Of a stretch of 64,000 nt of DNA, positions 1 through 64,000 are shown one piece after another; position 1 is the first letter of the stretch; each line of letters starts with the position of its first letter. Both the position numbers and the translations under genes were made by a program. Under the pieces are notes generated by a model. The model was given only the letters and a program-made list of their open reading frames with translations, was not told the DNA's origin and ran no database searches. The stretch spans positions 513,276-577,275 of the forward strand of contig NZ_FQXT01000004.1 in the NCBI RefSeq assembly GCF_900130045.1, written 5' to 3'. The DNA comes from Leeuwenhoekiella palythoae (GTDB taxonomy: Bacteria > Bacteroidota > Bacteroidia > Flavobacteriales > Flavobacteriaceae).

Positions 1-212
1 CTATTAAATGGTATGCTTCATTGAATTCATTAAAAAAGAATTTAGATATAGACCATTCCTATCTAAATTTTGTACTGAAAAGGAAAAGATACAATCTTTT
101 AAAGTTTTGTTTAAAGCATGGTAATTCGCGGGACTATGGCTATAATTTTTATGTCTGGGCCCAACTTTTTAGATTGAGTCCAAAAATGTTTGTAAAAGGG
201 TTATTGAATTGA
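1..212 (+). CDS. C-terminal end of a truncated gene, probably a glycosyltransferase
   Basis: The frame is open from the window edge and ends in TGA at 210-212. About 69 residues are visible. They are rich in Lys, Tyr, Phe and Leu, like the helical tails of the GT2 enzymes that follow, but no catalytic motif is inside the window. The stop overlaps the TTG start of the next gene (TTGA), so the two are translationally coupled. The glycosyltransferase assignment is inferred from composition and neighbours only; the start and most of the protein lie upstream of the window. Confidence 0.45.
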   Translation, partial: IKWYASLNSLKKNLDIDHSYLNFVLKRKRYNLLKFCLKHGNSRDYGYNFYVWAQLFRLSPKMFVKGLLN

Positions 213-1171
213 AAAGTCCAATAAGCATCTATTTTGTTGATTTTTGGCCGGGATTTCAGCCTGATGATAATTTTTTGTACAAGGCATTAAAACAGAAACA
301 CAGCATTATACTAAATGAGGAAAAACCTGATATTTTGTTTTTTTCTGTATTTGGTAAGAAACATCTAAAGTATTTAAGGTCCTGTAGAGTTTTTTTTTCA
401 GGGGAAAACAGGCCCTTAAATGAAGAGAGTTTTGATTATTCTATTTCCTGGCACCTTAAGACCAAGAATAATCATTATCATTTACCAATGTTTAAAGTAC
501 ATATTGCCGAACGTGACTATCTCAGAAAACGCATTTACACCTCATTAGACAAATCAAGTTTGAGAGATATCTGGCGTTCAAAAACGAAATTTTGCTGCAT
601 GGTCGTGAGTAATCCAAAGTGTATTGTGCGCAATAACTTTTATAAAGAACTAAGTCAATTCGAAAATATTGATTCAGGCGGACGGCTTTATAATAATATA
701 GGAGGAGAAGTAAGAGATAAAGAGACTTTTATAAAAGATTATAAATTTGTTATTTCTTTTGAAAATTCTGATGCTTCTGGTTATACCACCGAAAAAATAA
801 TTGAACCACTAATGGATTATTCATTTCCAGTTTATTGGGGTAATCGACTAATTACTTCAGAAATTAATGAAAACAAAATATTACATTATGATGAAAAACG
901 TAATTCAATTAGTGACATTTACGCTATGATGAAAAAAATTGAAGGTGATGAAGATTTCGCTTTAGAGCTTTTAGCTGAAAAGCCTTTTTTAAAAAACCCA
1001 GATATATTTGCAATCGAGAGTGATTTTATTCTGTTTCTAGATAAGATTGTTGAAAATCATCATAAGAAGAAGAATTTGCTTAAAGTTATAGAGCCTCATT
1101 TTAAATTTCTCGCACATCATATTCAAAAACACGCGGGCAAGGGTTTTAAAAAGTTTTCACGTTTGAGATGA
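209..1171 (+). CDS. GT10 family fucosyltransferase (alpha-1,3/4-FucT-like)
   Basis: This 320-residue protein carries the GT10 C-terminal signature: VISFENS at about 181-187, then GYTTEKIIEPLMDYSFPVYWGN across 191-212. In GT10 enzymes this block binds GDP-fucose and the enzymes move fucose to GlcNAc or Glc in Lewis-type structures. An N-terminal acceptor part with FFSGENRP (62-69) is also typical. The start is TTG at 209, overlapping the preceding stop; it ends as ATGA with the next GT2 gene. There is no signal peptide, so it should act on the cytoplasmic face during repeat-unit assembly. Acceptor and linkage cannot be read from the sequence. The gene is visibly AT-rich. Confidence 0.85.
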   Translation: MKSPISIYFVDFWPGFQPDDNFLYKALKQKHSIILNEEKPDILFFSVFGKKHLKYLRSCRVFFSGENRPLNEESFDYSISWHLKTKNNHYHLPMFKVHIAERDYLRKRIYTSLDKSSLRDIWRSKTKFCCMVVSNPKCIVRNNFYKELSQFENIDSGGRLYNNIGGEVRDKETFIKDYKFVISFENSDASGYTTEKIIEPLMDYSFPVYWGNRLITSEINENKILHYDEKRNSISDIYAMMKKIEGDEDFALELLAEKPFLKNPDIFAIESDFILFLDKIVENHHKKKNLLKVIEPHFKFLAHHIQKHAGKGFKKFSRLR

Positions 1172-2100
1172 GATACCCAAAGGTTACTATTCTGTTAGCC
1201 ACCTTTAATCGGTCCCATTTAATACTGGAAACTTTGGAGTCTATAGCAAATCAAACCTATACCCATTTTGAATGTTTGATAACCGATGATAATTCCACTG
1301 ACGATACAGAAGTTGTAGTAAATAATTTTATAAAAACTGACTCCAGATTTTATTATTTCAAAAAGCCCAAAAAAAATCCCCAGGGACTTTCTGCCACCCG
1401 TAATTTCGGATTGGATTTAGCACAAGAAAGAAATGCGGAGTACATTCAATTTTTTGACGATGATGACATCATGCATCCTCAAAAACTGGAATTACAAATT
1501 CAACCTTTTTACGAGAATCCAGATCTCGATCTTACCGTTTGTATGTACAGAAAGTTTCATGAATTAGAAACTATAGAATTTGATCTAAATAAAGCGGATA
1601 ATCAAGACTGTGAAATTGTTTCGAAAAATATTCTTAAGTCTTTTTACCTGAATCAATTCAACCTTAATTCTCTTGGACCTCTTTGGAAAAGTCGGTCATT
1701 AGCAAATTATAGGTTTGACGAAAGTTTGTTTTATGCAGAAGAGCGCGAATTTTATCTAAGAATTTTTCTATTGGAGACTATTTCATATGTCCCGGTAAAA
1801 AAAATCTTGTTTTGGTACAGAAAACACCCAAAGGCAATAACTTCAAATCTCTATTCAAACCCCAAGATTAAAGCTGATTCTGAAAAATTGTTTCAAGATG
1901 GTTATTTAAAATTAATATTAAAGCAAAGAAAACCTCCATTTTATATTCTGAAATCTTACGTGCAAATTGCAATTAAGAATGGGAGAAATGATTATATTAA
2001 GCAGATTCAGAATCATTTAGCAGAGCCTCGGAACTTTTTAATTCCAAATAGATTAGCCTTATTGATATATAGTAAATTGTTTCAATTGGTAAAGGTATAA
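1168..2100 (+). CDS. GT2 family glycosyltransferase
   Basis: 310 residues with a standard GT-A fold start: VTILLATFNRS at 6-16, the nucleotide-sugar aspartates ITDDNSTDDT near 38-47 and a DXD-type metal site FFDDDD at 95-100. The C-terminal third is basic and helical. It overlaps the preceding GT10 gene by four bases (ATGA) and is followed one base later by another GT2 gene. It is expected to add one sugar to the surface-glycan repeat at the inner membrane. Donor and acceptor are unknown. Confidence 0.88.
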   Translation: MRYPKVTILLATFNRSHLILETLESIANQTYTHFECLITDDNSTDDTEVVVNNFIKTDSRFYYFKKPKKNPQGLSATRNFGLDLAQERNAEYIQFFDDDDIMHPQKLELQIQPFYENPDLDLTVCMYRKFHELETIEFDLNKADNQDCEIVSKNILKSFYLNQFNLNSLGPLWKSRSLANYRFDESLFYAEEREFYLRIFLLETISYVPVKKILFWYRKHPKAITSNLYSNPKIKADSEKLFQDGYLKLILKQRKPPFYILKSYVQIAIKNGRNDYIKQIQNHLAEPRNFLIPNRLALLIYSKLFQLVKV

Positions 2101-2101
2101 G

Positions 2102-3004
2102 ATGAATAGTTTAGCCATTGTGATTCCCTATTTTAAACTTAAATTTTTCCAACATACTCTTGAATCTCTTTCGCGTCAAACTAATATGTCTTTTGTTGTC
2201 TACATCGGTAATGACGGTTCTCCAGAGAGTCCTGATAGGATAATTTCAGAGTATAAGAAAAGAATGCTAATAAATTACTCAAGTTTCAAAGACAATTTGG
2301 GAAGTACCTCTCTTGTAAAACATTGGCACCGTTGCATTGAAATGATTAATGATGAAAAATATCTAATGATTCTAGGTGATGATGATGTTTTAGACCCTGA
2401 GTGTATAGAGGAATTTTATAAGGTTATTAATTTGATAGAAAAACAAAATATTAAAGTTCTGCGTTATGCTACAAGAATAATTGATGTCTCAGGCAAGCCA
2501 ATTAGTAACGAACATTACTGCGTTCAATATGAAAGTTCTTTAAAGTTTTTTATAAAAAAATTGTCGGGTAAAGCAAGAAGCTCTTTAAGTGAGTATATTT
2601 TTCTTTCAAAACAAGTCAAATCATCGCTAATAGACTTTCCATTAGCCTGGTATGCTGATGACCTCTTATATCTCAAGGCCTCAGACTTTGGAACTATATA
2701 TACAATTAATGAGTCTAAAGTAGGTGTGCGCGCGAGTCCATTCAATATTTCGGGAGATAATTTACTTAATAAAAAAAAGAATGTAGCCTCAAATTTATTC
2801 TTTCATCATTTGCTAACTAAATATAAGGACCGGTTCTCTGATAAAGAGATAAACTTGCTAATTAACAGACTTGAGAAGTCTGTTATCAATAATAAGACAA
2901 ATTTGAAATTATTTTCAAATTTGTATCAGGTATATTTTAAGTATGGAGAGTTTAGACGATTGGTGCCTTTTTTTAAAAATGCTTTTAAATCTATTCGCTT
3001 TTGA
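2102..3004 (+). CDS. GT2 family glycosyltransferase
   Basis: 300 residues. The N-terminal GT-A domain shows LAIVIPYFK at 4-12, IGNDGSPES at 35-43 and the metal-binding LGDDDVLDP at 91-99. A conserved basic C-terminal tail follows. It lies one base after the previous GT2 gene, and its stop overlaps the TTG start of the next gene, so it is part of the same transcript. The sugar specificity cannot be predicted. Confidence 0.87.
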   Translation: MNSLAIVIPYFKLKFFQHTLESLSRQTNMSFVVYIGNDGSPESPDRIISEYKKRMLINYSSFKDNLGSTSLVKHWHRCIEMINDEKYLMILGDDDVLDPECIEEFYKVINLIEKQNIKVLRYATRIIDVSGKPISNEHYCVQYESSLKFFIKKLSGKARSSLSEYIFLSKQVKSSLIDFPLAWYADDLLYLKASDFGTIYTINESKVGVRASPFNISGDNLLNKKKNVASNLFFHHLLTKYKDRFSDKEINLLINRLEKSVINNKTNLKLFSNLYQVYFKYGEFRRLVPFFKNAFKSIRF

Positions 3005-3972
3005 GAAACGGCGTAAATCCTGAAAAACTTAAAAACGAGAAATTACCTGTTTTTTTACATCGGGTGATTGTGCCGGTTTTCATTCCTAATCTGGAAGACG
3101 AATATTACCTAAATCATCTGGAGGTTTTTGAGAAATTTTTAGGTCAGTTAATTAGAACCCTCAATCTTCAAACCACCGCAATTACCCTCATCAATAATAA
3201 TTCCTGCGATGAAATAGCAGGTGTAATAGAGAAATATCGCCCAGCAATCGATAAGCTGGTTTGGTATGCAGAGAATAAGGGCAAGGTCTTTCCGGTATTG
3301 CAGGAGGCGCGTTCTGCTGCAGAAGCTTTTATTACCATAACAGATGCCGATGTGCTTTTCTATGAGGGTTGGGAACAGGCTGTATTTAAGGTTTTCGCTT
3401 CGTGCCCTAAAGCCGGTGTAGTTGCACCCTTACCTTCCCCGGCTTTAGCTTTCTATGAAAATACAGCAGTTTTTTCAGATCAGTATTTGACCTGTGGTAT
3501 CGCTTATAAAAAGTTGATGTCAGACGTAGAAGCAGAACTCTACTTGGCAGGAATGGGAAATGACTCCCTCTTAAACCGGGAAAACCGTAAGTATTCCTGG
3601 AAAGAACGGCAATATGTACTTAAAAATGCCAATGCATTAATAGGCTGTGGTCATTTTGTGGCTACCTATCGCAGTGAACTCTTTGAAGCTAAGAAGAATC
3701 AGCCACTTATTAAGTTCAAAAATGGATTAGAGCGTGAATTTATTGATTCTTTAAGTGACGAAAAGGGCTATTACCGCCTTTCAACGGTTGAAACCTATGC
3801 CTACCATATGGCAAACAACTTGGATGAGCATTCCAGGTCGTTTATCCTTGAAAAAGAAAACAAGGTAAGCGAAGACCTGATCCAAAGAGCCGGCTATTCA
3901 ACCAGATCTCTTTTGCCCTGGAAATTACGCAAATTGGTGTTCCGGATAATTAAGCGACTGTTTAAACTTTAA
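3001..3972 (+). CDS. GT2-like glycosyltransferase
   Basis: 323 residues starting from TTG at 3001, which overlaps the TGA of the previous gene. The GT-A features are FIPNLEDEYY near 28-37, TLINNNSCDE at 62-71 (nucleotide-binding region) and the DXD motif ITDADVLFYEGW at 113-124. The region after DAD (VVAPLPSPA) resembles enzymes of capsule and LPS clusters. It is visibly less AT-rich than the three genes before it, suggesting a mosaic origin of the locus. The donor is unknown. Confidence 0.82.
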   Translation: MRNGVNPEKLKNEKLPVFLHRVIVPVFIPNLEDEYYLNHLEVFEKFLGQLIRTLNLQTTAITLINNNSCDEIAGVIEKYRPAIDKLVWYAENKGKVFPVLQEARSAAEAFITITDADVLFYEGWEQAVFKVFASCPKAGVVAPLPSPALAFYENTAVFSDQYLTCGIAYKKLMSDVEAELYLAGMGNDSLLNRENRKYSWKERQYVLKNANALIGCGHFVATYRSELFEAKKNQPLIKFKNGLEREFIDSLSDEKGYYRLSTVETYAYHMANNLDEHSRSFILEKENKVSEDLIQRAGYSTRSLLPWKLRKLVFRIIKRLFKL

Positions 3973-5238
3973 TTGGTGCAAAATAGCTCTAAAAATTTAC
4001 TTGTTGTTACAGATTCTATTAATCCCGAAGACAGTAGCGGTTCTAAAGCAAATGTGGCCTTTATTAAAAGCCTGATTGGTAATGGATATAAGGTTTGTGT
4101 TATACATTACACACAGGTTGAATTACAAATCAAAGGTGCTGAATGTGTTTTAGCTAAAGAGCGAAGAGCTAATTTAACCTATGTGCTAGGAGGAATTCAA
4201 CGTACTGTGCAGCGTAATCTAGGTGTCAACTGGTCAGTCTTTTTAGAGAATAGATTTGGATTTAGTTTTACATTTTTTAATGATTCAAAATCAATTGTCA
4301 AAACCTTAGAGAGGTTTAGGATAACCGATTTTGACTTAATAATATCTCTGAGTAAAGGCGAGAGTTTTCGCCCTCATCATGCTATTTTACAACTGCCCCT
4401 GTGGCATCTAAAATGGTTGGCTTATATACATGATCCCTATCCCTTTCAAAATTATCCCAAGCCATATACTTTTGTTCCTAAAGGGGCAATACAGAAAGAT
4501 CATTTTTTTAATAAAGTAGCTACCCATTGCAAATTTGCAGGCTTTCCATCGCGTCTTTTGGCAGACCACATGGCAGGATTTTATCCAGAGTTTAAAGAAA
4601 AATCTGTTGTCATTCCACATCAATACGACAACGTAATTTCCGGGGTTTCCTTACCTTCATTTTTTAAGGACGCTGCGTTTAACATCGTTCATACAGGAAA
4701 TTTAATAGGAGGCAGATCACCTGAGGGACTATTAAAAGGATTTCAGCTTTTCTTAGAAAGTCAGGAAGAAGCGAGACAGGAGAGCTATTTGTATTTAGTG
4801 GGGCCTTCCAGTAATTATAGAGAATTGATGAGCTTATATAAACATGCTCCACAGTTTATTTTTCATCCGGGTGTTTCTTATGCGGAATCTCTAGCACTAC
4901 AGCAAGCTGCTTCAGTAAATCTTATCGTTGAGGCAAGTGATACCGATTTTAGCCCGTTTTTACCGGCCAAGATGGCTCATTGTGTGATGGTAGATAAGCC
5001 TATTTTAGCTTTAAGTCCGAAAAAAAGTGAAGTGCGCAGGCTGCTCGGAGAAGATTACGTCTGTCAAAGTGAGGCAGACGATTCCGAGCAGATCGCCGGT
5101 ATTCTCTCTGGACTCTACCTCAAATGGAAAAATACAAAGGCAGAATCCTGGCGTTTAAACCGGACCGATTTACAGGACTATTTTTCATCAGCGTATCTTA
5201 ATAAACAGATTCAAAACATTCTGAATGCCTCTGCTTGA
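3973..5238 (+). CDS. GT4-like glycosyltransferase
   Basis: 421 residues of GT-B type. The N-terminal Rossmann part begins LLVVTDSINPEDSSGSKA, and the C-terminal nucleotide-sugar domain shows IVHTGNLIGGRSPEGLLKGF and YLVGPSSN. The usual E-x7-E pair is not intact: the equivalent stretch reads SDTDFSPFLPAKMAHC, so it is a divergent member. Two adjacent start candidates, TTG at 3973 and GTG at 3976, differ by one residue. The stop overlaps the start of the following GT2 gene by 14 bases. Confidence 0.75.
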   Translation: MVQNSSKNLLVVTDSINPEDSSGSKANVAFIKSLIGNGYKVCVIHYTQVELQIKGAECVLAKERRANLTYVLGGIQRTVQRNLGVNWSVFLENRFGFSFTFFNDSKSIVKTLERFRITDFDLIISLSKGESFRPHHAILQLPLWHLKWLAYIHDPYPFQNYPKPYTFVPKGAIQKDHFFNKVATHCKFAGFPSRLLADHMAGFYPEFKEKSVVIPHQYDNVISGVSLPSFFKDAAFNIVHTGNLIGGRSPEGLLKGFQLFLESQEEARQESYLYLVGPSSNYRELMSLYKHAPQFIFHPGVSYAESLALQQAASVNLIVEASDTDFSPFLPAKMAHCVMVDKPILALSPKKSEVRRLLGEDYVCQSEADDSEQIAGILSGLYLKWKNTKAESWRLNRTDLQDYFSSAYLNKQIQNILNASA

Positions 5239-6139
5239 TTCCCAAGACGTAAGCATTATAATTACCACTTACAACCGTAAAAGGGAGTTGGTCTTTACCC
5301 TGAATACCTTGCGAGAAGTTATTGCTGATGACGGGATTTACATTTGGGATGATGCATCTACAGACCATACTTTTGAATACATCTCGAGTGAATATCCGGA
5401 GATAAACATATTTCAGAATACGGTAAATAAGGGCTTGATAGCCAACCGAAACCAATTGATGCAAGCCGCTCCCACAGAATACGTTCTTTCCCTTGATGAT
5501 GATGCGCACTTTTTAAATCCTGAAGCATTAGAAAAAGCAATGTCGTTTATGCAGGAGAATTTCAACTGTGCTGTGTTATCGTTTAGACTTTTTTGGGGCC
5601 TGCAAAAGCCAGCTAATCAAAAAACAACTGAGAAAACCTATCAGGTAGGTAACTTTCTGGGAGGTGCTCACCTGATGCGTAAAAGTGCCTGGGATAACTT
5701 TATAAAGTCTTATCCGGAATGGTATCATTTCTATGGAGAGGAAGACTATGCCGCAATGAAATTATTTAGGGCGAAACAGGTAATATTTTATTTTCCAAAA
5801 GTGCTCGTTCATCATCGGGTATCTTTAAAGAATCGAAAAAAGAGCGCTGAAGAAACCAGCTTAAGAACCCAATGGGCTTTGCAGGCTGCCTGGAGCAACT
5901 ATTTGATCTTTTACCCCAAACAAAAAGCCTGGTTGAAGATTATGTATTCTATAAAAGAACAATTAAGGCTGAAATTTTTAAAAGGAGATTTCAATATTTT
6001 AATTTCAATTTTTTTCGCTGGGAGTGAACTTTTGAAAAACCGAAAGTATAGAAAAATAGTTGATTCACGATTTACAAAAGAAGAATTGGAATGCTACTCA
6101 AATTTACCAGCATCTCCAATTTATTGGAATTACTCTTAA
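5225..6139 (+). CDS. GT2 family glycosyltransferase
   Basis: 304 residues with an ATG start inside the end of the preceding gene. It has the full GT-A signature: VSIIITTYNRKREL at 9-22, IWDDASTDHT at 40-49 and SLDDDAHFLNP at 89-99. Later HFYGEEDYAAMKLF supplies the acidic catalytic-base region. The last ~70 residues are basic and could contact the membrane. It directly precedes neuA, so its product may act on the sialylated unit, but this is only positional inference. Confidence 0.88.
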   Translation: MPLLDSQDVSIIITTYNRKRELVFTLNTLREVIADDGIYIWDDASTDHTFEYISSEYPEINIFQNTVNKGLIANRNQLMQAAPTEYVLSLDDDAHFLNPEALEKAMSFMQENFNCAVLSFRLFWGLQKPANQKTTEKTYQVGNFLGGAHLMRKSAWDNFIKSYPEWYHFYGEEDYAAMKLFRAKQVIFYFPKVLVHHRVSLKNRKKSAEETSLRTQWALQAAWSNYLIFYPKQKAWLKIMYSIKEQLRLKFLKGDFNILISIFFAGSELLKNRKYRKIVDSRFTKEELECYSNLPASPIYWNYS

Positions 6140-6152
6140 GTTTGAATATTCA

Positions 6153-6815
6153 ATGAATTCATATCTTATACTTATCCCCGCACGTGCCGGTTCACAACGA
6201 TTTCCCGGAAAAAATATGCGGCAATTAGGAGATAAGCCGCTGGTGGGGCACAGCATTGCCTACGCTTTGAAAAATGATTTGAGCGATATAGTAGTCACTT
6301 CAAACGACGCTGCTGTTTTGAATTTTGCCGCTCAGAATAAAATTCAGGTTATTGAAAGACCCGATTCATTAGCAGGTAATGAAGAGCCGGTAATTACAGC
6401 CTTGCAGCACGCAGTTAATCAATTACAAAAAAAATACGAAGCGGTTATTTTGCTGCAGCCCACAAATCCATTGAGACCAGAAGGGCTTCTTAAAGAGGCT
6501 ATCGCAGTCTTTGAGCGAGAGGATTGTGACAGCCTGATGACCGTTTCCCGAAATGAACATAAATTGGGAACTATTTTTAATAATCAATTTATACCTTACA
6601 ATTATGAAATGGGGCAGCGCAGTCAGGATTTAGAGCCTTTGTATTATGAGAATGGATTGCTTTATATTTTTAAAACAGCCTTACTTAATCAGGGGAAACT
6701 TCTGGGAGAACAAAACTATTCCCTGATTGTTGACCATCCTTTTGCCGAAATCGATATTGATACGGAAGCCGATTTTAAAAAGGCTGAATTTTTTTTAAAT
6801 GTCTATAAAAGTTAG
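6153..6815 (+). CDS. neuA: CMP-N-acetylneuraminate cytidylyltransferase
   Basis: Activates sialic acid: CTP plus Neu5Ac gives CMP-Neu5Ac and pyrophosphate. The ATG at 6153 gives 220 residues beginning MNSYLILIPARAGSQRFPGK, the exact start of the family with its CTP-binding P-loop-like motif. An in-frame TTG further upstream (6060) would add 31 residues lying inside the previous gene and is not believed. LLQPTNPLRP near 106-115 and the C-terminal EIDIDTEADF are also family hallmarks. The length matches short bacterial NeuA/PseF enzymes. The very typical neuB and neuC genes nearby make Neu5Ac the likely substrate rather than pseudaminate or legionaminate. Confidence 0.88.
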   Translation: MNSYLILIPARAGSQRFPGKNMRQLGDKPLVGHSIAYALKNDLSDIVVTSNDAAVLNFAAQNKIQVIERPDSLAGNEEPVITALQHAVNQLQKKYEAVILLQPTNPLRPEGLLKEAIAVFEREDCDSLMTVSRNEHKLGTIFNNQFIPYNYEMGQRSQDLEPLYYENGLLYIFKTALLNQGKLLGEQNYSLIVDHPFAEIDIDTEADFKKAEFFLNVYKS

Positions 6816-6829
6816 TTGAATACAAGTCT

Positions 6830-7549
6830 GTGGTGATTAATAGAATTAAAAAAAGAATACCTAAAACGTTGCGTAAGCGTTTTAAAAGAATTCTAATAAA
6901 ACCCTTAGCACTTTGGTATCGAAAAGACCTTGTCGCTCTTGCCACCTTATTTGAGACAGATAAACACGGTTTCCATAATTATATGCCAGTATATCATAAT
7001 CACTTTTCGCATTATAGAAAGCAAAAGATAAATCTTTTGGAGATTGGGGTGGGGGGATTTGAAGATCCGGAAAAAGGAGGACATTCCTTACGCATGTGGA
7101 AAGTTTACTTTAGAAAAGCGAACATCTACGCAATTGATATTGTTGATAAAAGTAGTATTCAGGAAAAGAGGATAAAAATTTTTAAAGGCAGTCAGGCTGA
7201 TCCTGATTTTTTAAAGCAAACTATAAATTCAATTGGAAGCATAGACTTAGTTATTGATGATGGTAGTCATTTAAATGAACATGTAATTAAAAGTTTTAAG
7301 ATTTTATTTCCACTGCTCAATAGTGGTGGTATTTATGTTATAGAAGATACCCAAACTGCTTATTGGTCTAGTCTCGGAGGCGGACATCCCTCTGACCATG
7401 CTTTGCAGACGAGTATGAATTATTTTAAGTATTTAATAGACGGTCTCAACTATAAAGAATTTAAGTGGGACTATGAACCTACATACATGGATAAGAATAT
7501 AGATTCCATTCATTTTTATCATAATTTGATTTTCATTTACAAAAAATAA
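6830..7549 (+). CDS. SAM-dependent sugar O-methyltransferase (class I)
   Basis: 239 residues. Motif I LLEIGVGG is at 69-76, with the acidic ribose-binding loop AIDIVDKS at 101-108 and a metal-binding-like VIDDGSH at 141-147. FETDKHGFHNYMPVY at 41-55 is the signature of the macrocin/mycinamicin-type sugar O-methyltransferases and their glycan-cluster relatives. It starts at GTG 6830 or 6833, 14 bases after neuA, and is followed three bases later by a GT2 gene. It probably methylates a hydroxyl of the surface glycan; which sugar cannot be told. Confidence 0.72.
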   Translation: MVINRIKKRIPKTLRKRFKRILIKPLALWYRKDLVALATLFETDKHGFHNYMPVYHNHFSHYRKQKINLLEIGVGGFEDPEKGGHSLRMWKVYFRKANIYAIDIVDKSSIQEKRIKIFKGSQADPDFLKQTINSIGSIDLVIDDGSHLNEHVIKSFKILFPLLNSGGIYVIEDTQTAYWSSLGGGHPSDHALQTSMNYFKYLIDGLNYKEFKWDYEPTYMDKNIDSIHFYHNLIFIYKK

Positions 7550-7551
7550 CA

Positions 7552-8346
7552 ATGCCTCAAACTCTAGGTATTTCCGTAGTTATCCGTAACAAAAATCAGA
7601 GTCAGGCTCTCGAGTTTCTTTTGAAAAACCTTACTTCGAGATACTTCGATCAAATCAATGAGATAATTGTTTTGGATAATTGTTCCACAGATACCAGCAG
7701 AGCCATTTCGGAAAAGCATCGGGTTCGTTTTGAAGTTATCAAAGAATTCAGTTACGGAGGAAGTGCCAATAGAGCAGCAGAAGTTGCAAACTTTCCAATA
7801 GTAGTTATGTTTAGTGCACATGCCTACCCGGTTAGTCACGATTTTTTTACTTCGATAAGACTTGAATTTCAGAAAAATCAAAATCTGGCTGGGGTACGCT
7901 GTATTCATAATCCCAATGACTATGTTAATTATATTGAAAACATAAGTTCTAAACAGGATCCTAATAAATCAGGACTAATATTCTGTGGTTCGGCTTTTAG
8001 TAAAAGGGTTTGGGAGAAGCACCAATTTAAATCAGATATTACAACATTTGAAGATAAGGAATGGTCAGTACGTGTTTTAAAAGCCGGATATGACATTGTT
8101 TTAGCCCCTGCTATCTTTTGTTATGATATTAAACGCACCAAAAAACAGGAGTTCTTTCGTTATAAAAATGAACTCATCGGAGCCTATCAACTTTGGCATA
8201 AAGATATTAGTCTAAAATATGCGGTAAAGTCGTTTTTGGGATCTTGTCTTAAAATTTTTAGTAATCTATTCTCAGATTTGTATTATGCATTAAAGAAATT
8301 GTTTATTCATCTAAAATTCTTGACCAAAAGACCTGATAAATTTTAA
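7552..8346 (+). CDS. GT2 family glycosyltransferase lacking a clear DXD
   Basis: 264 residues. The N-terminal GT-A features are clear (ISVVIRNKNQS at 7-17, IIVLDNCSTD at 38-47), but the position normally holding DXD reads VVMFSAHAYPVSHDF (84-98). The later acidic loop FEDKEWSVRVLKAGYD is kept. Some GT2 families of glycan clusters carry SAHA here, so the protein may still be active with other metal contacts. It ends 40 bases before neuB. The tail is basic and hydrophobic. Confidence 0.8.
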   Translation: MPQTLGISVVIRNKNQSQALEFLLKNLTSRYFDQINEIIVLDNCSTDTSRAISEKHRVRFEVIKEFSYGGSANRAAEVANFPIVVMFSAHAYPVSHDFFTSIRLEFQKNQNLAGVRCIHNPNDYVNYIENISSKQDPNKSGLIFCGSAFSKRVWEKHQFKSDITTFEDKEWSVRVLKAGYDIVLAPAIFCYDIKRTKKQEFFRYKNELIGAYQLWHKDISLKYAVKSFLGSCLKIFSNLFSDLYYALKKLFIHLKFLTKRPDKF

Positions 8347-8385
8347 ATTGAATATGATATCAGTTTCACATAAAAAAACAAAACC

Positions 8386-9426
8386 TTGAACCCATACATC
8401 CAAATCGAAAACCGCAAAATAGGACCAGATTACCCGCCACTTGTCATCGCCGAAATAGGCATCAATCATGAAGGTTCGTTACAGGTTGCCAAAGAACTGG
8501 TTGATGCTGCGCACCGGGCAGGAGCGGAAGTGGTCAAACATCAAACGCATATTGTAGAAGATGAAATGAGCGGTGCGGCGAAGAAAGTGATTCCGGGGAA
8601 TGCAACTGTTTCTATTTACGAGATTATGAAGCGTTGCGCGCTTGATGAAGCTGATGAGATTGCGCTTAAAAAGTACGTAGAAGAAAAGGGAATGTTCTTT
8701 ATCTCTACACCCTTTTCCCGCGCTGCCGCAAACCGGCTTCAGGCTATGCATGTTTCGGCCTATAAAATCGGTTCTGGGGAATGCAATAATTATCCCTTGC
8801 TTAAGCACATCGCAGGTTTTGGTAAGCCGGTTATTCTCAGCACCGGGATGAATACCCTTGAAAGTGTTTCTAAGGCTGTACAGATTTTTAAGGATGCCGG
8901 GACACCTTTAGCTTTGCTGCACACCACCAATTTATACCCAACACCCACCCATTTAGTGCGTTTGGGCGCGATGACACAACTGCATCAGGCCTTTCCCGAT
9001 GTGCCTTTTGGCTTATCAGATCATACCTTGAACAATAATGCCTGTTTGGGAGCAGTAGCTTTAGGTGCTTCTATTTTAGAGCGGCATTTTACCGATCATA
9101 TGCAACGTACCGGACCAGATATTGTTTGCAGTATGGATGAAGAAGCCTGCGCCGAACTCATCAGGTCAAGTAAGGAAATCTGGCTCATGCGCGGGGGCGA
9201 AAAAGCTCCAACAAAGGAGGAACAGGTCACCATCGATTTTGCATTCGCAACCGTTTGTACTATAGCACCCATCAAGGAAGGCGAAGTTTTTACCGAAGCA
9301 AATATTTGGGTAAAGCGCCCGGGAACGGGCGAGATTTTAGCTGAACAGTTTGAAGATATTCTGGGTAAAAAAGCAGCAAGAGCTATTGCTGAAGATGCTC
9401 AACTCAAGTTTAGCGACATTCAATGA
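8386..9426 (+). CDS. neuB: N-acetylneuraminate synthase
   Basis: Condenses ManNAc with phosphoenolpyruvate to give Neu5Ac. 346 residues, the usual length. The N-terminal TIM barrel contains [48 protein letters not shown] and GLSDHTLNN, all very close to the Neisseria/E. coli Neu5Ac synthases as I recall them, and not the divergent versions of LegI or PseI. The C-terminal SAF (antifreeze-like) domain covers about 285-346, with [11 protein letters not shown]. The start is TTG in AACCTTGAAC. It overlaps the following gene by four bases (ATGA). Confidence 0.95.
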
Positions 9427-10337
9427 GTTCGATAAAACAATTCCTGAATACCGCATATCAAAGGGTGATAGATTACTATTTTAATCTTCGCCTACAGTGC
9501 AATCAACAGCTTATCCTTAAAAACAAATCTAATGGCATATTTGCCGTTGAGGTGTTCTCTAAAATGGGTTTTGGAGCAAACTTTATTTGGTTGCTTGAAA
9601 TTCTTGAATATTGTGACTCCGCGGGTTTAAAACCTTTTGTGATTTTTAGAAATCCGTCCAAAAGAATTGGCTCAAAAAGCTTTTCAGAATTCGTAAAATT
9701 TAAAAATGATTCTCAAAAGCCATTCTTCCTCCATTATGCGGTTATGCGGTCTTTTAAAGAATTGGGTTTGAACACGGCATGGAATTACAATTCGGCTTTA
9801 ACTTTAGAACGAGCAAATTACTTACTCAATAAATATCTGAAAATTGATGCCGAAGTTACCGAATTTGTACACAAATATAGTGCAATTGAATTCAAAGCAA
9901 ATCGTATCATAGGCGTACACTTCAGGGGGACAGACAAAATTGCCGAGGCTCCTGCTGTTTCATATGAACAGGTAAAAAAGGTCTTACTTTCCGAGTTTGA
10001 AAAAGAATCGCAAAACATTCAATTTTTTCTGGCTAGTGATGATCATACTTTCATCGATTATATGACCCTGGAATTTGAAGAAAACCAGATATTATGTAGA
10101 ACGATCAATCGTTCTAAAAATGGGAAACCCATTCATATTACAGCAAAGAATCATCGCGAGGTTAACCGCGAAGCTTTAATTGATTGCCTCATTCTTGCGA
10201 AGTGCGACAAACTGATCAAAACAGCCTCGATTTTAAGCGGTTGCTCTGTGGTTTTCAATCCAAATTTGGAAGTCGAAATGCTTAATGAGCCATACCCCAA
10301 CTACCGATTTTTTCCAGAAAAGTTATTTTTAAAATAA
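9423..10337 (+). CDS. Fucosyltransferase-like GT-B protein (NodZ/O-FucT superfamily)
   Basis: 304 residues. The recognisable block is [16 protein letters not shown] near 161-176, matching the GDP-fucose-binding HxRxTDK motif of GT23/O-FucT-type enzymes, followed by [11 protein letters not shown] and the C-terminal [24 protein letters not shown], which resembles the conserved donor-site helix of that superfamily. It is inserted between neuB and neuC and coupled to neuB by ATGA. Fucose transfer is an inference from the motif. A second fucosyl-type enzyme (GT10) at 209 supports a GDP-fucose supply. Confidence 0.62.
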
Positions 10338-10345
10338 AATTCACT

Positions 10346-11467
10346 TTGAAAAAAATAGCTTTTCTTACCGGGACTCGGGCAGATTTTGGGAAACTGAAAT
10401 CACTTATTCGGGCAGTTCATGATTCAACTGACTTTGCATATGGAATTTTTGCAACCGGAATGCATCTGCTCGAGCAATATGGCCTCACTGTTATTGAAAT
10501 TGAAAAAGCAGGTTTTCAAAATATTGAGCGCTTTCCCAATCATACCTCAGAAGCCACGATGGACCTCACTTTGGCTAAAACTATCGAAGGTTTTTCAGCC
10601 TTCGTTAAAACAGTTGAGCCTGATTTAATAATTGTTCACGGTGATCGGGTCGAAGCGCTGGCCGGTGCAATTGTGGGTTCGTTGAATAATATTTTGGTAG
10701 GTCATATTGAAGGCGGCGAACTTTCTGGAACTGTTGATGAACTTATTAGGCATTCGGTAAGTAAATTGAGCCATATTCATTTTGTATCTCACGAGACTGC
10801 GGCGACACGCTTGGTACAAATGGGCGAACTCGAGAGCAGTATATTCAATATTGGTTCGGCTGATTTAGATGTGTTATTCAGTGAGACCTTACCCAATCTC
10901 GAAACTGTAAAAACTTATTACAACATTCCGTTTGAAAGCTACGCGGTAGTCTTATTTCATTCGGTAACCACCGCGCATCAAGAAACTGCAACGCACGCAT
11001 TTGATTTTGTAGCGGCGCTTCTGGAAGATGATCAAAATTATGTGGTGATATACCCCAATAATGACCGTGGTTCTTCCGCTATTTTAAAAGCGTATCGCCA
11101 ATTTCAAGAGCATCCTCAATTCCGGCTTTTTCCGTCCTTGCGGTTTGAGTATTTCATTACCTTGCTCAAAAACGCGACGTTCTTAGTAGGAAACAGCAGT
11201 GCCGGTATTCACGAGGCTCCCTATCTGGGTATTCCTACGGTAAATGTGGGCAGGCGCCAAGAAAACCGGGACTTACAAACCGACAGCATCATTCACGTGG
11301 ATAATGCTAAAGCAGCTATTTTAAAAGGTATCGCTTCCGCGAAAGCATTAAAGGTTAAACCAAAAGGAACAAAAAGTACTATTACAGCTGCATCTGGATT
11401 TTTGGAAGCGCTAAGAACCGAATCTTTTTGGCAAATAGACCATCAGAAGCAGTTTCGGGATCTTTAA
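10346..11467 (+). CDS. neuC: UDP-N-acetylglucosamine 2-epimerase (hydrolysing)
   Basis: Makes ManNAc from UDP-GlcNAc with release of UDP, the first committed step to Neu5Ac. 373 residues with KIAFLTGTRADFGKLKSLI at the N-terminus, HGDRVEALAGAIVG near 95-108, HIEGGELSGTVDE, RHSVSKLSHIHFVS, and C-terminal FLVGNSSAGIHEAP. These agree closely with SiaA/NeuC of Neisseria and E. coli. The TTG start at 10346 lies nine bases after the previous gene. With neuB and neuA it completes CMP-Neu5Ac synthesis from UDP-GlcNAc. The gene ends three bases before a large palindromic repeat. Confidence 0.95.
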   Translation: MKKIAFLTGTRADFGKLKSLIRAVHDSTDFAYGIFATGMHLLEQYGLTVIEIEKAGFQNIERFPNHTSEATMDLTLAKTIEGFSAFVKTVEPDLIIVHGDRVEALAGAIVGSLNNILVGHIEGGELSGTVDELIRHSVSKLSHIHFVSHETAATRLVQMGELESSIFNIGSADLDVLFSETLPNLETVKTYYNIPFESYAVVLFHSVTTAHQETATHAFDFVAALLEDDQNYVVIYPNNDRGSSAILKAYRQFQEHPQFRLFPSLRFEYFITLLKNATFLVGNSSAGIHEAPYLGIPTVNVGRRQENRDLQTDSIIHVDNAKAAILKGIASAKALKVKPKGTKSTITAASGFLEALRTESFWQIDHQKQFRDL

Positions 11468-11469
11468 AG

Positions 11470-11612
11470 TGTCACTTCGAGTGAATTAAGTGTAGCGATA
11501 GCGAAACTTAATTTGTATCGAGAAGTCATAGTTGTTAGTAAGTTTATAATTTATAAGGGTTCTCGATACAATTTTATCGAGCCCAGGCTCTCAAAAATCA
11601 CTCGAAGTGACA
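11470..11612 (+). repeat. Nested palindromic element, copy A
   Basis: The outer arms are a perfect 15-base inverted repeat: TGTCACTTCGAGTGA at 11470-11484 and its reverse complement at 11598-11612. Inside lies a second perfect 12-base inverted repeat: TTGTATCGAGAA at 11513-11524 and TTCTCGATACAA at 11560-11571. The nested design could fold into a cruciform or a long RNA hairpin. It begins right after neuC and ends 15 bases before the GIY-YIG gene. Confidence 0.9.
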
Positions 11613-11627
11613 AACAAATCCTAATTC

Positions 11628-11918
11628 TTGAAAGTCTATAATGTTTATATTCTAAGATGTCGGGATAAAACCTATTATACCGGTATAACTTCTGATCTTT
11701 GGGAGCGGGTTGAACAATATCAATCCGGGAAGTACAACAATTCTTATACATCTAGCAGAAGACCAATTGAATTGGTTTATTATTGTGAATTTACAGAACC
11801 AGAGTTGGCAATTGAATTTGAGAAGCGGATTAAAAAATGGTCTCAGGCTAAGAAAGAAGCTTTGATTAATGGGGAATTTGAAAAACTACCTAACTTGGCT
11901 AAAAAACGTTTTAAATAA
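11628..11918 (+). CDS. GIY-YIG nuclease domain protein (UPF0213/UvrC-N-like)
   Basis: 96 residues. KVYNVYILRC at 2-11 supplies the GIY strand (here VYI) and YYTGITSDL at 16-24 supplies the YIG strand (here YTG). RVEQYQSG carries the conserved Arg region, and AIEFEKRIKKWSQAKKEALI includes the catalytic Glu and basic helix. The length equals the stand-alone single-domain family often mislabelled as excinuclease C. The start is TTG at 11628. It is bounded immediately on both sides by copies of a nested palindrome. Such proteins can nick or cleave branched DNA, so the palindromes are plausible substrates; this link is inferred. Confidence 0.85.
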   Translation: MKVYNVYILRCRDKTYYTGITSDLWERVEQYQSGKYNNSYTSSRRPIELVYYCEFTEPELAIEFEKRIKKWSQAKKEALINGEFEKLPNLAKKRFK

Positions 11919-12062
11919 TGTCACTTCGAGTGGTTGAAGCATAGCGTTAGCGGAGCTTCAGATGTATCGAGAAGTTTTAGGAGTTATGATGTCTTGAGTT
12001 CACTTGGCTTCTCGATACATTTGCTTTCGGCTTGTGGCCTCAATCAAACACTCGAAGTGACA
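11919..12062 (+). repeat. Nested palindromic element, copy B
   Basis: Same architecture as copy A. The outer arms TGTCACTTCGAGTG (11919-11932) and CACTCGAAGTGACA (12049-12062) are perfect complements. The inner arms ATGTATCGAGAAG (11962-11974) and CTTCTCGATACAT (12008-12020) are also perfect. Both copies share an AGCG(A/T)TAGCG stretch between left outer and left inner arm. It starts at the base after the GIY-YIG stop codon. The centre differs from copy A, so arms are conserved more than spacers. Confidence 0.9.
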
Positions 12063-12087
12063 GTGTTCTAGCTTAATTACGTTTTGC

Positions 12088-12173
12088 ATTGGGCCTCAAT
12101 CAAACATTTAAACTGACAGGCTTCTCGATACACCGGTCTCGACTTGAGGTCTCGACCGACACTCGAAGTGACA
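12088..12173 (+). repeat. Decayed right halves of the nested palindrome
   Basis: After copy B, GGCCTCAATCAAACA recurs at about 12092-12106 and leads to a degenerate outer arm (AAACTGACAG). Then CTTCTCGATACAC (12121-12133) and CACTCGAAGTGACA (12160-12173) repeat the inner and outer right arms with no matching left arms. The 337 bases from 11919 to 12255 therefore hold one full element, at least two partial ones and a short A-rich tandem repeat, with no gene. Confidence 0.8.
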
Positions 12174-12194
12174 GATTTTGATATCTTTAATTTA

Positions 12195-12215
12195 GAAAAA
12201 CGAAAAACGAAAAAC
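12195..12215 (+). repeat. Short tandem repeat, three GAAAAAC units
   Basis: Three perfect copies of the 7-mer GAAAAAC followed by a partial fourth. It sits between the palindrome remnants and the promoter of the next gene. It could be a slippage-prone spacer or just low-complexity DNA. Confidence 0.7.
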
Positions 12216-12236
12216 GAAATATGCATTTTAAACTTA

Positions 12237-12244
12237 TAACTTTG
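12237..12244 (+). promoter_or_regulatory. Candidate -7 box TAACTTTG
   Basis: Matches the Bacteroidota -7 consensus TAnnTTTG and lies 11 bases before the TTG start of the 12256 gene. No convincing -33 TTTG is visible at the usual distance. A new promoter here would make sense because the repeat cassette separates this part of the locus from neuC. Confidence 0.5.
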
Positions 12245-12255
12245 AATCTAAAACC

Positions 12256-13662
12256 TTGACTTTAGCATCTCAAAAGACCTTAGGAATTGTAATAACAGAT
12301 GGGGTTGGCTTTCGGAATTTTGTGCTGAGTACGTTCTTGACTAAAGCTGCCCGATCTTTTGAAAAAGTAGTTATATTTTCCGGACTCCCATCTACGGCAT
12401 ATCCTGACCTTGATGCGGCGTTTTTTACCATTGTAGAACTTCCTGTTTTTACTGAAACTAAAAAGAATTGGTTTTGGCGTAAACTGAAAGAAGTAGCACA
12501 CCTGCAGAAACATAAATCCAATCCGGGTATTGCAGATAATTACGAGATGAACAAAGCCAAGAGCTGGAGTGCGCACGGACTTTTGGTTCGATTTGTTTAT
12601 GCCGTCAGTTCAATTTTTCATAGCGAAAAGAACATCCTTCGGTATGAAAAGTTCCATGAGCGAAGCTTTGCAGGAGACGCTATTGTAACTAAATACGGTG
12701 AAATTTTAAAAGAGCATGAACCAGATATTTTATTCTTTACACATCAGCGACCACCCTTTATTGCTACTCTGGTCTTTTGGGCGAAAAAGCTAAAGATTCC
12801 TACCGCATCGTTTATTTTTAGTTGGGATAACCTGGCTTCAAAAGGGAGGATGGCCTCAACTTTTGACTACTTTTTGGTCTGGAGCGATTTGATGAAAAGG
12901 GAATTACTTCGGTTTTATCCCTATACTAATCCGCAGGCGGTTTCTATCGTAGGGACTCCGCAATTTGAGCCGTATGTATTGCCAGAATTCGATATGCCAA
13001 AGACTAATTTTCTGGAAGCTTTCGACCTAAATGCTGATGAAAAAATTATGTGCTACAGCTGCGCTGATGCCACGATTGGCCCTAACGATCCGTTGGTGAT
13101 CGCGACTTTGGCTGAAGGTATCCGTTCGGGAGCAATCGATTCGTGTCAGCTTTTGGTACGGACTTCACCGGCAGAAGATGAGCAGCGTTTCGCAGAAACC
13201 AAAACCAAATACCCTGAAATAAAATGGAATCATCCCAAATGGGAACTCACCCGGGAAGGGCATCCCGAGCCCTGGTCTCAACGGGTACCTACACGCGAAG
13301 ACCTGAGCATGCTTAAAGCTATTCTTAAGTTTTGCGATCTGAACGTCAATATGCTTTCAACTATGAGCCTCGACTTTATGTTGTTTGAAAAGCCGGTTGT
13401 GAATACGGCCTTTGGCAATGGCGCTAACGGACTTTACAACGATCAGCGGTTCTTACAGTATGAGCATTATGATAATGTGGTTAAAAGTGGTGCGGTTAAA
13501 ATCGCCAAAAATGCAGAAGAATTGTATACTGCTGTAAACGCATACCTGCGTAATCCCAATCTGGATCTGGAAAATCGCAGGAAGCTTATCGATATGCAGG
13601 TGGGTAAACCTCTTAACGAAACCACTCAAGCTTGTGTACAAGCTTTAAAAAATACTTTATGA
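12256..13662 (+). CDS. Putative GT-B glycosyltransferase, family not recognised
   Basis: 468 residues, no signal peptide. The first half is Rossmann-like with LGIVITDGVGFRN at the N-terminus and DILFFTHQRPPFIATL and FIFSWDNLASKGRM in the middle. The C-terminal half has LLVRTSPAEDEQRF and then LNVNMLSTMSLDFMLFEKPVVN, which occupies the place of the nucleotide-binding S/T-S motif of GT-B enzymes related to capsule and CDP-glycerol transferases. It follows the repeat cassette and its own promoter, and overlaps the next GT4 gene by ATGA. It is one candidate for the missing sialyltransferase, but I see no classical GT42/52/80 signature. Confidence 0.6.
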   Translation: MTLASQKTLGIVITDGVGFRNFVLSTFLTKAARSFEKVVIFSGLPSTAYPDLDAAFFTIVELPVFTETKKNWFWRKLKEVAHLQKHKSNPGIADNYEMNKAKSWSAHGLLVRFVYAVSSIFHSEKNILRYEKFHERSFAGDAIVTKYGEILKEHEPDILFFTHQRPPFIATLVFWAKKLKIPTASFIFSWDNLASKGRMASTFDYFLVWSDLMKRELLRFYPYTNPQAVSIVGTPQFEPYVLPEFDMPKTNFLEAFDLNADEKIMCYSCADATIGPNDPLVIATLAEGIRSGAIDSCQLLVRTSPAEDEQRFAETKTKYPEIKWNHPKWELTREGHPEPWSQRVPTREDLSMLKAILKFCDLNVNMLSTMSLDFMLFEKPVVNTAFGNGANGLYNDQRFLQYEHYDNVVKSGAVKIAKNAEELYTAVNAYLRNPNLDLENRRKLIDMQVGKPLNETTQACVQALKNTL

Positions 13663-14750
13663 GCACCAAAAGATTAGCGGTAGTTTGTAATTATGTCCTT
13701 CGAGCCGATCGCATCGGCGGTATGGATCGTTTTTTTGTGGCTTATGATAAAGCAGCGAAAGCTAAGGGTTATGAAGTAGATTGGTTTTTTCCGGATGTTT
13801 TGGATAAAACATTTTACGAGGGTGTTACCCTTTTTTCTGCGGAAGGAAATTCAAGTGTCGAAGCCTTTTTTCTCAATTACCTTCAGGAAAATGAAAAAAC
13901 CTATACCGCTCTAGTTACCCATTTTACCGAGTTGTGTACCCCTTTTTATAAAAAAGCCAAACAAGCCGGAAGGATCAAAAACTTAATCGCCATAGATCAC
14001 AATCCACGTCCTTTAAATGGTTTTCCGCTTAAAAAGCAGTTGAAAAACCGTCTTAAAGGCTATTTACATCATAAAGCTATAGACCGGTTTATAGGAGTAA
14101 GCAGCTATACGGCCCGGCATATTGTGAAAGATCTGGGCAAAGTGGTAGCCCGCAAAACCGGAGTGATTTACAACGGTATTGATACTTCGGTCTTTAAAAA
14201 AAGAGAAAACCACGATCTTAATCAGGAAGGCAAAGTTCAATTTGTTGTGGTTTCTCACCTGCGGGAATCTAAAGGCTTGCAGGATTTGATAGATGCCCTG
14301 GCGCTGTTGAAACCCGATTTGCAAAACAAACTCCACATCACCATTTATGGCGAAGGTCCGCTGGAAGAAGGCCTAAAGCAACAGGCCAAAGACAAAGGGG
14401 TTGATCAATTGCTGACATTCAAAGGCAGTTCTTCAGAGATTCCACAACTTTTGGCCGATTACCAGTATCTCATTCAACCTACGTATATGGAATGCTTCAG
14501 TCTCTCTATCCTCGAGAGTTTATCGGCAAATGTACCGGTGATTACCACCACGGTTGGTGGTAATCCCGAGATTATCAAAGAAGATAAAAACGGATTTTTA
14601 GTTCAACCAAAGGATAAACGGGCCCTTGCAGCCATTATTGAAGAAGTAGTACTTGGGGATCGAAAAATAACTGAAGACACTTCGGTTTTAATTGAAAAGG
14701 AATACACGCTAGACCGTATGGTCGCTGAACATATAAATTTACTGGACTGA
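13659..14750 (+). CDS. GT4 family glycosyltransferase
   Basis: 363 residues from the ATG at 13659, which overlaps the preceding stop as ATGA. A TTG 27 bases upstream would only add a poor extension within the previous gene. GT-B features: VCNYVLRADRIGGMDRF at the start, VIYNGIDTSVFK near 169-180, VVVSHLRESKGLQDLIDAL and the E-x7-E pair ECFSLSILE at 278-286. It probably uses a UDP- or GDP-sugar and retains the anomeric configuration, as GT4 enzymes do. Confidence 0.9.
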   Translation: MSTKRLAVVCNYVLRADRIGGMDRFFVAYDKAAKAKGYEVDWFFPDVLDKTFYEGVTLFSAEGNSSVEAFFLNYLQENEKTYTALVTHFTELCTPFYKKAKQAGRIKNLIAIDHNPRPLNGFPLKKQLKNRLKGYLHHKAIDRFIGVSSYTARHIVKDLGKVVARKTGVIYNGIDTSVFKKRENHDLNQEGKVQFVVVSHLRESKGLQDLIDALALLKPDLQNKLHITIYGEGPLEEGLKQQAKDKGVDQLLTFKGSSSEIPQLLADYQYLIQPTYMECFSLSILESLSANVPVITTTVGGNPEIIKEDKNGFLVQPKDKRALAAIIEEVVLGDRKITEDTSVLIEKEYTLDRMVAEHINLLD

Positions 14751-15883
14751 TGCACATTGCTTTTTTAACTCCTGAGTATCCTCATCCTTATTTAAACCGA
14801 AGTGGCGGTCTGGGAACCAGTATCAAAAACCTGGCATCAAGTCTGGTTGAGGCCGGGGAACGCGTTACGGTTTTTGTGTACAGTCAGGCCGAAGACCGGG
14901 AATTTGAAGATCAGGGAGTCCAAATTCACAGCATCGCAAAACGGAAGTATACATTCGCAGGCTGGTATTTGCATAGTAAATTTTTACAGCGCTATATCAA
15001 TAAAATTATTCTTCTAGATGGGATAAATGTTCTTGAGGCACCTGATTGGACCGGAATTACGGCTTTGATGCATTTTAAATGTCCTTTAGTAATTCGCTGT
15101 AACGGAAGTGACGGGTATTTTTGCCATTTAGATAGCCGAAAGCAAAAACCCAAAAACCGTTGGTTTGAAATGCAGGCACTTAAAAATGCCGATCATATTC
15201 TTGCGGCAAGTGCTTTTACAGCAAAATTGACTAAAGCAATTTTTGGACTGAAGAATGAAATACAAGTGATACCTAATTCAATCGACACAGAGCTTTTTAA
15301 GCCGGTTCAAATTCCGGAGGTTTCCAATCGCATACTGTATTATGGAAGTGTCATCCGTAAAAAAGGAGTTTTAGAACTGGCTGAAATTTGCAACTTGGTT
15401 TTTAAGGAAAACGCAAGTGCGCGGCTTATTCTTGCAGGAAATGATGTGAAAGATGTTTTTACAGGCAGATCAACTCAGGAACTTTTTATGGAAGTAGTAA
15501 AGTCTAAATTTCATAATCAAATTGAGTTTAAAGGGCTACTTCCTTATAAGGCTGTTCAGGAAGAGATCGCGAAAGCTTCCGTTGTTGTTCTGCCCAGCTT
15601 CGCAGAAGCTTTACCGATGACCTGGATTGAAGCCATGGCGATGGAAAAAGCGCTGGTCACTTCTAATATTGGTTGGGCAAATGAGGTGATGATCGATGGA
15701 GAGACTGGTTATGCCGTGGACCCTAAAGATCATCAGGCATATTCAGATGCAATTTTGCAATTACTCGATTCCGAAACTTTAAGAAAAAGAATGGGGATTA
15801 ACGCCCGAAAACGGGTTTCTGAAAAATTTGCGACTCAGGTAGTTGTTAAACAAAATCTGGAATTCTATAAAAGTTTAGTCTAA
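14750..15883 (+). CDS. GT4 family glycosyltransferase
   Basis: 377 residues, with ATG sharing one base with the previous TGA. The N-terminus FLTPEYPHPYLNRSGGLGTS is the classic GT4/GT5 acceptor-domain glycine loop. VIPNSIDTELFKP, ILYYGSVIRKKGVLELAEIC and the E-x7-E motif FAEALPMTWIEAMAMEKA follow. It is placed two bases before the next gene. Typical of exopolysaccharide and LPS loci; donor unknown. Confidence 0.92.
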   Translation: MHIAFLTPEYPHPYLNRSGGLGTSIKNLASSLVEAGERVTVFVYSQAEDREFEDQGVQIHSIAKRKYTFAGWYLHSKFLQRYINKIILLDGINVLEAPDWTGITALMHFKCPLVIRCNGSDGYFCHLDSRKQKPKNRWFEMQALKNADHILAASAFTAKLTKAIFGLKNEIQVIPNSIDTELFKPVQIPEVSNRILYYGSVIRKKGVLELAEICNLVFKENASARLILAGNDVKDVFTGRSTQELFMEVVKSKFHNQIEFKGLLPYKAVQEEIAKASVVVLPSFAEALPMTWIEAMAMEKALVTSNIGWANEVMIDGETGYAVDPKDHQAYSDAILQLLDSETLRKRMGINARKRVSEKFATQVVVKQNLEFYKSLV

Positions 15884-15885
15884 GC

Positions 15886-17427
15886 TTGATTTTATTAATT
15901 CATAATAACAAACATCCCGTCGAAATTCTGAAAGACGGGCAGCCTCTTGATATGTATATTCAAAAACAAGCGGTAAGTGCCGCTTGTTTTCTTTTAGCCG
16001 AAAAGTTCCCCAAGGAATTTTTTGTTTGGGTGCATCAGGATTTAAAAGGTAACCTCAACATTGATTTTTTCAAAGCACATTCGAATACTATAGAAATGCT
16101 TAGTTACGCAGCCAATAAATCTTTGGTTATTTCGGAAGAAATGGGTTATGTAGATCAGAGTGTGTTTTTCCGAATTCAACCCAACGTAAAATATCCCACT
16201 TGGTTAATGAGTGGATCTGCTGGTTACATTAGCTGTAAAGCCTTAAATCATTTTAGAAGCTTTCTTCCGATGTATGCTAACTTTGATCTGTTTCTTTGTG
16301 TGTTGGCTAAAGTAGGAATGCCTAAGGGCTTGAGAGCTTACAGCGAGCCCCGGCTTATTAAAAAACCAGATTATAGTGGCATTTCATTCTCAAAGAACAC
16401 AAATGCTACTTATTCTGCAATTGGAGCTTTACTCGGTAAAAAGTGGCTGCTAATATTTGAATTGCAACGTTTAATGTATAGCAGAAAAATGAATCCAATT
16501 CAGCTCGCAAAAACATATCTGACCAAATCTCTTTCCTATTCTGAAATTCCTAATTTAGAAATTGATGATGCCAATCAAAACGAAGCGGAATCTAGGTTAA
16601 GCTTTGATATTGTAATTCCTACATTAGGACGAAAAGAGGTTTTAAAGCAAACTTTAGAAGACTTGGCTGTTCAATCACTTTTACCCAAGTGCGTAATTAT
16701 CATTGAGCAAAATTCCAATAGTGATTCGGTATCAGAGCTTGATTATTTGTACACCGTGAGTTGGCCTTTTGAAATCAAACATACTTTTACCCATCAAACT
16801 GGGGCTTGTAACGCTCGTAACTTGGCTCTAGACCAGGTTGAGGCAGACTGGGTTTTCTTGGCTGATGATGATTTGCGTATTCCCAATGATTTTTTGCAAA
16901 GCGCGAATTCATTTATACAGAATGAAAAGCCTCAGGCTTTTACAGTAAGTTGCTTACAGCAAGGAGAGGTGGAGCAGGAGGACACCGTAATTCAATGGCC
17001 TTCTTTTGGTTCGGGTTGTAGTTTTGTAAAAGCTTCGGCATTAAAATCTATTCGTTTTGATATGGCCTTGGAACATGGTTTTGGAGAAGATGCCGATTTT
17101 GGTATGCAGTTGCGTAAATCTGGTGTTGATATACTTTATAATCCTTTTTTAAAGCTTTTACATTTAAAAGCTCCTGTGGGAGGTTTTCGAAAATCAGTTG
17201 ATAAACCTTGGCAAAGCGAAAACCTTTCGCCTAAACCTGCGCCAACAGTTTTAGCATCGATTCTGAAGCACGCAACCCCGTCTCAGATAAAAGGATATAA
17301 AACTTTATTATTTTTAAAATTTTACCGCTTGCAAAAGAATAAAAATCCATTTTCCTATTTTCTACACATGCAGAAACGTTGGAAGGTTAGTTTATTTTGG
17401 GCAGAGAAACTTTCGAATACAAAATGA
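15886..17427 (+). CDS. Two-part protein: unknown N-terminal domain plus GT2 domain
   Basis: 513 residues, longer than its GT2 neighbours. Residues 1 to about 235 form a region I do not recognise, including SEEMGYVDQSVFFRIQPNVK. From about 240 a GT2 domain begins: FDIVIPTLGRKEVLKQTLED, IIIEQNSNSDS and the metal site FLADDDLRIPNDF, then EHGFGEDADFGMQLRKSG. The TTG start lies two bases after the previous stop. The N-terminal part may bind acceptor or partner proteins. It ends as ATGATG with the next GT2 gene. Confidence 0.8.
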   Translation: MILLIHNNKHPVEILKDGQPLDMYIQKQAVSAACFLLAEKFPKEFFVWVHQDLKGNLNIDFFKAHSNTIEMLSYAANKSLVISEEMGYVDQSVFFRIQPNVKYPTWLMSGSAGYISCKALNHFRSFLPMYANFDLFLCVLAKVGMPKGLRAYSEPRLIKKPDYSGISFSKNTNATYSAIGALLGKKWLLIFELQRLMYSRKMNPIQLAKTYLTKSLSYSEIPNLEIDDANQNEAESRLSFDIVIPTLGRKEVLKQTLEDLAVQSLLPKCVIIIEQNSNSDSVSELDYLYTVSWPFEIKHTFTHQTGACNARNLALDQVEADWVFLADDDLRIPNDFLQSANSFIQNEKPQAFTVSCLQQGEVEQEDTVIQWPSFGSGCSFVKASALKSIRFDMALEHGFGEDADFGMQLRKSGVDILYNPFLKLLHLKAPVGGFRKSVDKPWQSENLSPKPAPTVLASILKHATPSQIKGYKTLLFLKFYRLQKNKNPFSYFLHMQKRWKVSLFWAEKLSNTK

Positions 17428-18416
17428 TGTTCTCACTAATTGTTTGCACGTATCAGCGTGCTGAGGCATTAAATAGACTCTTGGCCTCAGTTGCCATTCA
17501 AACTACCTATCCGGATGAGATTTTAATAATCGATGGTTCAAAAGATTTGGAGACTCAGCAAAGTATTTCGTCTCAAACTATTAGGAATCTTAAGTATTTT
17601 AAGGTTGAAGAAAAAGATCGCGGACTCACTCTTCAGCGTAATTTTGGGATTGAAAAGTTAAATCCAAAGTCTGGAATCGTATGTTTCTTGGATGATGATG
17701 TGATTCTTGAGCCAGATTATTTCGAAGCAGTTTTAGAAGCTTTTGATTCAGACATTGACATAGTTGGAGTAGGGGGAGTTGCTACAAACGAAAATCTTTG
17801 GAAACCCTCAAGCCGGAAGCATTCAACAGATAAGGTTTATGTATTTGAAGGCTTTGAACGCAGTGAGTCGCAGCGTTTTTATCTGCGAAATAAGCTGGGC
17901 TTACAATCACCCGATCTTCCAGGAGTTATGCCCGACTTTTCGCATGGCAGAACCTATGGCTATCCCTTAACCGGCAAAAATTATGAGGTTGATTTATTAA
18001 TCGGGATGTCTATGAATTTTCGGCGCAAGGTAATTGAAGATGAAAAATTCAGTCTGTATTTTGATGGATACGGACTCTACGAAGATGCAGAATATTGTCT
18101 TCGAGCTTTAAAATATGGGAAAAATGTGATGTGTACTGCTGCTCGGTTGGAACACCTTCATGACCCTTCAGGAAGACCGGATCTTTATAAATACGGTAAA
18201 ATGGTGATTCGAAACGGGTGGTATGTTTGGCGGGTTAAGTATCCAAACCCTAATATTAAAGCACGAATTAAATGGAATGCAACAGCATTACTTTTGACAC
18301 TGATTCGGTTGAGTAATGTGCTCACTACTTCAAACAAAATGGGTGCTTTACGTGAAACCATTGGTAGAACTGTAGGATGGTGGAGTTTATTTTTTAATAA
18401 GCCAAAGCTTCAGTGA
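17424..18416 (+). CDS. GT2 family glycosyltransferase
   Basis: 330 residues from ATG 17424, overlapping the previous stop. The GT-A domain has FSLIVCTYQRAEALNRLL, EILIIDGSKD, a conserved LTLQRNFGIEKL and the metal site CFLDDDVILEPDYF near residues 88-101. GYGLYEDAEYCLRALKYGKN is the acidic catalytic loop. Similar enzymes are found in exopolysaccharide loci. It overlaps the following GTG start by four bases. Confidence 0.9.
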   Translation: MMFSLIVCTYQRAEALNRLLASVAIQTTYPDEILIIDGSKDLETQQSISSQTIRNLKYFKVEEKDRGLTLQRNFGIEKLNPKSGIVCFLDDDVILEPDYFEAVLEAFDSDIDIVGVGGVATNENLWKPSSRKHSTDKVYVFEGFERSESQRFYLRNKLGLQSPDLPGVMPDFSHGRTYGYPLTGKNYEVDLLIGMSMNFRRKVIEDEKFSLYFDGYGLYEDAEYCLRALKYGKNVMCTAARLEHLHDPSGRPDLYKYGKMVIRNGWYVWRVKYPNPNIKARIKWNATALLLTLIRLSNVLTTSNKMGALRETIGRTVGWWSLFFNKPKLQ

Positions 18417-19525
18417 AATTTGCTGTAATCACCCATATTGAGCATTTTGAAAAAGAAGGAGATTTCTACTCTTATGGCCCATATGTTCGTGAAATGAATT
18501 TGTGGTTTAAGGGTGTGGATGAGGTTCGTGTTGTAGGCACCTTTAGTTCAAAAAATCCGGGAAGTATTGATCTGCCTTATAAGGCTACACGTCTGCAATT
18601 GATCAAAGTCCCATCGTTTGACATTACCAGTATTGCGCAGGCGGGACGAGCACTTTTGGTGTTGCCGGTAATTATTAAGAAAATTTATCAGGAAATGTCG
18701 GGTGTAGATCATATTCATCTGCGTTGCCCCGGAAATATAGGGTTACTTGGTGCTATTGTTCAGCTATTTTTTCCAAAGAAGAAAAAAACAGCAAAGTATG
18801 CAGGTAACTGGGATCCTAAGTCGAAACAGCCCTGGAGTTATAACCTGCAAAAATGGATTTTAAGCAATAGCTTTTTAACTAAAAATATGCAGGTTTTGGT
18901 TTATGGCGCTTGGCCTAATCAAAGCAAAAATATCAAGCCCTTCTTTACCGCGACTTATACCGAAGCCGATAATAACGCGCTTCCACTGCGTAAATACGAT
19001 TTGCCTTTACGTTTTTTATTTGTTGGTGGTTTGGTTCCGGGTAAGCGTCCTTTATATACTTTAGCGCTTGTAAACGAACTCATCTCCAAAGGTTTTCCGG
19101 CAGAACTTCATTTTTACGGCGATGGACCTCAAAAGGAATTGCTTCTCGATTTTATCACGGAGCATCATCTAGAGAAAAGTGTTTTTCTTCACGGAAATCA
19201 ATCGGCTGCAACAGTTGCTGAAGCCTATAAAAAAAGTCATTTTTTGATACTGCCTTCTAAAAGCGAAGGCTGGCCAAAAGCGGTAGCAGAGGCGATGTGG
19301 TGGGGTGTGATTCCTATCGCTACTCCAATTTCTTGCGTACCGTGGATGCTTGATCACGGTAATCGTGGTATTTTAATCAAGGCCAAGCTTGAATCTGATG
19401 CAGCTCAATTAGAAGCATTTTTAAAAGATAAAACGGGTCTGAAAGATATGGCGCAAAAAGCATCTGCCTGGTCACGCAACTATACCTTAGATTTGTTTGA
19501 AGCTGAACTTAAAAAACTCTTGTAA
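18413..19525 (+). CDS. GT4 family glycosyltransferase
   Basis: 370 residues, GTG start overlapping the preceding TGA. The C-terminal GT-B half shows LRFLFVGGLVPGKRPLYTLALV, LHFYGDGPQKELL and the E-x7-E pair SEGWPKAVAEAMWWG. The middle KTAKYAGNWDPKSKQPWS occurs in a GT4 subgroup of capsule loci. It is followed three bases later by another GT4 gene. Sugar specificity is not predictable. Confidence 0.88.
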   Translation: MKFAVITHIEHFEKEGDFYSYGPYVREMNLWFKGVDEVRVVGTFSSKNPGSIDLPYKATRLQLIKVPSFDITSIAQAGRALLVLPVIIKKIYQEMSGVDHIHLRCPGNIGLLGAIVQLFFPKKKKTAKYAGNWDPKSKQPWSYNLQKWILSNSFLTKNMQVLVYGAWPNQSKNIKPFFTATYTEADNNALPLRKYDLPLRFLFVGGLVPGKRPLYTLALVNELISKGFPAELHFYGDGPQKELLLDFITEHHLEKSVFLHGNQSAATVAEAYKKSHFLILPSKSEGWPKAVAEAMWWGVIPIATPISCVPWMLDHGNRGILIKAKLESDAAQLEAFLKDKTGLKDMAQKASAWSRNYTLDLFEAELKKLL

Positions 19526-19528
19526 ACC

Positions 19529-20599
19529 GTGCGCATTCTACAATTGATAGATAGTTTGGCTATTGGTGGCGCAGAACGTATGGCGGTTAATTATGCCAAT
19601 GCATTATACGATAGGGTTGAAGTCTCTGCTCTTTGTTCTACCAGACAAGAAGGGCTTTTAAGGGAGTTGATTAAACCCGAAGTGCCTTATTTGTATTTAG
19701 CGCGGAAACGCCGCTTAGATGTAGCTGCTGTATTTAGATTAAAGCGTTTTATTAAACAACATCAGATTAAAATCATTCATGCGCACGGAAGCAGCTATTT
19801 TATAGCTGCTCTGGTTAAGCTAATGACTCCGGGACTTAAATTGATTTGGCACGATCATTATGGGAACAGTGAATATTTGGAGGATCGTAATACGGGGTAT
19901 CTTAAGCTTTTTAGTACATTATTTGATGCTGTTTTTTCGGTAAATAAGAAACTAGCAATTTGGGCAAAACGAACTTTGAAGGTTGAAAAAACCTTTTACA
20001 TTAAAAATTTTATTGCTGAAGCTCTACCTTATGACACCACTGAAAATTTTCGAGGGGTGCGCGGAAAACGATTGGTTTGCGTAGCGAATTTGAGGCCTCA
20101 GAAAAACCATCATCTGCTCATAGATGCTTTTGAAAAGTTACTTGAAACAGATCCCGAGTATACGTTACATTTATTCGGAGAAGCACCTGACACGCTGTAT
20201 GCAAAATCCATTTTGCAGCGGTTAAAAGAGCATCCATTTAAAAGTTCTGTCTTTTACCATGGGCTTTATTTAAAAATGTCGGCTGTTTTACCGCATTTTG
20301 ATGCTGGAGTATTATCTTCAAATTCGGAAGGTTTGCCTTTGGCCTTATTGGAGTATGGACAAGCTGGACTTGCTGTAATCACTACAGACGTCGGGCAATG
20401 CAAGCAGGTGCTGGATGATGCTGGGATTTGCGTACCGCCAGAAGATAATGAAGCATTTGCTTCGGCTTTACTTCATTTGGAAGAGAATCCTTTAAAAACG
20501 CAGCAAAAACCCAAAATATTTCAAAATAAAGTGCAAGAACATTATGGAGCTCCGTCAATCTTGACTGAAGTACTTTCTATTTATGCTCAAATTATTTAA
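19529..20599 (+). CDS. GT4 family glycosyltransferase
   Basis: 356 residues with a GTG start. LQLIDSLAIGGAERMAVNYAN is the canonical GT4 N-terminus (glycine loop and acceptor helix). IIHAHGSSYFIAALVK, LVCVANLRPQKNHHLLIDAF, LHLFGEAPDT and the E-x7-E block NSEGLPLALLEYGQAG follow. The last 17 bases overlap the start of the membrane protein gene that follows, so the two are probably co-translated. Confidence 0.92.
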   Translation: MRILQLIDSLAIGGAERMAVNYANALYDRVEVSALCSTRQEGLLRELIKPEVPYLYLARKRRLDVAAVFRLKRFIKQHQIKIIHAHGSSYFIAALVKLMTPGLKLIWHDHYGNSEYLEDRNTGYLKLFSTLFDAVFSVNKKLAIWAKRTLKVEKTFYIKNFIAEALPYDTTENFRGVRGKRLVCVANLRPQKNHHLLIDAFEKLLETDPEYTLHLFGEAPDTLYAKSILQRLKEHPFKSSVFYHGLYLKMSAVLPHFDAGVLSSNSEGLPLALLEYGQAGLAVITTDVGQCKQVLDDAGICVPPEDNEAFASALLHLEENPLKTQQKPKIFQNKVQEHYGAPSILTEVLSIYAQII

Positions 20600-21953
20600 A
20601 AACTATAACAAGCGGTATTTGCAACTTATAGGGCTCCACGTCGCTATTGGTTTTGCTATATACTTGTTTCGGTTTTTGGGTTTATTTTACTTTTTAGGGT
20701 CTATGGTCTTTTTCATTTTATGGATTTTTCAATCTGGAAATAAGCAAAATCAGGCACTTTTAGCAGCAGCCTATATGACTGCGGGGGAGGTGTTTTTCAG
20801 GATGACTGGTGGAAGTTTGATTCCTTGGGAAGCGGGGAAGTATTCGGTAATCTGCTTTATTTTGATCGGTTTGTTTTTTAGTGGTACTTCAAGGAAATCC
20901 GCTCCATATTGGTTGTATTTATTGTTGTTGATTCCGGGAGTATTGTATGCTGCTGAAACCCTAAATTTTGATACTAATGTGCGTAAAGCGGTCATTTTCA
21001 ATTTGAGCGGACCGTTCTGCTTAGGAATTTCGGCGTTGTATTGTTATGATCGCAAAATATCTAAACAACAGTTTCATCATCTTATTTGGGCTCTATTGAT
21101 GCCGGTTATTGCCCTTGGAGTTTACCTTTTGTTTTACACCCCTGATACTCGGGAAGTACTAAATGGTACCAATTCTAATTTTGCGCTTTCCGGTGGATAC
21201 GGTCCTAATCAAGTGGCTACGGCGCTAGGAATAGGAATGTTTGCTTTGGTGGTTCAGCTTTTTGTGAACAGTAAAAACAAGCTTATCTTTTTTATTAATT
21301 TGGGTTTGCTGATGTTCTTGACTTATCGAGGTATCATCACGTTTTCTCGTGGTGGAATTTTTACTGCAGCTTTGATCAGTCTGGCATTTATTGTTATGTA
21401 TTTCCAGGGAGTTTCGAGTAAGAAGCGCAATGCCATCTCTTTTTATTTGGTGATCTTAGGAAGTGCTATCGCAATCACGTGGCTGATTTCCTCGGTGCGC
21501 ACCATGGGACTTATTGATTTGCGCTATGCCAACAAAGACGCAGCAGGACGAATTAAAGAAGATCTAACTACAGGCCGACAGGAGTTGGTTACCTCTGAAC
21601 TTACTTTTTTTATGAATAATCCGGTGATGGGTATTGGTGTAGGGAAAACCAAAGAATACCGTGAAGAAAAACTAGATATTTTGGCGGCTTCCCACAATGA
21701 GATCAGCAGATTGCTTTCTGAACACGGCGTTTTCGGACTTATAGCACTACTGATTTTACTTGCAGCACCGTTATTCTACCGCATCGGAAACCGGAAAAAT
21801 TATCTATTTTATTCCTTTTATGGGTTTTGGTTTTTAACAATCAATCACTCCTCTATGCGGGTTGCGGCACCGGCTTTTCTATACGCCTTAGCCCTTTTAA
21901 ATGTAATGCATGAGCCAAAGAATACTGTACCTCGGCAACAAATTAGCCAATAA
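20583..21953 (+). CDS. O-antigen polymerase/ligase family membrane protein (Wzy/WaaL-like)
   Basis: 456 residues with about ten to twelve hydrophobic segments covering most of the chain. The Wzy_C-type periplasmic loop is visible around 300-390: TGRQELVTSELTFFMNNPVM, GIGVGKTKEYREEK and the conserved SHNEISRLLSEHGVFGL. Such proteins either polymerise undecaprenyl-linked repeats or attach the glycan to lipid A core or protein; sequence alone does not separate these roles. No Wzx flippase is in the window, so export genes are probably upstream of position 1. It overlaps the next GT4 gene by 44 bases. Confidence 0.85.
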   Translation: MLKLFKNYNKRYLQLIGLHVAIGFAIYLFRFLGLFYFLGSMVFFILWIFQSGNKQNQALLAAAYMTAGEVFFRMTGGSLIPWEAGKYSVICFILIGLFFSGTSRKSAPYWLYLLLLIPGVLYAAETLNFDTNVRKAVIFNLSGPFCLGISALYCYDRKISKQQFHHLIWALLMPVIALGVYLLFYTPDTREVLNGTNSNFALSGGYGPNQVATALGIGMFALVVQLFVNSKNKLIFFINLGLLMFLTYRGIITFSRGGIFTAALISLAFIVMYFQGVSSKKRNAISFYLVILGSAIAITWLISSVRTMGLIDLRYANKDAAGRIKEDLTTGRQELVTSELTFFMNNPVMGIGVGKTKEYREEKLDILAASHNEISRLLSEHGVFGLIALLILLAAPLFYRIGNRKNYLFYSFYGFWFLTINHSSMRVAAPAFLYALALLNVMHEPKNTVPRQQISQ

Positions 21954-22923
21954 AGGTTTTACGCCCACCGGAATTGACACACTTGGTCCAAGACTTGAGG
22001 CTGAAGGTTTTCTGTTGCGGTATGCGAGTGATAAGAGAAATAAAGTTTTGCGGTTACTTGCCATGCTTTGGGCGGTTTTCAAAAGTCGAAACTGGGCCGA
22101 TTATGTATTGATCGACACCTATAGCACACAAAGTTTTTGGTTTGCGTATTGTAGTGGGAGATTATGCTCTTTGTTAGGCTTAAACTACATTCCTATTTTA
22201 CACGGTGGAAATCTTCCGGAGCGGCTTAAAACGAGTCCGAAGGCTTCTGAAATTTTATTTAGAAACGCCTATATCAATGTAGCGCCATCAGCTTATTTAA
22301 TGGACTGTTTCAGCAAAAACGGATTCCTTAAGGTTACTAATATTCCCAATACGATCGATCTAAGCCTGTATCACTTTAAGCAACGAAAAACTATTCAGCC
22401 TAAACTATTATGGGTGCGCTCTTTTGCTGAAATCTACAATCCGTTGCTTGCTGTACGCTTATTTCATTTCCTACACTTGAAATACCCTGCTGCCGAATTG
22501 TGTATGGTAGGACCTGATAAAGACGGCTCACTTGAGCTTTGTAAAGCCGAAGCCGAACGTTTAGGGATCACCGTGCGCTTTACCGGTAAACTATCTCGGG
22601 AGGCTTGGTGTACTTTGGCAGCCTATTATGATCTTTTTATCAATACAACCCATTTCGACAATACTCCGGTGAGTTTGTTAGAAGCGATGGCGCTAGGACT
22701 TCCTGTGATTTCTACTAATGTGGGAGGGATTTCGAAACTTATAACTGATGATCAAAATGGTTTGCTGGTTGCCGCTAATGATGAAACTGCTTTTGTAAGC
22801 GCAATAGAGCGGTTGTTACATCATCCAGAATTGGTAGAACGTCTTACTACCCGCGCATATCAGACTGTGCAAACTTTTAATTGGGAGGAGGTAAAGCAGC
22901 AATGGCATAAGCTGTTGTCTTAA
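21910..22923 (+). CDS. GT4 family glycosyltransferase
   Basis: 337 residues. ILYLGNKLANKGFTPTGIDT begins the acceptor domain. IPILHGGNLPERL, VAPSAYLMDCF and the donor domain with LLWVRSFAEIYNPLLAVRLF and DNTPVSLLEAMALGLPVIST follow. The first Glu of E-x7-E is replaced by Asn/Asp in this last block, as in several Bacteroidota GT4 enzymes. ATG at 21910 lies inside the end of the polymerase gene. Confidence 0.88.
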   Translation: MSQRILYLGNKLANKGFTPTGIDTLGPRLEAEGFLLRYASDKRNKVLRLLAMLWAVFKSRNWADYVLIDTYSTQSFWFAYCSGRLCSLLGLNYIPILHGGNLPERLKTSPKASEILFRNAYINVAPSAYLMDCFSKNGFLKVTNIPNTIDLSLYHFKQRKTIQPKLLWVRSFAEIYNPLLAVRLFHFLHLKYPAAELCMVGPDKDGSLELCKAEAERLGITVRFTGKLSREAWCTLAAYYDLFINTTHFDNTPVSLLEAMALGLPVISTNVGGISKLITDDQNGLLVAANDETAFVSAIERLLHHPELVERLTTRAYQTVQTFNWEEVKQQWHKLLS

Positions 22924-22930
22924 AATGCGT

Positions 22931-22938
22931 TATCTTTG
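22931..22938 (+). promoter_or_regulatory. Candidate -7 box TATCTTTG inside the glycan operon
   Basis: Exact match to the TAnnTTTG consensus and identical to the box before pyrG at 42245. It overlaps the in-frame TTG at 22936 that would otherwise be read as the start of the next gene. If it is a promoter, the real start must be downstream, at ATG 22960. Confidence 0.5.
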
Positions 22939-22959
22939 AAAGACCAAACAGCCCCCTTG

Positions 22960-24348
22960 ATGTCTTGGATACCTAATATTCATTTTGAAATTTCAGAGCG
23001 CAAGATCCTTTTGCGCATTTTAGATCTGGTTGCTATAACCCTAACTTTAGTTTTGGTGTATAGCCTTTTTCAATTTGACTACCTTAAGATCAGGTACAGT
23101 AGGTGGGGTTGGGTGTTTGTATTATGGCTCTATTATACTGTTTTTGCTGCGATTTTTGAGCTTTACGATTTACAAAAAGCAGCTTCCTTTCAGACTACTT
23201 TAAAGAATATTCTTTTGACCGTTTCTACAACGGTTTTGTTTTTTATTCTTACTCCGTTTGTAACCCCTGTTTTACCGGAAAACAGATTGCAAATCCTACT
23301 CTTTTTTGCTTCGATGGTGGTAGGTTTACTGGTGTGGCGGTTTGCGTACATCAGTTTAATTTCGGCTCCGCGATTCAATAAGCGTATTTTAGTAGTAGGG
23401 AACAGTTTTGATATCAATCTCATTGCCGAAAATCTTCATAAGGCAGATCCCAATTATCGGGTAATCGGTTTTGTAAATACTGATGAAATGCAAGCAAAAG
23501 ATTTTGACCGAAGGTTGAAAGCCATTGAAGTTGCTAACCTGATCAAATCCATTAAAAGATATTCGGTTTCCGAAATTGTTGTGGCAAGCGCTGCGCAAGG
23601 TGTAGGGGTTGAGTTGTACAATAAGTTGCTGGTGCTACTTGAGCGTGGTTTTCCTATCCGGGAATACACGCAAGTCTATGAAGAGATCACGCATCGCGTA
23701 CCCGTACAGCACGTAGAGCGGGATTTTTATAAATATTTCCCGTTTAGCAGAAGTAATAAAAACCGATTTTATCTTTTTATCAGCAGGCTTTTTAATGTGA
23801 TTTTTGCACTCTGCGTGATGTTCGTTAGTCTGTTTATTATTCCTTTAGTTTTTATAGGGAATCTTATGGGTAATCGTGGTCCACTTTTCTATACTCAAGA
23901 ACGTGTAGGCCTTAACGGCAAGCCTTTTCACATTCTTAAATTGCGCACAATGATCATAAATGCTGAGGCGGAAGGAGCTCAATGGGCCAGTAGAGCTGAC
24001 CGCCGCATAACGCCTTTTGGCAAGATCTTACGCAATCTACGAATTGATGAAATTCCGCAATGCGTGAATATTCTTAAGGGTGAAATGAGTCTTATTGGTC
24101 CGCGGCCGGAGCGTCCTGTTTTTGTGCAGGAACTTTCAGAGAAAATTCCTTTTTATCAAATTAGGCATACGGTAAAACCGGGTTTGACCGGTTGGGCTCA
24201 GGTGCGCGGCAGATATGCAGAATCAATAGATGACACGTTAGAGAAATTGCAGTATGACTTGTTTTATATCAAGCACCGCAACCTCTTTCTTGATTTGAAT
24301 ATTTTGCTGAAAACCATCAGTACAGTTTTATACTATCGCGGTCAATAG
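22960..24348 (+). CDS. Polyprenyl-phosphate sugar-1-phosphate transferase (WbaP/WcaJ type)
   Basis: Initiates glycan assembly by moving a hexose-1-phosphate from a UDP-sugar to undecaprenyl phosphate. 462 residues from the ATG, or 470 from TTG 22936. Four N-terminal membrane segments (about 20-140) and a Rossmann CoA-binding-like domain (about 140-265, with ILVVGNSFDIN) come first. A fifth membrane helix leads to the C-terminal catalytic domain with FYTQERVGLNGKPFHILKLR, IDEIPQCVNILKGEMSLIGP, RPERP and KPGLTGWAQVRGRYA. It closes the glycan locus and abuts lnt on the opposite strand with no intervening base. Confidence 0.95.
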   Translation: MSWIPNIHFEISERKILLRILDLVAITLTLVLVYSLFQFDYLKIRYSRWGWVFVLWLYYTVFAAIFELYDLQKAASFQTTLKNILLTVSTTVLFFILTPFVTPVLPENRLQILLFFASMVVGLLVWRFAYISLISAPRFNKRILVVGNSFDINLIAENLHKADPNYRVIGFVNTDEMQAKDFDRRLKAIEVANLIKSIKRYSVSEIVVASAAQGVGVELYNKLLVLLERGFPIREYTQVYEEITHRVPVQHVERDFYKYFPFSRSNKNRFYLFISRLFNVIFALCVMFVSLFIIPLVFIGNLMGNRGPLFYTQERVGLNGKPFHILKLRTMIINAEAEGAQWASRADRRITPFGKILRNLRIDEIPQCVNILKGEMSLIGPRPERPVFVQELSEKIPFYQIRHTVKPGLTGWAQVRGRYAESIDDTLEKLQYDLFYIKHRNLFLDLNILLKTISTVLYYRGQ

Positions 24349-25962
24349 CTACACTTGGGTTACTCGACGTTTTATGAAGAATGAAAGTATTAATAGAAGT
24401 AGAACAGGAATAAAAGCGAGTCTGGCAAGATAATCTCCAAAGCGTACATAAAAAGTCAACGTCTTGTTGGCATTGAGCGTACCTTTTAAACTTCCACGGA
24501 GGCCGTACCCCAATTCTTTGATCAGTTCGCCTTTTTGATTGATGAACGCTGAAATGCCTGTATTTGCACTCCGGGCAATGCTTCTTCGGGTTTCAATGGC
24601 ACGAAGGCGTGCATAGTTCAAGTGTTGTTTGTGACCTTGGGTATCGCCCCACCAGGCATCGTTAGTGATGATGGCTAAAAATTCTGCTCCCTCCTTAACA
24701 TAATCGGTAACAAAAGCTCCGTAAACCGATTCATAACAAATCACCGGTCCCACTTTAGTGTCATTACTTCCCGTAAAAGCAACGCGATTATCTTGTGTTG
24801 TTTTCATAGAAACCGTTCCGCCCAGATCGAGCATAATATCTCCTAAAAGCGGCTTTAAAACGTTTTGATATGGAAAGTTTTCAACACCAACCACTAATTT
24901 ACTTTTATGATAAATCTGAATGCTGTCTTGTTGATTTAGCAAAAAAGCCGAATTGAAAAAATCTGCCCAAATGGGATTTCCTATGCGGTCTTTGCCAACA
25001 TAATTTGAAGTTGGTAAGGTAGCGGCTTTGTCATTGTACACCCGGTAAAATTGAATTCCGGCTAAGTAATTAAGGTTGGGATAGTCTTCTAAAAATTGCT
25101 GTGCTTTTTGCCTTTCTGCACTAAAGGCAAAACTGCGAAGATCAACTCCGGCGCCTTCCGCCAGAACCGTTTCAGGTGCGATCAAATAATCGGTTGAGGA
25201 GGTAAGCGTCTTGGAAGCTTCCTCAAAAAGCAAGTCGGCTATTCGCTCGTTTGTAGTGTTGTATTTTTCGGTATAGGGGTCAATATTGGGTTGCAATAAC
25301 ACCACCTCAACAGGATTTTCGGTTTCGGTATAATTCAATAAAATTAACTGACTTATCCCTATAGGAATAAGGATCACAGCCGCCACAATGGCTAGTTTGA
25401 CGCTCAATATTCTTCGATTTTTTCTTTCGGCGTAAGCTAAAATTCCTTTAAAGATCAACGCATTAACAAGCCATACCCAAAGTGTTCCGCCAAAAGTCCC
25501 GGTATATTCATACCACTGAATCAATCCTGTATAGGTCGCGAATGCATTGCCCAAATTCAGCCAGGGCCAGGCAAACTCCCAGTTGAGATGCATAAACTCA
25601 AAAAGCATCCATAAAGCACCAAGAAAGGTTAAGCTGAGGCTGATTGAAAATCGCTTGCTGATTCGGGAATAGAGCATCCAGACTAAGGTCATAAGTAGGG
25701 AATTGGCTAAAACCGCAAACCACATCCCGAATCCCGTAGAGTTGTAAAGCCACCAAGTCGTGATGATGTTAAAAATGAAAAAAGCTAAATAGGAAAGTCC
25801 GAAAAGTTTTAGTCTTGGGCGCTTAACGTCAGAAGTGTTCAGATTGCGTGTGGCAAATAATAAGGGTACAAACCCAAAAAATAATAAGAGCGGAAATCCG
25901 TAAGTAGGCCAGGCTAGTGCGAGGAGTAAACCGGTAGCGCATGCCAATAAAAGGTTTTTCAT
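24349..25962 (-). CDS. lnt: Apolipoprotein N-acyltransferase
   Basis: Adds the third acyl chain to the N-terminal Cys of lipoproteins in the inner membrane. 537 residues. Six or so membrane helices span about 1-210, with the conserved WPWLNLGN (132-139). A nitrilase-fold domain follows: catalytic Glu264 in LIAPETVLAEG, Lys353 in YHKSKLVVGVENFPYQ and Cys409 in GPVICYESVYG, then NDAWWGDTQGHKQH. A last helix anchors the C-terminus. Several lipoproteins in this window would be substrates. Its stop abuts that of the sugar-phosphate transferase. Confidence 0.95.
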   Translation of the reverse strand: MKNLLLACATGLLLALAWPTYGFPLLLFFGFVPLLFATRNLNTSDVKRPRLKLFGLSYLAFFIFNIITTWWLYNSTGFGMWFAVLANSLLMTLVWMLYSRISKRFSISLSLTFLGALWMLFEFMHLNWEFAWPWLNLGNAFATYTGLIQWYEYTGTFGGTLWVWLVNALIFKGILAYAERKNRRILSVKLAIVAAVILIPIGISQLILLNYTETENPVEVVLLQPNIDPYTEKYNTTNERIADLLFEEASKTLTSSTDYLIAPETVLAEGAGVDLRSFAFSAERQKAQQFLEDYPNLNYLAGIQFYRVYNDKAATLPTSNYVGKDRIGNPIWADFFNSAFLLNQQDSIQIYHKSKLVVGVENFPYQNVLKPLLGDIMLDLGGTVSMKTTQDNRVAFTGSNDTKVGPVICYESVYGAFVTDYVKEGAEFLAIITNDAWWGDTQGHKQHLNYARLRAIETRRSIARSANTGISAFINQKGELIKELGYGLRGSLKGTLNANKTLTFYVRFGDYLARLAFIPVLLLLILSFFIKRRVTQV

Positions 25963-26110
25963 AACAGCGTTCTAATGCATAGGCAAGTTAAAGCAACCGC
26001 AATTTATAACGTAAATACCAACTCAAAAATATAGATTCACGTGTGTTAAACCTATTTAAAAGCAAGGGCGCACTCTTCTATTTGTGATTAACTTAGAGCA
26101 AAAACCAACT

Positions 26111-27019
26111 ATGCGAATTCTTATCACCGGAGCGACGGGATTAATTGGCCAGGCGCTTACTAAACAGTTGCTTCGTGCAAACCACGAAGTCCATTATTTA
26201 ACTACAAGTCCGGATAAAATTGAAACAAAACCCAATTACAAAGGCTTTTTATGGAATACCGCCAAGGGCCAATTAGATGTAGCCTGTTTAAAAGGGGTAA
26301 GGACCATTGTGCATTTAGCCGGGGCGAGTATTGCAGAACGCTGGACCGAAGATTATAAAAAGACTATTTTAGAAAGCCGAACCCAAACAGCTCAATTACT
26401 TTTTGATACTTTAAAAAGCAATGAACACGAGGTAAAACATTTTGTTTCGGCTAGTGCCATTGGCGCATATCCTTCTTCAAGAACGCAATTGTACACCGAA
26501 GCATTTGAGACGTATAATCCGGGCTTTTTGGGAACGGTGGTAGAAGCCTGGGAAGCTTCAGCAGATCAATTTAAATCTTTAGGGCTTAAGGTTTCTAAAG
26601 TTAGGGTTGGAGTCGTATTGGCTGAAAACGGCGGTGCGCTTGAAAAGTTGATTCAGCCTATAAACTATTATGTGGGCAGTCCTTTAGGTGACGGAAAACA
26701 GTGGCAATCTTGGATTCATTTAGATGATTTAGCCGGAATATTTAAAACAGTTATTATAAATGCCTATGAAGGAATTTACAATGCGGTAGTACCTGCGCCG
26801 GTCACTAATGAAACCTTGATTAAGGAAGCTGCTACGGTTTTAAACAAACCGCTTTTTATGCCTAAGGTTCCTGCATTTATGCTCAAGTTGATCTTAGGAG
26901 AAATGGCAGCCATCGTACTAGAAAGTCAGAAAGTAAGTTCGCAAAAAATAGAGCATAAAGGCTACATCTTTAAGTTTACTCAATTGAATAAAGCACTTAA
27001 AGACCTTCTTGAAGATTAG
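26111..27019 (+). CDS. TIGR01777-family SDR epimerase/NAD(P)-binding protein
   Basis: 302 residues from ATG 26111 (MRILITGATGLIGQALTKQL); GTG at 26084 would add nine unlikely residues. The NAD(P)-binding GxxGxxG is at 7-13. VHLAGASIAERWTEDYKKTI, FVSASAIGAYP (the YxxxK-type Tyr region is atypical in this family) and WQSWIHLDDLAGIF are family hallmarks. The C-terminal DUF1731-like domain ends the protein. Members are often called YfcH or cell-division-inhibitor SulA homologues, but their biochemical role is not settled. Confidence 0.9.
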   Translation: MRILITGATGLIGQALTKQLLRANHEVHYLTTSPDKIETKPNYKGFLWNTAKGQLDVACLKGVRTIVHLAGASIAERWTEDYKKTILESRTQTAQLLFDTLKSNEHEVKHFVSASAIGAYPSSRTQLYTEAFETYNPGFLGTVVEAWEASADQFKSLGLKVSKVRVGVVLAENGGALEKLIQPINYYVGSPLGDGKQWQSWIHLDDLAGIFKTVIINAYEGIYNAVVPAPVTNETLIKEAATVLNKPLFMPKVPAFMLKLILGEMAAIVLESQKVSSQKIEHKGYIFKFTQLNKALKDLLED

Positions 27020-27053
27020 AATATTTGGTAGTTTAAGAAAATAGAAGACATAA

Positions 27054-27078
27054 AAAAACCGGCATTTAGCCGGTTTTT
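27054..27078. terminator. Bidirectional rho-independent-type terminator
   Basis: AAAAACCGGC (27054-27063), loop ATTTA, GCCGGTTTTT (27069-27078): a perfect 10-base stem with T-runs on both strands. It lies between the convergent SDR and YceI genes and can serve both. Confidence 0.85.
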
Positions 27079-27099
27079 AGATTTTAAGAGCGTTACAAA

Positions 27100-27774
27100 T
27101 TACATTTGCTGGTTAGCAACAATTGTAAATTCTAACTCAATATCATCGTTGATGAATTTGTCACCTAAGTTATCAAAAACTGATTTAGAACCGTAGTTTA
27201 CATTCCAATCAGTACGATCAATGGTAAATGGCTCAGACTTCAACGTCATTGTATTTCCTGATACTTCGTAAGTTACAGGGAACTCAATGTTTTTCTTAGT
27301 TTCTTTAAGAGTTAAGTTTCCAGACATCATTTTCTTTCCGTCTTCACCTTCAGTTACACCGGTGATTTCAAAAGCAGCAGTAGGGAATTTCTGAACGTTA
27401 AAAAAGTCACCTTCTTTACCTTCAACGGTTCCTTTTAAGTGATCTTCAAGACTTGCTTTCTGGTCTCCTTCTAAATCCTGAACAGTGATAGAAGTCATAT
27501 CAATTAAAAAGCTTCCGCTGATTTGCTCGCCTTCAACACGAACTACACCAGATTCTAAGCCAACTACACCGTCGTGAGTTCCGGTAGGTTTTTCACCTAA
27601 CCATTTAATTTCTGAAGCTTCTTTGTCTACCATGTATTTGGTAGCCTCTGCAGTTGCTTCAACAGCAGCTTCTGCTTCTGCAGCTTCGGTTTCGTTTTTA
27701 TTTTCGTTCTTACAAGATACTACAGCTGTAAATAGCGCAGCCATAGCAAATAGCGATAAAAATTTGGTTTTCAT
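27100..27774 (-). CDS. YceI-family lipoprotein
   Basis: 224 residues from the start whose codon is at 27772-27774; the open frame runs further upstream (to 27915) but lacks a better start. It begins with a lipoprotein signal (MKTKFLSLFAMAALFTAVVS, then Cys), followed by an Ala/Glu-rich linker to about residue 45. The YceI lipid-binding beta-barrel follows: SEIKWLGEKPTGTHDG, GSFLIDMTSI, FPTAAFEITGV, GNLTLKETKKNIEFPV and C-terminal DDIELEFTIVA. YceI folds bind isoprenoid lipids such as quinones; the ligand here is unknown. Confidence 0.92.
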   Translation of the reverse strand: MKTKFLSLFAMAALFTAVVSCKNENKNETEAAEAEAAVEATAEATKYMVDKEASEIKWLGEKPTGTHDGVVGLESGVVRVEGEQISGSFLIDMTSITVQDLEGDQKASLEDHLKGTVEGKEGDFFNVQKFPTAAFEITGVTEGEDGKKMMSGNLTLKETKKNIEFPVTYEVSGNTMTLKSEPFTIDRTDWNVNYGSKSVFDNLGDKFINDDIELEFTIVANQQM

Positions 27775-27806
27775 TATAAATACTTTTTTAGTGTTAATTG
27801 AGAGGT

Positions 27807-27814
27807 CAAAAATA
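27807..27814 (-). promoter_or_regulatory. Candidate -7 box for the YceI gene (TATTTTTG on minus strand)
   Basis: The plus-strand sequence CAAAAATA reads TATTTTTG on the minus strand, about 30 bases before the YceI start codon. No clear -33 element is seen. It is divergent from the grpE promoter. Confidence 0.45.
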
Positions 27815-27867
27815 GCAGAAACATTGAAAATTGCTCTTAAATAAACTATAAAATATATCGGTGACAT

Positions 27868-27900
27868 TTTGACATTTTTATAGAATTGGCAGTACTTTTG
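27868..27900 (+). promoter_or_regulatory. grpE-dnaJ promoter, TTTG-N21-TACTTTTG
   Basis: TTTG at 27868-27871 and TACTTTTG at 27893-27900, separated by 21 bases, fit the Bacteroidota -33/-7 housekeeping promoter. The grpE ATG is at 27928. I see no CIRCE inverted repeat here, so HrcA control is not indicated. Confidence 0.7.
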
Positions 27901-27927
27901 CCTTTTGCAAAGCAAATTTGATATACC

Positions 27928-28503
27928 ATGAGTTCAGAAAATAAAGAAGAAATTCTTCACGAGAACGAAGAGAATAACGCACAGGATGTGCAAGATGCAA
28001 CGCAGGAAGCTCAAAATGAGCCTGCAGCTGCAGAAGATATAGCAACAGATGAGGACGAATTGGCAAAATATAAAGCCGATTTAGAAAAGGAAAAAGACAA
28101 GTTTTTACGTCTTTTTGCAGAATTTGAGAACTACAAACGTCGCACCAGTAAGGAGCGTGTTGAGCTTTTTAAAACTGCAGGTCAAGAAGTGATGCAGGCT
28201 ATGTTGCCGGTGCTTGATGATTTTGATCGCGCAATGGTGGAAATCGAAAAAGCTAAAGACAAAAACCTTCAGAAAGGAGTTGAGCTGATCAGCAATAAGC
28301 TGCGCGAAACGCTAAAGACAAAAGGTCTTAAGCAAATGGAGGTGCAAGCTGGTGATGCATTTGATGCAGATGTACACGAGGCGATCACTCAAATTCCTGC
28401 ACCGCAGGAAGATCTTAAAGGAAAGATCGTTGATGTGGTAGAGAAAGGCTACGAGCTTGGGGAGCGTATCATACGTTATCCTAAAGTGGTTGTAGGCCAG
28501 TAA
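27928..28503 (+). CDS. grpE: Nucleotide exchange factor GrpE
   Basis: Releases ADP from DnaK. 191 residues: an acidic, low-complexity N-terminus (1-45), then the long coiled coil with KFLRLFAEFENYKRRTSKER (about 65-84) and the beta-wing domain with MLPVLDDFDRAM, LKTKGLKQMEVQAGDAFD, DVHEAITQIP and C-terminal YELGERIIRYPKVVVG. It sits 37 bases before dnaJ. dnaK is not in the window. Confidence 0.97.
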   Translation: MSSENKEEILHENEENNAQDVQDATQEAQNEPAAAEDIATDEDELAKYKADLEKEKDKFLRLFAEFENYKRRTSKERVELFKTAGQEVMQAMLPVLDDFDRAMVEIEKAKDKNLQKGVELISNKLRETLKTKGLKQMEVQAGDAFDADVHEAITQIPAPQEDLKGKIVDVVEKGYELGERIIRYPKVVVGQ

Positions 28504-28540
28504 TTGTAGATGAATTTTAAAGATTGAAGAAGAGATAGGG

Positions 28541-29665
28541 ATGAAAGAAGATTATTACGACATACTAGGCATAAGCAAGAATGCGACTGCTGCAGAGATT
28601 AAAAAAGCGTATCGTAAGAAAGCGATCAAGTATCACCCAGATAAAAATCCGGGAGATTCTGAGGCTGAAGATATGTTTAAAAAAGCAGCAGAGGCCTACG
28701 AAGTCTTAGGAGATGAGAACAAGCGTGCGCGCTACGACCAGTATGGTCATCAAGCCTTTGAAGGCGGTGGCTTCGGCGGTGGCGGAGGTATGAATATGGA
28801 CGATATCTTCAGTCAGTTTGGTGATATTTTCGGAAGTGCTTTTGGCGGCGGGGGCGGCTTTGGTGGTTTTGGCGGTGGCTTTGGTGGTCAGCGTAGAACT
28901 AAGGGAAGCAACCTGCGCATTCGCGTAAAGCTAACGCTTGAGGAAATTGCCAACGGTGCCGAAAAGAAAATCAAAGTTAAGCGTAAAAAGCAAGCTAGCG
29001 GAACTACTTACAAAACCTGTTCTACGTGTAACGGAACCGGGCAGGTAACACGGGTTACCAATACGATTTTAGGTAGAATGCAAACCGCTTCGCCGTGTAC
29101 GGCCTGTGGTGGTAGCGGTCAGATGATAGATTCTAAACCAAGCGATGCGGATGCGCAAGGAATGAGGACCGAAGAAGAAACGGTTTCTATTAAAATTCCT
29201 GCCGGAGTAGTAGATGGGATGCAATTAAAAGTTACCGGAAAAGGTAATGAAGCTCCAGGAAACAACGGAATCGCGGGAGATCTTCTTGTGGTTATTGAAG
29301 AAGCAGAACACGAGACCTTGAGCCGTGAGGGTGATAACCTGCATTATGACTTGTACATCAGTATTCCAGAAGCTGTATTGGGAACAAGTAAAGAGATTGA
29401 TACCGTTACCGGAAAAGTGCGTATTAAGATCGAAGAAGGTGCGCAAAGCGGAAAAATATTACGCTTACGCGGAAAAGGTATTCCTTCAATAAACGGTTAT
29501 GGTAAAGGAGATTTACTGGTACACGTAAACGTGTGGACACCAAAAAACCTTAAGAAAGAACAACGTGAATTTTTTGAAAATATGCTAGACGATGAGCACT
29601 TCTCACCGCAGCCACAACAGGAGGACAAATCCTTCTTTGAAAAGGTAAAAGACATGTTTTCTTAA
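28541..29665 (+). CDS. dnaJ: Chaperone DnaJ with a reduced zinc finger
   Basis: 374 residues. The J-domain (1-70) has HPD at 32-34. A Gly/Phe-rich linker covers about 74-117. The zinc-finger region contains only two CxxCxGxG motifs, CSTCNGTG at 160-167 and CTACGGSG at 186-193, where E. coli DnaJ has four. The C-terminal substrate-binding domains and dimerisation region are intact ([20 protein letters not shown]). The flanking sequence reads smoothly, so this is a true lineage variant rather than a frameshift. I recall similar DnaJ in other flavobacteria. It should still stimulate DnaK. Confidence 0.96.
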
Positions 29666-29701
29666 ATTTTAAGATGTTATTAAGAAAAAAGTGTATATTT
29701 G

Positions 29702-29730
29702 AATATCACTAATCACTAGTTAGTGATATT
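29702..29730 (+). terminator. Hairpin after dnaJ
   Basis: AATATCACTAA (29702-29712), seven-base loop, TTAGTGATATT (29720-29730): a perfect 11-base stem followed by a T-rich run. It is AT-rich, so weaker than the next one. Confidence 0.65.
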
Positions 29731-29754
29731 TTTCTTTTTCATAGCAATTTTTTT

Positions 29755-29787
29755 CCCATCCTTGATTCACATTAAGGGTGGGTTTTT
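29755..29787 (+). terminator. Second terminator after dnaJ
   Basis: CCCATCCTT (29755-29763) pairs with AAGGGTGGG (29774-29782), with one G-T pair, then TTTTT. Two terminators in a row isolate grpE-dnaJ from the ABC operon. Confidence 0.75.
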
Positions 29788-29895
29788 GTTTTAGGGCCTT
29801 GGTATACCGGTTTTTGATACTAAAAAATTCTTAACTGACCTTTGAGGTCTATGGTTTTCAATATCTTTAGCCTTTATTGGCACAGCCAAAGGGTG

Positions 29896-29996
29896 TAATG
29901 CCCCATCCCGATAGTTATCAGGATGATACGAAATTAAAATTTGTTCGCAACGAATGCCTTATGGGCTTGCCCCGAGGTAGTTTACTACAAACTTCT
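29896..29996 (+). repeat. Palindrome-containing leader before the ABC gene
   Basis: ATCCCGATA (29905-29913) faces TATCAGGAT (29916-29924), one mismatch. Further on, GGGCTTGCCC and GTAGTTTACTAC form short hairpins. The text resembles intergenic repeats common in Flavobacteriaceae, as far as I recall. The 331 bases from 29666 to 29996 hold the two terminators above, a weak TATCTTTA box near 29872 and this leader, with no separate gene. Confidence 0.5.
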
Positions 29997-30953
29997 ATGA
30001 CAGACCTTTTAGTCGCTGACCATATTCATAAAAAATACGGGAAATATACCGCTCTGAACGATCTTTCTATCCAAGTTCCAAAAGGAAGTGTTTTTGGTCT
30101 TTTAGGGCCTAATGGAGCCGGTAAGACGACACTTATACGCATCATTAATCAAATCACCATGCCAGATACCGGTAAAGTATATCTGGATGGGGAAGCCCTT
30201 GATCAAAAGCATATTATCAATATTGGGTATATGCCAGAAGAGCGTGGGTTATATAAATCGATGAAGGTTGGGGAGCAGGTAATTTACTTGGCGCGACTTA
30301 AAGGGCTAACTAAAGCCGAAGCTAAAGAGCGCAGTAAATATTGGTTTGAGCGCTTGGGAATGACGGACTGGTGGAATAAAAAAATCCAGGAGCTTTCTAA
30401 AGGGCAGGCGCAAAAGGTTCAGTTTATTGTTACGGTATTGCACCAACCTAAACTGCTCATTTTTGATGAACCTTTTAGTGGTTTTGATCCTATCAACGCG
30501 ACTTTGATCAAAGACGAAATTCTAAAATTACGCGACGACGGGGCAACGATTTTATTTTCTACCCACCGTATGGAATCTGTTGAGCAAATGTGTGATCATA
30601 TCGCATTGATGCACAAAAGTAATAAAGTGCTAGATGGGCGTCTTTCTGATATAAAAAGAGCGTATCGCACCAATACGTTTGAGGTGGGAATTCAGACCGC
30701 AGATGACAGTGTTCAAAGTCTTGAAGTGCTCAAAAAAAATGTGCTTGAAAGTGCGCACGACGATTGGCAACTGCAACCCGCAAGTTTTAAAACCATCAAC
30801 GAACACGACTTAAAACTTCAGGTTAAAATTCCGGAAGGCTTAAGTCCGAATGATCTTTTAGGTTTTCTGGCCAATAAAGGGACGATCAACCATTTTGTTG
30901 AGGTGGTTCCGACAGCAAATGATATTTTCATCCAAACGATAAATGCAAATTAA
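29997..30953 (+). CDS. ABC transporter ATP-binding protein (ABC-2 exporter)
   Basis: 318 residues from ATG 29997 (MTDLLVADHIHKKYGKYTAL). The frame stays open 40 codons upstream, but that part reads through palindromic leader DNA and matches no domain. Walker A GPNGAGKTT near 42-50, Q-loop, signature LSKGQAQKVQ, Walker B LLIFDEPFSGFDP and switch His (STHR) are all present, so it should be an active ATPase. A C-terminal ~80-residue domain is typical of NatA-like exporters. Stop and next start share one base (TAATG). Confidence 0.93.
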   Translation: MTDLLVADHIHKKYGKYTALNDLSIQVPKGSVFGLLGPNGAGKTTLIRIINQITMPDTGKVYLDGEALDQKHIINIGYMPEERGLYKSMKVGEQVIYLARLKGLTKAEAKERSKYWFERLGMTDWWNKKIQELSKGQAQKVQFIVTVLHQPKLLIFDEPFSGFDPINATLIKDEILKLRDDGATILFSTHRMESVEQMCDHIALMHKSNKVLDGRLSDIKRAYRTNTFEVGIQTADDSVQSLEVLKKNVLESAHDDWQLQPASFKTINEHDLKLQVKIPEGLSPNDLLGFLANKGTINHFVEVVPTANDIFIQTINAN

Positions 30954-32242
30954 TGGGTTCTTTAGCATTAATAATCAAGAGAGAATATAAAGCCCGCGTA
31001 AGCAATCGCTCGTTCATTATCATGACTTTTTTGAGTCCGTTGATTGTCGTTGGGATGATTATGTTGATCACGTATCTAACGCAACTCAATCAGGCAGGAA
31101 AACAAACCATTGTGGTTGTAGATGAAAGCGGACTTTTCTATAAAGATTTTGAGAGCACTGCAGAAATTGATTATCTCGATCTGTCGCCGCAAGGTCTGGA
31201 TACCGCTAAAGACCTGGTGGAAGAACAAAATTATTTCGGGCTTTTATACATTCCTGAAAATGTAAAAAAGAATACTTCTGGCGTACGTTTTTATGGTAAT
31301 GAAGCACCGGGAATTTCAACAATTGAAAGTATTGAAGAGCAAATTGAAACCAAACTCACTAACGAAAAACTTTTAGATCGTGGCGTAGATCTTGACTTGA
31401 TCGACGCCTCAGAAACCTTAGTGTCTATTACTATTGAAGATTTTTCAGGCGAGCGCACTTCAAAAATATCAAATTGGATTAAAGCCGGTTTTGGTGGTGG
31501 CGCAGGATATTTGCTTATGATGTTTATCATCATTTATGGCAATATGGTGATGCGCTCGGTAATTGAAGAAAAAACAAACAGGATCATTGAAGTGATCATT
31601 TCTTCGGTAAAACCTTTCAAACTGATGATGGGTAAAATAATGGGTACTACGCTGGCAGGGATTACGCAGTTTATGATCTGGTTGCTTATAGGTGGCGGAT
31701 TGCTCACCTTTTTAACGCTTTTCTTAGGCTTAGATGCCAATACTCCTAATGCAGCGATGGGCGGGATGGCCACAACAGATCTAGATAAAATTGAATTGAT
31801 TTTGCTAGATGTGCTCAATCTGCCGTTATTGAAACTTGCGTGTTTTTTCCTTATTTATTTTATAGGAGGTTACTTTTTATATAGTTCTATTTACGCGGCA
31901 ATTGGGGCAGCTGTTGATAGTGAGACCGATACCCAGCAGTTTATGTTGCCTATTATTATGCCGCTGATGCTGGCGATTTACGTAGGCTTTTTTGCTGTGA
32001 TCGAAAATCCTGACGGTTCTATAGCAACAATTTTCTCGATGATTCCGTTGACGTCGCCAATTGTGATGTTAATGCGTATTCCATTTGGAGTGCCGTGGTG
32101 GCAGCTGGCACTTTCCGTAGGGATTCTCATCGCGACATTTATTTTTACCGTATGGTTTGGTTCAAAAATATACCGTGTAGGTATTCTTATGTATGGTAAG
32201 AAACCCACTTATAAAGAAATTTTAAAGTGGATTAAGTACTAA
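30953..32242 (+). CDS. ABC-2 type permease (NatB-like)
   Basis: 429 residues. One membrane helix at about 20-42 precedes a large extracytoplasmic domain (about 45-175). Five more helices follow from about 180 onwards, with VMRSVIEEKTNRIIEVIISS, the conserved amphipathic segment of ABC-2 permeases. It pairs with the ATPase just upstream. NatAB-type exporters have been linked to sodium or toxic-compound export; the substrate here is unknown. The next gene starts one base after its stop. Confidence 0.9.
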   Translation: MGSLALIIKREYKARVSNRSFIIMTFLSPLIVVGMIMLITYLTQLNQAGKQTIVVVDESGLFYKDFESTAEIDYLDLSPQGLDTAKDLVEEQNYFGLLYIPENVKKNTSGVRFYGNEAPGISTIESIEEQIETKLTNEKLLDRGVDLDLIDASETLVSITIEDFSGERTSKISNWIKAGFGGGAGYLLMMFIIIYGNMVMRSVIEEKTNRIIEVIISSVKPFKLMMGKIMGTTLAGITQFMIWLLIGGGLLTFLTLFLGLDANTPNAAMGGMATTDLDKIELILLDVLNLPLLKLACFFLIYFIGGYFLYSSIYAAIGAAVDSETDTQQFMLPIIMPLMLAIYVGFFAVIENPDGSIATIFSMIPLTSPIVMLMRIPFGVPWWQLALSVGILIATFIFTVWFGSKIYRVGILMYGKKPTYKEILKWIKY

Positions 32243-32243
32243 A

Positions 32244-33161
32244 ATGATTCAGGAAGAGGTAAAAGAAACCGTAAAGGAAGGCGCTGAAAAAGTAAAGGAC
32301 GTCATTGAAGAAAATGTGTGGGGAACCATACAAGATTTTCTCAACTTGGGTATCCATTTTAAGACAGGAAACACGCCCATAGATTTTACAGTTGGTCATT
32401 TGCTGCTGGTAATTCTTGCATTTATTGTGGCCACCGCCGCTTTGCGCTTGATACGTAGTTTTATCACGCGGAATATGGACCTGGAGAATGAGCTTAAGTT
32501 TAAAAGCATTTTTAAGTTCATCAGGTATATTGTGTATGTAATTGTCGTGGTGATCACCTTAAGCGCTTCGGGAATTGACGTTACGGTATTGCTTACAGCT
32601 TCCGCAGCTTTATTTGTAGGTTTAGGTCTTGCCTTACAGGATTTATTTACAGACATCATTGGGGGTATTTTTATAATGGTCGATAAGTCGCTCTCGGTAG
32701 GAGATGTGATCGAGATCGACGGAAAAGTAGGCCGTGTTTTTGAAATTAAGCTGCGTACCACCCGAGCTTTAACCCGAGATGATAAAGTGATCATTATACC
32801 TAATCATCACTTTATTAATGAGATCGTATTCAATTATACCCAAAACCATAAAACCACTAGAGAAACAGTTAAAGTAGGAGTCGCCTATGGAAGCGATACC
32901 CAGCTTGTGCGTAAAATATTATTAGACTGTGCCGGCAAACAGAACGGGGTGCTTAAAAACCCAAAACCAACTGTGCTTTTTGAAGAGTTTGGTGATTCTT
33001 CGTTGAATTTTGGAGTATTCTTTTTTATCAATGACAGTTTTTCAGACCCGCGGATCAAGAGTGAAATCCGTTTTAGGATTGATGAGGAATTCAGAAAGAA
33101 CAACATTACGATTCCGTTTCCGCAGCGCGATGTTCATTTTTACCCAACCGAAAACCAATAA
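32244..33161 (+). CDS. MscS-family small mechanosensitive channel
   Basis: 305 residues. An amphipathic, charged N-terminus (1-45) precedes three membrane helices (about 48-70, 88-108, 115-145). The pore helix TM3 contains LLTASAALFVGLGLALQDLF, the Gly/Ala-rich packing region of MscS, then DIIGGIFIMVDKSLSVGDVI. The beta domain and alpha/beta cage follow up to the end. It opens under membrane tension to release solutes. It is clustered with an exporter, an outer-membrane protein and a regulator, suggesting a role in envelope or osmotic stress. Confidence 0.93.
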   Translation: MIQEEVKETVKEGAEKVKDVIEENVWGTIQDFLNLGIHFKTGNTPIDFTVGHLLLVILAFIVATAALRLIRSFITRNMDLENELKFKSIFKFIRYIVYVIVVVITLSASGIDVTVLLTASAALFVGLGLALQDLFTDIIGGIFIMVDKSLSVGDVIEIDGKVGRVFEIKLRTTRALTRDDKVIIIPNHHFINEIVFNYTQNHKTTRETVKVGVAYGSDTQLVRKILLDCAGKQNGVLKNPKPTVLFEEFGDSSLNFGVFFFINDSFSDPRIKSEIRFRIDEEFRKNNITIPFPQRDVHFYPTENQ

Positions 33162-33172
33162 GAACCCTTTTT

Positions 33173-34060
33173 ATGACGAAATATATTCTAGTACCTGTAA
33201 TGCTTGTTGCGATGTTTACGATGCGATCGCAAACCACAGATATTGCCAGGGTAGAATATATGCATATTCCGTTTAGTAATTCGAACAATTCGGTTGGTCG
33301 GTTTAGGGCTTTGTTGCAAGTACCGATTCCGTTAGATAAAGAGCTTAATAACATTCTGGTAGCCGGTTTTGAATATCGAAACACCCATATTGATATTAAA
33401 GATGCGGTTCCTGATGGTTTCAATGTGCAAGATGTGAGCACACTGCACCGTATTTCGGCGTATGCAGGTTATGTATGGCGGTTTAAAGAGCATTGGGTAT
33501 TCGGCGTAAAAGCCGGTGCACGTATTAACTCTAATATCGCCGGGACTTTAGTGCCTGATGATTGGATCTATACAGCTTCAATTTATGCGATTAACGATAT
33601 GAAGAAAAATTCACCCACAAAACCCTACCGCTGGATTTTTGGATTGGACTATTCTTCAACGCCGGGGCGTAATTTTCCGCTTCCGCTAGTCAATTATTAC
33701 AGAGAATTTCATCCTAACTGGACGTACACTTTGGGTGTGCCTAAGACTAATGTGCGGCATTATTTAAATGACTCGCATAAAGATGCATTGCAAGCTTTTG
33801 TGTCCCTAGATAACTTTTTTGCTAATATTCAGAACAATATGATCATTGATGGTCGTACCGCCGAAAACATTTCAATGACTATCATTATGGGCGGGTTAGG
33901 CTACGAGCATTATTTTACAGAGCATTTGCTATATTACGCTTACGCCACGCACTCGATTAGCAATGATTTTAGGTTGCGCAATAATGACCGGGACGATATT
34001 TACACGATTAATAGTGACAATACGTTTTATTTTAGAACCGGTGTGAAATTTAAATTTTAA
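33173..34060 (+). CDS. Outer-membrane beta-barrel protein, DUF6268-like
   Basis: 295 residues. The N-terminal signal MTKYILVPVMLVAMFTMRSQ is probably cut after the Gln. The rest alternates hydrophobic and polar residues in strand-sized blocks (ISAYAGYVWRFKEHWVFGVK, YRWIFGLDYS, LGYEHYFTEHLLYYAYATHS) and ends in Phe (FYFRTGVKFKF), the usual outer-membrane insertion signal. The match to DUF6268 is from memory of family style. Function unknown. It lies 11 bases after the MscS gene and two bases before the response regulator. Confidence 0.72.
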   Translation: MTKYILVPVMLVAMFTMRSQTTDIARVEYMHIPFSNSNNSVGRFRALLQVPIPLDKELNNILVAGFEYRNTHIDIKDAVPDGFNVQDVSTLHRISAYAGYVWRFKEHWVFGVKAGARINSNIAGTLVPDDWIYTASIYAINDMKKNSPTKPYRWIFGLDYSSTPGRNFPLPLVNYYREFHPNWTYTLGVPKTNVRHYLNDSHKDALQAFVSLDNFFANIQNNMIIDGRTAENISMTIIMGGLGYEHYFTEHLLYYAYATHSISNDFRLRNNDRDDIYTINSDNTFYFRTGVKFKF

Positions 34061-34062
34061 GC

Positions 34063-35226
34063 ATGTCAAAAATTTTAATCATAGAAGATGAAGCCGCAAT
34101 ACGCCGCGTGCTTACCAAAATCTTAACCGAAGAAAATAAAGCCTATCAGGTTGAAGAGGCCGAAGACGGTCTCGCCGGAATGGAAAAGATCAAAGATCAG
34201 GATTATGATCTGGTGCTTTGCGATATCAAAATGCCTAAAATGGATGGTGTTGAGGTGCTTGAAGCCACAAAAAAAATAAAGCCCGAAATCCCAATGGTGA
34301 TGATTTCCGGGCACGGTGATCTGGATACTGCGGTGAATACGATGCGTTTGGGAGCCTTTGATTACATCTCAAAACCACCGGATTTAAATAGGTTACTAAA
34401 TACTGTGCGCAATGCTTTAGATCGAAAAAATCTTGTTGTTGAAAATACACGTCTAAAGAAAAAAGTAAGCAAGCAGTACGAGATGATCGGTGAGAGTGAA
34501 CCTATTGCCAAGATCAAAGATATAATTGAAAAAGTAGCGCCTACCGAAGCACGCGTCTTGATCACCGGCCCTAACGGTACCGGGAAAGAACTCGTTGCAC
34601 ACTGGCTGCACGAAAAAAGTGACCGCGCAAAGGGACCAATGGTTGAGGTCAACTGTGCGGCGATTCCGTCTGAGTTGATCGAGAGCGAACTTTTTGGTCA
34701 CGTTAAGGGTGCGTTTACTTCAGCAAATAAAGATCGTGCCGGAAAGTTTGAAGCCGCAAACGGCGGAACCATCTTCCTTGACGAAATTGGAGATATGAGT
34801 CTTTCGGCGCAGGCTAAGGTGCTGCGCGCTTTACAAGAAAGCAGGGTGTCTCGCGTAGGTAGCGATAAAGATATTAAAGTGGATGTGCGGGTACTCGCAG
34901 CGACCAATAAAGACCTAAAGAAGGAGATCGCAGACGGAAAATTTAGAGAAGACCTCTATCACCGTCTGGCAGTGATTTTAATTCCGGTACCACCGCTTAA
35001 TGATCGAAGAGATGATATACCGCTTTTGGTAAATCATTTTGCAAATAAAGTAGCCGGCGAGCAAGGCACCGCAGTTAAGAATTTTACAGGTAAGGCGGTA
35101 GAAAAACTACAGGAATACGATTGGACGGGTAACATACGCGAACTGCGTAATGTAGTAGAGCGCCTAATAATATTAGGAGGCAGCGAAGTCTCTGAAGAAG
35201 ATGTACAACTCTTTGCCAGCAAATAA
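34063..35226 (+). CDS. NtrC-like sigma-54 response regulator without DNA-binding domain
   Basis: 387 residues. The receiver domain (1-120) has the phospho-acceptor Asp54 in VLCDIKMPKMDG and Lys104 in YISKP. The AAA+ domain has Walker A GPNGTGKE at 169-176, the sigma-54 contact loop as GAFTSA at 216-221 instead of GAFTGA, Walker B IFLDEIGD at 237-244 and an arginine finger region FREDLYHRL. The chain ends at WTGNIRELRNVVERLIILGG plus 14 residues, with no Fis-type helix-turn-helix. It may act from solution or through a partner. No sensor kinase gene is next to it. Confidence 0.92.
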   Translation: MSKILIIEDEAAIRRVLTKILTEENKAYQVEEAEDGLAGMEKIKDQDYDLVLCDIKMPKMDGVEVLEATKKIKPEIPMVMISGHGDLDTAVNTMRLGAFDYISKPPDLNRLLNTVRNALDRKNLVVENTRLKKKVSKQYEMIGESEPIAKIKDIIEKVAPTEARVLITGPNGTGKELVAHWLHEKSDRAKGPMVEVNCAAIPSELIESELFGHVKGAFTSANKDRAGKFEAANGGTIFLDEIGDMSLSAQAKVLRALQESRVSRVGSDKDIKVDVRVLAATNKDLKKEIADGKFREDLYHRLAVILIPVPPLNDRRDDIPLLVNHFANKVAGEQGTAVKNFTGKAVEKLQEYDWTGNIRELRNVVERLIILGGSEVSEEDVQLFASK

Positions 35227-35250
35227 AAAGTAATACCAATACCATCGTTT

Positions 35251-36117
35251 ATGAAAGCTTCAGACTATCAAATCACCGCACCCATAAAACTAGCCGATCT
35301 TAAAACCCACGAGGATTTTGGTAAGACCAAAGAACTCGAGCAGGAGTTGGATGAGGTGAGTAAGAAGATTGCAGCTATTCAGAATGCGATGTACGCCCAC
35401 GGAAAATATGCTGCGCTGATCTGCATTCAAGGAATGGATACAGCCGGAAAGGACAGCTTGATTCGCGAGGTTTTTAAAAATTTTAATGCCCGTGGTGTGG
35501 TCGTGCATAGTTTTAAAACACCAACTTCTCTAGAACTGGGACACGATTATTTGTGGCGTCATTACATCGCATTGCCGGCCAGAGGTAAGGTGGGCGTTTT
35601 TAATAGAACGCATTACGAGAATGTTTTGGTCACGCGTGTACATCCGGAATATATTTTAAATGAAAATATTCCCGGGGTCAATGATGTTTCAGATATTGAT
35701 GAAGCTTTTTGGGAAAAGCGTTTTGAGCAGATTAATAATTTTGAAAAGCATATTGCTGATAATGGAACAATCATTTTTAAATTCTTCCTGCACCTTTCAA
35801 AAGAAGAGCAAAAGCATCGATTATTACGCCGCTTAAATAAACCCAACAAAAACTGGAAGTTTTCAGCGGGCGACCTCAAAGAGCGTGCGCTATGGGATGA
35901 ATACCAGCAGTGTTACGAAGATGCGATCAACAAAACCTCTAAATTTCACGCGCCTTGGTATATTATTCCGGCAGATGATAAACCTACCGCACGCCTGATT
36001 TTAGCCAATATTCTTCTAGAAAAGCTTTCCTCGTATAAAGACATTGAAGAGCCAGAACTTGATGAGAAAACAAAAAGCAATATTGACGCCTACCGCAAAC
36101 AGTTGGAATCAGAATAA
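35251..36117 (+). CDS. Polyphosphate kinase 2 family protein
   Basis: 288 residues of single-domain PPK2, using polyphosphate to phosphorylate nucleotides. Walker A GMDTAGKDS at 61-69, the following SFKTPTSLELGHDYLWRHY and the lid-region VFNRTHYENVLVTRVHP (117-133) are all typical. FFLHLSKEEQKHRLLRR also belongs to the family. The sequence does not settle whether AMP, ADP or both are used. It starts 24 bases after the response regulator, so it is likely co-transcribed; polyphosphate is a common stress store. Confidence 0.93.
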   Translation: MKASDYQITAPIKLADLKTHEDFGKTKELEQELDEVSKKIAAIQNAMYAHGKYAALICIQGMDTAGKDSLIREVFKNFNARGVVVHSFKTPTSLELGHDYLWRHYIALPARGKVGVFNRTHYENVLVTRVHPEYILNENIPGVNDVSDIDEAFWEKRFEQINNFEKHIADNGTIIFKFFLHLSKEEQKHRLLRRLNKPNKNWKFSAGDLKERALWDEYQQCYEDAINKTSKFHAPWYIIPADDKPTARLILANILLEKLSSYKDIEEPELDEKTKSNIDAYRKQLESE

Positions 36118-36163
36118 CGGCTGAGAACTTCTAAATATCCACTCCATATTTAATGAAACTATC

Positions 36164-36191
36164 AAAAATCGGCACGGAAGTGGCGATTTTT
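36164..36191 (+). terminator. Terminator after the PPK2 gene
   Basis: AAAAATCG (36164-36171) pairs with CGATTTTT (36184-36191), extended by partly paired GGCA/TGGC-type bases, then CTGTTT. It ends the long unit starting at 29997. Confidence 0.65.
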
Positions 36192-36258
36192 CTGTTTAAT
36201 CGCATAAATACCGCGAGAGAATATTATTTTTAGGACTCATCTAAAAACACAACTAATT

Positions 36259-37674
36259 TTGAAAAGAATTTTTCTCTTTGTCATGTTGTTTGCAGGGTTT
36301 CATTTGGTTTCTGCACAAACAACTAAAGACTCTTTGCAATTGCGCAATTTTTATGATTTATCGCTTTTAGACGGCAACAGTTATGAGTGGCTTGACGAAT
36401 TATCTAATGATATCGGAGCACGTCTAAGCGGAAGTGCCGGCGCTGAAAAAGCCGTGCAATGGGCAAAAAAAGAACTTGAATCTATCGGACTGGATAAAGT
36501 ATGGTTACAGCCGGTGATGGTCCCAAAATGGGAACGAGGCGCGCCAGAAAAAGCACACATTAAAGGACCAGATGGTAGCATCGATGTGCCTGTTTGTGCT
36601 TTGGGAGGCTCCATCGCTACGACTGCTGACGGTGTCACCGCTGAGGTTGTGGAAGTTCAAGGGATAGAGGATCTGGCAAAATTTGGCGAAGCCCAACTAA
36701 AAGGTAAGATCGTTTTTTATAACCGTCCTATGCAGGCCGATCTGATTCAGACGTTTTCTGCTTACGGTGGTTGTGTAGATCAGCGTTATTCTGGAGCGCG
36801 AGAAGCGGCAAAGTACGGTGCCGTGGGCGTTATTGTACGCTCCATGAATCTAAGAATGGACGATCTTCCGCATACCGGTTCTATGTCTTACGGCGACTTG
36901 CCTAATGACAAGCGTATTCCGGCAGCGGCGATAAGCACTAATGGTGCGGCGCTGTTGAGTAAACTGCTTAAAAAAGACAAAAACACGCAATTTTATCTAA
37001 AAATGAATTGCAAAAATTATGAAGAAGATGTGCCTTCGTTTAATGTGATTGGTGAAATCACCGGAAGTGAAAAGCCTAATGAATTTATGGTTGTAGGTGG
37101 TCATTTAGACTCTTGGGATCTAGGTGACGGAAGCCACGATGATGGTGCCGGTGTGGTGCAAAGTATGGAAGTATTGCGTTTGATGAAAGCTGCAAATTAT
37201 AAACCGAAGCACAGCATACGCGTCGTTCTTTTTATGAATGAAGAAAACGGATTACGCGGTGGTACTGAATATGCAAAAGTGGCGAAGCAAGAAGGCGAGA
37301 AGCACGTTTTTGCTTTAGAAAGTGACGCCGGTGGTTTTACACCTCGCGGATTCTCTTTTGATGCTGATAAAGCCAATTTTGAGCAGGTTCAAAATTGGAT
37401 CCCGTTATTTAAACCGTATTTAATTCACTTTTTCGAATTAGGCGGAAGCGGGGCAGATGTTGGTCCGTTAAAAGAAGAAGGCACTGTTCTGGCAGGATTA
37501 CGTCCTGATTCGCAGCGTTATTTTGATCATCACCACGCTTCTAATGACACTTTTGATGCGGTAAACAAACGAGAATTAGAATTAGGTGCAGCGACGATGA
37601 CCAGTCTGGTTTATCTTTTTGACAACCACGGTGTGATTCCTCCTATAACTAACGAGAAGCCGCTTAAAGACTAA
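36259..37674 (+). CDS. Secreted M28-family zinc peptidase
   Basis: 471 residues from TTG 36259. The signal peptide MKRIFLFVMLFAGFHLVSAQ is followed by the mature enzyme. A PA (protease-associated) insert covers about 120-230. The zinc-binding M28 core begins with His282 in VVGGHLDSW, Asp294/295 in SHDDGAG, then NEENGLRG, LESDAGG and the late DHHHASNDT. All metal ligands are present, so it should be active as an amino- or carboxypeptidase (the latter group, human CPQ/PGCP-like, resembles it in length). It lies alone between two terminators. Confidence 0.92.
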   Translation: MKRIFLFVMLFAGFHLVSAQTTKDSLQLRNFYDLSLLDGNSYEWLDELSNDIGARLSGSAGAEKAVQWAKKELESIGLDKVWLQPVMVPKWERGAPEKAHIKGPDGSIDVPVCALGGSIATTADGVTAEVVEVQGIEDLAKFGEAQLKGKIVFYNRPMQADLIQTFSAYGGCVDQRYSGAREAAKYGAVGVIVRSMNLRMDDLPHTGSMSYGDLPNDKRIPAAAISTNGAALLSKLLKKDKNTQFYLKMNCKNYEEDVPSFNVIGEITGSEKPNEFMVVGGHLDSWDLGDGSHDDGAGVVQSMEVLRLMKAANYKPKHSIRVVLFMNEENGLRGGTEYAKVAKQEGEKHVFALESDAGGFTPRGFSFDADKANFEQVQNWIPLFKPYLIHFFELGGSGADVGPLKEEGTVLAGLRPDSQRYFDHHHASNDTFDAVNKRELELGAATMTSLVYLFDNHGVIPPITNEKPLKD

Positions 37675-37699
37675 GATTGTTGTTAAACTTCTACTAAGT

Positions 37700-37726
37700 A
37701 AAGACCTCGTTTTCACGAGGTCTTTT
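37700..37726 (+). terminator. Terminator after the M28 peptidase gene
   Basis: AAAGACCTCG (37700-37709), loop TTTTCA, CGAGGTCTTTT (37716-37726): a perfect stem of ten bases with a T-run. Confidence 0.88.
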
Positions 37727-37759
37727 AATTTTATAGCAAACCAAACTAACAACTAAATC

Positions 37760-39289
37760 ATGGCAATTTTAGGTTCGCTTATTAAAGGCATCATTGATAT
37801 TTCAGATAAGGTAATTCCGGAGTCTAATCCGTTAGATGAGCAGCAGGAAGTTTTAAAATCTTTGCTTAAAAAAGCCAAAAACACACAGTTTGGAAGCTTC
37901 TACAGTTTTGAAGCTATTTTAGAGTCAGAAAATCCGGCAAAGACCTTTGCGGAAGAAGTTCCGTTTTTTGATTATAACAGCTTAAATGAAGAATGGTGGT
38001 CCAAGTTGCACGATGGGGAAAGTGATGTTACCTGGCCGGGAATACCGCATTATTTTGCGTTAAGCAGTGGTACCACCGGAAAAAGCAGTAAGCGCATCCC
38101 GGTGACTGATGAGATGGTTGATGCTATACGTATGGCAGGGATCAAACAGGTAGGAGCCTTGGCGCATTTTGATCTGGAACCTGATTTTTTTGAAAAGGAA
38201 ATTATGATGCTGGGAAGTTCTACTAATCTACAAGAGCGCGATGGTCACGAAGAAGGCGAAATTAGTGGAATAAGCGCGAGTAATATTCCATTTTGGTTTA
38301 GAGGCTATTACAAACCCGGAGAAGATATTGCAAAAATCGATGATTGGGATGAGCGTGTGCAGCATATTGCAGAGAAGGCCGAAGAATGGGATATTGGAGC
38401 CTTAAGCGGTATTCCAAGCTGGATTGAGCTAATGCTAGAGAAGGTTATTGAGCATCATAACTTGAATAATATTCACGAGATCTGGCCAAACTTGCAAGTG
38501 TACACCTCAGGTGGTGTTGCGTTTCAGCCGTATGAAAAGAGTTTTAATGCACTTCTAGGGAAACCCATTATCGTGATTGATACCTATCTGGCTTCCGAAG
38601 GCTTTATCGCTTTTCAAGCAAGACCTGAAACCGATGCGATGAAATTGGTAACCGATAACGGTATTTACTTTGAGTTTGTGCCTATGAATCCTGACTACAT
38701 CAATCAAGACGGTTCTATAGTGCAAGATGCGCCTGTGGTGGGTCTGGCAGATGTAGAAGAAGATCAAGATTATATTTTAATTATTTCTACGGTTTCGGGA
38801 GCTTGGCGTTACTTAATTGGCGATACCATTGCTTTTACAAATAAAGAACGCGCAGAAATTAAAATTACCGGGCGGACCAAATTTTTCCTGAATACGGTAG
38901 GTTCGCAACTATCGGTAAATAAGATGGAAGCTGCGGTGCAGGAACTTGAGGAACAATTTGATATTAAAATTCCGGAATTTACTATCGCGGCAAAACGCAA
39001 TCCCGAAGATGATGAGTTTTACCATTATTGGTATTTGGGAACCGAAACTTCAGTTTCTAATGAAGAACTGGCAGACGCTTTAGATAAAAGTTTGCAGGAA
39101 GCCAATAAGAATTACGGTGTCGCACGTAGCAAAGCGCTTAAAGGCGTTTTTGTTAACACGGTGAGTCCTGAGATTTTCTATGAATGGAGTGGCGCCAACA
39201 AGAAAAAAGGCGGACAAGTAAAAATGGAAAAGGTGATGAATGAAGAAAAGTTCGCCGAATGGGAAGCCTTTGTAAAAGAACACGCTTAA
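37760..39289 (+). CDS. GH3 family acyl-adenylating enzyme (auxin-responsive GH3-like)
   Basis: 509 residues. The ATP/AMP-binding loop SSGTTGKSSKRIPVTDEM is at 102-119, with the family motifs YTSGGVAFQPYEKSF, EGFIAFQARPE and YLIGDTIAFTNKERAEIKITGR. Plant GH3 proteins conjugate amino acids to jasmonate or auxin through acyl adenylates; bacterial homologues are common in Bacteroidota and mostly uncharacterised. There is no signal peptide or carrier domain, so the acyl group is likely passed to a small acceptor. Its stop overlaps the stop of a convergent protease gene. Confidence 0.9.
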   Translation: MAILGSLIKGIIDISDKVIPESNPLDEQQEVLKSLLKKAKNTQFGSFYSFEAILESENPAKTFAEEVPFFDYNSLNEEWWSKLHDGESDVTWPGIPHYFALSSGTTGKSSKRIPVTDEMVDAIRMAGIKQVGALAHFDLEPDFFEKEIMMLGSSTNLQERDGHEEGEISGISASNIPFWFRGYYKPGEDIAKIDDWDERVQHIAEKAEEWDIGALSGIPSWIELMLEKVIEHHNLNNIHEIWPNLQVYTSGGVAFQPYEKSFNALLGKPIIVIDTYLASEGFIAFQARPETDAMKLVTDNGIYFEFVPMNPDYINQDGSIVQDAPVVGLADVEEDQDYILIISTVSGAWRYLIGDTIAFTNKERAEIKITGRTKFFLNTVGSQLSVNKMEAAVQELEEQFDIKIPEFTIAAKRNPEDDEFYHYWYLGTETSVSNEELADALDKSLQEANKNYGVARSKALKGVFVNTVSPEIFYEWSGANKKKGGQVKMEKVMNEEKFAEWEAFVKEHA

Positions 39290-39870
39290 ACTTCGAGTTC
39301 TTCTTCTAGATTTTTATTTTCATTAATTAAAAGCATAATCTCTTCCGGAGAAAGGTAGAGGCGTTTGATACGCGCTTTATATTTTGCTGAAATATGGGCG
39401 TGATTCAGGATAAAGTCTTTAGTGACTAAAATATATTTACCCATACCGTGCGAGACAGCAAAGGTGTCTGCTGCACGTTCTGCTTCTCTGATGAATTTTG
39501 GAAAATATAAATATTTTAAGCCAAACCAAATCAGTCCCAGACTGCTTCGGTTTTTATAATCCATAATATGGCCCAGTTCGTGGCCAATCCATCCAATTAG
39601 AACATCAGAAGGAATATCAGTGATCTTGAACGATTCGGTTTCAATCTGAATTTTTTTACTTATAAACACAAAATATTTCCGCTTTGCGCGCGGATTCAAT
39701 AAAGAACTGAATGCCGGTTGCGCCTGCATCGTAGACTTTTTTATATCCTTCTTAAACCGAAACGCTATAGGTGTTTCTGCTAGTTCGGGGTAATACGAGA
39801 GGGCCACTTTAATTTCTTGGGCAAGAACATCTGGTATTTCTTTATGTGTCAGTTCGGGATCGTTGTGCAT
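39286..39870 (-). CDS. Small HExxH zinc metallopeptidase-like protein
   Basis: 194 residues, no signal peptide or membrane helix apart from one mildly hydrophobic segment near 111-122. HELGH at 97-101 gives two zinc ligands and the catalytic Glu; EAERAAD at about 129-135 gives the likely third ligand, the layout of gluzincins such as M48. I do not recognise a named family. It is convergent with the GH3 gene with a four-base overlap of stop codons and is divergent from the MATE gene. Confidence 0.75.
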   Translation of the reverse strand: MHNDPELTHKEIPDVLAQEIKVALSYYPELAETPIAFRFKKDIKKSTMQAQPAFSSLLNPRAKRKYFVFISKKIQIETESFKITDIPSDVLIGWIGHELGHIMDYKNRSSLGLIWFGLKYLYFPKFIREAERAADTFAVSHGMGKYILVTKDFILNHAHISAKYKARIKRLYLSPEEIMLLINENKNLEEELEV

Positions 39871-39989
39871 AGAATGGTAAAGATACTCATAGCGCTCGCC
39901 TTGGGCTGTTAATTAGTTTTTAAAATGCATTCCCGGTTAAATTTAGAATAAGGTTCATTTTGGGTACAACTGTTCTTGAACTTAAATCT

Positions 39990-39997
39990 TACTTTTG
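39990..39997 (+). promoter_or_regulatory. Candidate -7 box TACTTTTG before the MATE gene
   Basis: Matches TAnnTTTG and is identical to the grpE box. It lies 22 bases before the GTG start at 40020. No well-spaced -33 is visible. Confidence 0.55.
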
Positions 39998-40019
39998 CAG
40001 TCCTTAAAAAAATACCGTC

Positions 40020-41387
40020 GTGCTATCAATTTATACTAAAGAATTTCGACAAAATTTAAAGATCGCTTATCCCGTAATGCTGGGACAATTGGGACATATT
40101 CTTGTCGCTTTAGCCGATAATCTTATGGTTGGGCGTTTGGGTGCTGCCCAACTGGCAGCTGTTTCTTTGGGGAACAGCCTTATATTTATTGCACTCTCGC
40201 TAGGTATAGGTTTTTCATTCGCGATCACGCCTTTAGTTGCTGAAGCTGATGGTGCAGGCGATACACAAACTGGTCGCAATTATTTCCATCATGGGATCGT
40301 GATGTGTGCCTTAAATGGTATTTTGCTTTTTGTTTTATTGCTGCTGGCCAAACCTATTTTGTACTATCTCGATCAGCCTGTCGAGGTTGTGGAACTGGCC
40401 ATCCCGTATATGGATATTGTGGCGTTTTCATTGATTCCGTTGATGGTGTTTCAGGCATTTAAACAGTTTGCAGATGGCTTGTCAAACACGCGCTATGCGA
40501 TGTACGCTACTCTGGTTTCTAATGTAGTTAACGTACTTTTTAACTTTCTCCTGATCTACGGCTTCTGGATCTTCCCGCGTTTGGAGTTGGTGGGTGCCGC
40601 TTATGGAACCTTGATCTCGCGCTTCTTTATGCTATGGATGCTGTATTATATTTTAAGCCGAAAAAAGAAGTTTCAACCGTATTTTGTGTGGACAAGACGG
40701 AAAGCGTTTCAGCTTCCTATTTTTAAAAAGCTTTTTGATCTGGGCTTTCCTACGGCAATGCAAATGTTGTTTGAAGTGTCGCTGTTTACTTCGTGTATTT
40801 TCCTTTCAGGAATATTAGGGACTAATGCTCAGGCGGCAAACCAGATTGCACTCAATCTTGCGGCGATGACGTTTATGATCGCGGTGGGGCTTGGTGTTAC
40901 GGCCACTATTAGAGTGGGGAATCAAAAAGGGAAGGCAGATTTTGAAAATATGCGTCGCATTGCATTCTCGCTGTTCCTACAGGTATTTTTGATCGAAGCG
41001 GTTTTTGCCGTTGGTTTTATTTTGCTTAAAGATATCCTACCAACTTTTTATATAGACAATGTTGAGGTGATCGCACTCGCGGCTCAGTTGCTTATAGTTG
41101 CGGCACTTTTTCAATTGAGTGATGGTTTGCAGGTGGTGATCCTGGGGGCATTGCGCGGATTGCAAGATGTGAATATCCCCACTTTTATTTGTTTTATCGC
41201 CTATTGGTTAATTGGCTTTCCGGTGGCTTGGTATTTTGGTCAGGAAGATCAGATGGCAAGTCAGGGAATTTGGTATGGTTTGCTTGCGGGGCTTAGTGCT
41301 TCGGCGGTGTTGTTGTATATTCGTTTTATTTATTTAAGCCGAAAACTAATCCATCAAGTTTCCGAAGGAAAAACTACAGCAGGCTAA
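40020..41387 (+). CDS. MATE-family multidrug efflux transporter
   Basis: 455 residues with twelve predicted membrane helices in two MatE repeats. The N-terminal block YPVMLGQLGHILVALADNLM and the second-half block GFPTAMQMLFEVSLFTSCIF are the paired repeat starts of NorM-type carriers. These export cationic drugs, dyes and some fluoroquinolones with Na+ or H+ entry. GTG start. Two bases separate it from a pentapeptide-repeat gene, so the two are probably one transcript. Confidence 0.93.
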   Translation: MLSIYTKEFRQNLKIAYPVMLGQLGHILVALADNLMVGRLGAAQLAAVSLGNSLIFIALSLGIGFSFAITPLVAEADGAGDTQTGRNYFHHGIVMCALNGILLFVLLLLAKPILYYLDQPVEVVELAIPYMDIVAFSLIPLMVFQAFKQFADGLSNTRYAMYATLVSNVVNVLFNFLLIYGFWIFPRLELVGAAYGTLISRFFMLWMLYYILSRKKKFQPYFVWTRRKAFQLPIFKKLFDLGFPTAMQMLFEVSLFTSCIFLSGILGTNAQAANQIALNLAAMTFMIAVGLGVTATIRVGNQKGKADFENMRRIAFSLFLQVFLIEAVFAVGFILLKDILPTFYIDNVEVIALAAQLLIVAALFQLSDGLQVVILGALRGLQDVNIPTFICFIAYWLIGFPVAWYFGQEDQMASQGIWYGLLAGLSASAVLLYIRFIYLSRKLIHQVSEGKTTAG

Positions 41388-41389
41388 TT

Positions 41390-41956
41390 ATGAACGAACT
41401 CCTCACAGACCAAATTTTTGAAAATCACAATTTTGCCGAAAATCCACTTGTAGCAGATTTTGAAGATTGCGTATTCAAAAGTTGTGTTTTTGCTAAAGCC
41501 AATCTTTCAAAGCTTACATTTACCAATTGTACGTTTGAAAACTGCGATTGGAGCGCTGCGAAACTAGTACAGACGGCCTTTCAGGAATGCGAATTTTCAT
41601 CGTGTAAAATGCTGGGGATTGCCTTTGAAGCGTGCAATACTTTTTTATTTCAGATCTATTGTGCACAATGCACACTTGATTTTAGTAGTTTTTATCAAGT
41701 TGATTTGAGTTCGTCTCAATTCAGCCAATGTCAACTAAAAGAAGCCGATTTCACTGAAGCTAATCTTTCGGGTGTATTTCTTGACGAATGCAATCTTGCA
41801 GGAGCCACGTTTGACCAAACCAATCTGGAAAAAACTGATTTTTCTTCCGCGGTACATTATGAACTCAATCCTGATGAAAACAAAATACGCGGGGCGATCT
41901 TCAGCAAAGAAGGTTTAGCAGGATTACTCAGTAGTTACCACATTAAAATTGTTTGA
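41390..41956 (+). CDS. Pentapeptide-repeat protein (Qnr/MfpA/McbG-like length)
   Basis: 188 residues. From about residue 22 the chain follows the A(D/N)LxF pattern in right-handed quadrilateral helix style: FEDCVFKSCVFAKANLSKL, FTNCTFENCDW, FSQCQLKEADFTEANLSG. The C-terminal GAIFSKEGLAGLLSSYHIKI resembles the end helix that makes Qnr and MfpA dimerise. Such proteins mimic DNA and protect gyrase from quinolones or toxins, but many pentapeptide proteins have other roles. It is coupled to a MATE efflux gene upstream and a DUF3820 gene downstream. Confidence 0.85.
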   Translation: MNELLTDQIFENHNFAENPLVADFEDCVFKSCVFAKANLSKLTFTNCTFENCDWSAAKLVQTAFQECEFSSCKMLGIAFEACNTFLFQIYCAQCTLDFSSFYQVDLSSSQFSQCQLKEADFTEANLSGVFLDECNLAGATFDQTNLEKTDFSSAVHYELNPDENKIRGAIFSKEGLAGLLSSYHIKIV

Positions 41957-42201
41957 TCTTGAACCCGGAAAGCCTTATCGAACTTGCCTATTATAAAATG
42001 CCGTTTGGTAAATACCAAGACCGGTATCTTGTAGAAATTCCCGAGTATTATTTCACTTGGTTTAAGCAAAAAGGCTTTCCTGAAGGGAAACTGGGTTTTA
42101 TGATGCAGCAAATGCACGAGATTAAAATCAATGGCTTAGAAGAGCTTATTTTTAAAATCAAACGACAATACCCAGCGCCTCAGCCTAAAAGAAAACCTTA
42201 A
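41953..42201 (+). CDS. DUF3820-family small protein
   Basis: 82 residues, starting at TTG 41953 (overlapping the previous stop) or TTG 41959. The core YKMPFGKYQDRYLVEIPEYY and FTWFKQKGFP is the DUF3820 signature, a small domain also found near nucleases and of unknown function. The C-terminus is basic (KIKRQYPAPQPKRKP), which could suit nucleic-acid contact. A promoter box for pyrG follows 43 bases later. Confidence 0.85.
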   Translation: MILNPESLIELAYYKMPFGKYQDRYLVEIPEYYFTWFKQKGFPEGKLGFMMQQMHEIKINGLEELIFKIKRQYPAPQPKRKP

Positions 42202-42244
42202 AAATTATCCTAAAATCCGCTTAAAAGGTTCGTCAATAAATCGC

Positions 42245-42252
42245 TATCTTTG
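42245..42252 (+). promoter_or_regulatory. pyrG -7 box TATCTTTG
   Basis: Exact TAnnTTTG match, 57 bases before the pyrG ATG. This leaves a leader of about 50 bases, in which I see no clear attenuator hairpin. Confidence 0.65.
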
Positions 42253-42291
42253 CATCCCGTAGACGCGCTCTTCATGTTAAAAAGAGCTTAA

Positions 42292-43950
<1,659 letters not shown>

Positions 43951-44051
43951 TCTATGGGATTGTTATTGCTTCTAGCCACTCAAGCATTTTAGCCGGGTTT
44001 CCCGTAAACTAAATTACACACGAATACAATTAGGCGTAAGCCTCGATGATT

Positions 44052-45917
44052 ATGGAAGAAAAGAAATTTGACAAACAGTCAATGATTGGGTTCCTTTTAA
44101 TAGGAGCTATTTTATTATTTATGCTTTGGCAAAACCAGCCTTCTGACGAAGAGCTTGCTGCGCAGAAAGCACAAGAGGAGCAGGTGGAAGCTCATGAAGC
44201 AGCTGCGGAAAAAGCATCACAAACCGATGCTGTGGTTGAAAGCACCACGCCGCAAAATGATTCTTTGGCCTTGGAGCGCTACAAAGCTACTTTAGGGAGT
44301 TTTGCGTACTCAGCAACTTTACCTTCAGCGACAGACGATGTCACCGAACTGGAGAATGATGTGTTGGCGCTTAAAGTGAGTAACAAAGGCGGTTTTATTA
44401 CCGAAGCGCGTTTGAAGAATTTTAAAAGTTATGATTCGGTTCCTGTTTATCTCATTAAAGATGGAAACAGCAGATTTAATTTAACTTTCAGTACCACTGA
44501 CAACCGCACGTTGAATAGTGAGAACCTGTACTTTGAACCTTCATTATCAAAAGAAGGAGAGAATCAAGTACTTTCTATGAAGCTCAAAGTTTCAGATTCA
44601 GAATATTTAGAATACCGTTATACATTGAAGCCAGACGATTATATGATGGGCTTCGGTATAAAAACTGTTGGTTTACAAAATGTGGTTAATACCTCGCAGC
44701 CTATCAATTTAGATTGGCAATTGAAGGGCTATCGTCACGCAAAAAGTATTACTTATGAAAATCGTTACACACGCCTTACCTACGAATATGAAGAAGGCGA
44801 TCACGATAAATTAAGCCAGACCGGTGACGATGATGCGATCGAGACCAATGTAGACTGGTTTAACTTCAGACAGCATTTTTTCAGTTCTATATTATTAACC
44901 GATCAACCTTTTGACGAAGTGCGGTTTTCTTCTAAAAACTTGGTTGAAGATGAAGAAGTGGATACCGTATATACCAAGCAGTATGCTGCAAATATGCAAC
45001 TGAAGCCGGTAAATGGTGAGCTTAACTATGCGATGGACTTCTATTACGGTCCTACCGATTACCAAATCTTAAACAACTACGATCGTGATATTGATGAAGC
45101 GATGCCGCTAGGTTGGGGTATTTTTGGTGTGATCAATAAATACTTGATCATTCCGTTCTTTAATTTCTTGATTGCGTATTTCCCTGCGGGAATTGCTATT
45201 ATTTTATTGACGATCTCTATCAAATTATTACTTTCTCCGGTGCAATACAAGCAGTACTTGTCTCAAGGGAAGATGAAGGTGTTAAGACCGGAGATCAATG
45301 AGATTAATGAGAAGTATGCAGATAACCCGATGAAAAAGCAGCAAGAAACGATGAAGCTGTATAGTAAAGCCGGTGCCAGCCCATTGAGTGGGTGTATTCC
45401 CGGATTGCTTCAGATTCCTGTGTTTTATGCTTTGTTTACCTTTTTCCCTTCGGCATTTGCATTAAGACATAAGAGCTTCCTTTGGGCAGACGATTTATCG
45501 AGCTATGATAAAATTGCAGACTTACCGTTCCATATTCCGTTTTACGGAGATCACGTGAGCTTATTCCCGATTTTAGCGTCTATTGCGATCTTTATTTATA
45601 TGACGATGACCACCGGTCAGAGTATGCAGCAAGCGCAGCAACCGGGAATGCCTAATATGAAATTCCTGATGTATCTATCGCCGATTATGATGTTGTTTTT
45701 CTTCAACAACTATGCGAGTGGATTGAGTTTGTACTACTTTATTTCAAACCTGATCACCATCGGAATTATGCTTGTGATCAAGAATTTTATTTTAGATGAA
45801 GATAAAATTCACGCGAAGATCGCTACAGCTAAGGCAAAGCCGAAAAAGAAAAGCAAATTCTCTCAGAAGTTCTCTGAGATGATGGAGCAAGCTGAAAAAC
45901 AGCAACGCAATAAGTAA
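44052..45917 (+). CDS. yidC: Membrane protein insertase YidC
   Basis: 621 residues from ATG 44052 (MEEKKFDKQSMIGFLLIGAI); ATG 44046 adds two residues. The first helix (about 12-28) is followed by an acidic linker and a large periplasmic beta-sandwich to about 355. The 60KD_IMP insertase core has helices with IILLTISIKLLLSPVQYKQY, KQQETMKLYSKAGASPLSGC and CIPGLLQIPVFYALFTFFP. The C-terminus is basic, for ribosome contact. It inserts membrane proteins with or without SecYEG. Confidence 0.97.
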   Translation: MEEKKFDKQSMIGFLLIGAILLFMLWQNQPSDEELAAQKAQEEQVEAHEAAAEKASQTDAVVESTTPQNDSLALERYKATLGSFAYSATLPSATDDVTELENDVLALKVSNKGGFITEARLKNFKSYDSVPVYLIKDGNSRFNLTFSTTDNRTLNSENLYFEPSLSKEGENQVLSMKLKVSDSEYLEYRYTLKPDDYMMGFGIKTVGLQNVVNTSQPINLDWQLKGYRHAKSITYENRYTRLTYEYEEGDHDKLSQTGDDDAIETNVDWFNFRQHFFSSILLTDQPFDEVRFSSKNLVEDEEVDTVYTKQYAANMQLKPVNGELNYAMDFYYGPTDYQILNNYDRDIDEAMPLGWGIFGVINKYLIIPFFNFLIAYFPAGIAIILLTISIKLLLSPVQYKQYLSQGKMKVLRPEINEINEKYADNPMKKQQETMKLYSKAGASPLSGCIPGLLQIPVFYALFTFFPSAFALRHKSFLWADDLSSYDKIADLPFHIPFYGDHVSLFPILASIAIFIYMTMTTGQSMQQAQQPGMPNMKFLMYLSPIMMLFFFNNYASGLSLYYFISNLITIGIMLVIKNFILDEDKIHAKIATAKAKPKKKSKFSQKFSEMMEQAEKQQRNK

Positions 45918-45941
45918 TCTTTTTTGTCCCAACTTAAATAG

Positions 45942-45973
45942 AAAAACCCTTCAAGAATTCTTGAAGGGTTTTT
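45942..45973. terminator. Perfect bidirectional terminator between yidC and the fasciclin gene
   Basis: AAAAACCCTTCAAGAA (45942-45957) is directly followed by its exact reverse complement (45958-45973). With A-run and T-run on either side it can stop both convergent genes. Confidence 0.9.
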
Positions 45974-45999
45974 TGTTGCAATTTTTCTTTTTCAATGGA

Positions 46000-46965
46000 T
46001 TATAAGCCCGGAAGCAAAACGGTATCAATAGCGTGGACCACTCCGTTAGAAGCTTGTACATCAGTTACTACGATAGTGCTCACTCTTCCGTTAGCATCTG
46101 TAAGCGTAGCATTAGAAGCATCTACTTCAATAGCACCGCCTAAAGTAGTTACTGTTCCCGTGGTAAGATCTTCAGCTCTTACATTAGCTCCATTCACCAC
46201 GTGTAATGAAAGCGCTGCGGCAAGTACGCTTGTATCTAGATCACCAAAGCCTGAAATTTCAAGCTCTGCTAATAGATCAGCAAAAGCATCATTAGTTGGA
46301 GCGAAAACGGTGAAGGTTCCGGCAGAAGTCAGCGTATTTACAAAAGAGAAAGACGCATCTGCAGTAAGTGCTGTTTCTAATTGTGTAAAAGTAGGATCAG
46401 CCACTGCAAAAGTTGCAACGGTAGGCAATGTGATCACGGCGTCTACAGTATGCACAATTCCATTAGAGAATTCAAAGTCTGTTGCGGTTACATTAGCACC
46501 ACCCTCAAGTTCAGAACCTCCATTAATAGTAACTACATCGCTATCTACATTGATGTACATACTTAGATTTGCATCTGTATCTGCATAGGTAGCCAAGTTA
46601 TTTACATACCCGGTCGCCAAACTGCTAGCACGTGCTTCTACTGCTAAAACGTGATTCAATAAGATTTGCGTTAAATCTTCTACCGGAACATCTGCAACGG
46701 CAGTTCCGTCCAGATACGCCTCAAATGCAGCGTTATTGGGAGCAAACACCGTGTAAGTACCTTCTGCATCAAGCGTAGCAGTAAGTCCGGTGCGGTCTAG
46801 TGCTTCTGCTAAAGATGAATAATCTTCTTCACTTGCTACAAAATCTGCAATAGTTTCAGATTCTTCAGTGATCATCCCGGCATCATCGTCATCGCTACAC
46901 GATGTAAACCCCGCTAGTAGTGCGGTAAACAGGATTAAATGGATTTTTGTTGTTAACTTTTTCAT
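46000..46965 (-). CDS. Two-domain fasciclin (FAS1) lipoprotein
   Basis: 321 residues from the start codon at 46963-46965; the frame is open to 47046, but the chosen Met begins a clean lipoprotein signal (MKKLTTKIHLILFTALLAGF, TSC). A short Asp-rich linker follows, then two FAS1 domains (about 40-180 and 185-321). Each has the H1 block TVFAPNNAAFEAYL or TVFAPTNDAFADLL and an H2-type end (NGIVHTVDAVI, NGVVHAIDTVL). FAS1 proteins mediate surface adhesion. The anchoring face of the membrane is not determined by sequence alone. Confidence 0.93.
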   Translation of the reverse strand: MKKLTTKIHLILFTALLAGFTSCSDDDDAGMITEESETIADFVASEEDYSSLAEALDRTGLTATLDAEGTYTVFAPNNAAFEAYLDGTAVADVPVEDLTQILLNHVLAVEARASSLATGYVNNLATYADTDANLSMYINVDSDVVTINGGSELEGGANVTATDFEFSNGIVHTVDAVITLPTVATFAVADPTFTQLETALTADASFSFVNTLTSAGTFTVFAPTNDAFADLLAELEISGFGDLDTSVLAAALSLHVVNGANVRAEDLTTGTVTTLGGAIEVDASNATLTDANGRVSTIVVTDVQASNGVVHAIDTVLLPGL

Positions 46966-47109
46966 AGGATTTGATTTTTGATTTTGGTAAAAATAGAAGT
47001 TGTTCGCATTCAGAATGTTTAACAGATAGTTAAAAAGATTAAACAAAAACTTATATTTTTATACATGAGCTTCGATGTGGCCAAGCAGAAAAACTCTTTT
47101 AAACTTTCG

Positions 47110-47117
47110 TAATTTTG
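47110..47117 (+). promoter_or_regulatory. Candidate mnmA -7 box TAATTTTG
   Basis: Fits TAnnTTTG, 37 bases before the mnmA ATG and in the divergent gap with the fasciclin gene. Confidence 0.5.
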
Positions 47118-47154
47118 TACCATAGAATTCGACTTAGCATTCAAATTAAACAGT

Positions 47155-48354
47155 ATGAAAACCGTAGTTGTAGGTCTTAGTGGTGGAGTGGATAGTAGTG
47201 TTTCTGCCTATTTGCTCAAGGAAGCCGGATATAATGTTATTGGCCTTTTTATGAAGAATTGGCATGATGATTCGGTGACTATTTCAGATGAATGTCCGTG
47301 GCTTGATGACAGCAACGATGCAATGTTAGTCGCCGAAAAACTAGGTATTCCTTTTCAAACGGTGGATTTAAGTGAGCAATATAAAGAGCGTATTGTAGAC
47401 TACATGTTTCGGGAATATGAGATGGGCCGCACCCCTAATCCTGATGTGCTTTGCAATCGGGAGATCAAGTTTGATGTCTTTATGAAGATCGCCCTAGAAT
47501 TGGGCGCAGACTTTGTTGCTACAGGGCATTATTGTCAGCGAGGCGAAACAGAGATTGATGGCAAATCGGTTTGTCAATTGCTTGCCGGGGCTGATGCTAA
47601 CAAAGATCAGTCCTATTTCTTATGCCAGTTATCTCAAGAGCAGTTGTCTAAAACTTTATTTCCTATTGGGCATTTGCAAAAAAGCGAAGTGCGTAAGATA
47701 GCAAAGGAACAGGATTTGGTCACTGCAGAGAAGAAAGACTCTCAAGGCTTATGTTTTATAGGAAAAGTGCGTTTGCCAGATTTCCTTCAGCAGCAATTGA
47801 AGCCTAAAGAAGGGGTGATCGTTGAAATTTCAGCAGCTCGCGCCCAGGAAAAAATTGAAGATTTACACGAAAGTAGTGCTGCAGATGTGGCTGTAGAAGA
47901 TGTTACTGTTTTAGCTAAAAAGCCAAAATACAGCTTAACCGATGGAAAAATCGTTGGAAAGCATCAAGGCGCACATTACTTTACAAAAGGACAGCGTAAG
48001 GGGCTCGCAGTAGGCGGGACTCCTGAGCCACTTTTTGTTATTGATACTGATGTTGAGGAAAATATCATTTACACCGGGCAAGGTAAAGAGCATCCGGGAT
48101 TATTGCGCAAGGCACTTTTTGTACAGGAAAGTGAAGTGCATTATATTAGAGAAGACCTCAAGCTAGCAGAAGGTGAAGTTAGAGCAACAAAAGCACGTAT
48201 ACGTTACCGCCAGCCGCTAGAAAATGCGTGGTTGCACAAAGTGGAAAACGGTCTGTTTGTTTCGTTTGAAAATCCGCAAGCTGCGATTAGCGAAGGGCAA
48301 TTTGTTGCTTGGTACGATGGCGCAGAATGTTTAGGCAGCGGTGTAATCTCATAA
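47155..48354 (+). CDS. mnmA: tRNA-specific 2-thiouridylase MnmA
   Basis: Thiolates U34 in the anticodon of tRNA Lys/Glu/Gln. 399 residues. The PP-loop [12 protein letters not shown] is at 7-18, the catalytic cysteines are Cys100 (VLCNRE) and Cys200 (GLCFIG), and DQSYFLCQL sits at 151-159. An insert of about 40 residues after [12 protein letters not shown] (about 220-265), before [16 protein letters not shown], is longer than in E. coli and seems usual for Bacteroidota. C-terminal beta-barrel present. Followed nine bases later by a flavoprotein gene. Confidence 0.96.
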
Positions 48355-48363
48355 AGCTTTATT

Positions 48364-49296
48364 TTGAATATAATAACAGCACTTTTTGATATTGAATATC
48401 CATTAATTCAAGCCGGAATGGTCTGGAATAGTGGCTGGGAACTCGCCAGCGCTGTGAGTAATGCCGGAGGGCTGGGACTTCTTGGTGCAGGCTCTATGTA
48501 TCCTGAAGTGTTACGTGAGCATATTCAAAAATGTAAAGCGGCTACCACAAAACCTTTTGGTGTCAACGTGCCACTGCTGTATCCTGATATTGATAAATTA
48601 ATGCAAATCATTATCGAGGAAGGAGTACAAATCGTCTTCACCAGTGCCGGAAACCCTAAAACCTGGACTTCACATCTCAAAGAGCACGGTATAAAAGTTG
48701 TGCACGTAGTAAGCAGTGTAAAGTTTGCTTTGAAAGCCCAAGAAGCAGGTGTGGATGCCGTGGTTGCTGAAGGCTTTGAAGCAGGAGGCCATAATGGTCG
48801 GGAGGAGACAACGACCTTCGCGTTGATTCCCATGGTGAAAGAGGAACTTGATATCCCTTTAATTGCTGCCGGCGGTATTGCTACCGGAAAAGGAATGCTT
48901 GCTGCGATGATTTTAGGAGCAGATGGTGTGCAGATCGGCAGCAGGTTTGTAGCTACGCCCGAAGCCAGCAGTCATCAAGCATTTAAAGATCTGGTGGTGG
49001 AGGCAAAAGAAGGCGCTACCGAACTTACATTAAAAGAGCTTGCTCCAGTAAGATTACTTAAAAATAAGTTCTATACTGATGTGAAGCAGCTTTATGAAAC
49101 TACGCCTACTAAAGAGCAACTCAGTGCTTTACTAGGCCGAGGAAGAGCTAAAAAAGGAATGTTCGAGGGTGATCTTGAAGAAGGCGAACTCGAAATCGGT
49201 CAAATCGCCGGACTCATTCACGAGATCAAGCCTGCGGCGGCTGTCGTAGACGAGATCATTTCAGAATTTCAGGCTACAAAACTCCCTGAGTTGTAA
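48364..49296 (+). CDS. Nitronate monooxygenase / 2-nitropropane dioxygenase-like flavoprotein
   Basis: 310 residues, TTG start. A TIM-barrel FMN protein: YPLIQAGMVWNSGWELASAV, FGVNVPLL, DAVVAEGFEAGGHNG with the catalytic-type His and GGIATGKGMLAAMILGADGV, QIGSRF for the FMN phosphate. Either nitronate oxidation or FabK-like enoyl reduction is possible; the AGGHNG motif occurs in both. FabK has a monovalent-cation loop I cannot confirm here. It is probably co-transcribed with mnmA and ended by a strong terminator. Confidence 0.88.
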   Translation: MNIITALFDIEYPLIQAGMVWNSGWELASAVSNAGGLGLLGAGSMYPEVLREHIQKCKAATTKPFGVNVPLLYPDIDKLMQIIIEEGVQIVFTSAGNPKTWTSHLKEHGIKVVHVVSSVKFALKAQEAGVDAVVAEGFEAGGHNGREETTTFALIPMVKEELDIPLIAAGGIATGKGMLAAMILGADGVQIGSRFVATPEASSHQAFKDLVVEAKEGATELTLKELAPVRLLKNKFYTDVKQLYETTPTKEQLSALLGRGRAKKGMFEGDLEEGELEIGQIAGLIHEIKPAAAVVDEIISEFQATKLPEL

Positions 49297-49302
49297 ACAT
49301 AG

Positions 49303-49328
49303 AAAAGGGCGCTCATAGCGCCCTTTTT
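49303..49328. terminator. Strong terminator, GC-rich stem
   Basis: AAAAGGGCGCT (49303-49313), loop CAT, AGCGCCCTTTTT (49317-49328). The stem is perfect, and A- and T-runs on both sides let it also serve the convergent lipoprotein gene. Confidence 0.92.
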
Positions 49329-49347
49329 ACTTTTTAATTAATTCTTA

Positions 49348-49941
49348 TTATACCGTTTCTTGCGACCAAGTCATCGATTCAAAAATCTCTTGAATCATCG
49401 CCTTATATTCAGCATCTGAATCACCTTTAACCGCCATTGAAAAGTCGGCATAAACCGGTTGTGAATCTCCTGAAGCATTTAATTGAATCAAGTAATGATC
49501 TACCTGCGCTGAACCAATACTGTTCAATGCTCGATAAGAATACACCTCGTATTCACCCATTTTCTCAGGGGTGTTGTTTTCAATTTTCTGCTCTAAAGCT
49601 TCATCGTTGCTCATTGTCATAGAAACGATGAATCCGTCAGTCAGACCACCGTAAAAGGAGTTGTCTTCTCCGGTGTATCTAATGATCATTTGTGTACCTG
49701 ATCCTTCTACCGAAGCTCGCTCGGGATGTAAAAAGCTCAACTTCCAACCTTCCATAAGGCTCGGACTCTTATAAACTTCGTACCCTTCAGGAACTACTTC
49801 TTCAGCAGGTGGTTGCGGTTTAGTAAGTTCGGTTTCTGCAGGTTTGTTTTCAGCAAGATCTTTTTTAGTTGTTTGCGTATTACACGCCAAAATCGCTAAT
49901 GAAAAAATAGCTGTGCCTGTATATATCAATAAACGTTTCAT
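49348..49941 (-). CDS. Lipoprotein of unknown function
   Basis: 197 residues. It has a lipoprotein signal MKRLLIYTGTAIFSLAILAC with Cys20, then a Thr/Lys/Pro/Glu-rich linker to about residue 50. The folded part (about 55-197) has WKLSFLHPERASVEGSGTQM, IIRYTGEDN and a C-terminal IQEIFESMTWS, resembling small PsbP/DUF1795-like beta proteins only in general style. I cannot assign a family. It is convergent with the flavoprotein gene. The 212 bases upstream (49942-50153) are AT-rich and hold no gene. Confidence 0.8.
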   Translation of the reverse strand: MKRLLIYTGTAIFSLAILACNTQTTKKDLAENKPAETELTKPQPPAEEVVPEGYEVYKSPSLMEGWKLSFLHPERASVEGSGTQMIIRYTGEDNSFYGGLTDGFIVSMTMSNDEALEQKIENNTPEKMGEYEVYSYRALNSIGSAQVDHYLIQLNASGDSQPVYADFSMAVKGDSDAEYKAMIQEIFESMTWSQETV

Positions 49942-50153
49942 CTTTTTAGATTTTAATGTTTAGAGCTAAACTAGGGCTATATTCCACAGCCTAATGCTTA
50001 AGAAGTATTAAAAAAATTCAGGTTTTGTTAAGCTCTGTTAAGTGAAAATTCTAAAAATTCACATAATTTAAAATACTAATATGTTGATTAACAGATGAGT
50101 GTTTGATGTGCTTAATAAAAGCGGTTATGAATGTTAAATGTGCAAAAAGAAGA

Positions 50154-51008
50154 CTACGCGCGTTCTGGTAAAATCTGTTTTTTAAGCTGAAGTAGACTTT
50201 TTCCTGATTGAGTCTTTACAAATTTATGCAGGTGACTTTCATCAGTAAACCCGAAATCAAGACTGAGTTGTTTGGTACTCAAGTGACCGTGTTTTAGACG
50301 CTGTTTTAATAAGTTGAAGCGATAATCCTGAATGTACTTTTTAAGCGAAGCTCCAATATTCTTTTTAAAAAGGATGCCGATGTAATTTGGTGAATAGTGA
50401 AAATGCTGCGCGATCTGCTTTTGAGAAACACTTTTAGGATCGTAAATGTTGAGCTCAATATATTCTAGCAAGGCTTCGGTGATATCTGAGTCGGCTCTTC
50501 GTTGTTGCTTTTTATCGCAATTCGGCCCATTTCTATTCAATACCAATAATATGGCTTTAAAGTGATGATTGACCAGCTTTTTGCTTAAAAGTGCATTACG
50601 TTCATATTCGGTTACAATGAGCTTAAACAGATCGTCAACAATACTAACATCCTCCTTGTTTCTTAGCAAATTCCGTTTTCTACTCCATTTTTTACTCAAT
50701 AATTTATCAATATGTTGATTCCATACCGCCGGATTTTCGCCATCAAAGGTGTCAAAGTAAAGTTTGGTAAACTTAAAATAGACAAAGTTTGTAGTCTTTT
50801 CAATAATGAATTCGTGTTCGTCTTCGGGTCCTAGTAAATAAAGGTGCCCGGGCTCGTAAGGTACTAAACTATTGTTGAGATGGTGAATGCCGCTGCCAGA
50901 CCTGATGAAGATCACTTCATAATGATTGTGGTTATGCAACGGATGCTGCCAAACATCAGTAGTAAAGTCGTCAACGATTAATCTGTTAAACTGAGTATAA
51001 CGTTTCAT
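50154..51008 (-). CDS. AraC-family transcriptional regulator with cupin sensor
   Basis: 284 residues. The N-terminal cupin (about 15-90) has WQHPLHNHNHYEVIFIRSGS, GIHHLNN and GHLYLLGPEDEHEF. The C-terminal double helix-turn-helix (about 185-280) has KQIAQHFHYSPNYIGILFKK and LSLDFGFTDESHLHKFVKTQ, both typical. It is divergent from the DoxX-SDR-hydrolase-reductase operon at 51161 and probably controls it; the effector could be a small sugar or aldehyde but is unknown. Confidence 0.93.
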   Translation of the reverse strand: MKRYTQFNRLIVDDFTTDVWQHPLHNHNHYEVIFIRSGSGIHHLNNSLVPYEPGHLYLLGPEDEHEFIIEKTTNFVYFKFTKLYFDTFDGENPAVWNQHIDKLLSKKWSRKRNLLRNKEDVSIVDDLFKLIVTEYERNALLSKKLVNHHFKAILLVLNRNGPNCDKKQQRRADSDITEALLEYIELNIYDPKSVSQKQIAQHFHYSPNYIGILFKKNIGASLKKYIQDYRFNLLKQRLKHGHLSTKQLSLDFGFTDESHLHKFVKTQSGKSLLQLKKQILPERA

Positions 51009-51160
51009 AATGTAAAATTACAGTTTAATCATTTGTTTTTACAAGAAAGTTGAGGTCGTTCTGTTGTTATTTCGTAGAAAAGAAAAACAGCTAATGCTTA
51101 AAACTGAAGAACTGTCCCAAACAGCAGGACTTCAATATAGCCTTAACCCACCTCACAGTT

Positions 51161-51553
51161 ATGACTAAGAAGCAAGCAGCCTATACGTTGGCGCGATTGC
51201 CTATCGGGTTTAGTTTTTTAGGACACGGTTTTATACGTATCCCTAAACTCACGGCTTTTGCGCAAGGTATGACCAACTCCTTTGCCGAAACCTATTTGCC
51301 GGTTGAACTCGTTAAGCCTTTCGCCCTTATACTTCCATTTGTCGAGTTGTTATTGGGAATAGCGCTTATCATTGGTTTTAAAGCAAAGGAGACTGCTGCT
51401 GTGAGTATTGTACTAGTGTGCGTACTTATTTTTGGCAGCTCGTTTCAAGAGAATTGGTCGGCGGTTGCGATTCAACTTTTTTACGGGTTGTACCTCGCAA
51501 TCCTCTTCTTGTTTTCAGAACACAATCAAGGCGTTTTAAGCAAAAGCAACTAA
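51161..51553 (+). CDS. DoxX-family small membrane protein
   Basis: 130 residues with four hydrophobic helices. LARLPIGFSFLGHGFIRIPK and FALILPFVELLLGIALIIGF match the DoxX family, whose members associate with redox or thiol-stress complexes. First gene of a four-gene operon divergent from an AraC regulator; 15 bases separate it from the SDR gene. Confidence 0.82.
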   Translation: MTKKQAAYTLARLPIGFSFLGHGFIRIPKLTAFAQGMTNSFAETYLPVELVKPFALILPFVELLLGIALIIGFKAKETAAVSIVLVCVLIFGSSFQENWSAVAIQLFYGLYLAILFLFSEHNQGVLSKSN

Positions 51554-51568
51554 CAATAAAAAAAAGCT

Positions 51569-52363
51569 ATGGATTTACAGTTAAAAGGAAAGTCTGCATT
51601 GGTAACCGGTTCTACTGCCGGAATAGGAAAAGCTATTGCCAAAGGTCTGGCGCAAGAAGGTGCGCACGTAATTATCAATGGAAGAAAAGCCAAGGATATC
51701 GCAGAAGTTATTAAAGACTTGAAGAAAGAAACCGGAAACGAAGAAATTACTGGCATCGTTGCCGACTTCGCAAAAAAGGAGCACATAGATCATCTACTAG
51801 AGGAGATTCCTGATGTAGATATTCTCGTGAATAATGTGGGGATATTTAATCAGGTTGATTTTGAGAATATCACAGATGACGAATGGTTTGAGATGTTTGA
51901 AGTGAATGTGATGAGTGGCGTACGTCTCGCGCGTCATTATTTCCCTAAAATGTTGAAGAAAAATGAAGGCCGAATTATTTTCATCTCAAGTGAATCTGCG
52001 CTGAATATTCCAACCGAAATGGTACACTACGGCTTCAGTAAAACTGCCCAACTTGCGATCTCAAGAGGTCTAGCAAGGCTGAGTAAGGGAACTAATGTGA
52101 CCGTAAACAGTGTATTGCCGGGGCCAACAATGAGTAGAGCAAATGCCAATGATCTCGAGGAAACCGCCAAAGAACAGGATACTTCAGTAGAAAAAGTTGT
52201 TGAAGCATTTTTTGAAGAGCGCAGACCAACTTCCCTCATTCAACGATTTGCAGAGACAGAAGAGGTAGCTAATATGGTCGTTTATGTTGCGAGTCCGCTT
52301 TCAGCAGCCACAAATGGGGCAGCATTACGTGTAGATGGCGGTGTGGCAAACTATATTGTATAG
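51569..52363 (+). CDS. Short-chain dehydrogenase/reductase
   Basis: 264 residues of classical SDR. The cofactor motif TGSTAGIGK is at 13-21, NNVG is at 88-91, and the catalytic Ser (ISSESA, 139-144) comes with Tyr154 and Lys158 in HYGFSK. VLPGPTMS follows and the chain ends with the typical NGAALRVDGGVANYIV. Arg39 after the second strand (INGRKAKD) favours NADP(H). The substrate is unknown; neighbours suggest carbonyl or quinone detoxification. Followed two bases after its stop by the metallo-hydrolase gene. Confidence 0.93.
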   Translation: MDLQLKGKSALVTGSTAGIGKAIAKGLAQEGAHVIINGRKAKDIAEVIKDLKKETGNEEITGIVADFAKKEHIDHLLEEIPDVDILVNNVGIFNQVDFENITDDEWFEMFEVNVMSGVRLARHYFPKMLKKNEGRIIFISSESALNIPTEMVHYGFSKTAQLAISRGLARLSKGTNVTVNSVLPGPTMSRANANDLEETAKEQDTSVEKVVEAFFEERRPTSLIQRFAETEEVANMVVYVASPLSAATNGAALRVDGGVANYIV

Positions 52364-52365
52364 CT

Positions 52366-53196
52366 ATGAGGAATACAATCACAGTAGCTATTGCCATCCT
52401 TTTTGGAGTTTTAGTTCGTGCACAGGAAATGAAGACGATCAAGGTCGAAAACAACTTGTATATGGTGGGCGACCGTACCTATTCTTGTTTTTATGTGACT
52501 GATGATCAAGTTGTGGTTATAGATCCCTTAGATGCACGACACGCTGAAGCCACGATGAAGGCTATAAACAAGGTGACTGATTTGCCGGTTAAAACAGTGT
52601 TTTACAGTCATAATCATTGGGATCATATTAGCGGAGCTCAAATTTTTAAAGCAGAAGGTGCAACAATCATTAGTCACGAGAAAGCGGCAGAAACAATTAC
52701 GCCCAATCCGGATGTTTTGATGCCTGATCAAACCTGGACGGGAAGCGATACCATTTATTCCTTTGGAAATAAGCATATCGAGTTATTTTTCTACGGAAGA
52801 AATCACGGAGACGGAATGACCGTATTTAGATTTCCTGAGCATAACATCGTTTTTACCATTGATCTCGTTGTGCCAGATCGCGTGCTTTATGCATATCTCC
52901 CGGACGCTGACCCTAAAAACTGGGTGGCATCGCTAAAAGAGATTCAGCAGTTGGATTTTGATACTTTATTGATGTCGCACGTGCGCGCCGTAGGTACGCG
53001 CAAAGACCTCACGCTGATGCAAAATTACTTTGATGATTTGTATGCGGCAGTTGAAACAGAGCTGGATAACGGGACTAATCTGTTTAAAATTCCGAATAAG
53101 GTTGAGTTGCCAAAATACAAACATTGGAAAAATTATGAAGAATGGCTGCCTATGAACGTGTGGCGCATTCTTATGGAAAAATCAATAGGACAATAA
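52366..53196 (+). CDS. Secreted metallo-beta-lactamase-fold hydrolase
   Basis: 276 residues. A signal peptide (about 1-20, ending VRAQ) precedes an MBL fold. The metal site HNHWDH is at 82-87, plus further ligands in GRNHGDGM (about 144-151) and MSHVRAVG (about 204-211). It resembles the B3/quinoprotein-relay subgroup of MBL proteins more than true beta-lactamases. It is the only exported member of an otherwise cytoplasmic redox operon. Substrate unknown. Confidence 0.88.
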   Translation: MRNTITVAIAILFGVLVRAQEMKTIKVENNLYMVGDRTYSCFYVTDDQVVVIDPLDARHAEATMKAINKVTDLPVKTVFYSHNHWDHISGAQIFKAEGATIISHEKAAETITPNPDVLMPDQTWTGSDTIYSFGNKHIELFFYGRNHGDGMTVFRFPEHNIVFTIDLVVPDRVLYAYLPDADPKNWVASLKEIQQLDFDTLLMSHVRAVGTRKDLTLMQNYFDDLYAAVETELDNGTNLFKIPNKVELPKYKHWKNYEEWLPMNVWRILMEKSIGQ

Positions 53197-53213
53197 TTAG
53201 AAAATTAAAAGCA

Positions 53214-54161
53214 ATGAAAAAGATACAAATAGGAACCACCGATTTACATGTAGCACCTATTAATTTAGGAGGAAATGTTTTTGGCTGGACCTTAGATGAA
53301 AAACAATCATTTGAAATTCTGGATGCCTTTGTAGATCAAGGTTTCAACTTTATTGATACCGCAGATATGTACTCGTATTGGGTAGATGGAAAAGATGGCG
53401 GTCAGTCTGAAACCATATTAGGTAAATGGATGAAATCTCGCGGAAACAGAGATCAAATCATAATGGCGACTAAAGTAGGAGGAGAAACCGGAACACATCC
53501 TGTTGATACCAGCAAGAAACATATTCTGGAAGCGGTTGACAAATCCTTAAAGCGCTTACAAACAGATTATATTGATTTGTATTATACGCATTTTGATGAT
53601 GAAAAAACTCCGGTGGAAGAAACGCTTGAGGCATACGATGAAATCATAAAAGCCGGAAAGGTGCGTCATATTGCGGCTTCAAATATTTCACCAGAACGAT
53701 TAGAAGCTTCCTTTGCAGCTTCAGAAAAAAATAATCTGCCTAAGTATCAAGCCTTGCAACCGCACTATAATTTAGTAGAGCGCGAAGGCTACGAGAGCAA
53801 CTATGCACCTTTGGCCGAAAAATATAACTTTACAGTATTTCCGTATTGGTCATTAGCCGCAGGCTTTTTAACCGGTAAATACCGCTCTGAGGACGATCTG
53901 AATAAGAGCGTACGCGGAGATAGTGTAAAAAAATATCTAGATAAGAAAGGACTCGAAGTTTTAAAAGCCTTAGATCAAGTTTCTGAAAAGCATAACACAT
54001 CTCAAGCGACGGTCTCCTTGGCTTGGTTGATGGCGCAACCACATATAGGCGCTCCTATTGCCAGCGCGACGAGTGAAAAGCAATTGAAGACCATTTTTGA
54101 AGCACCAAAATTAAAATTAGATTCTGAAGATCTTGCTGTTTTAAACACAGCGAGTAAGTAA
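53214..54161 (+). CDS. Aldo/keto reductase
   Basis: 315 residues from ATG 53214; the frame is open further upstream (TTG at 53142) but that stretch overlaps the previous gene. The start MKKIQIGTTDLHVAPINLGG and NFIDTADMYSYW (catalytic Asp and Tyr), ATKVGGE (Lys) and YTHFDDEKTPVEE (His position) make the AKR tetrad. LVEREGYESNYAPLAEKYNF places it near the YajO/IolS group. It likely reduces aldehydes with NADPH. Last gene of the operon, closed by a terminator. Confidence 0.93.
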   Translation: MKKIQIGTTDLHVAPINLGGNVFGWTLDEKQSFEILDAFVDQGFNFIDTADMYSYWVDGKDGGQSETILGKWMKSRGNRDQIIMATKVGGETGTHPVDTSKKHILEAVDKSLKRLQTDYIDLYYTHFDDEKTPVEETLEAYDEIIKAGKVRHIAASNISPERLEASFAASEKNNLPKYQALQPHYNLVEREGYESNYAPLAEKYNFTVFPYWSLAAGFLTGKYRSEDDLNKSVRGDSVKKYLDKKGLEVLKALDQVSEKHNTSQATVSLAWLMAQPHIGAPIASATSEKQLKTIFEAPKLKLDSEDLAVLNTASK

Positions 54162-54186
54162 GTTTAGTTAGTTGTTTTGATTTTAA

Positions 54187-54217
54187 AAAGGGGAACTTTA
54201 CACTAAAGTTCCCCTTT
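54187..54217. terminator. Terminator after the aldo/keto reductase operon
   Basis: AAAGGGGAACTTTA (54187-54200), loop CAC, TAAAGTTCCCCTTT (54204-54217): a perfect 14-base stem, with further A and T on both sides. It may also serve the convergent lipoprotein gene at 54249. Confidence 0.9.
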
Positions 54218-54248
54218 CTATTTGGATGGCTAGTTCAAATAAATAATC

Positions 54249-55469
54249 TTAATTACCGGGCACAATTTCAAAAGAGAAAATATTGCAGAAACGTCCTGGT
54301 GTTTGTCCCCATTGTGTGGTGACCTGACCGATGGTAATGGTTGTAGCTTCTTCTATGGTATAAGGAATGCTGTAGACTTCCGGGGTGCCGGAATTAGCAG
54401 TAGTATGTATGCGTTCGTAAGCAAGAACTTCGGCAGAGGTTGTTACATCAGCCACGTCAGGTAATGTTGTTCCTTTAGCGATCACAAAATAAGCACCGCC
54501 TTCATCACTCTCACTGTGGTTACTGTCTCTTACAGAAACTTCTAACGCAAATTCGCCGGGACCGGTCATTACTGATTGGTAAACTTTTCCATTTGTGATA
54601 GCAGGAGCTCCCCAGCCAGATTCAATATTAAAAATATTGTTGTTCCACTCATCCCAACCGCCGTGACCGTTATGAATGAGCACGGGATCTGTAGTAGTCC
54701 AATCTTCAAGAATTCCCCAGCGACCGCTTATAGAGCTTGCCGCAAAAGGTACAGCAGCATTTACGAGTTTAGGAAACTCAATAGGCATATAGCTCGCATT
54801 GTCTGTATAAAACGTATCGACAGCCACAGGAGAGGGCACAAATACGCTGCGATAGCTGTACGACGTACCCGCTTTGAAGTCTGTGATTTTAAGATCGTTT
54901 TTACTTACCGGAATAAAAAGCTCTTCTTGGGAACCTTCGGTAGTTTCATAATTGAGTTGTGTACCGATGACACCGGTACTTAAATCCATCTCACCAAATT
55001 CGATAGTTAACGAACTTTCTTCAAGAACATTGGCGTTAACAGGACGATTAAATAAAAGGTTGCTGTAATTATCGCCGTAAACTTCTGAGCCTCCTTTTAA
55101 GAGGATTGAGCCATCTCCGGCGGCGGTTACTGTTTGCACCTCAAATGCATAAAATTTTTCATCTAGGTTTTCGATATACGTTGAAATTTGCTGCGCTTCA
55201 GAAGAAGAGGAGACCGCAATGGTCTTGGAATCTGATTGCTCATTCCAGTAAATTCTAATTTCAGCAATATTGGCATTGGCAGGAACTGTTCCTTCTACAA
55301 AAACTCGGTTTTTTCCTGGTTTGACCGAAAAGGATTGCAGCTGAGCAACCGTAGCTTCTTCTGGTTCTACCGGTAAGGTATCGTCTGAATCACAAGATAC
55401 CATAAAGGTGCTTCCAAGTGCCAGAAAACTCAAAATGAAAAAAGGATGTAAGCGTAATTTTAATTTCAT
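54249..55469 (-). CDS. DUF4998/DUF5013-type surface lipoprotein
   Basis: 406 residues. The signal ends FMVSC (Cys about 26), giving a lipoprotein; an Asp/Glu-rich stretch after Cys is compatible with export to the cell surface. A DUF4998-like domain (about 40-225, GKNRVFVEGTVPANANIAEI, RIYWNEQSDSKTI) is followed by a DUF5013-like galactose-binding-fold domain (about 240-406, FAASSISGRWGILEDWTTTD). These are usually found with SusC/SusD glycan-uptake genes, but none are near here. It may bind a polysaccharide. Names are from recalled family style. Confidence 0.72.
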   Translation of the reverse strand: MKLKLRLHPFFILSFLALGSTFMVSCDSDDTLPVEPEEATVAQLQSFSVKPGKNRVFVEGTVPANANIAEIRIYWNEQSDSKTIAVSSSSEAQQISTYIENLDEKFYAFEVQTVTAAGDGSILLKGGSEVYGDNYSNLLFNRPVNANVLEESSLTIEFGEMDLSTGVIGTQLNYETTEGSQEELFIPVSKNDLKITDFKAGTSYSYRSVFVPSPVAVDTFYTDNASYMPIEFPKLVNAAVPFAASSISGRWGILEDWTTTDPVLIHNGHGGWDEWNNNIFNIESGWGAPAITNGKVYQSVMTGPGEFALEVSVRDSNHSESDEGGAYFVIAKGTTLPDVADVTTSAEVLAYERIHTTANSGTPEVYSIPYTIEEATTITIGQVTTQWGQTPGRFCNIFSFEIVPGN

Positions 55470-55661
55470 GTGTACTACGTATGATTAAACTTTATTAGCG
55501 ATATCGATTGCGAAGAACATGGTGTTCGCTCATATCCCCGTAAAATTAATTAAGGGTTCGCATTTGTCTAACCTGTAGTGTCCTGCTTAAATCAACTGAA
55601 ATTCAAAGGATTATTTGAATAATAGAAGGAGCGTACTTCAAGCAAGCGTTTGAAAAGTCAT

Positions 55662-56195
55662 TTACTTTTGCCTGATCACGTCGCCCATAATGTAATCTTC
55701 GATCGTGATGCTTTGATCATTGCTATGCAATACACTTATTTCTCCGGTAGTTTCTAAAATCACCGCTTTTACCTGACTCAATCTGATCACATTAGCTTCG
55801 CGTAATTTAGACTGCAATTCGGCCTGAGTCACTTTACTGGCTTTCATATTTTCTTCTAATATTTGACCGTTTTCCATCAGCAGCAAGGGATCGTTGTCAA
55901 TAAGGTCTTCAGCTTTTTTTGACTTGAAGCGCAATAGGGTTACCGCGTAATTCAAAGCAAAAAGTGCGAGTAATATAAAAGCCCCCAAAAGAATTGCCGG
56001 TTTACTCGAGTTGATGCTCATCCCAATAATGTTACCAATGGCAACTGTGATGACAAAATCAAAGCCGGTCATTTTACTAAAACTTTTCAGTCCAAAAATT
56101 CGCGTCAATACAACAACGAGCAAGAAAATAAAAAGCGTTCCCAGAAAAACTTCAGGGATCATAGTTAGGTTTTTAAAAAAGTAAGAAGTATCCAT
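55662..56195 (-). CDS. DUF421 (YetF-like) membrane protein
   Basis: 177 residues. Three membrane helices (about 12-30, 43-60, 65-88) are followed by the DUF421 cytosolic domain with LIDNDPLLLMENGQILEENM and AELQSKLREANVIRLSQVKA, VILETTGEISVL. Function unknown; relatives such as YetF accompany stress and envelope genes. It is 86 bases downstream of the GH13 gene on the same strand. The 192 bases upstream toward 55470 hold nothing I can identify. Confidence 0.9.
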   Translation of the reverse strand: MDTSYFFKNLTMIPEVFLGTLFIFLLVVVLTRIFGLKSFSKMTGFDFVITVAIGNIIGMSINSSKPAILLGAFILLALFALNYAVTLLRFKSKKAEDLIDNDPLLLMENGQILEENMKASKVTQAELQSKLREANVIRLSQVKAVILETTGEISVLHSNDQSITIEDYIMGDVIRQK

Positions 56196-56281
56196 AGTAG
56201 CGGTGTTAGGTTGCGTTTGAAGTTACTTATTCAACGTGTTGCAACCGCTTTTAGCGCTATTAAATAATTTCTAAAGCGTAG

Positions 56282-58030
56282 CTAAGATTTTGCCAAAATT
56301 ACCGCTTGATACGGTTCAAGCTGGAGCTCGTTAGCTTTTTTATTCAGATTAGAATAATTGTTGATTTTTAGCTCTGAAAAATTGCCGAGCTCTTCAAGTA
56401 TTACCGAAACTTTTTCTTTGCTAAAATTGAGAATAACAAGAAACTGCTCGTCGCCTAAACTGCGTGTGTACGCATGTACATGAGGATGTTCGGGTAATAA
56501 AAGCGCGTAGTCTCCATAAATCAAGACATCTGATCCTCTTCTTAGAGCAGTCATCTTTTTAAAATGATTTAATACCGAATTTTTATCGGCTAGTTCTGCT
56601 TCGGTATTTACGTCAACATAATTAGGATTTATAGGCAGCCAAGGATTCCCGGAGGTAAAGCCTGCATGTTCTGAAGCATCCCATTGCATCGGGGTTCTGC
56701 CGTGGTCGCGGGAGCCAAAGCGTAAATTCTGTATAAAAGTTTCCATATCTTCACCTTGACTTTTTGCTTTTTTGTATCCGTTAATGGCGGCGATATCCTG
56801 GTAATCTTCAATATTTTGAAGTTTTGGATTATTGGTCATTCCCAATTCGTCCCCAAAATAACAATAGGGTGTACCACGCATACTTAAAATAAACGTGTTG
56901 AGCATTTTTGCAGATGGAGCACGATACGGCAGACTGTCATTTGCATACCTACTTACCATACGGGCTTGGTCGTGATTAGACAAGAAAATGGAAATCCACC
57001 CTTTGTCTGCAAAAGCACTGTCCCATTTTGAGAAGGTTTCTTTAAAAGTTGAAAGTTTATACCCTTCTGCTTTAGGAATATCGACTCCGTCAAAGGCGTA
57101 TGCCATATTGATCTCGTTACGGTCTGCATCAACGAGTTCGTGTGCTTCTTCAAGCGTTCTACCTGCGCCTTCGGCCACGCTCATCACGTCATATTTGCTA
57201 AAAACTTGCTCATTCATTTCCTTTAAATAATCGTGCAGACCATCTTGCATGGCGTAATACTGAATGAAGTTTTTCTCAAAACCTTTAGGAAACTCAGGAA
57301 ATGTGGTGTCTTTTGCTGCAAACTGAAAAGCATCAAGTCTGAAACCATCAACACCTTTTTCTGCCCAATACGTCATAATATCGTAAACTTCTTGCCGCAC
57401 TTTTGGATTCTCCCAATTTAAATCAGGTTGTTTTTGAGAGAAGTAATGCAGATAGTAGGCGTCGGTTTTTTCGTCATACTTCCAAGCGTTTCCTTCTGCA
57501 TCAAAAAGACTGTAACGGTAAGGTGGTTCTCCTTTTTCTGCCGGCCACCAGTGGTAATAATCGCGATAAGGGTTGTCTCGAGAGCTACGACTTTCTTTAA
57601 ACCACGGGTGTTCATCGCTGCTGTGATTTACTACAATATCCATCACGAGCTTTATGTCTCTGGCGTGCATCTCAGAAAGCATCGTGTCAAAATCTTCCAT
57701 AGTGCCAAAATCACTCATGATGTTTCTATAATCGCTCACATCATACCCGTTGTCATCATTGGGCGAGCTATAAATCGGATTGAGCCATACCGCCGTAACT
57801 CCTAGATCTTTCACGTAGTCTAGCCGGTTGATGATTCCTTGTAAATCTCCTACACCATCACCATCAGTGTCTTGAAAACTTCTTGGGTAAATTTGATAAA
57901 CGATGGCTTCTTTCCACCATTTTTTGTCAATGGATTGCTCTGGTTCTGTTGAAGTATTTGACGTTTTTTTATTTTCATTACAGCTAATAATAACAGAAAG
58001 TAGCAAACTAAAAAGTAGAAGTTTTTTCAT
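56282..58030 (-). CDS. GH13 alpha-glucosidase-type lipoprotein
   Basis: 582 residues. Lipoprotein signal with Cys17 (LSVIISC), then a full (beta/alpha)8 GH13 domain: YQIYPRSFQDTDGDGVGDLQ (45-64), VMDIVVNH (129-136), nucleophile Asp233 in GFRLDAFQF, acid/base Glu287 in VAEGAG and transition-state Asp354 in FLSNHDQ. A C-terminal beta domain ends the chain. QPDLNWENP fits the oligo-1,6-glucosidase/alpha-glucosidase subgroup, so it probably splits short alpha-glucans, outside the cytoplasm given the lipid anchor. Confidence 0.95.
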   Translation of the reverse strand: MKKLLLFSLLLSVIISCNENKKTSNTSTEPEQSIDKKWWKEAIVYQIYPRSFQDTDGDGVGDLQGIINRLDYVKDLGVTAVWLNPIYSSPNDDNGYDVSDYRNIMSDFGTMEDFDTMLSEMHARDIKLVMDIVVNHSSDEHPWFKESRSSRDNPYRDYYHWWPAEKGEPPYRYSLFDAEGNAWKYDEKTDAYYLHYFSQKQPDLNWENPKVRQEVYDIMTYWAEKGVDGFRLDAFQFAAKDTTFPEFPKGFEKNFIQYYAMQDGLHDYLKEMNEQVFSKYDVMSVAEGAGRTLEEAHELVDADRNEINMAYAFDGVDIPKAEGYKLSTFKETFSKWDSAFADKGWISIFLSNHDQARMVSRYANDSLPYRAPSAKMLNTFILSMRGTPYCYFGDELGMTNNPKLQNIEDYQDIAAINGYKKAKSQGEDMETFIQNLRFGSRDHGRTPMQWDASEHAGFTSGNPWLPINPNYVDVNTEAELADKNSVLNHFKKMTALRRGSDVLIYGDYALLLPEHPHVHAYTRSLGDEQFLVILNFSKEKVSVILEELGNFSELKINNYSNLNKKANELQLEPYQAVILAKS

Positions 58031-58206
58031 AGTTATCTTTTAAACAGTGGTTGTAAATTCAAGGTGTTAATTTTTGTCTTGAACTGATAGTTCATTCAAA
58101 ATCAGGTATAAAATACTATTTTTAGAAATCACTACAACGCTTTCGATATCTTTTTTTAAGCATTTAAAATTATAATTGCTCGTTTCTTTAAACCCTTTTA
58201 TAAGCG

Positions 58207-58214
58207 TATTTTTG
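58207..58214 (+). promoter_or_regulatory. Candidate menA -7 box TATTTTTG
   Basis: Fits TAnnTTTG and lies 16 bases before the menA ATG, giving a very short leader. The 200-base divergent gap with the GH13 gene holds no gene. Confidence 0.55.
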
Positions 58215-58230
58215 CACTAAAGATTCATTT

Positions 58231-59133
58231 ATGACACCAGTTAAGGCGTGGGTTTCTGCAGCCCGAATTCGTACTTTGCCGCTTTCCGTTTCAGGGATTA
58301 TTGTAGGAAGCTCAATGGCGTATAACTCCGGATTTTTTAGATGGGATATTTGTATTCTGGCGTTATTGGCAACTTTGGGATTTCAGATTCTATCTAATTT
58401 TGCCAATGATTATGGCGATGGTGTTAAAGGGACCGATAATCACGAACGCATTGGTCCTGCAAGAGCAATGCAAAGCGGACTGCTTACAGCCAAGCAATTA
58501 AAAAACGGAATGGTTTTTACCGCTTCGGTAACGCTTTTGATCAGTATCGCACTAATTTATACCGCATTTGGCTCAGAACGCTTTTTAGAATCTGTGTTGT
58601 TTTTTGTGTTGGGTTTGTTGGCCATTCTCGCTGCCGTAAAATACACAGTTGGTAAAAGTGCTTACGGATATATGGGACTTGGAGATTTGTTTGTATTTAT
58701 CTTTTTTGGCCTTGTCGCAGTAGCAGGGAGTTACTACTTATATGCGGCACAGCTGGATGCTGTTGTTTTTCTTCCGGCATTAACTGTTGGCTTTTTGAGC
58801 ATAGCGGTCTTGAACCTCAACAATATGAGAGATCGGTTGAGTGACGCTCGTGCAAAAAAGAATACATTGGCTGTTTTTCTAGGGCCAAAAAAATCGAAGT
58901 TCTATCACTACTTTTTAATCGTGGGAGCGCTAGTGGCGAGTTTACTATTTTTCCATTTTACCAATACCTATTTGTGGTCTGTAATTGCCTGTGTTGTTTT
59001 TATTCCGTTAGGAAAACATCTGGCGTATGTGGCGCAAAATGAAAGTCCGGCGTTGTTAGATCCTGAACTCAAAAAAGTAGCACTGGCCACGTTTTTCTTT
59101 TCGGTCTTATTTACCTTAGGTTTTTTATTTTAA
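58231..59133 (+). CDS. menA: 1,4-dihydroxy-2-naphthoate octaprenyltransferase
   Basis: Prenylates DHNA to demethylmenaquinone in the inner membrane. 300 residues of the UbiA family with about eight helices. The first prenyl-diphosphate motif is NFANDYGDGVKGTDNHER, the second NNMRDRLSDARAKKNTLAVF; the second is diagnostic of MenA. RIRTLPLSVSGIIVGSS is the usual start. It heads a cluster with menC and menE. Menaquinone is the respiratory quinone expected for this group. Confidence 0.95.
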   Translation: MTPVKAWVSAARIRTLPLSVSGIIVGSSMAYNSGFFRWDICILALLATLGFQILSNFANDYGDGVKGTDNHERIGPARAMQSGLLTAKQLKNGMVFTASVTLLISIALIYTAFGSERFLESVLFFVLGLLAILAAVKYTVGKSAYGYMGLGDLFVFIFFGLVAVAGSYYLYAAQLDAVVFLPALTVGFLSIAVLNLNNMRDRLSDARAKKNTLAVFLGPKKSKFYHYFLIVGALVASLLFFHFTNTYLWSVIACVVFIPLGKHLAYVAQNESPALLDPELKKVALATFFFSVLFTLGFLF

Positions 59134-59216
59134 ATCGTTTTTTAACGAAAACTTATAGTTAGGGATTTTCTGTTGTGCTTTAGCTTATCGAAATTTAATT
59201 GCAAAAATTTACAACT

Positions 59217-59897
59217 ATGAAAATTACCTATTACGGGCAAAACTGTTTTGGCCTTGAAACAAAGGAAGCCACCATTCTTACAGATCCCTTTATAACCGGA
59301 AACGAACTCGCTAAAGATAAAATAGACATCGCAGATCTTAATCCGGATTATATTTTTTTGACCCACGCACACCAAGATCATACCTTAGATGCTGAGACTA
59401 TCGCAAAACAAGCGGATGCGATTATCGTAAGTAATTTTGAGATCGCTAATCATTACGGCGAAAAAGGTATTGAAACGCACCCGATGAATCATGGCGGAAG
59501 CTGGAAATTTCCATTCGGTAAAGTAAAATATGTAAATGCCATTCACACAAGCTCTTTTCCTGACGGAAGCTACGGCGGGCAACCCGGTGGTTTTGTGTTC
59601 AGCATAGATGATAAAACCATTTATATGGCAGGCGATACTGCACTTACGATGGATATGAAACTGATTGGGATGGAGTTTGATCTTGATCTAGCTATTTTGC
59701 CAATTGGTGACAATTTTACCATGGGGATCAAAGATGCCGTTTTAGCCAGCGATTTTATAGAATGCAACAACATCATAGGATGTCATTATGATACCTTTGG
59801 CTATATAGAGATTGATCATGAAGGCGCTAAAAAAGCCTTTGATGCCGTCGAAAAACAACTTACCCTTTTAGAAATAGGAAGTTCGTACGAACTCTAA
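59217..59897 (+). CDS. UPF0173-type metal-dependent hydrolase (MBL fold)
   Basis: 226 residues from ATG 59217 (MKITYYGQNCFGLET). The metal site THAHQDHTLD lies near 50-59; HPMNHGGSWKFPFG, MAGDTALTMDMK and IIGCHYDTF are the other UPF0173 blocks. No signal peptide, so cytoplasmic. Substrate unknown. It sits between menA and menC with short gaps, an arrangement shared with other flavobacteria as I recall. Confidence 0.9.
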   Translation: MKITYYGQNCFGLETKEATILTDPFITGNELAKDKIDIADLNPDYIFLTHAHQDHTLDAETIAKQADAIIVSNFEIANHYGEKGIETHPMNHGGSWKFPFGKVKYVNAIHTSSFPDGSYGGQPGGFVFSIDDKTIYMAGDTALTMDMKLIGMEFDLDLAILPIGDNFTMGIKDAVLASDFIECNNIIGCHYDTFGYIEIDHEGAKKAFDAVEKQLTLLEIGSSYEL

Positions 59898-59908
59898 ACA
59901 CGTGATTT

Positions 59909-60943
59909 TTGACAGCATCTTATAAAAAATTCATTTTAAATTTTAAACGCCCCAGCGGAACATCGCGGGGCGTTATGAATGTAAAAGAGACATGGTTTCT
60001 TAAAATCGAAGAGCTAGATAAAGTCGGTTTTGGAGAATGCGGGATTCTACGCGGCCTTAGTATTGACGATCGTCCTGATTATGAAGATACCTTAAAATGG
60101 GTTTGCGATAACATTCATCTGGGGGAAGAAACGCTTTACGAGCGGCTTACTGACTTCCCGAGTATTCAATTTGGCGTAGAAATGGCTTTTAGATCATTTC
60201 ACGCTAAAAATCCTTTTGAACTTTTTCCTTCTGCATTTACGCAAGGAAATGAGGGGATCGCCATTAACGGTCTCATCTGGATGGGATCGCCTGAATTCAT
60301 GCAAGACCAGATTACCGAAAAACTCTCGGCAGGATTTGATTGCATTAAAATGAAAATTGGAGCCATCGATTTTGATGCTGAAATTGAACTGCTTCAGGGA
60401 ATTCGAGACCGTTTTCCGAAAGAAAAAATTACGCTGCGTGTCGATGCTAATGGTGCTTTTGCTCCAGCCGAAGCGTTACAGAAATTAGAACGTCTTGCAG
60501 CATTAGATTTACATTCTATCGAGCAGCCTATCAAACAGCAACAGGAAGATGCGATGGCACAGTTATGCGCAACAACCCCGTTGCCGATCGCGCTAGATGA
60601 AGAATTGATAGGTGTTTTTGGCTATGCTAAGCAAAAGGAGTTATTGCAAAAAATAAAACCTCAATATATTATTTTAAAACCCAGCTTAGTTGGTGGTTTC
60701 CGCGGATGCGATACTTGGATTCAACTCGCGGAAGAGCAGGGTATAGGATGGTGGATCACTTCAGCATTAGAAAGCAATATTGGGCTCAATGCCATTGCAC
60801 AATACACCTATACTAAAAGTACTAGTATTCCACAAGGTTTGGGTACTGGTGCGTTATATACAAATAATGTATCTTCCCCATTAGAAATTAAACACGGTGA
60901 ATTGTGGTATATGCCTGAGAATCGCTGGAGTTTTCAATTTTAA
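59909..60943 (+). CDS. menC: o-Succinylbenzoate synthase
   Basis: Dehydrates SHCHC to o-succinylbenzoate in menaquinone synthesis. 344 residues from TTG 59909. Enolase-superfamily layout: capping domain to about 120, barrel with IKMKIGAIDFD (KxK lysines), metal Asp in LRVDANGAF, Glu in SIEQPIK, Asp in IALDEELIG and late Lys in IILKPSLVGG. Dipeptide epimerases look similar, but menA and menE nearby decide for MenC. Three bases separate it from the protease gene. Confidence 0.9.
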   Translation: MTASYKKFILNFKRPSGTSRGVMNVKETWFLKIEELDKVGFGECGILRGLSIDDRPDYEDTLKWVCDNIHLGEETLYERLTDFPSIQFGVEMAFRSFHAKNPFELFPSAFTQGNEGIAINGLIWMGSPEFMQDQITEKLSAGFDCIKMKIGAIDFDAEIELLQGIRDRFPKEKITLRVDANGAFAPAEALQKLERLAALDLHSIEQPIKQQQEDAMAQLCATTPLPIALDEELIGVFGYAKQKELLQKIKPQYIILKPSLVGGFRGCDTWIQLAEEQGIGWWITSALESNIGLNAIAQYTYTKSTSIPQGLGTGALYTNNVSSPLEIKHGELWYMPENRWSFQF

Positions 60944-60946
60944 TTT

Positions 60947-61930
60947 ATGTTTATAGTACAGGCGTTTAAAGCGTTACACGAGTTCTGGAGATATCTTGTA
61001 GGTTCAGTTCTTATAATTGCTGCATCAACTATAGGTCAAATACCATTTACTCTTGCCATTCTAGGAAAACTATGGATGGATAATCAAGGTAGTCCTGAAG
61101 AATTAGGAAATGCAATGGGCAGCCTGGATCAAGCTACGCTGATGGGTGTATTGGATAAAAACTTGACCTTGTTCTTATTGTTATTATCTTTTGTGTTTGC
61201 TCTAGGTGGTGTTTTTCTTGCTGTAAAATATCTGCATAAGCAGAAGATGAAAGATATTATCACTACGCGGAAAAAGTTTGACTGGGGACGCGTATGGTTT
61301 GCGTTTATAATGATTACCATTTACACAATAGGGACGACTTTACTTTCCTATTATATAGCTCCGGAAGAGTTTGAGGTCACCTTTGACTTGATTCCATTTT
61401 TAATTTTATGTGTGGTTGCTATTCTTTTTGTGCCCATACAAACCAGCGTAGAAGAGTTCGTTTTTAGAGGATATTTAATGCAAGGATTTGGGGTTTTAGC
61501 AAAAAACAGATGGTTTCCTTTAGTGATGACTTCGTTTATTTTTGGAGGTCTTCATTATTTTAATCCAGAAATTGGTGCCATGGGTGACATTGTTATGGTA
61601 TTTTATTTCGGTACCGGTTTGTTACTTGGAATAATGACCTTGATGGATGAAGGAATGGAACTTGCCTTAGGCTTTCACGCAGCAAACAATTTAATTTCAG
61701 CGTTATTAGTTACCGCTGATTGGACAGCCTTTCAAACCTATTCTATTTTCAAAGACATCTCTGATCCCACCGCCGGAATTGTAGATGTATTGCCCGTTTT
61801 TATAATTTATCCTATCTTTTTAGGGATTTTGGCTTATAAGTATAAATGGACCGGCTGGAAAGAGAAACTCTTCGGTCTCGTTAAAAAACCAAAAGAAACA
61901 CAACTTGAAGATAATTTAGTGCCTGATTAA
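60947..61930 (+). CDS. CPBP-family intramembrane glutamic protease
   Basis: 327 residues with about eight helices. The Abi/CPBP motifs are TSVEEFVFRGYLMQGFG (the EExxxR core), FGGLHYFNPE (first His) and GFHAANNLISALL (second His). These proteases process membrane proteins or prenylated peptides. It lies between menC and menE with very small gaps, so it is probably co-expressed with menaquinone synthesis. Substrate unknown. Confidence 0.92.
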   Translation: MFIVQAFKALHEFWRYLVGSVLIIAASTIGQIPFTLAILGKLWMDNQGSPEELGNAMGSLDQATLMGVLDKNLTLFLLLLSFVFALGGVFLAVKYLHKQKMKDIITTRKKFDWGRVWFAFIMITIYTIGTTLLSYYIAPEEFEVTFDLIPFLILCVVAILFVPIQTSVEEFVFRGYLMQGFGVLAKNRWFPLVMTSFIFGGLHYFNPEIGAMGDIVMVFYFGTGLLLGIMTLMDEGMELALGFHAANNLISALLVTADWTAFQTYSIFKDISDPTAGIVDVLPVFIIYPIFLGILAYKYKWTGWKEKLFGLVKKPKETQLEDNLVPD

Positions 61931-61940
61931 ATTTGATGTG

Positions 61941-63017
61941 ATGTCTAAATATCCTGTACACCCCGAATTTCAACTCAACGGAATGTCTCTCAAAGCTGCC
62001 AGCTTACGAGAATTTGCTCAAGAAATTCAGAAAACAGGAGAGCTTTATGAGCAAGAACTAGGCGAATTTATTCTAGACTGGCTTAACGATAAAGACTACG
62101 TACTCGTCAATACTTCGGGATCTACCGGTGCTCCTAAAAGCATCAAATTGCTTAAAAAACATATGGTCAACAGTGCCAAAGCCACCGGCAAACGCTTTGA
62201 TCTAGAAGCCGGGGCAACTGCTTTACATTGCTTACCTACTCGATTTATAGCAGGTAAAATGATGTTAGTACGAGCAGTGATTTTAGGTTGGAAACTTGAT
62301 GTGGTACCGCCTAAATCAAATCCGTTAGATCAGGTATTAAAGCGTTATGATTTTTCGGCAATGACTCCTTTTCAGCTTGATAATAGTATTGCTAGAATGC
62401 ATCTGCTGGCTAAACTCATTGTAGGTGGCGGTCCGTTTTCACAAACCTTAAAAGAATTGGTTCAGGATTGCCCAACCAAGATCTACGAGACTTACGGTAT
62501 GACCGAAACGATCACCCATATTGCGGTACGTCGGGTAAATTCTAAAAAAAATAGAGAAGGGGAGCCGCCGTTTAAAACCCTGAGCAAGGTTACGGTAAGC
62601 AAAGACGAGCGGGGTTGTCTGGTGATCAAAGCGCCTAGAGTGGCTACAGATCCTATCGTTACGAACGATCTAGTAGATCTTATATCCTATAAAAAGTTTC
62701 ACTGGCTGGGCCGCATAGATAACGTGATCAACAGTGGCGGGATTAAACTTTACCCGGAGTCGATTGAAAAAAAACTGGCCCATCAAATAGATGTTCCGTT
62801 TATTATTGGTGCCGAAGAAGATGCGGTTCTTGGTGAGAAATTGATCTTGGTTATCGAGTGTGATAGTTTTGATGCTTCTCGCCTCAACTTTGAAGTTTTG
62901 GGTAAGTATGAAACGCCAAAACGTATCTACTGTACGCCAAAATTTATTCGCACAAATAACGGTAAGGTCAAGCGTGGCGCTACGCTTAAATCCCTCACGG
63001 CAGCCGAAGAGATTTAG
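61941..63017 (+). CDS. menE: o-Succinylbenzoate-CoA ligase
   Basis: Activates o-succinylbenzoate with CoA through an adenylate. 358 residues from ATG 61941 (GTG 61938 adds one). ANL-superfamily motifs: LVNTSGSTGAPKSIKLLKKH near 55-74, the A5-like YETYGMTETITHIAVR and the A7/A8 region FHWLGRIDNVINSGGIKLYP. It is much shorter than the ~450-residue E. coli enzyme and lacks part of the N-terminal domain, as is common for Bacteroidota MenE. The final Lys-bearing NGKVKRGATL (A10) is present. Confidence 0.9.
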   Translation: MSKYPVHPEFQLNGMSLKAASLREFAQEIQKTGELYEQELGEFILDWLNDKDYVLVNTSGSTGAPKSIKLLKKHMVNSAKATGKRFDLEAGATALHCLPTRFIAGKMMLVRAVILGWKLDVVPPKSNPLDQVLKRYDFSAMTPFQLDNSIARMHLLAKLIVGGGPFSQTLKELVQDCPTKIYETYGMTETITHIAVRRVNSKKNREGEPPFKTLSKVTVSKDERGCLVIKAPRVATDPIVTNDLVDLISYKKFHWLGRIDNVINSGGIKLYPESIEKKLAHQIDVPFIIGAEEDAVLGEKLILVIECDSFDASRLNFEVLGKYETPKRIYCTPKFIRTNNGKVKRGATLKSLTAAEEI

Positions 63018-63074
63018 GCGCAATTTGTGTTTAGGCCTTAACACAGAACATTCTCAGATTTAAAACGAACTTAC

Positions 63075-63082
63075 TATCTTTG
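63075..63082 (+). promoter_or_regulatory. Candidate -7 box TATCTTTG
   Basis: Exact TAnnTTTG match, 15 bases before ATG 63098. It overlaps an in-frame TTG at 63080, which supports the downstream ATG as the start. Confidence 0.6.
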
Positions 63083-63097
63083 GCAAAATTTTATATT

Positions 63098-63562
63098 ATG
63101 CGCTATCTTTTTATCATCGCAATCACTTTGTTTTCAATGCAATCTATCTATGCTCAGTACGGTTACGGTAGGGGATATGGTGGTTATGGAGGCTATGGCC
63201 GCAGTCGTATGGGAAGTATGATGGGAGCCAGTCAAACGCCACAAGGTCCTACGGAAGAACCTCCAACAGCTGCTGAAATTGCTGAAGAGCGTTTGCCTGA
63301 TTATGTAGCAGAATTTGAACTAGATCCTTTTCAGACTGAAGTTCTTCGCACGTATTTAGAAGATTATTTCAATAAGGTAATGGGGCTTCAAAAAGATGAA
63401 ACCAAAGATGCCGAAACGATGCGTAAAGATTTTGAGCGTATGCAAAATGAATTTAAAGCAGATCTTAAATCAATCCTCACCGAAGAAGAAGTAGAAAAAC
63501 TCATAGCGATGGATTTCTCAAATTCGGCGGTGCGGAAACGAAAGAAAAACCGTGATAATTAA
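63098..63562 (+). CDS. Small secreted protein, Spy/CpxP-like helical
   Basis: 154 residues from ATG 63098. The signal peptide is MRYLFIIAITLFSMQSIYAQ, then a Gly/Tyr/Arg-rich stretch (about 21-40, YGYGRGYGGYGGYGRSR) and a helical part from about 65: ELDPFQTEVLRTYLEDYFNK, KDETKDAETMRKDFERMQNE, then SILTEEEVEKLIAMDF. The helical part, with repeated L/T-x-E-E patterns, resembles periplasmic Spy/CpxP chaperone-like proteins, but no exact LTxxQ motif is seen, so the function remains open. Confidence 0.78.
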   Translation: MRYLFIIAITLFSMQSIYAQYGYGRGYGGYGGYGRSRMGSMMGASQTPQGPTEEPPTAAEIAEERLPDYVAEFELDPFQTEVLRTYLEDYFNKVMGLQKDETKDAETMRKDFERMQNEFKADLKSILTEEEVEKLIAMDFSNSAVRKRKKNRDN

Positions 63563-63625
63563 ATCATTATAACCAGCATTGAGATTTACCGATTTTTAGT
63601 CTAATTGAATCTCAAAACGGAATTT

Positions 63626-63651
63626 AAAAGGTGCCTAGAGCACCTTTTTTT
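63626..63651 (+). terminator. Terminator after the Spy-like gene
   Basis: AAAAGGTGC (63626-63634), loop CTAGA, GCACCTTTT (63640-63648) and more T. Perfect nine-base stem. Confidence 0.88.
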
Positions 63652-63696
63652 ATTGGGGTTTAATACGTAATTTAGAGTTGATTTTAAACTCTTATA

Positions 63697-64000
63697 ATGC
63701 GTAAAATACTTCTCCTACTTGTTTGTCTTTTCTTCTTAAATATACCTTTTTCTTACAGTCAGATTTTACCGGAACGCGACCGGGCAGTGCTCGTTGATAA
63801 AATTCTTTCTGAGCGTTTTAAGCGGGTTTTGCCTGATGTGATGTCGCGCAGCGACATTGATATGTGGGTGCTCATTACACGAGAATATAATGAAGATCCG
63901 GTAGTGCGTACGATGTTGCCGGCAACGTGGCTCAATGCAAGAAGACGCACAATGCTCGTTTTTTATTGGGACGAAGATCGCTTTAAGTTAGAAAAATTGG
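63697..64000 (+). CDS. N-terminal part of a secreted M24-family metallopeptidase
   Basis: The ATG at 63697 opens a frame that runs off the window edge; 101 residues are visible. A signal peptide MRKILLLLVCLFFLNIPFSY (SQ follows) leads into RFKRVLPDVMSRSDIDMWVL, ITREYNEDPVV and ARRRTMLVFYWDED, which match the creatinase/prolidase N-terminal domain of Xaa-Pro-type peptidases found in Bacteroidota. The catalytic metal domain lies outside the window, so activity cannot be judged. Confidence 0.8.
   Translation, partial: MRKILLLLVCLFFLNIPFSYSQILPERDRAVLVDKILSERFKRVLPDVMSRSDIDMWVLITREYNEDPVVRTMLPATWLNARRRTMLVFYWDEDRFKLEKL

Follow-up and report, generated by a model that had tools for sequence, protein, structure and literature searches.

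How does the gene for a small nuclease come to lie, almost base for base, between two nested palindromes at a boundary of a glycan operon? This question is posed by a locus of Leeuwenhoekiella palythoae, which we analysed within a stretch of 64,000 nucleotides (the window, to which all positions refer) and across related genomes.

A short GIY-YIG gene between two nested palindromes

The left element (11470..11612, 143 bp), made up of two inverted, TGTC-tagged half units, and the right element (11919..12062, 144 bp) have the same perfect outer arms of 14 bp (TGTCACTTCGAGTG/CACTCGAAGTGACA) and the same perfect inner arms of 11 bp (TGTATCGAGAA/TTCTCGATACA). This nested architecture, put forward in the original prediction, was borne out by arm searches and by folding: as single-stranded DNA, both elements folded better than their dinucleotide shuffles (z = -9.6 for the left and -6.7 for the right one). 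The space between them is filled, again as predicted, by a short, single-domain GIY-YIG nuclease gene on the forward strand (11628..11918, 96 aa, TTG start), with a gap of 15 bp on the left and 0 bp on the right, where the palindrome starts one base past the stop codon. A third copy of the palindrome, of which there is only a half (12121..12173; inner arm 12122-12132, outer arm 12160-12173), had been absent from the earlier description; for the stretch around it (12063-12200), folding did not exceed that of shuffles (z -0.08). The window contains five exact copies of the outer arm and five of the inner arm, every one of them at this locus. Genome-wide, the exact outer arm occurred in 18 copies, against none for the reversed-sequence control. 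The insertion directly follows a UDP-GlcNAc 2-epimerase-like gene (10346..11467, forward strand; PF02350, E 3.7e-73), and downstream of it lies a gene without a Pfam match (12256..13662, forward strand), whose counterparts in 13/13 genomes of the genus formed the basis for comparing empty and filled sites.

The encoded protein belongs to the GIY-YIG superfamily (PF01541, E 1.1e-15; 58.1 bits at a cut-off of 22.6), and no other domain was matched in Pfam. Residues Y7, Y17, R27 and E65, which we take to be the catalytic Tyr/Tyr/Arg/Glu, are invariant across an alignment of the 14 palindrome-flanked relatives described below; several orthologues use an ATG start. A profile search for related solved structures found the UPF0213 proteins 1zg2 (E 1.2e-16) and 1ywl (E 8e-11) and no others; these belong to the short GIY-YIG family by profile, and their entries are named just hypothetical proteins. 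The NCBIfam model for group I intron endonucleases, TIGR01453, left the window protein unmatched and scored three relatives at 18.7-22.9 bits, below its cut-off of 56.05. A known defence gene was ruled out, as the PADLOC anti-phage models returned no family at E<=0.01, and so was a known RNA family at the palindromes, as Rfam returned no match at E<=1 between positions 10500 and 13000.

Palindrome-flanked copies form one clade

In the genus of the window, eight copies of the gene with at least 66% identity were found in 7/13 genomes (own included), and all seven copies other than that of the window have the same kind of palindrome on both sides. Their sites change: the window copy and five others occupy three different boundaries of one glycan operon, including another boundary of the window's operon in G005 and G006, and the copies of G009 and G012 lie outside that operon. 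When 79 short GIY-YIG proteins were placed in a tree, for which few columns were available and in which many forks remained unresolved, the palindrome-flanked copies fell into one 14-row clade with a support of 100/100; its rows span seven genera, eight of them coming from the window's genus and two of the remainder (L106/L112) forming a syntenic pair. With a fixed motif set, this palindrome was detected on both sides in 14/14 clade rows and on either side in 0/65 of the other rows. Among the former is a clade member that had not been labelled in advance (L089) and turned out to be palindrome-flanked. The pairing noticed at the single locus is thus real, specific and conserved.

Comparing the left with the right element, the two were mutual best matches in 7/13 clade loci (L106, L112, L117, L121, L134, L048 and L059). 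In the other 6/13, namely the window locus and five others, they were less alike than one of them was to an element of another locus, which points either to an old duplication that has since diverged or to a unit that moved as a whole. Exact arms (cassette arms included; 13 genomes of the genus) numbered 18, 10, 15, 18, 16, 5 and 9 in the genomes with an orthologue, and 0, 2, 14, 1, 0 and 8 in those without a close one (G003 14, G011 8, G002 2, G007 1). The proposed link between gene and palindrome therefore holds as a clade-wide pairing and fails as an exclusive one: 13 of the 18 exact arms of the own genome lie away from the cassette, and arms also occur in genomes without a close orthologue, which is half of what had been named in advance as speaking against the link. 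REP/RAYT systems likewise show gene-less palindrome copies.

Joint presence and absence, and duplicated targets

At the window site, the epimerase-like gene precedes the orthologue of the downstream gene in 11/13 genomes of the genus, G009 and G012 not being syntenic here. Three of the 11 (G000, G004 and G010) are filled, with a gap of ~746-788 bp that contains the gene and palindromes (10, 8 and 7 motif hits), and eight are empty, with a gap of ~54-139 bp, no gene and no motif hit in any of them. Hence, palindromes and gene are present or absent together here, and with sites that differ between related species the unit behaves like a mobile one, as had been suspected. A short repeat, ATCTTTAA, lies on either side of the window cassette; it was not visible by eye in G004 and G010, and we attach no weight to it.

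The clearest sign that insertion duplicates its target came from a tRNA-Asp site occupied by a more distant short GIY-YIG gene (L090), which could be judged in 14/16 genomes of that gene's genus. Wherever the site was filled (4/4), the region downstream of the tRNA was present in two copies (score 85-185), whereas it was single in every empty site (10/10; score 8.5-22). Two of the four filled genomes have tandem copies of the gene, and one empty genome (G093) seems to retain its first codons. Three loci of the tRNA-type branch described below (L105, L113 and L118), each from a different genus, sit at one set of conserved codons where an epimerase-like gene starts, as read from translations, and this gene start is duplicated on the left. 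Another copy (L114) sits inside what reads as a gene for a four-helix protein. For L106, no empty site was found in the one other congeneric genome compared, where the region is rearranged.

Flank repeats around short GIY-YIG genes

The pair exists as predicted, yet it does not stand alone: it represents one of the subfamilies that make up a large GIY-YIG/REP family. We surveyed 60 genomes, each from another genus, and aligned locally the left with the right 300-bp flank of 60 short GIY-YIG loci from 34 of these genomes. The loci derive from the first 67 short rows outside G000, from which two contig-end rows (G060:C41 and G043:C40) were left out, the remaining five being tandem partners within loci already included; one locus lacking a right flank (L130) was dropped from the counts. 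As controls served 20 long GIY-YIG loci with frames of ~600 aa, which we presume to be uvrC-like from their length, and 40 short four-helix (IVP) genes of the same genome set (the first 40 rows of the listing). Direct repeats with a score>=15 flanked 36/59 short GIY-YIG genes and 0/20 uvrC-like genes, 2/102 neighbouring ORFs, 4/40 four-helix genes and 80/3348 pairs of flanks swapped between genomes (short GIY-YIG vs four-helix: Fisher p 2.6e-7). At a score>=30, the counts were 26/59 for short GIY-YIG genes, 0/40 for four-helix genes and 1/102 for neighbouring ORFs. Direct and inverted repeats taken together (45/59 vs 17/40, p 0.0013) were kept as a secondary score because the four-helix control was high as well; its repeats are mostly simple, and tagged hairpins were seen at 0/40 four-helix loci (approximate flank windows). 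The degenerate short flank repeats of these 23S IVP-like loci (L271-L310), e.g. TAGTGATTAGTGA or TAGTATTAAG, represent a different association.

Two branches stand out among the short GIY-YIG proteins. In the REP-type branch (61 rows), direct or inverted flank repeats were found in 47/61 rows and scores under 15 in 14/61, and no tRNA gene lies within 500 bp. In the second, tRNA-type branch (17 rows), a tRNA gene lies within 500 bp in 7/17 rows, direct repeats occur in 12/17, and 5/17 score under 15. L090 is placed on a long branch outside both.

Palindrome sequence follows the enzyme subfamily among close relatives

Enzyme and palindrome match by subfamily. Among 141 REP-type loci, compared pairwise across different genera or genomes, the share of pairs with a flank score>=20 was 0.1% at 30-40% protein identity (2879 pairs), 2.2% at 40-50%, 8.4% at 50-60%, 39% at 60-70% and 84% at >=70% (89 pairs). 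Flank similarity thus rises with protein identity, i.e. close relatives match strongly and more divergent ones less and less (Mantel r 0.22 for protein vs flank; null maximum 0.086 of 999). That flanks are shared through synteny alone was ruled out: after removal of syntenic pairs, defined by similar distal flanks, sharing persisted in 81% of 69 pairs at >=70% identity, in 37% of 291 at 60-70% and in 10% of 393 sampled pairs at 50-60%. Besides, the best flank match of 26 loci tested within genomes was to the same subfamily in another genus over another subfamily in the same genome in 26/26 cases by the maximum, which was taken over unequal numbers with syntenic pairs included, and in 23/26 by the mean.

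Tagged hairpins in other phyla

A search with the REP-type alignment confirmed at least 565 relatives, and the record titles of the best 80 include Alphaproteobacteria, Patescibacteria, Elusimicrobiales, Cloacimonadota, Clostridia and Fibrobacter, among others. Left and right flanks shared repeats with a score>=15 in 60/79 of these loci (direct in 49, inverted in 44), one locus with a short flank (L184) being excluded here and from the relaxed hairpin counts. Within 300 bp of the gene, 157 hairpins were detected, 90 of which are YGTC-tagged; far from the gene in the same loci there were 138, of which 15 are tagged, over 3.9 times more bases. This corresponds to a density of 3.30/kb near vs 0.74/kb far (4.5 times). 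At uvrC-like genes, 0/11 hairpins were tagged. Beside the 157 cross-phyla stems, TGTC was the commonest tetramer (70), with CGTC at 20 and GTAG at 3; with the relaxed finder described below, the commonest tail was CCA (60), and at the hairpin nearest to the gene the tag points outward more often than inward (30 vs 15 on the left, 31 vs 11 on the right). As a group, these relatives hence show the features of CGTC-REPs, namely a YGTC tag, a CCA tail and an AT stem start.

Tagged hairpins were much rarer in the Flavobacteria set (13/82 near vs 9/177 far). A relaxed hairpin finder, which like the strict one overlooks stems that are interrupted, as they are in the window element, detected tagged hairpins at 53/79 cross-phyla loci (on both sides at 34/79), in 19/61 REP-type rows of the Flavobacteria set, and at 1/20 uvrC-like genes. 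When one REP pattern was counted in each of six cross-phyla genomes, 7, 4, 6, 116, 3 and 46 copies were obtained; the extremes range from Arenibacter algicola (L174), in which all three copies surround the GIY-YIG gene, to Kordia (L225) with 46 and Omnitrophus (L236) with 116. In the former (L174:1560-2400), tens of non-palindromic bases beside the REP appear by eye to be repeated on both sides. Phage and plasmid relatives amounted to 24 and 47 records, respectively, all below 60% identity among the matches listed.

Proposed mechanism and alternative explanations

Judging from sequence comparisons, the palindrome-GIY-YIG-palindrome unit is probably a minimal selfish cassette, whose nuclease would cut its cognate palindrome or target and which host repair would then copy. 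Each short single-domain GIY-YIG nuclease would be paired with its own TGTC/CGTC-tagged REP palindrome or, in the second branch, with a tRNA or gene-start target in place of the REP. The enzyme may recognize its palindrome in a hairpin or cruciform state and nick or cut it. GIY-YIG enzymes hydrolyse DNA and are not known to join strands, so insertion would have to fall to the host: repair of the break might use as template a cassette copy that has the same palindrome on both flanks, whereby the cut site would receive the gene and either side would end up with one target copy. Palindromes that lack a gene could represent remnants, or the same enzyme could have spread them as passive copies, as is thought for REPs and RAYTs. 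On a wider scale, we lean towards regarding short GIY-YIG genes with TGTC/CGTC REPs as a previously undescribed class of mobile elements across phyla, carrying one gene and duplicating their target, in which the enzyme would co-evolve with its palindrome and constitute the missing enzyme of CGTC-REPs, a sister branch targeting tRNA genes or gene starts.

Alternatively, the gene might encode a domesticated, host-serving nuclease that processes REP cruciforms in a structure-specific manner and has been retained next to them in a regulatory role. The presumed catalytic columns are intact and 0/8 window-type copies of the genus contain a stop codon, both of which would suit such a role, and published abstracts describe SLX1 and ANKLE1 as GIY-YIG enzymes that act on branched DNA. 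However, the patchy presence and changing sites of the cassette look selfish, as do the tandem arrays, the insertion of L114 inside an apparent gene and the duplication of targets. Of the 40 short GIY-YIG rows found in the genus, eight contain stop codons; none of the eight is window-type, and they mark decayed copies of the family, which speaks in the same direction. We therefore regard domestication as unlikely.

It also seems improbable that a circular or linear REP-GIY-YIG cassette integrates by homologous recombination between REPs, with the nuclease acting as a booster or being irrelevant. Recombination of this kind would yield one palindrome per side and homogenize left and right elements, yet it does not account for insertions at tRNA genes and gene starts that duplicate native target sequence, nor for the same subfamily lying at the same epimerase-like codons in three genera.

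Very little favours the notion that a RAYT or IS200-type (Y1) transposase moves the palindromes as it would ordinary REPs, with the GIY-YIG gene as a passenger, although the numerous gene-less copies would fit and GTAG-type REPs are linked to RAYTs (PMC3733652). Exact arms are present in genomes without a Y1_Tnp match at E<=1e-3 (2 in G002, 14 in G003, 10 in G004, 5 in G010 and 8 in G011), and the ~1.5-kb flanks of 11 Y1_Tnp loci of the genus, two of them under the cut-off, contain neither arm nor inner motif. Palindrome sequence, moreover, would not vary with the subfamily of a mere passenger. A RAYT as the mover was rejected on these grounds. Finally, that REPs and short genes merely pile up wherever intergenic space is permissive, a view for which one might invoke the 17/40 four-helix genes with some flank repeat, is hardly credible given that those repeats are mostly simple and come without tagged hairpins or strong direct repeats (0/40 vs 26/59 at a score>=30), that chance proximity cannot yield subfamily matching, and that the clade motif counts strongly disfavour it as well.

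Relation to known systems

The selfish cassette favoured here resembles REP/RAYT systems (REPtrons) in that short tagged palindromes surround a single resident enzyme gene and many copies are gene-less; the comparison drawn in the original prediction was apt. RAYTs, too, match their palindromes, as the GIY-YIG subfamilies do here. The two systems differ in the enzyme (a Y1 HUH tyrosine transposase there, GIY-YIG here), in the hairpin tag (GTAG vs YGTC) and in the flanks, which here are often direct repeats with duplicated targets.

CGTC-tagged REPs have been reported without a dedicated transposase (Di Nocera et al. 2013, PMC3733652), and the text of that article contains no occurrence of 'GIY'. 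These REPs agree with the repeats at cross-phyla GIY-YIG loci in the CGTC/TGTC tag, the AT stem start and the CCA tail, and Bradyrhizobium is present in both sets. The window palindrome has a TGTC tag; it is longer than these REPs (stem of 8-9 bp, loop of 4-5, CCA tail) and has interrupted, nested stems over 143 bp. Since relatives in many bacteria each have their particular palindromes as flanks, this widespread repeat class may have found the enzyme partner it has long lacked, and short GIY-YIG nucleases are a strong candidate for the enzyme of CGTC-tagged REPs. Among the matches listed in searches of the open-access literature, no account of GIY-YIG genes with REPs or with target duplication was found.

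Free-standing GIY-YIG homing endonucleases are known from phages (Seg/Mob type). By analogy, the cassette may work like one of these, with putative cleavage as the defining step. In both cases, a selfish gene for a small nuclease lies next to or within a target that is conserved, and decayed copies are present. A specific, conserved target of this sort is found here in the epimerase-like codons, in the palindromes of the clade and in the tRNA-Asp site. The single-domain protein, the long target duplications and the palindromic REP targets set the present genes apart. Should our reading be correct, a protein of ~100 residues together with an oligonucleotide would suffice to test the origin of a common bacterial intergenic repeat, a hydrolytic nuclease would be able to spread its gene with target duplication and without a transposase, and many natural enzyme/palindrome pairs would be at hand for studying how structure-specific nucleases gain sequence preference.

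Other short GIY-YIG loci

The own genome has ten PF01541 matches, and the flanks of the five further short GIY-YIG genes inspected are all different. L002 is flanked by TCGAGCGCAGTCGA repeats and L003 by TTCCGCGAAGGCGGAAA, and L004 has a CCTGAACTTGTTTCAGG-type flank on one side and hairpins of the GCTGAA..TTCAGC type on the other (flank score <15). L005 is flanked by the 3' end of tRNA-Phe with its terminator and L040 by the start of a tRNA-Ala-like gene (flank score <15). At other loci of this genome (L028, L030 and more), small palindromes such as TCCCGA...TCGGGA appear, by eye, as if inserted in the loops of larger hairpin repeats. Tandem short GIY-YIG genes were noted at G003:C1:3602635-3603492 (327-bp period), G065:C13:365450, G069:C3:111158 and G022:C15:34612.

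In tRNA copies near tRNA-type genes (L076, L095, L116, L122, L005 and L251 of G054), one arm is often a GC-rich hairpin, as seen by eye in a tRNA-Asp copy (CCCCAAGTAAACTTGGGG). Close to tRNA-type genes, 24 GC hairpins were counted in 12.4 kb (11/18 loci), and 14 in 57 kb far from them. At L251, L116, L040 and L095, the GIY-YIG frame extends into the tRNA copy and, judged by eye, apparently uses the TAG of the tRNA as its stop codon.
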